A stretch of 10,441 nucleotides of DNA from NCBI GenBank assembly GCA_021106995.1, contig JAIOTG010000107.1:1-10441 (forward strand). Reading direction: 5' to 3'. Every line of letters begins with the position of its first letter. Within the stretch, counting starts at the first letter, position 1. A program made the position numbers and the translations under genes. This document shows, piece after piece, positions 1 through 10,441 of the stretch. Under the pieces are notes generated by a model. It saw only the letters and a list, made by a program, of their open reading frames with translations. It made no database searches and was not told the DNA's origin. The stretch is from a bacterium. Lineage in GTDB: Bacteria > Patescibacteriota > Patescibacteriia > Patescibacteriales > JAGXOH01.

Positions 1-1
1 T

Positions 2-253
2 GCTGCAACAGTTTGTGCAAGTTTATGTTCGAGTTGCTCATTGCCGACTAGGGAAGAATTGGAGTGTATGTGTAATAATAAAGCTTCATTGGGGGGTAAT
101 TTCACTACATCGCCCTCTTGGCGATATTGGTCTAGTACGAGGTGGGATGCAAATGAGGGAATTCAAACCCATTTTAATTCTTTTCCGTCTTGTTCTACTG
201 CACGATACGGTGAGAACAGCTTGTTGGGGGTGCGTTGTATACGCACGTATTAA
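2..253 (+). CDS. DUF1566/FISUMP-like protein, C-terminal end (5' truncated by the window)
   Basis: The frame is open from the left edge to a TAA at 251-253, so only the last 83 residues are visible. They carry the signature of the C-terminal half of DUF1566 / Fibrobacter-succinogenes-major-paralogue domains: LPTREELE, then RYWSSTRWDANEG, then the closing LGVRCIRTY, matching the family pattern LPT..EL - YWSST - VRCvR. Proteins with this domain are usually secreted or surface-exposed and often sit at the end of pilin-like or lipoprotein-like proteins; their function is mostly unknown. There are five Cys in this fragment, four before the WSST motif region and one in VRCIR among others, which would suit an extracytoplasmic disulfide-bonded fold (inference). 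It is followed by an intrinsic terminator and looks unrelated to the biosynthetic genes downstream. A competing frame covering 15-326 lacks any recognisable motif. Confidence 0.75.
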   Translation, partial: AATVCASLCSSCSLPTREELECMCNNKASLGGNFTTSPSWRYWSSTRWDANEGIQTHFNSFPSCSTARYGENSLLGVRCIRTY

Positions 254-311
254 ATTTAGCAACCTGATATTTTGTTGTTTAGTGTTTATATTTATTGACA
301 GTTTTTTACCT

Positions 312-347
312 ACCAGTGGTTTTTAAAAGAAGCCACTGGTTTTTTTA
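312..347 (+). terminator. Rho-independent terminator
   Basis: A perfect 8-bp stem pairs accagtgg (312-319) with ccactggt (333-340). It can extend inward by T-A and G-U pairs to about 12 bp with a short loop around 324-328, and a T tract follows at once (340-347). It lies about 60 bases after the stop of the DUF1566-like gene and separates that gene from the next gene run. Confidence 0.9.
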
Positions 348-401
348 TTTTAAAAAATTACAATCCTTTGTTTATCACGAGAATGAAGCTAGGTTTAAAT
401 G

Positions 402-430
402 CATTAGATTAATATATTGTCTTCTATAAT
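402..430 (+). promoter_or_regulatory. Candidate promoter for the 466-2055 gene pair
   Basis: A perfect TATAAT lies at 425-430, between the terminator and the first gene of the next run. The position 17 bases upstream (402-407, cattag) is a poor -35 box, so the call rests mostly on the -10 hexamer and its location. A start near 437 would give a leader of about 30 bases to the ATG at 466. AT-rich DNA yields such hexamers by chance. Confidence 0.35.
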
Positions 431-465
431 TTTTAATGATATTATATAATAAAAATAAAATTTTT

Positions 466-921
466 ATGAAAAAAATATATTTATTACTGCTATTTATTTT
501 ATTTATTATTTTTGGGATTTTTTATTTGTATAGTTTAAATTTTGGTATATTTACAAAAGAAAAAGAGCAAAAAATCATTAATTATCAAGGTAATTTTAAA
601 GAGGTGGATGATAATGATGCAAGTTTTAACAATTCAATAACTAGTGGAATTGTAGTTAATATAGAGAAAGACTTCTTATACGTTGCTCCTTTCCCAGATA
701 GTAGTGAAAAGAGGAGAATTTTATTAGATAAAAAAACTAAATATATTAAGCTAAGGGTAGATTCTAATTATGGGGTTATTGACGAGAAAAATATAGGAAT
801 AAGTGATGTAAAATTAAAAGATTCCGTGGTGGTTGTCCCTAGATATTCCGACAAGGAGGGGGCATTAGATTTTAGCATAGCAGAAGAGGTGAGAATAATT
901 TTAGTTAATGATACTCAATGA
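466..921 (+). CDS. Small membrane-anchored or secreted protein, DUF5666-like
   Basis: The 151-residue product starts MKKIYLLLL, with two Lys followed by about 20 hydrophobic residues: a classic signal peptide or single N-terminal membrane anchor. An upstream in-frame ATG at 436 would add ten residues (MILYNKNKIF) before the Lys pair; the 466 start gives the better signal peptide, though neither has a clear Shine-Dalgarno. The rest is a small beta-rich domain: SGIVVNIEKDFLYVAP, later TKYIKL, then ISDVKLKDSVVVV, resembling DUF5666-type OB-like domains (a short strand, a second strand, then 'sdlk.Gd.V.V'). No catalytic motif is visible. Its TGA (919-921) overlaps the ATG of the PP-loop gene in an ATGA, implying translational coupling. 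The family assignment is tentative and the function unknown. Confidence 0.6.
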   Translation: MKKIYLLLLFILFIIFGIFYLYSLNFGIFTKEKEQKIINYQGNFKEVDDNDASFNNSITSGIVVNIEKDFLYVAPFPDSSEKRRILLDKKTKYIKLRVDSNYGVIDEKNIGISDVKLKDSVVVVPRYSDKEGALDFSIAEEVRIILVNDTQ

Positions 922-1895
922 GTTTAAACACAAAAACTTGTAAAAATTGTTTAATAAACAATCAAATTCCTTCTGTAGGAATAAATAATAATGGTCCTTG
1001 CTCTTATTGCGAAAGCCATTCTAAGCAGAAGGATTTTTCATATAAAGAAAAAATTTCTGCTAGAAATAATTTTGACAAAATAATAAACAAGACCATTTTA
1101 GGAAAGAGAAATAAGTATGATGTTTTGCTAATGTTGAGTGGAGGTAAAGACAGTTCTTATATTTTGAATCTCTTGAAGAAACAATACAAACTTAACGTTC
1201 TTGCTTGTTCAGTAATGCGCCCATTATTAAATTCGAAGGCTTTGGATAATATTGTTAAAATAACTAAAAAATTAAAGGTAGATTTTGAAATTTATCCTTT
1301 TGAAGAAAAGTTTTATCGTAATTTTCTAGGCAAGGGCTTGGTTTGGGGGTATAAGAATAATATGGGACCAAGTATAGGTTGTCAGCTCTGTTGTTATTTA
1401 AAAGATACGGTTTGTTTTAATATTGCTTTAAAAAATGGGGTTAAAATTATAGTATCTGGTTGGGATAAAAGTCAATCTTCAAGCCCAATTATTTTTTTTA
1501 AAGAACAAGACAAGAAGGAATATTTGGAAAATCAATATGGGGAAATATACAGATTATTTCTGAAGTTGTTTCCTGAATACAGAAACACTATCTATGATTT
1601 AAATCTAGATAGCATTGATTACAAAGAGTTTCCTTCAATAATTTCCCCTCTAACTTTTATAGATTATTCGATCGATTTGATGTATAAAGAATTAGAAAAA
1701 ATTGGTTTTTCTAAACATGACTTTTCCCCTTTGAAAACTAATTGTGATGCCTTGGAATTTTTTAATTATTTATCTTATAGCTATTATGGGAGTCATATAA
1801 ATACGATGAGTATATCTCGGGAAATTCGTAAAAATGGTTTTTTAAAAATTAATAACAAAGTTTTAGAAAAAAAAAGATTTAAAAAATTTTATTAA
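918..1895 (+). CDS. PP-loop (adenine nucleotide alpha-hydrolase) ATPase with CxxC motifs, C-terminally frameshifted
   Basis: The 325-residue product belongs to the N-type PP-loop ATPases, which adenylate a substrate before amidation or thiolation. Seen directly: two CxxC pairs at C8/C11 and C28/C31 in the pattern C..C......GxCxYC found in WbpG/PseA-type N-acetyl sugar amidotransferases; the PP-loop LSGGKDSS (residues 73-80); a central C155xxC158 followed by a helix and IIVSGWDKSQ; then ISPLTF and a lone C276. CxxC plus a distant third Cys also recalls the [4Fe-4S]-binding trio of TtuA/TtcA sulfur transferases, though the spacing here (117 residues) is longer. Either a sugar/peptide amidotransferase or a thiolation enzyme is possible; the substrate is unknown. 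It is translationally coupled to the gene at 466 and lies just upstream of the HXS cassette. The stop at 1893-1895 appears to result from a frameshift in an A9 run (see 1876-2055). Confidence 0.75.
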   Translation: MSLNTKTCKNCLINNQIPSVGINNNGPCSYCESHSKQKDFSYKEKISARNNFDKIINKTILGKRNKYDVLLMLSGGKDSSYILNLLKKQYKLNVLACSVMRPLLNSKALDNIVKITKKLKVDFEIYPFEEKFYRNFLGKGLVWGYKNNMGPSIGCQLCCYLKDTVCFNIALKNGVKIIVSGWDKSQSSSPIIFFKEQDKKEYLENQYGEIYRLFLKLFPEYRNTIYDLNLDSIDYKEFPSIISPLTFIDYSIDLMYKELEKIGFSKHDFSPLKTNCDALEFFNYLSYSYYGSHINTMSISREIRKNGFLKINNKVLEKKRFKKFY

Positions 1896-2055
1896 AGAGC
1901 ATCGTGATTTGATAAAAAATTATTCACAGCATAAACAGATAAAAGTGGAGGATTATCCAGTAGTTTATAATTTTTTAGGAGATGACGGATTTGGACTTAT
2001 GCTAAAACAAATTAAAAAAATTGATTATTATTTTAAATTTTTTCATTTAAGATAA
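1876..2055 (+). pseudogene. Displaced C-terminus of the PP-loop ATPase, +1 frame
   Basis: Directly after a run of nine A (1867-1875) the +1 frame is open for 59 codons to TAA at 2053-2055. It reads like real protein: DLKNFIKEHRDLIKNY, then VEDYPVVYNFLGDDGFGLML. It has no start codon of its own near the beginning, while the original frame gives only RFKKFY before stopping. With eight A instead of nine, the preceding gene would read through as ...VLEKKDLKNFIKEHRDL..., giving about 378 residues. The cause may be a homopolymer sequencing or assembly error, a true mutation, or a slippery tract that yields both products. Confidence 0.7.
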
Positions 2056-2058
2056 TTA

Positions 2059-2087
2059 TTGTTTTATTGTTTTTTTTGTGTTAATAT
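2059..2087 (+). promoter_or_regulatory. Candidate promoter for the hxs cassette
   Basis: TTGTTT (2059-2064), a 17-base spacer and TAATAT (2082-2087), preceded by TG at 2079-2080 as in an extended -10, lie in the only untranslated gap (2056-2116) before hxsD. Transcription would begin about 2094 and leave a leader of roughly 20 bases with a weak AAAGAA before the ATG. The -35 matches consensus only in TTG. Confidence 0.4.
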
Positions 2088-2116
2088 GTAAAAAATTCAA
2101 TTAATTTAAAGAATAT

Positions 2117-2497
2117 ATGAAAAATAGTATCGAATTTACAGTGAATGAAAAAATCTATCCCCTTGAGGCTTTATATGGGGCGAGTTATGTTTTTGTTGAT
2201 GATTTTTATATTTATTTAAATAAAAATCCTAAGGATGAAACAATAGTCAACATGAAAGGGAAGAAAAATTTATCCAAAGAGGATCTTGATATAGCAAGGG
2301 GGGAATTTCTAAATGAGCTTTTAAGTTATTCTTTAAGACTTAAAATATCCGATAGTAATAAAAAAATAAAAGAACTTATTGTTGGACAAGCCTTAGTTGG
2401 TAGTATTAGCAACGAGGATGAGGATGATTTTTACGAAGATGATCCTTTAGGGATAGCCGTTCCTTGGGAGGATAAGTATAAAAAAGATAAAAAATAA
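2117..2497 (+). CDS. hxsD: His-Xaa-Ser system protein HxsD
   Basis: This 126-residue protein shows the HxsD pattern: an N-terminal strand then YPLEALYGASYVFVDDFYIYL (residues 14-34), the core GEFLNELLSYSLRLKI (62-77), the helix IKELIVGQALVG (84-95), and a tail after an acidic stretch reading DPLGIAVPWEDKY (109-121). LLSYSLRLK corresponds to the LLNDYxLRE-like motif by which the family was defined. HxsD proteins are small non-catalytic partners in HXS clusters; a role in precursor binding or scaffolding for the radical SAM enzyme is usually supposed but is inference. It is the first gene of the cassette, 4 bases from the next gene. The ATG at 2117 is preceded only by a weak AAAGAA. The tail is unusually acidic (NEDEDDFYEDD), then lysine-rich. 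Confidence 0.82.
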   Translation: MKNSIEFTVNEKIYPLEALYGASYVFVDDFYIYLNKNPKDETIVNMKGKKNLSKEDLDIARGEFLNELLSYSLRLKISDSNKKIKELIVGQALVGSISNEDEDDFYEDDPLGIAVPWEDKYKKDKK

Positions 2498-2501
2498 AAA
2501 G

Positions 2502-2723
2502 ATGATTTGTGTTAATTTTAATAAAAAATTATATAATAAAAAGGCCATAGAAGGAGCTATTCAAATTTATAAGGATTGGGCAGATTTTAAGATAAGTGAC
2601 TTGAAAAAAGAAATAAAAGTCTGTTTAGAGATGAAGATTGGTAATGACGAAGAATATCTTAAGAATGAATTTTGTAATTATGTTTTAGTTTTAACAGGTG
2701 ATGTTAAAGTAAATGTTCTATGA
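2502..2723 (+). CDS. Short HxsD-like protein (second copy)
   Basis: This 73-residue protein lines up by eye with the preceding HxsD: VNFNKKLYNKKAIEGAI (4-20) against EFTVNEKIYPLEALYGAS, a middle strand EIKVCLEM (37-44), and LKNEFCNYVLVL (53-64) against RGEFLNELLSYSL. It lacks the C-terminal IVGQAL helix and the DPLGIAVPWE tail of the longer copy, so it is about the HxsD core only. It probably forms a heteromeric partner with HxsD or binds the precursor leader (inference). The start is 4 bases after the hxsD stop with an AAAAAG just ahead; its TGA overlaps the hxsB ATG in ATGA (2720-2723), tying its translation to the maturase. No catalytic residues are evident, and no similarity to the PqqD/RRE fold is obvious by eye. 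Confidence 0.6.
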   Translation: MICVNFNKKLYNKKAIEGAIQIYKDWADFKISDLKKEIKVCLEMKIGNDEEYLKNEFCNYVLVLTGDVKVNVL

Positions 2724-4165
2724 ATATCAACCACAAGAAAATAAACAAAAACAATATAAGTTTTTTTAGATTTAGAAAATTAGGAGATAATTATCTTCTG
2801 ACAAATCAAGCGGGTGATTTTATTTTTTTAAATGATAATAATTTTAAAAAATATATAGAGGGCGAGTTAGAAGAGGACTCACTTGTTTTTAAAGATTTGG
2901 CTAAAAAAGGTTTTGTAAATAAATCTTTAGACACAAAGAGGTTGGTAAAAAAATATCAGCAAAAAAACAATTTTTTGTTTACAGGGCCAATTTTGCACAT
3001 TTTAGTGACAACTTTGCGTTGTGATCAGGCTTGTATTTACTGTCACGCTTCAGCTAAAGATATGTGTGCTAAAGATACTGATATGGACAAAAAAACTGCT
3101 AAAGCTTCTTTAGATAAAATATTTAGCAGTCCAAGTTCGACAATTATAATAGAGTTTCAGGGTGGCGAAGCTTTAGCTAATTGGCCCGTGGTAGAATATG
3201 TGGTTAATAGAGCGAGAAAGAAGGCGAAGGAAACCGGGAAAGAGTTGGAGTTTTCTTTGGTTAGTAATATGAATTTGATGGATGAAGAGAAGTATGAATT
3301 TTTAATTGACAATAAAGTTAGTGTTAGTTTGTCTTTGGACGGTCACGCTCCTCTTCATAATAAGAATAGACCTAACAGAGAGGGAGGGAATAATTATAAA
3401 AATATTGCTAAGTGGGCAAAGAGATTTAATGACAATTATTTAAGTTTAGAAAAAAGGGGTTATATTTCTAAATTGGCTAGCATAAGCGTTGTTAGCCGAC
3501 ATTCCTTGCCTTTTTTTAAAGAAATAGTAGATGAACATATAAATTTAGGTTTTGATGAAATGTTTCTTCGTCCTTTAAATCCCTTCGGTGTTTCAGAGGG
3601 AATTTGGGATAAAATAAATTATTCCAGCGACGAGTTTTTGGAATTTTATAGAAATACTCTGGATTATGTAATTGAAAAGAATTTAGAGGGAGTTTTATTT
3701 AAGGAAAGGTTGTCAAAATTTTTTTTACAGAAAATTCTTACAGATACTGACCCTAACATGTTAGAGTTGAGGTCACCTTGTGGAGCTGGGACTGGACAGC
3801 TAGCCTATAATTATAACGGAGATGTATATACTTGTGACGAAGGCAGGATGTTAAGTATGATGGGAGATGAAAGTTTTAGGCTAGGCAATGTCTTCCAGAA
3901 TACCTACGAGGAAATAATAGATAGTCCCACAGTTAAGAGTCTTTGCACAGCTTCTTGTTTAGAGGGTTTGCCAGAGTGTAGCAGTTGTGCTTATATGCCA
4001 TATTGTGGTACTTGTCCTATTTATAACTATGTTGAACACGGAAATATATTCTCTCAAATGCCAAATAATGAAAGATGTAAGATGAATAAAGGCATCCTTG
4101 ATTATTTATTTGAAAAAATTAAAGATGAAAAAATAAAAAAAATATTTGAAAAATGGTTAAAATAG
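2720..4165 (+). CDS. hxsB: His-Xaa-Ser system radical SAM/SPASM maturase HxsB
   Basis: This 481-residue radical SAM enzyme is expected to modify the HxS repeats of the nearby precursor. The N-terminal ~60 residues (FFRFRKLGDNYLLTNQAGDF, 15-34, then a beta/alpha stretch) match the family's 'yfRFr.l...yLlTN.aGe...L' opening, which helps separate HxsB from other SPASM proteins. The SAM-binding [4Fe-4S] site is C101xxxC105xxC108 within LRCDQACIYCH; the GGE SAM motif is at 148-150. The SPASM region holds C354, C372, C409, C413, C420, C423, C429, C432 and C453, enough for two auxiliary clusters. The ATG overlaps the stop of the short HxsD-like gene. Length and layout are normal and intact. The known partner radical SAM enzyme HxsC is not present between here and either window edge. 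The exact chemistry on the peptide is not evident from the sequence. Confidence 0.87.
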   Translation: MNINHKKINKNNISFFRFRKLGDNYLLTNQAGDFIFLNDNNFKKYIEGELEEDSLVFKDLAKKGFVNKSLDTKRLVKKYQQKNNFLFTGPILHILVTTLRCDQACIYCHASAKDMCAKDTDMDKKTAKASLDKIFSSPSSTIIIEFQGGEALANWPVVEYVVNRARKKAKETGKELEFSLVSNMNLMDEEKYEFLIDNKVSVSLSLDGHAPLHNKNRPNREGGNNYKNIAKWAKRFNDNYLSLEKRGYISKLASISVVSRHSLPFFKEIVDEHINLGFDEMFLRPLNPFGVSEGIWDKINYSSDEFLEFYRNTLDYVIEKNLEGVLFKERLSKFFLQKILTDTDPNMLELRSPCGAGTGQLAYNYNGDVYTCDEGRMLSMMGDESFRLGNVFQNTYEEIIDSPTVKSLCTASCLEGLPECSSCAYMPYCGTCPIYNYVEHGNIFSQMPNNERCKMNKGILDYLFEKIKDEKIKKIFEKWLK

Positions 4166-4173
4166 TGTAAAAT
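4146..4173 (+). promoter_or_regulatory. Possible internal promoter for hxsA
   Basis: TTGAAA (4146-4151), a 16-base spacer and TAAAAT (4168-4173) overlap the end of hxsB. Transcription would start near 4180, almost at the hxsA ATG (4181), which has no Shine-Dalgarno; this would make a leaderless message. Precursor genes are often expressed more strongly than their maturases, which would fit, but A/T-rich DNA makes the match weak evidence. Confidence 0.3.
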
Positions 4174-4180
4174 AATATAT

Positions 4181-4420
4181 ATGAATAAAAATAATCTTCC
4201 TAAAATTAAAAAAGACATAAGTCGCTTCTTAAATAGTGAAGAAGGTAGGGTTAATAAAAAGGATATTCCAAAAATTGCTATGCGGATTGTTGCTTTAGGT
4301 ATTGGCTTGGCTGGGCTTATAAATCCTAGTTCAGGCAATGCTGCCTCTACTCATGCTTCTCATGGTTCTCACTCTTCTCACGCAAGTCACGCAAGTCACG
4401 CCTCTCATAGCAGTAAGTAG
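4181..4420 (+). CDS. hxsA: His-Xaa-Ser repeat precursor peptide HxsA
   Basis: This 79-residue precursor has three parts. A lysine-rich leader (1-35) contains SRFLNSEEGRVNKKDIPK, resembling the conserved segment before the core in HxsA proteins. A short hydrophobic helix follows (IAMRIVALGIGLAGLI, 32-47). Then come NPSSGNAAST and seven uninterrupted HxS triplets (58-78): HAS, HGS, HSS, HAS, HAS, HAS, HSS, ending in a lone Lys. The product is probably a ribosomally made, post-translationally modified peptide whose His/Ser residues are the substrate of HxsB. The charged-hydrophobic-small layout before GNAA also looks like a signal peptide with an AxA-like cut site, so the repeat may be exported (inference). 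It starts 15 bases after the hxsB stop, with no Shine-Dalgarno. The minus strand here has no convincing gene. Confidence 0.88.
   Translation: MNKNNLPKIKKDISRFLNSEEGRVNKKDIPKIAMRIVALGIGLAGLINPSSGNAASTHASHGSHSSHASHASHASHSSK
4352..4414 (+). repeat. In-frame tandem HxS-coding repeat
   Basis: Seven 9-base units encode the His-x-Ser triplets at the end of hxsA. The protein repeat is perfect in register but the DNA is only partly so: both His codons and several Ser codons (TCT, AGT, AGC) are used, and only CACGCAAGT is repeated exactly, twice in a row, near the 3' end. Conserved protein with varied codons points to selection on the peptide; the exact pair suggests recent unit duplication. Confidence 0.9.
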
Positions 4421-4466
4421 TTTTGATATAACGGTAATATTGGTTGTTAATAAATTTTAAGAAGAT

Positions 4467-6254
4467 ATGGGAAAAAATAAAAAAAAAACTATTTATAAGG
4501 ATTCTGTTTTTAGTTTATTTAAGTTCTTATCTCAGAAAAATAAAAATAAATTAGCACTCCAGTCTGTTTTCGGACTTAATTTAAGTTTTAAGGGATTATT
4601 TGAACAGCTGGATGTTTTAATAGGTAAGCTTCATAGTTTTGGAATTAAAAAAAATAATAGAATTGTAATTGTTTTACCCCAGGGGGTAGAGATGACCATG
4701 GCGTGTCTTTTGGGTCTTAGTTGCGCCTGTATCGCTCCTCTGAATCCTATTTATAAAAAAAAGGAGTTTGATTTTTATTTTTCTGATATTAAGCCCAGTC
4801 TTTTAATTACTTTAAGGGGCTTTGATTCCGAGGCTCTTAAAGTTGCTCAAGAAAAAAATATTCCAATAGCTCGCATATTCCTAAAAGGATTTGGGTTTGA
4901 TTTGGAATTGCCTCAAAACAAGGAAGTATCTACAGAAAGGGATTTGCCAGGTCTAGACGACATATCCTTGGTCCTACATACCTCAGGAACAACCTCAAAT
5001 CCCAAATTGGTTCCCTTGATTCAAAAAAATATAATTTTTTCAGCTAATAATACAATAGATTCTTTAGAATTGGGGGAAGATGATAGATGTCTAGATTTAA
5101 TGCCTATTTTTCATATTCATGGTTTGGTTGTGACATTGTCTGCTCTTTTTTCAGGCGGTAGCGTTATATCTGCGCCTAAATTTGAGAAGAACAAGTTTTT
5201 TAATTGGTTGGATGAATTTAAGCCTACTTGGTATACGGGTGTTCCAACAGTTCATCAGGTTATTATTAAAGAATCCAGAGAAAATAAAGAAATATTAGAA
5301 AAAAATAAAATTAAAAAAATTCGCTCTTCTTCTGCGCCTCTTTCACCAGAAATACTTTCTTCTTTAGAGGGTATTTTTAATTGTCCAGTTTTAGAGTCAT
5401 ATGGCATGACTGAGGCTGCATTACAAATTACCAGCAACCAACTTCCTCCAGGAAAAAGAAAGCCTGGCTCAGCCGGCAAAGCTAATAATTTGGAGTTAGC
5501 CATAATTGACGAAGAAGATAATTTTTTAGAAAAAAATAAATTAGGAGAAATAATAATCAAGGGAGAAAATGTGATGTCTGGCTATGAAAATAATTTAAAG
5601 GCAAACAAAGAATCTTTTATTAATGGGTGGCTTAGAACTGGAGATCTTGGTTATTTAGATAAAGACGATTTTCTTTTTATAAAAGGACGAGCTAAGGAAA
5701 TGGTTAATAGAGGAGGAGAAAAGATTTTTTTAAGAGAAATTGACGAAGCTTTGCTTAGAAATAATAAAATTGAACAAGGAGTTGGTTTTATTGCTCCTCA
5801 TCCCTCTTTAGGAGAAGAAATATTTGCAGCTGTGATTTTGAAATCCGGCAGAAAGGTAACCGAAAGGGATATTAAAGAAAAATTAAGAAAAAAAATTTCC
5901 GACTTTAAGATTCCTAAAAGGATTATCTTTGTCAGCGATATTCCTAAAGGTCCTTCAGGGAAATTAAAAAGAATTGATTTATACAACCAGTTGAAAAGAA
6001 AGGGTTATTTTGATAATATCCATAGGGATAGTGATAGGGGGGTCGAAAATACTTTAATAGATATTTGGAGGAAAGTTTTAGAAAAGGATAATATCGGTAT
6101 AGATGATAATTTTTTTGAACTAGGAGGTTCTTCTTTAGAATTAGTTGAAATTGTAACAGAGTGTAGAAAAAAAAATATAAAAATAGAATCTGATAAAATA
6201 CTTGAGTACCCTTCTGTTAAAGGTTTGGCCGAATTTATTAGGAATAATAATTAA
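4467..6254 (+). CDS. Acyl/aryl-AMP ligase fused to a C-terminal acyl carrier domain
   Basis: This 595-residue ANL-superfamily enzyme should adenylate a carboxylic acid with ATP and pass it to the phosphopantetheine arm of its own carrier domain, a typical chain starter. Adenylation motifs in order: LHTSGTTSNPKLVP (P-loop, 170-183), MPIFHIHGL (212-220), SYGMTEAALQ (311-320), GWLRTGDLGY (387-396), KGRAKEMVNRGGEKI (406-420) and PKGPSGKLKR (493-502) with the catalytic Lys at K499. Residues ~525-593 form the carrier domain with DNFFELGGSSLELVE; S556 is the expected phosphopantetheine site. The FHIHGL stretch resembles acyl-CoA synthetases rather than amino-acid-activating NRPS domains, so an acid starter seems likelier than an amino acid, but the substrate cannot be named. 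AAGAAG lies just before the ATG. It is 46 bases after hxsA and 3 bases before the acyltransferase gene. Confidence 0.88.
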   Translation: MGKNKKKTIYKDSVFSLFKFLSQKNKNKLALQSVFGLNLSFKGLFEQLDVLIGKLHSFGIKKNNRIVIVLPQGVEMTMACLLGLSCACIAPLNPIYKKKEFDFYFSDIKPSLLITLRGFDSEALKVAQEKNIPIARIFLKGFGFDLELPQNKEVSTERDLPGLDDISLVLHTSGTTSNPKLVPLIQKNIIFSANNTIDSLELGEDDRCLDLMPIFHIHGLVVTLSALFSGGSVISAPKFEKNKFFNWLDEFKPTWYTGVPTVHQVIIKESRENKEILEKNKIKKIRSSSAPLSPEILSSLEGIFNCPVLESYGMTEAALQITSNQLPPGKRKPGSAGKANNLELAIIDEEDNFLEKNKLGEIIIKGENVMSGYENNLKANKESFINGWLRTGDLGYLDKDDFLFIKGRAKEMVNRGGEKIFLREIDEALLRNNKIEQGVGFIAPHPSLGEEIFAAVILKSGRKVTERDIKEKLRKKISDFKIPKRIIFVSDIPKGPSGKLKRIDLYNQLKRKGYFDNIHRDSDRGVENTLIDIWRKVLEKDNIGIDDNFFELGGSSLELVEIVTECRKKNIKIESDKILEYPSVKGLAEFIRNNN

Positions 6255-6257
6255 TTT

Positions 6258-7499
6258 ATGTTTAATAACGTATTTTTATTTCCAGGGCAAGGTTCTCAAT
6301 ATGTGGGCATGGGTAAGTCTTTTTATGACAACAGTTCTTTAGCTAGAAAAAGATTTAAACAGGCGGATAAAGTACTTGGTTTTGATTTTACTAAACTATG
6401 TTTTGAAGGGCCGTATAGCGAGTTGAGTAAAGCAGAGAACATTCAGCCAGCTGTTTTGTTAATAAGTGTAATAGCGTTTGAGGCATGGATGAAAAAAATA
6501 GAAATCCCCCCAAGATTTTTAATTGGACACAGTTTTGGGGAATTGAGTGCTTTGGCCTGTTCTGGTGCGATTGATTTTGAAGATGCTATTAGAATAGCTA
6601 GATTAAAAGGGAAAATAGCGGTTGCTTTGGTTCAAGATAAAAGCGTTGCTATGTCCGTGATTAAAAATATTAATCAAAAGGATCTAGAAAAAATATGTGA
6701 GAAGGTGAGTAGTAAGGAAGAGTTTGCGTCTATAGGAGTTATTAATTCTAATAATCAGATAACTATTACGGGCTATAAAGACGCTATAGAAAAAGTTCAT
6801 AGTATCGTCAATAAAAAAGGAGGAGAATATCAAAAAATTAATACTGACGCCCCCTTTCACAGTAGTGTTTTAAGAGAAGGTGTTAATAAATTAAAAAAAG
6901 AATTAAATAAAATTAAAATAAACTCTTTTAAATATCCAGTTTTTTCAAGTACACGTTTAAGTTTTTATAAAAACAGTAAAGATGTTGTTGATATAATTAG
7001 CAATAGCTATATCGAAATGGTTGACTGGATAAAAACAATGGAATTTTTAAAGAAGGAAAATATTGATACCACAGTTGAGCTTGGTCCTCAAAAGATATTG
7101 ACTAATATAGTATCTGAGAATTATAAAGATTTCTGGCCTTATAGTTTCAGTAAATATGGCGATATTGATTTTCTTTTAGAAAAATTTAATTTGTCTGGGG
7201 ATAAAAAATATAACATTGTATCAAAATGTTTAAAAATAGCTGTTTGTTTAAAAAATAATAATGAAAACGAACTTGATTACGAGAAAAAAGTAATTAAGTC
7301 TTATAACAAGGTGTTTAAAGAGTTTGCTGTGAGTAAAGATAAAAAAATAGAGCTGTCACTTAATCAAGTTATAGAGGCTTTAAATATGTTAGATTTAATT
7401 ATGAAAATAAAGAAAGTTGATTCTGATGAGGTGAATGAAAGATGGAAAGAGGTTTTCGGTGGTGTTAAAATTAATAATAATTATGGACAAGAAATATAA
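6258..7499 (+). CDS. Stand-alone acyltransferase (FabD/trans-AT type)
   Basis: This 413-residue protein is a FabD-like acyltransferase that should load extender units onto the carrier domains of the AT-less PKS. Conserved parts: FPGQGSQYVGMG (8-19), the nucleophile motif GHSFGE with S92, APFHSS with catalytic H201, and VELGPQKILTNIV (273-285). Alignment by eye with E. coli FabD places K117 (RLKGKIA) where the malonyl-carboxylate-binding Arg normally sits, alanine in place of the following Met, and VDW (255-257) in place of PVQW. Substrate use may therefore differ from malonyl-CoA, or it may act as an acyl hydrolase. A lysine-rich, helical C-terminal extension of about 115 residues beyond the AT fold has no motif I recognise. 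It sits 3 bases after the ligase gene, and its last 17 bases overlap the PKS start. Confidence 0.85.
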   Translation: MFNNVFLFPGQGSQYVGMGKSFYDNSSLARKRFKQADKVLGFDFTKLCFEGPYSELSKAENIQPAVLLISVIAFEAWMKKIEIPPRFLIGHSFGELSALACSGAIDFEDAIRIARLKGKIAVALVQDKSVAMSVIKNINQKDLEKICEKVSSKEEFASIGVINSNNQITITGYKDAIEKVHSIVNKKGGEYQKINTDAPFHSSVLREGVNKLKKELNKIKINSFKYPVFSSTRLSFYKNSKDVVDIISNSYIEMVDWIKTMEFLKKENIDTTVELGPQKILTNIVSENYKDFWPYSFSKYGDIDFLLEKFNLSGDKKYNIVSKCLKIAVCLKNNNENELDYEKKVIKSYNKVFKEFAVSKDKKIELSLNQVIEALNMLDLIMKIKKVDSDEVNERWKEVFGGVKINNNYGQEI

Positions 7500-10441
7500 A
7501 AATAAAGACATTGCAATAATTGGTCTGTCTGCAAAATTGCCTAGCGCTAATTCTCTGGATGAGTTTTGGGATATTTTAGTGTTTGGAAAACAGGCATCTT
7601 CTGTTTTCTCTGAAAGAAGGAGGCAAGATATTTATGATTATTTGTCCTATATGGGTAGGGAACATTTTCCGGTTAAAGACGGCGTTTTTATGACTATTGA
7701 TGGAATGGATGAGTTTGATTATAAATTTTTTAACTTTTCTCCCAAAGATGCTAGTCTAACAGATCCTAATCAAAGAAAATTTTTAGAAACAGCCTGGTCA
7801 GCATTGGAAGATGCTGGTTATATGGGTGAGAAAATAAAAAACTCCGATTCCGGAATTTATGTGGGCACTTCTTCTGATTTTAATAGTCACGGAAGAGTGG
7901 TCAATGATTTATTCCCGGATTATATGAAAAACACTTCTCCGGCAATATTGGATCCATGCATAGCCAGTCGGATTGCTTATATCCTTAATTTAAAGGGACC
8001 TAATATGGTTATTGACACCGCTTGTTCATCTGCCTTAGTTGCTTTATTTAAGGCTTGTGAGGATTTAAGAAATAATCAATATAATATTGCTATTGCCGGA
8101 GGTGTTCATGTTGGCACTTTGCATGATAATTTGGGCAGAAGATCGGAAATTATCTCCCCGGAATATAAAACTAGAACTTTTGATGATTCTTCCTTGGGAA
8201 CCAACTGGGGAGAGGGTGTAATAGCCGTGGTATTAAAATTATTAGATAAAGCGATTGAAGACAAAGATAATATTCACGCAATAATAAAAGGAGGGGCAAT
8301 AAATCAAGATGGTTATTCTGGTAATTTAACAGCGCCTAACCCACAGGCGCAAGCCGAAGTATTAGAAAAGGCTTGGAAAGACGCTGAAGTTGATCCTGAA
8401 ACTATATCTCATATAGAAACTCATGGAACTGGGACACCCACAGGTGACCCTATAGAAATAGATGGTATAACTAGGGCATTTAAGAAACATACCAAGAAGC
8501 AACAATTTTGTGCCGTTGGTTCCGTTAAGTCTAATATAGGACACTTAAATAGTGTCTCTGGGATGGCTGGGGTTGTAAAATCTATTTTAGCATTGAAAAA
8601 TAAAAAGATTCCACCAACAGTAAATTTTAATTTTCCGAACCGTAAAATTAATTTTATTGATTCTCCGGTTTTTGTTAGTGATAAATTAGTTGATTGGGAT
8701 TGTGGTATTAATCCACGCAGATGTGGAGTTAGCTCTTTTGGTTTTAGTGGAACTAATTGTCATATAATATTGGAGGAAGCGTCTAAAATAAGAATTTCCA
8801 AACAAAAAGAGAAAAGGGATATTTTTACAATATCGGCCCGTTCACCTAGGGTTTTAGAAGAATATATTGAAATATATTTAGATTTTATAGAGAAAAATAA
8901 AGAAATACACTTAAACGAATTGTGCTATACAGTTAATACCGGCAGAGAGCATTTTGAATACAGAGTAGCAATTACAATAGATAGCGTTGAAGATTTAAGA
9001 AATAAATTAAATAAGTACTTAAACAAGAAAAAAGATAAAGAAATTTTTTATGGGGAAATTGGAAAGAGAAATTTTATTAAAGATAAAAAAACAGATAAAA
9101 AATATAAATCAGGTGATTTGAAATCTTTGGCAATTGATTATATTAAAGGAGAAATATTAAATTGGGATAAAATATATAAGAATAAAAGACAAAAAATAAG
9201 CTTACCTACTTATCCTTTTGAGAAAATAAGATGTTGGTTTGAAATAGATAAAAATGATAAGAAGATAAACAACCACCAAAAGGAATTGTCCTATCCCTTA
9301 GTGCATAGTTTACTTACAGAATCCATGGATCAGGATATTTATCAATCATATTTAGATCCTTCAAAAAGTGAGTTGTTATCCGAGCATATAGTTGGTGATA
9401 ATTTAATATTAGTAGGCAAGGCTTCAGTTGAAATGGTCGTCAATGTTTGTGTAGAGAAATTTGGTTTAGGTAATTTTATTATTAAAAACTCTAAGCATTT
9501 AAATCCAATTATTTTTTTCGAAAATGAGGGCAAAAAGGTTCAGATAATTGTTAAAAAGAAAGAGGATGCATTTAATATATCAATAATAAGTTACTTAAAT
9601 TCTAATAATTGGGTCAAAAATTTTAATTGTGAAGTTGAGGTTAAAAAAGTTAAAGAAGATAAAAGCCTTAGCTTAAAAGATGTATTGGCTGATTTTAAAG
9701 GAGAAAAAATAATAAGGCACTACCAAATCAATGATCATAAATCTCTTTATTTTAGCAAGAGATGGGATATTGTTAAGTCAATAAATTATAAAGTAACAAA
9801 AAAAATGATAGATGACGAAATTTTGGTTGAAATAAGGGTTAAAGACGAAAATATAGGAGAGGCAGAGGGCTATATTTTATATCCTCCGTCTCTTGATAGA
9901 ACTCTACCCATAGACGGGGTGAAGGAAATATTGGGTTCTAATTCGGTTTATTTACCAGAATCCTATGGTCAGATTGAGATTTATAAAAAATTACCTACTC
10001 ATTTTTATTCTCACGTGATTAATTTTAGGGAAAAAGACTCCAAATCTTTATTTATATTTGATATTTACGTTTTTGATAAAGATGGTAGCTTGGTTTTGAA
10101 AATGAAAGATTGTATATCAAAAAAGGTTACTAGAAAAGGAGATGAGTTAAAAGAAAATCTTTACTATACTCCTAAGTGGAAAGAAGTCGATAATGAGAAA
10201 GATGCGAAAGATAACAATATTAAAAGCAGTGATTCTAATAAGAACATATTGATTTTTAAGAATTCTAGCTCTATTACAGAGGGAATATCTAAATGTTTAG
10301 TTGGAAAAAGAAAGATAGAAATTAAGTTAGGGAGAGAATATAAGAAGATTAATAAAGACAAATATGTTGTAGGTAATAACCAGAGTGACTTTGATAGATT
10401 ATTTAAGGAATTAAAAAAAGAGAAAATAAATAAGATAATAA
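7483..10441 (+). CDS. trans-AT-type polyketide synthase, KS-DH-KR start (3' truncated by the window)
   Basis: The frame is open from ATG 7483 to the right edge: 986 residues with no stop. A ketosynthase fills residues ~8-432 with an intact triad: C181 in DTACSSA, H314 in ETHGTGTPTGDP, H354 in SNIGHLNS. The KS ends GTNCHIILEEA and is followed not by an acyltransferase but by the linker typical of trans-AT synthases, closing LPTYPFEKIRCWF (574-586). A hot-dog dehydratase-like domain (~604-885) has H635 in EHIVGDNLILV and D805 in PPSLDRTLP, but lacks the Gly and Pro of HxxxGxxxxP and the Gln of DxxxQ. From ~893 (YYTPKWKEV, then NILIFKN) the structural half of a ketoreductase seems to begin. The start overlaps the AT gene by 17 bases. 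The chain-elongation role is clear; the number of modules and the product are not. Confidence 0.88.
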   Translation, partial: MDKKYKNKDIAIIGLSAKLPSANSLDEFWDILVFGKQASSVFSERRRQDIYDYLSYMGREHFPVKDGVFMTIDGMDEFDYKFFNFSPKDASLTDPNQRKFLETAWSALEDAGYMGEKIKNSDSGIYVGTSSDFNSHGRVVNDLFPDYMKNTSPAILDPCIASRIAYILNLKGPNMVIDTACSSALVALFKACEDLRNNQYNIAIAGGVHVGTLHDNLGRRSEIISPEYKTRTFDDSSLGTNWGEGVIAVVLKLLDKAIEDKDNIHAIIKGGAINQDGYSGNLTAPNPQAQAEVLEKAWKDAEVDPETISHIETHGTGTPTGDPIEIDGITRAFKKHTKKQQFCAVGSVKSNIGHLNSVSGMAGVVKSILALKNKKIPPTVNFNFPNRKINFIDSPVFVSDKLVDWDCGINPRRCGVSSFGFSGTNCHIILEEASKIRISKQKEKRDIFTISARSPRVLEEYIEIYLDFIEKNKEIHLNELCYTVNTGREHFEYRVAITIDSVEDLRNKLNKYLNKKKDKEIFYGEIGKRNFIKDKKTDKKYKSGDLKSLAIDYIKGEILNWDKIYKNKRQKISLPTYPFEKIRCWFEIDKNDKKINNHQKELSYPLVHSLLTESMDQDIYQSYLDPSKSELLSEHIVGDNLILVGKASVEMVVNVCVEKFGLGNFIIKNSKHLNPIIFFENEGKKVQIIVKKKEDAFNISIISYLNSNNWVKNFNCEVEVKKVKEDKSLSLKDVLADFKGEKIIRHYQINDHKSLYFSKRWDIVKSINYKVTKKMIDDEILVEIRVKDENIGEAEGYILYPPSLDRTLPIDGVKEILGSNSVYLPESYGQIEIYKKLPTHFYSHVINFREKDSKSLFIFDIYVFDKDGSLVLKMKDCISKKVTRKGDELKENLYYTPKWKEVDNEKDAKDNNIKSSDSNKNILIFKNSSSITEGISKCLVGKRKIEIKLGREYKKINKDKYVVGNNQSDFDRLFKELKKEKINKII

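What the first reader, a model, noticed from the sequence alone, without database searches (positions are those of the whole stretch)
2117..10441. HXS peptide-modification cassette directly joined to a trans-AT PKS operon
hxsD, an hxsD-like gene, hxsB and hxsA are followed after 46 bases, with no visible terminator and on the same strand, by a ligase-carrier protein, a free acyltransferase and an AT-less PKS. I know HXS cassettes as self-contained peptide loci, not as neighbours of polyketide assembly lines. Either this is a hybrid pathway (for example, an acylated or polyketide-capped His/Ser peptide) or two systems share a transcript. The hybrid idea is inference; the adjacency is seen.
Basis: partly seen in the sequence, partly recalled or inferred. 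Interest (0 to 1): 0.8.

Follow-up and report, generated by a model that had tools for sequence, protein, structure and literature searches.

The report
Polyketide assembly line inside HXS locus
A small uncultured Patescibacteria genome carries a ribosomal-peptide modification cassette (HXS) joined to a polyketide assembly line, and the same unusual pairing appears in a second family of its order, which suggests a real combined biosynthetic locus rather than chance neighbours.

Summary
The adjacency is real. HxsD, HxsD-like and HxsB pass NCBIfam cut-offs; HxsA is below cut-off but has the repeats. A ligase-ACP, a free FenF-like AT and an AT-less KS-DH-KR follow after 46 bases, with no terminator-like site. 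The pairing recurs: of 111 genomes of the order (own included), 7 have HxsB and 2 have this KS, both beside HXS. The second, Falkowbacteria RIFOXYA2_FULL_47_19, is in another family. One of its contigs carries HXS, GNAT, AT, ligase-ACP and KS; another carries NRPS, aminotransferase, PPTase and an array of HxsC-like radical SAM genes. Elsewhere in Patescibacteria such arrays usually follow HXS within 10 kb (8 of 9 loci). So the assembly line probably sits inside the HXS locus, between hxsA and the array. The window's own genome has an array fragment on another contig. HxsB and AT trees group the two systems; KS and ligase trees do not settle it. Of 80 HxsB loci in named genomes only Falkowbacteria shows the pairing. 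One joint product is unproven.

The parts
2117..2497 (+). hxsD
   Evidence: NCBIfam TIGR03976 64.1 bits, cut-off 50
2502..2723 (+). hxsD-like gene
   Evidence: NCBIfam NF038315 63.0 bits, cut-off 41
2720..4165 (+). hxsB, radical SAM/SPASM peptide maturase
   Evidence: NCBIfam TIGR03978 521.9 bits, cut-off 370; Pfam Radical_SAM + SPASM; groups with HxsB of G051 and G059, 99/95 in a 20-row tree
4181..4420 (+). hxsA, His-Xaa-Ser repeat precursor (79 aa)
   Evidence: NF038309 40.4 bits, below cut-off 65; repeats and leader aligned with 8 other HxsA peptides
4421..4466 (+). 46-base joint between the HXS cassette and the assembly line, without a terminator-like site
4467..6254 (+). AMP-forming acyl ligase fused to a carrier domain
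   Evidence: Pfam AMP-binding, AMP-binding_C, PP-binding; best NCBIfam FadD7-type, below cut-off; best PDB relatives oxalate-CoA ligases; 42% over 592 aa to the didomain protein of G051
6258..7499 (+). free malonyl-type acyltransferase with C-terminal extension (FenF/BamD-like)
   Evidence: Pfam Acyl_transf_1; fabD model 235.7 bits, below cut-off 260.9; GHSFGE at residue 90, APFHS at 198; matches 1-351 to BamD and up to residue 391 to Paenibacillus and Niallia ATs; sister to the G051 AT, 95/95 in a 10-row tree
7483..10441 (+). AT-less PKS: KS, post-KS linker, DH, start of KR; runs off the contig
   Evidence: KS motifs DTACSS 178, HGTGT 314, NIGH 351; DH His and Asp at about 633 and 801 of the protein starting at 7483, though the His motif departs from the usual pattern (recalled); no AT domain found

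Best explanation
The window is the left part of one large biosynthetic locus in which a lipopeptide-style assembly line is embedded in an HXS ribosomal-peptide system, between hxsA and an array of HxsC-like radical SAM genes. Inferred working: the ligase activates a carboxylic acid (probably scavenged) and loads it on its own carrier domain; the free AT supplies malonyl units; the KS-DH-KR module, and in the Falkowbacteria relative further KS and NRPS modules, extend the chain; HxsB with the HxsD proteins and HxsC-like enzymes modifies the His-Xaa-Ser core of HxsA. The two branches serve one exported product or one coordinated product set. Attachment of the acyl/ketide chain to the modified peptide is the boldest form and is not shown. 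SHOWN: the genes and their order, the pairing in two families, and, in G051, assembly-line genes on one contig with the HXS cassette and on another contig with the HxsC-like array. INFERRED: that these contigs adjoin, that the window joins the array fragment of its own genome, the chemistry, and the joint function.
For: Same-strand, tightly spaced genes, no terminator-like site. KS (E<=1e-30) in 2 of 111 order genomes, own included; both have HxsB on the same contig, about 3.3 and 9.0 kb before the KS. At E<=1e-40: 2 of 380 in the class sample; 1 of 379 in the phylum sample, which returned the own genome only and evidently did not draw G051. G051 contig C10: hxsD, hxsD-like, hxsB, two hxsA, GNAT, an ORF without Pfam match, AT, ligase-ACP, two ORFs, ACP-KS; the gene before its hxsD is 62% identical to that before hxsD in G059 of the same family, which argues against contamination. 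G051 contig C24: C-A-PCP-C, class III aminotransferase, PPTase, glycosyltransferase, then radical SAM genes. Five of these C24 radical SAM genes were scanned in NCBIfam: four score best on HxsC4 or HxsC, all below cut-off, one on NirJ2. They run nearly parallel with genes downstream of HXS in Portnoybacteria (43-69% identity, with two local changes of order). Own-genome contig C2 has three complete genes that score best on HxsC4/HxsC (below cut-off), in the same order as on C24 (69, 44, 52% identity). PPTase found in 1 of 8 genomes tested: G051, inside this locus. AT sister pair 95/95; HxsB clade window + G051 + G059 99/95.
Against: Only two of the genomes examined have it. G059, close by HxsB, has no such KS; G045 has only a weak KS match (26%, E 8e-20). 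Gene order differs (ligase-AT-KS here, AT-ligase-...-KS in G051). In G051 a hairpin with a T-run follows hxsA2 (seen by eye, folded, not listed by the scan), and one search lists strong + strand terminator-like sites after the GNAT, the next ORF, the ligase and two later ORFs, so there it is not one transcript. The KS tree does not group the two (grouping not rejected, AU p 0.203) and ligase support is only 65/59. No PPTase or condensation domain was found in the window's own genome (84% complete). No end overlap joins C10, C15 and C24; C66 and C2 are not joined. A scanned radical SAM gene of the Portnoybacteria region scores best on STM4011, not HxsC.
Confidence: 0.6

Rival explanations
1. 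Two independent products share a biosynthetic island: the assembly line makes a lipopeptide or lipid and the HXS system makes a modified peptide, with shared position and perhaps regulation but no chemical meeting.
For: G051 has terminator-like hairpins between and within the sets; HxsB occurs without this KS in 5 of the 7 order genomes that have it and in 79 of 80 named loci; the iturin-like KS and AT and the class III aminotransferase of G051 fit a lipopeptide pathway of its own.
Against: In G051 assembly-line genes adjoin HXS-type genes on both sides, so they seem to lie inside the locus rather than at its edge; this KS type was found in no other of the 111 order genomes.
Confidence: 0.3
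2. Neutral neighbourhood: the PKS was acquired near HXS by chance in a shared ancestor and has simply not moved.
For: One joining event may be enough (AT sister pair, HxsB clade); rare distribution.
Against: The adjacency has survived divergence to 34-45% protein identity while gene order within the set changed; KS and AT motifs are intact.
Confidence: 0.07
3. Assembly or binning artefact in the window contig.
For: Fragmented assembly of 130 contigs, 84% complete; the contig ends inside the PKS.
Against: An independent assembly shows the same adjacency; GC is 0.31 across hxs, ligase, AT and PKS; an own-genome array fragment matches the relative.
Confidence: 0.03

Closest known systems
HXS (His-Xaa-Ser) peptide-modification system (HxsA/HxsB/HxsC/HxsD)
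   Same: HxsB, HxsD and HxsD-like pass NCBIfam cut-offs; a repeat precursor lies beside them; HxsC-like genes exist in the same genome
   Different: HxsC-like enzymes come as an array and, by inference, are separated from hxsA by a PKS; HxsA and the HxsC-like proteins score below family cut-offs
Iturin-type lipopeptide synthase front end (FenF/BamD + MycA/BamA; here the bacillomycin D genes of NZ_CP083716)
   Same: Free AT of about 400 aa with C-terminal extension next to the KS gene; KS 41% over 606 aa to BamA; an acyl ligase + carrier present
   Different: Ligase is a separate gene, 22.6% identical to the BamA ligase region and nearer to oxalate-CoA ligases; KS is followed by DH-KR rather than the aminotransferase of MycA/BamA (recalled); HXS genes attached
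Trans-AT (AT-less) polyketide synthases
   Same: KS module without AT domain and a discrete AT; top PDB KS hits are a 'putative polyketide synthase' (7zma) and PksL, with entries named AT-less polyketide synthase further down
   Different: One module visible before the contig ends; CurL, which I recall as a cis-AT enzyme, is among the top ten PDB hits too
RiPP-polyketide or RiPP-fatty acyl hybrids (goadvionins, lipolanthines, selidamides)
   Same: Ribosomal precursor and acyl/ketide-making genes in one locus; G051 has a GNAT-family gene after hxsA2, the superfamily used in selidamides (PMC9505594, passages)
   Different: Different precursor and radical SAM chemistry; no joining enzyme identified in the window; no product known

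Membership tests
HXS system | HxsB radical SAM/SPASM maturase | tested here: met
   TIGR03978 521.9 bits, cut-off 370
HXS system | HxsD and HxsD-like proteins | tested here: met
   TIGR03976 64.1 (cut-off 50); NF038315 63.0 (cut-off 41)
HXS system | HxsA precursor with His-Xaa-Ser repeats | tested here: inconclusive
   Repeats and shared leader present, but no HxsA model reaches its cut-off (best 40.4 of 65)
HXS system | HxsC second radical SAM enzyme | tested here: inconclusive
   None in the window; three genes on own contig C2 score best on HxsC4/HxsC but below cut-off, and C2 is not joined to the window
HXS system | Modified HxsA peptide produced | not testable with these tools
   Needs expression and mass spectrometry
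trans-AT PKS | KS module without an integrated AT | tested here: met
   KS, linkers, DH, KR prefix; no AT domain found
trans-AT PKS | Discrete AT in the cluster | tested here: met
   6258-7499, Acyl_transf_1, catalytic motifs present
trans-AT PKS | Multimodular assembly line | tested here: inconclusive
   Contig ends in the first module; G051 has three KS on C10 and C15
Iturin-type lipopeptide synthase | FenF-like AT next to the KS gene | tested here: met
   BamD match 1-351; Paenibacillus and Niallia ATs up to residue 391
Iturin-type lipopeptide synthase | Ligase, carrier, KS and aminotransferase in one protein (recalled definition) | tested here: not met
   Ligase is a separate gene and KS is followed by DH-KR; a class III aminotransferase is a separate gene in G051
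RiPP-polyketide hybrid | Precursor and PKS genes in one locus | tested here: met
   Window and G051
RiPP-polyketide hybrid | Acyltransferase that joins chain and peptide | tested here: inconclusive
   No candidate in the window; GNAT-like gene after hxsA2 in G051 (PF00583, 27.9 bits, cut-off 20.7), substrate unknown
RiPP-polyketide hybrid | Covalent hybrid product | not testable with these tools
   Needs mass spectrometry

The most novel reading that the evidence does not exclude
A Patescibacteria lineage that brings its own carrier-protein activating enzyme makes a new class of hybrid natural product: a His-Xaa-Ser repeat peptide modified by HxsB and a battery of HxsC-like radical SAM enzymes and capped by an acyl-polyketide/nonribosomal chain, perhaps joined by the GNAT or the terminal condensation domain seen in the Falkowbacteria locus.
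Probability: 0.25. Interest if true: 0.92.

Novelty: new variant of a known kind. Interest (0 to 1): 0.72.

Why it matters
The four papers found for HXS terms (I read passages of one, PMC9062424, and only the listing of the others) report no HXS product in what I saw, and no paper that I found joins HXS with a polyketide synthase; the library holds open-licence papers only. Patescibacteria/CPR are reduced bacteria, described as unable to synthesise membrane lipids (PMC7242380, start of abstract in the listing). A PKS/NRPS line with its own PPTase (Falkowbacteria), apparently inside an HXS locus and recurring in two families, makes the question of what HXS peptides become testable by expression, and suggests a small-molecule route by which these bacteria might act on hosts or neighbours.

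Tried and rejected
Contamination or chimera: judged unlikely from the independent G051 assembly, GC and the matching array fragment. Widespread pairing: not found; tblastn of ligase, AT and PKS on the 80 kept HxsB loci hit only L051. KS elsewhere in HXS genomes: 3 of 21 genomes reached through named loci had a KS match at E<=1e-30. In Portnoybacteria G454 it is a KS protein beside a large AT-like and a PPTase-like ORF (judged from sequence starts) on the same 420-kb contig, about 50 kb from HxsB; in G461 and G471 it lies on contigs other than that of HxsB. None counts as the pairing. Sister relation of the assembly-line genes: AT yes (95/95, 10 rows, long branches), ligase weak (65/59, 7 rows), KS unresolved (10 rows); outgroups are plasmid-borne relatives only, so sampling is thin. 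Iturin identity of the ligase: rejected (22.6%). No Rfam match at gathering scores. HxsB relatives in viral contigs: 7 loci, not followed. Structure prediction and fold searches were not used. Literature: searches were read as listings; passages were read of PMC9062424, PMC9505594 and PMC9902471. No title or abstract start listed concerned HXS with PKS or a PKS of Falkowbacteria. The paper that PMC9062424 cites for HXS (Haft and Basu) was tried by a recalled DOI, is not held and was not read. FenF/MycA architecture, goadvionin enzymology beyond and residue motifs are recalled.
Full report
WHAT IS THERE. The window is a complete 10,441-bp contig (G000:C66) of an assembly of 799,289 bases in 130 contigs, 84% complete. 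That it is a Patescibacteria genome is inferred from its relatives: a genome of the same order is Candidatus Falkowbacteria. On the + strand, NCBIfam and Pfam name hxsD, an hxsD-like gene, hxsB, an HxsA-like repeat peptide, an AMP-forming ligase fused to a carrier domain, a free AT, and a KS-linker-DH-KR protein that runs off the contig. HxsD, HxsD-like and HxsB pass curated cut-offs; HxsA does not, but shares leader and repeats with the eight other peptides aligned. Neighbouring genes lie 4, -4, 15, 46, 3 and -17 bases apart. No terminator-like site was found in 1800-7600 (0 against 2.0 in shuffles), and promoter-like matches do not exceed shuffles (20 against 25.0), so a shared transcript is plausible but not shown. 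KS and AT carry their catalytic motifs; the DH keeps His and Asp, though its His motif departs from the usual pattern (motif knowledge recalled).

IS THE PAIRING CONSERVED. Of the 111 genomes of the order searched, own included, HxsB passes its cut-off in 7, the window's KS (E<=1e-30) occurs in 2 and NRPS condensation domains in 1 (G051). The two KS genomes, G000 and G051, belong to different families, and both have HxsB on the same contig, about 3.3 and 9.0 kb before the KS. The chance that both fall among the seven is 0.0034, without adjacency and without correction for common descent. At E<=1e-40 the KS is in these two of 380 class genomes; of a 379-genome phylum sample only the own genome was returned. 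A weaker KS match in G045 (26%, E 8e-20) is not of this kind. G051 is Candidatus Falkowbacteria RIFOXYA2_FULL_47_19, recognised by a contig of the same 86,302 bases and gene order (MFGB01000010.1, L051).

WHERE THE ASSEMBLY LINE SITS. Nine of the 58 loci bear Patescibacteria-type titles; in 8 of these 9, at least three ORFs with a CxxxCxxC motif lie within 10 kb after hxsB, and the ninth is Falkowbacteria, with none (a crude motif count). In G051, contig C10 carries hxsD, hxsD-like, hxsB, two hxsA genes, a GNAT, an ORF without Pfam match, AT, ligase-ACP, two ORFs and an ACP-KS at its end. C15 is a 2,588-aa open stretch with C-A-PCP-KS-DH-ACP-KS and three carrier stretches in all. C24 begins in a KR-like stretch (read from sequence), then C-A-PCP-C, class III aminotransferase, PPTase, glycosyltransferase and radical SAM genes. 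Of five C24 radical SAM genes scanned in NCBIfam, four score best on HxsC4 or HxsC and one on NirJ2, all below cut-off. C24 genes run nearly parallel with those downstream of HXS in Portnoybacteria (43-69% identity; aminotransferase and glycosyltransferase swapped and one radical SAM gene displaced); the one Portnoybacteria radical SAM gene scanned scores best on STM4011. Thus in G051 assembly-line genes adjoin HXS-type genes on two contigs, one on each side. That C10, C15 and C24 adjoin is inferred: no end overlap was found, but KS matches lie only on C10 and C15 and condensation domains only on C15 and C24. The own genome has a 3,450-bp contig (C2) with three complete HxsC-like genes and part of a fourth, in the order of C24. 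This predicts that the missing part of the window's locus, perhaps with a PPTase, lies between C66 and C2. PPTase was found in 1 of 8 genomes tested, in the G051 locus.

ORIGIN. HxsB of the window groups with those of G051 and G059 (99/95, 20 rows). The two ATs are sisters (95/95) in a 10-row tree with long branches. The ligases group only weakly (65/59) and the KS domains are unresolved, with the pairing not rejected (AU p 0.203). Among the plasmid relatives sampled the window KS is nearest to Niallia, Paenibacillus and BamA, and the AT to the G051 AT and then BamD-type ATs, C-terminal extension included. This fits a Firmicutes-like lipopeptide front end; the ligase is of another kind, nearest in the PDB to oxalate-CoA ligases.

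HOW IT MAY WORK. Shown: gene content, order, recurrence, KS and AT motifs. Inferred: the ligase loads a starter acid on its carrier domain, the free AT supplies malonyl units, the KS-DH-KR module extends and processes the chain; HxsB and HxsC-like enzymes modify HxsA. A chemical meeting of the two is possible. The Falkowbacteria locus has a GNAT after hxsA2 and a terminal condensation domain; GNAT enzymes acylate ribosomal peptides in selidamides, and a review names lipolanthines and goadvionins as RiPP lipopeptides hybridised with polyketides (PMC9505594, passages). Against it: no joining enzyme is in the window, and G051 has terminator-like hairpins between and within the two sets, so separate products remain a strong rival.

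JUDGEMENT. HXS systems, AT-less PKS and RiPP-polyketide hybrids are known kinds. A PKS/NRPS apparently embedded in an HXS/HxsC-array locus of Patescibacteria did not turn up in the literature searches made (listings), so I rate it a new variant of a known kind.

Noticed in passing
window 918-2054: The WbuX-like gene (TIGR03573, 93.1 bits, below cut-off 203.2) stops at 1895 just after an A-run, and an open stretch in another frame continues to about 2054: possible frameshift or assembly error; not mended.
   Followed up: partly
window 436-921 and 2-253: A 161-aa ORF with an N-terminal hydrophobic stretch (by eye) and an open-ended 83-aa tail; neither has a Pfam match.
   Followed up: no
L051-L130, downstream of hxsB: Three or more radical SAM-motif ORFs follow hxsB within 10 kb in 24 of 58 loci with 5 kb or more downstream, in Patescibacteria, Elusimicrobiota, Omnitrophota, Schekmanbacteria and others.
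   Followed up: partly
L055 and L056: HxsB of a Schekmanbacteria and an Azambacteria genome are sisters (100/100), which suggests transfer between phyla or a binning error.
   Followed up: no
L033:11155-13815 (G059): The gene after hxsA is an 886-aa CoA-binding/ATP-grasp acyl-CoA synthetase fused to a GNAT domain, another acyl-activating neighbour of hxsA.
   Followed up: no
L146:4880-11011 (G454, Portnoybacteria): KS protein, large AT-like protein and PPTase-like ORF about 50 kb from HXS on the same contig, judged from sequence starts.
   Followed up: partly
L049: Two KS domains of the Falkowbacteria line are 73% identical over 416 aa, which suggests recent duplication.
   Followed up: no
L149-L155: Seven HxsB relatives (26-37% best-segment identity) on contigs catalogued as viral in IMG/VR.
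   Followed up: no
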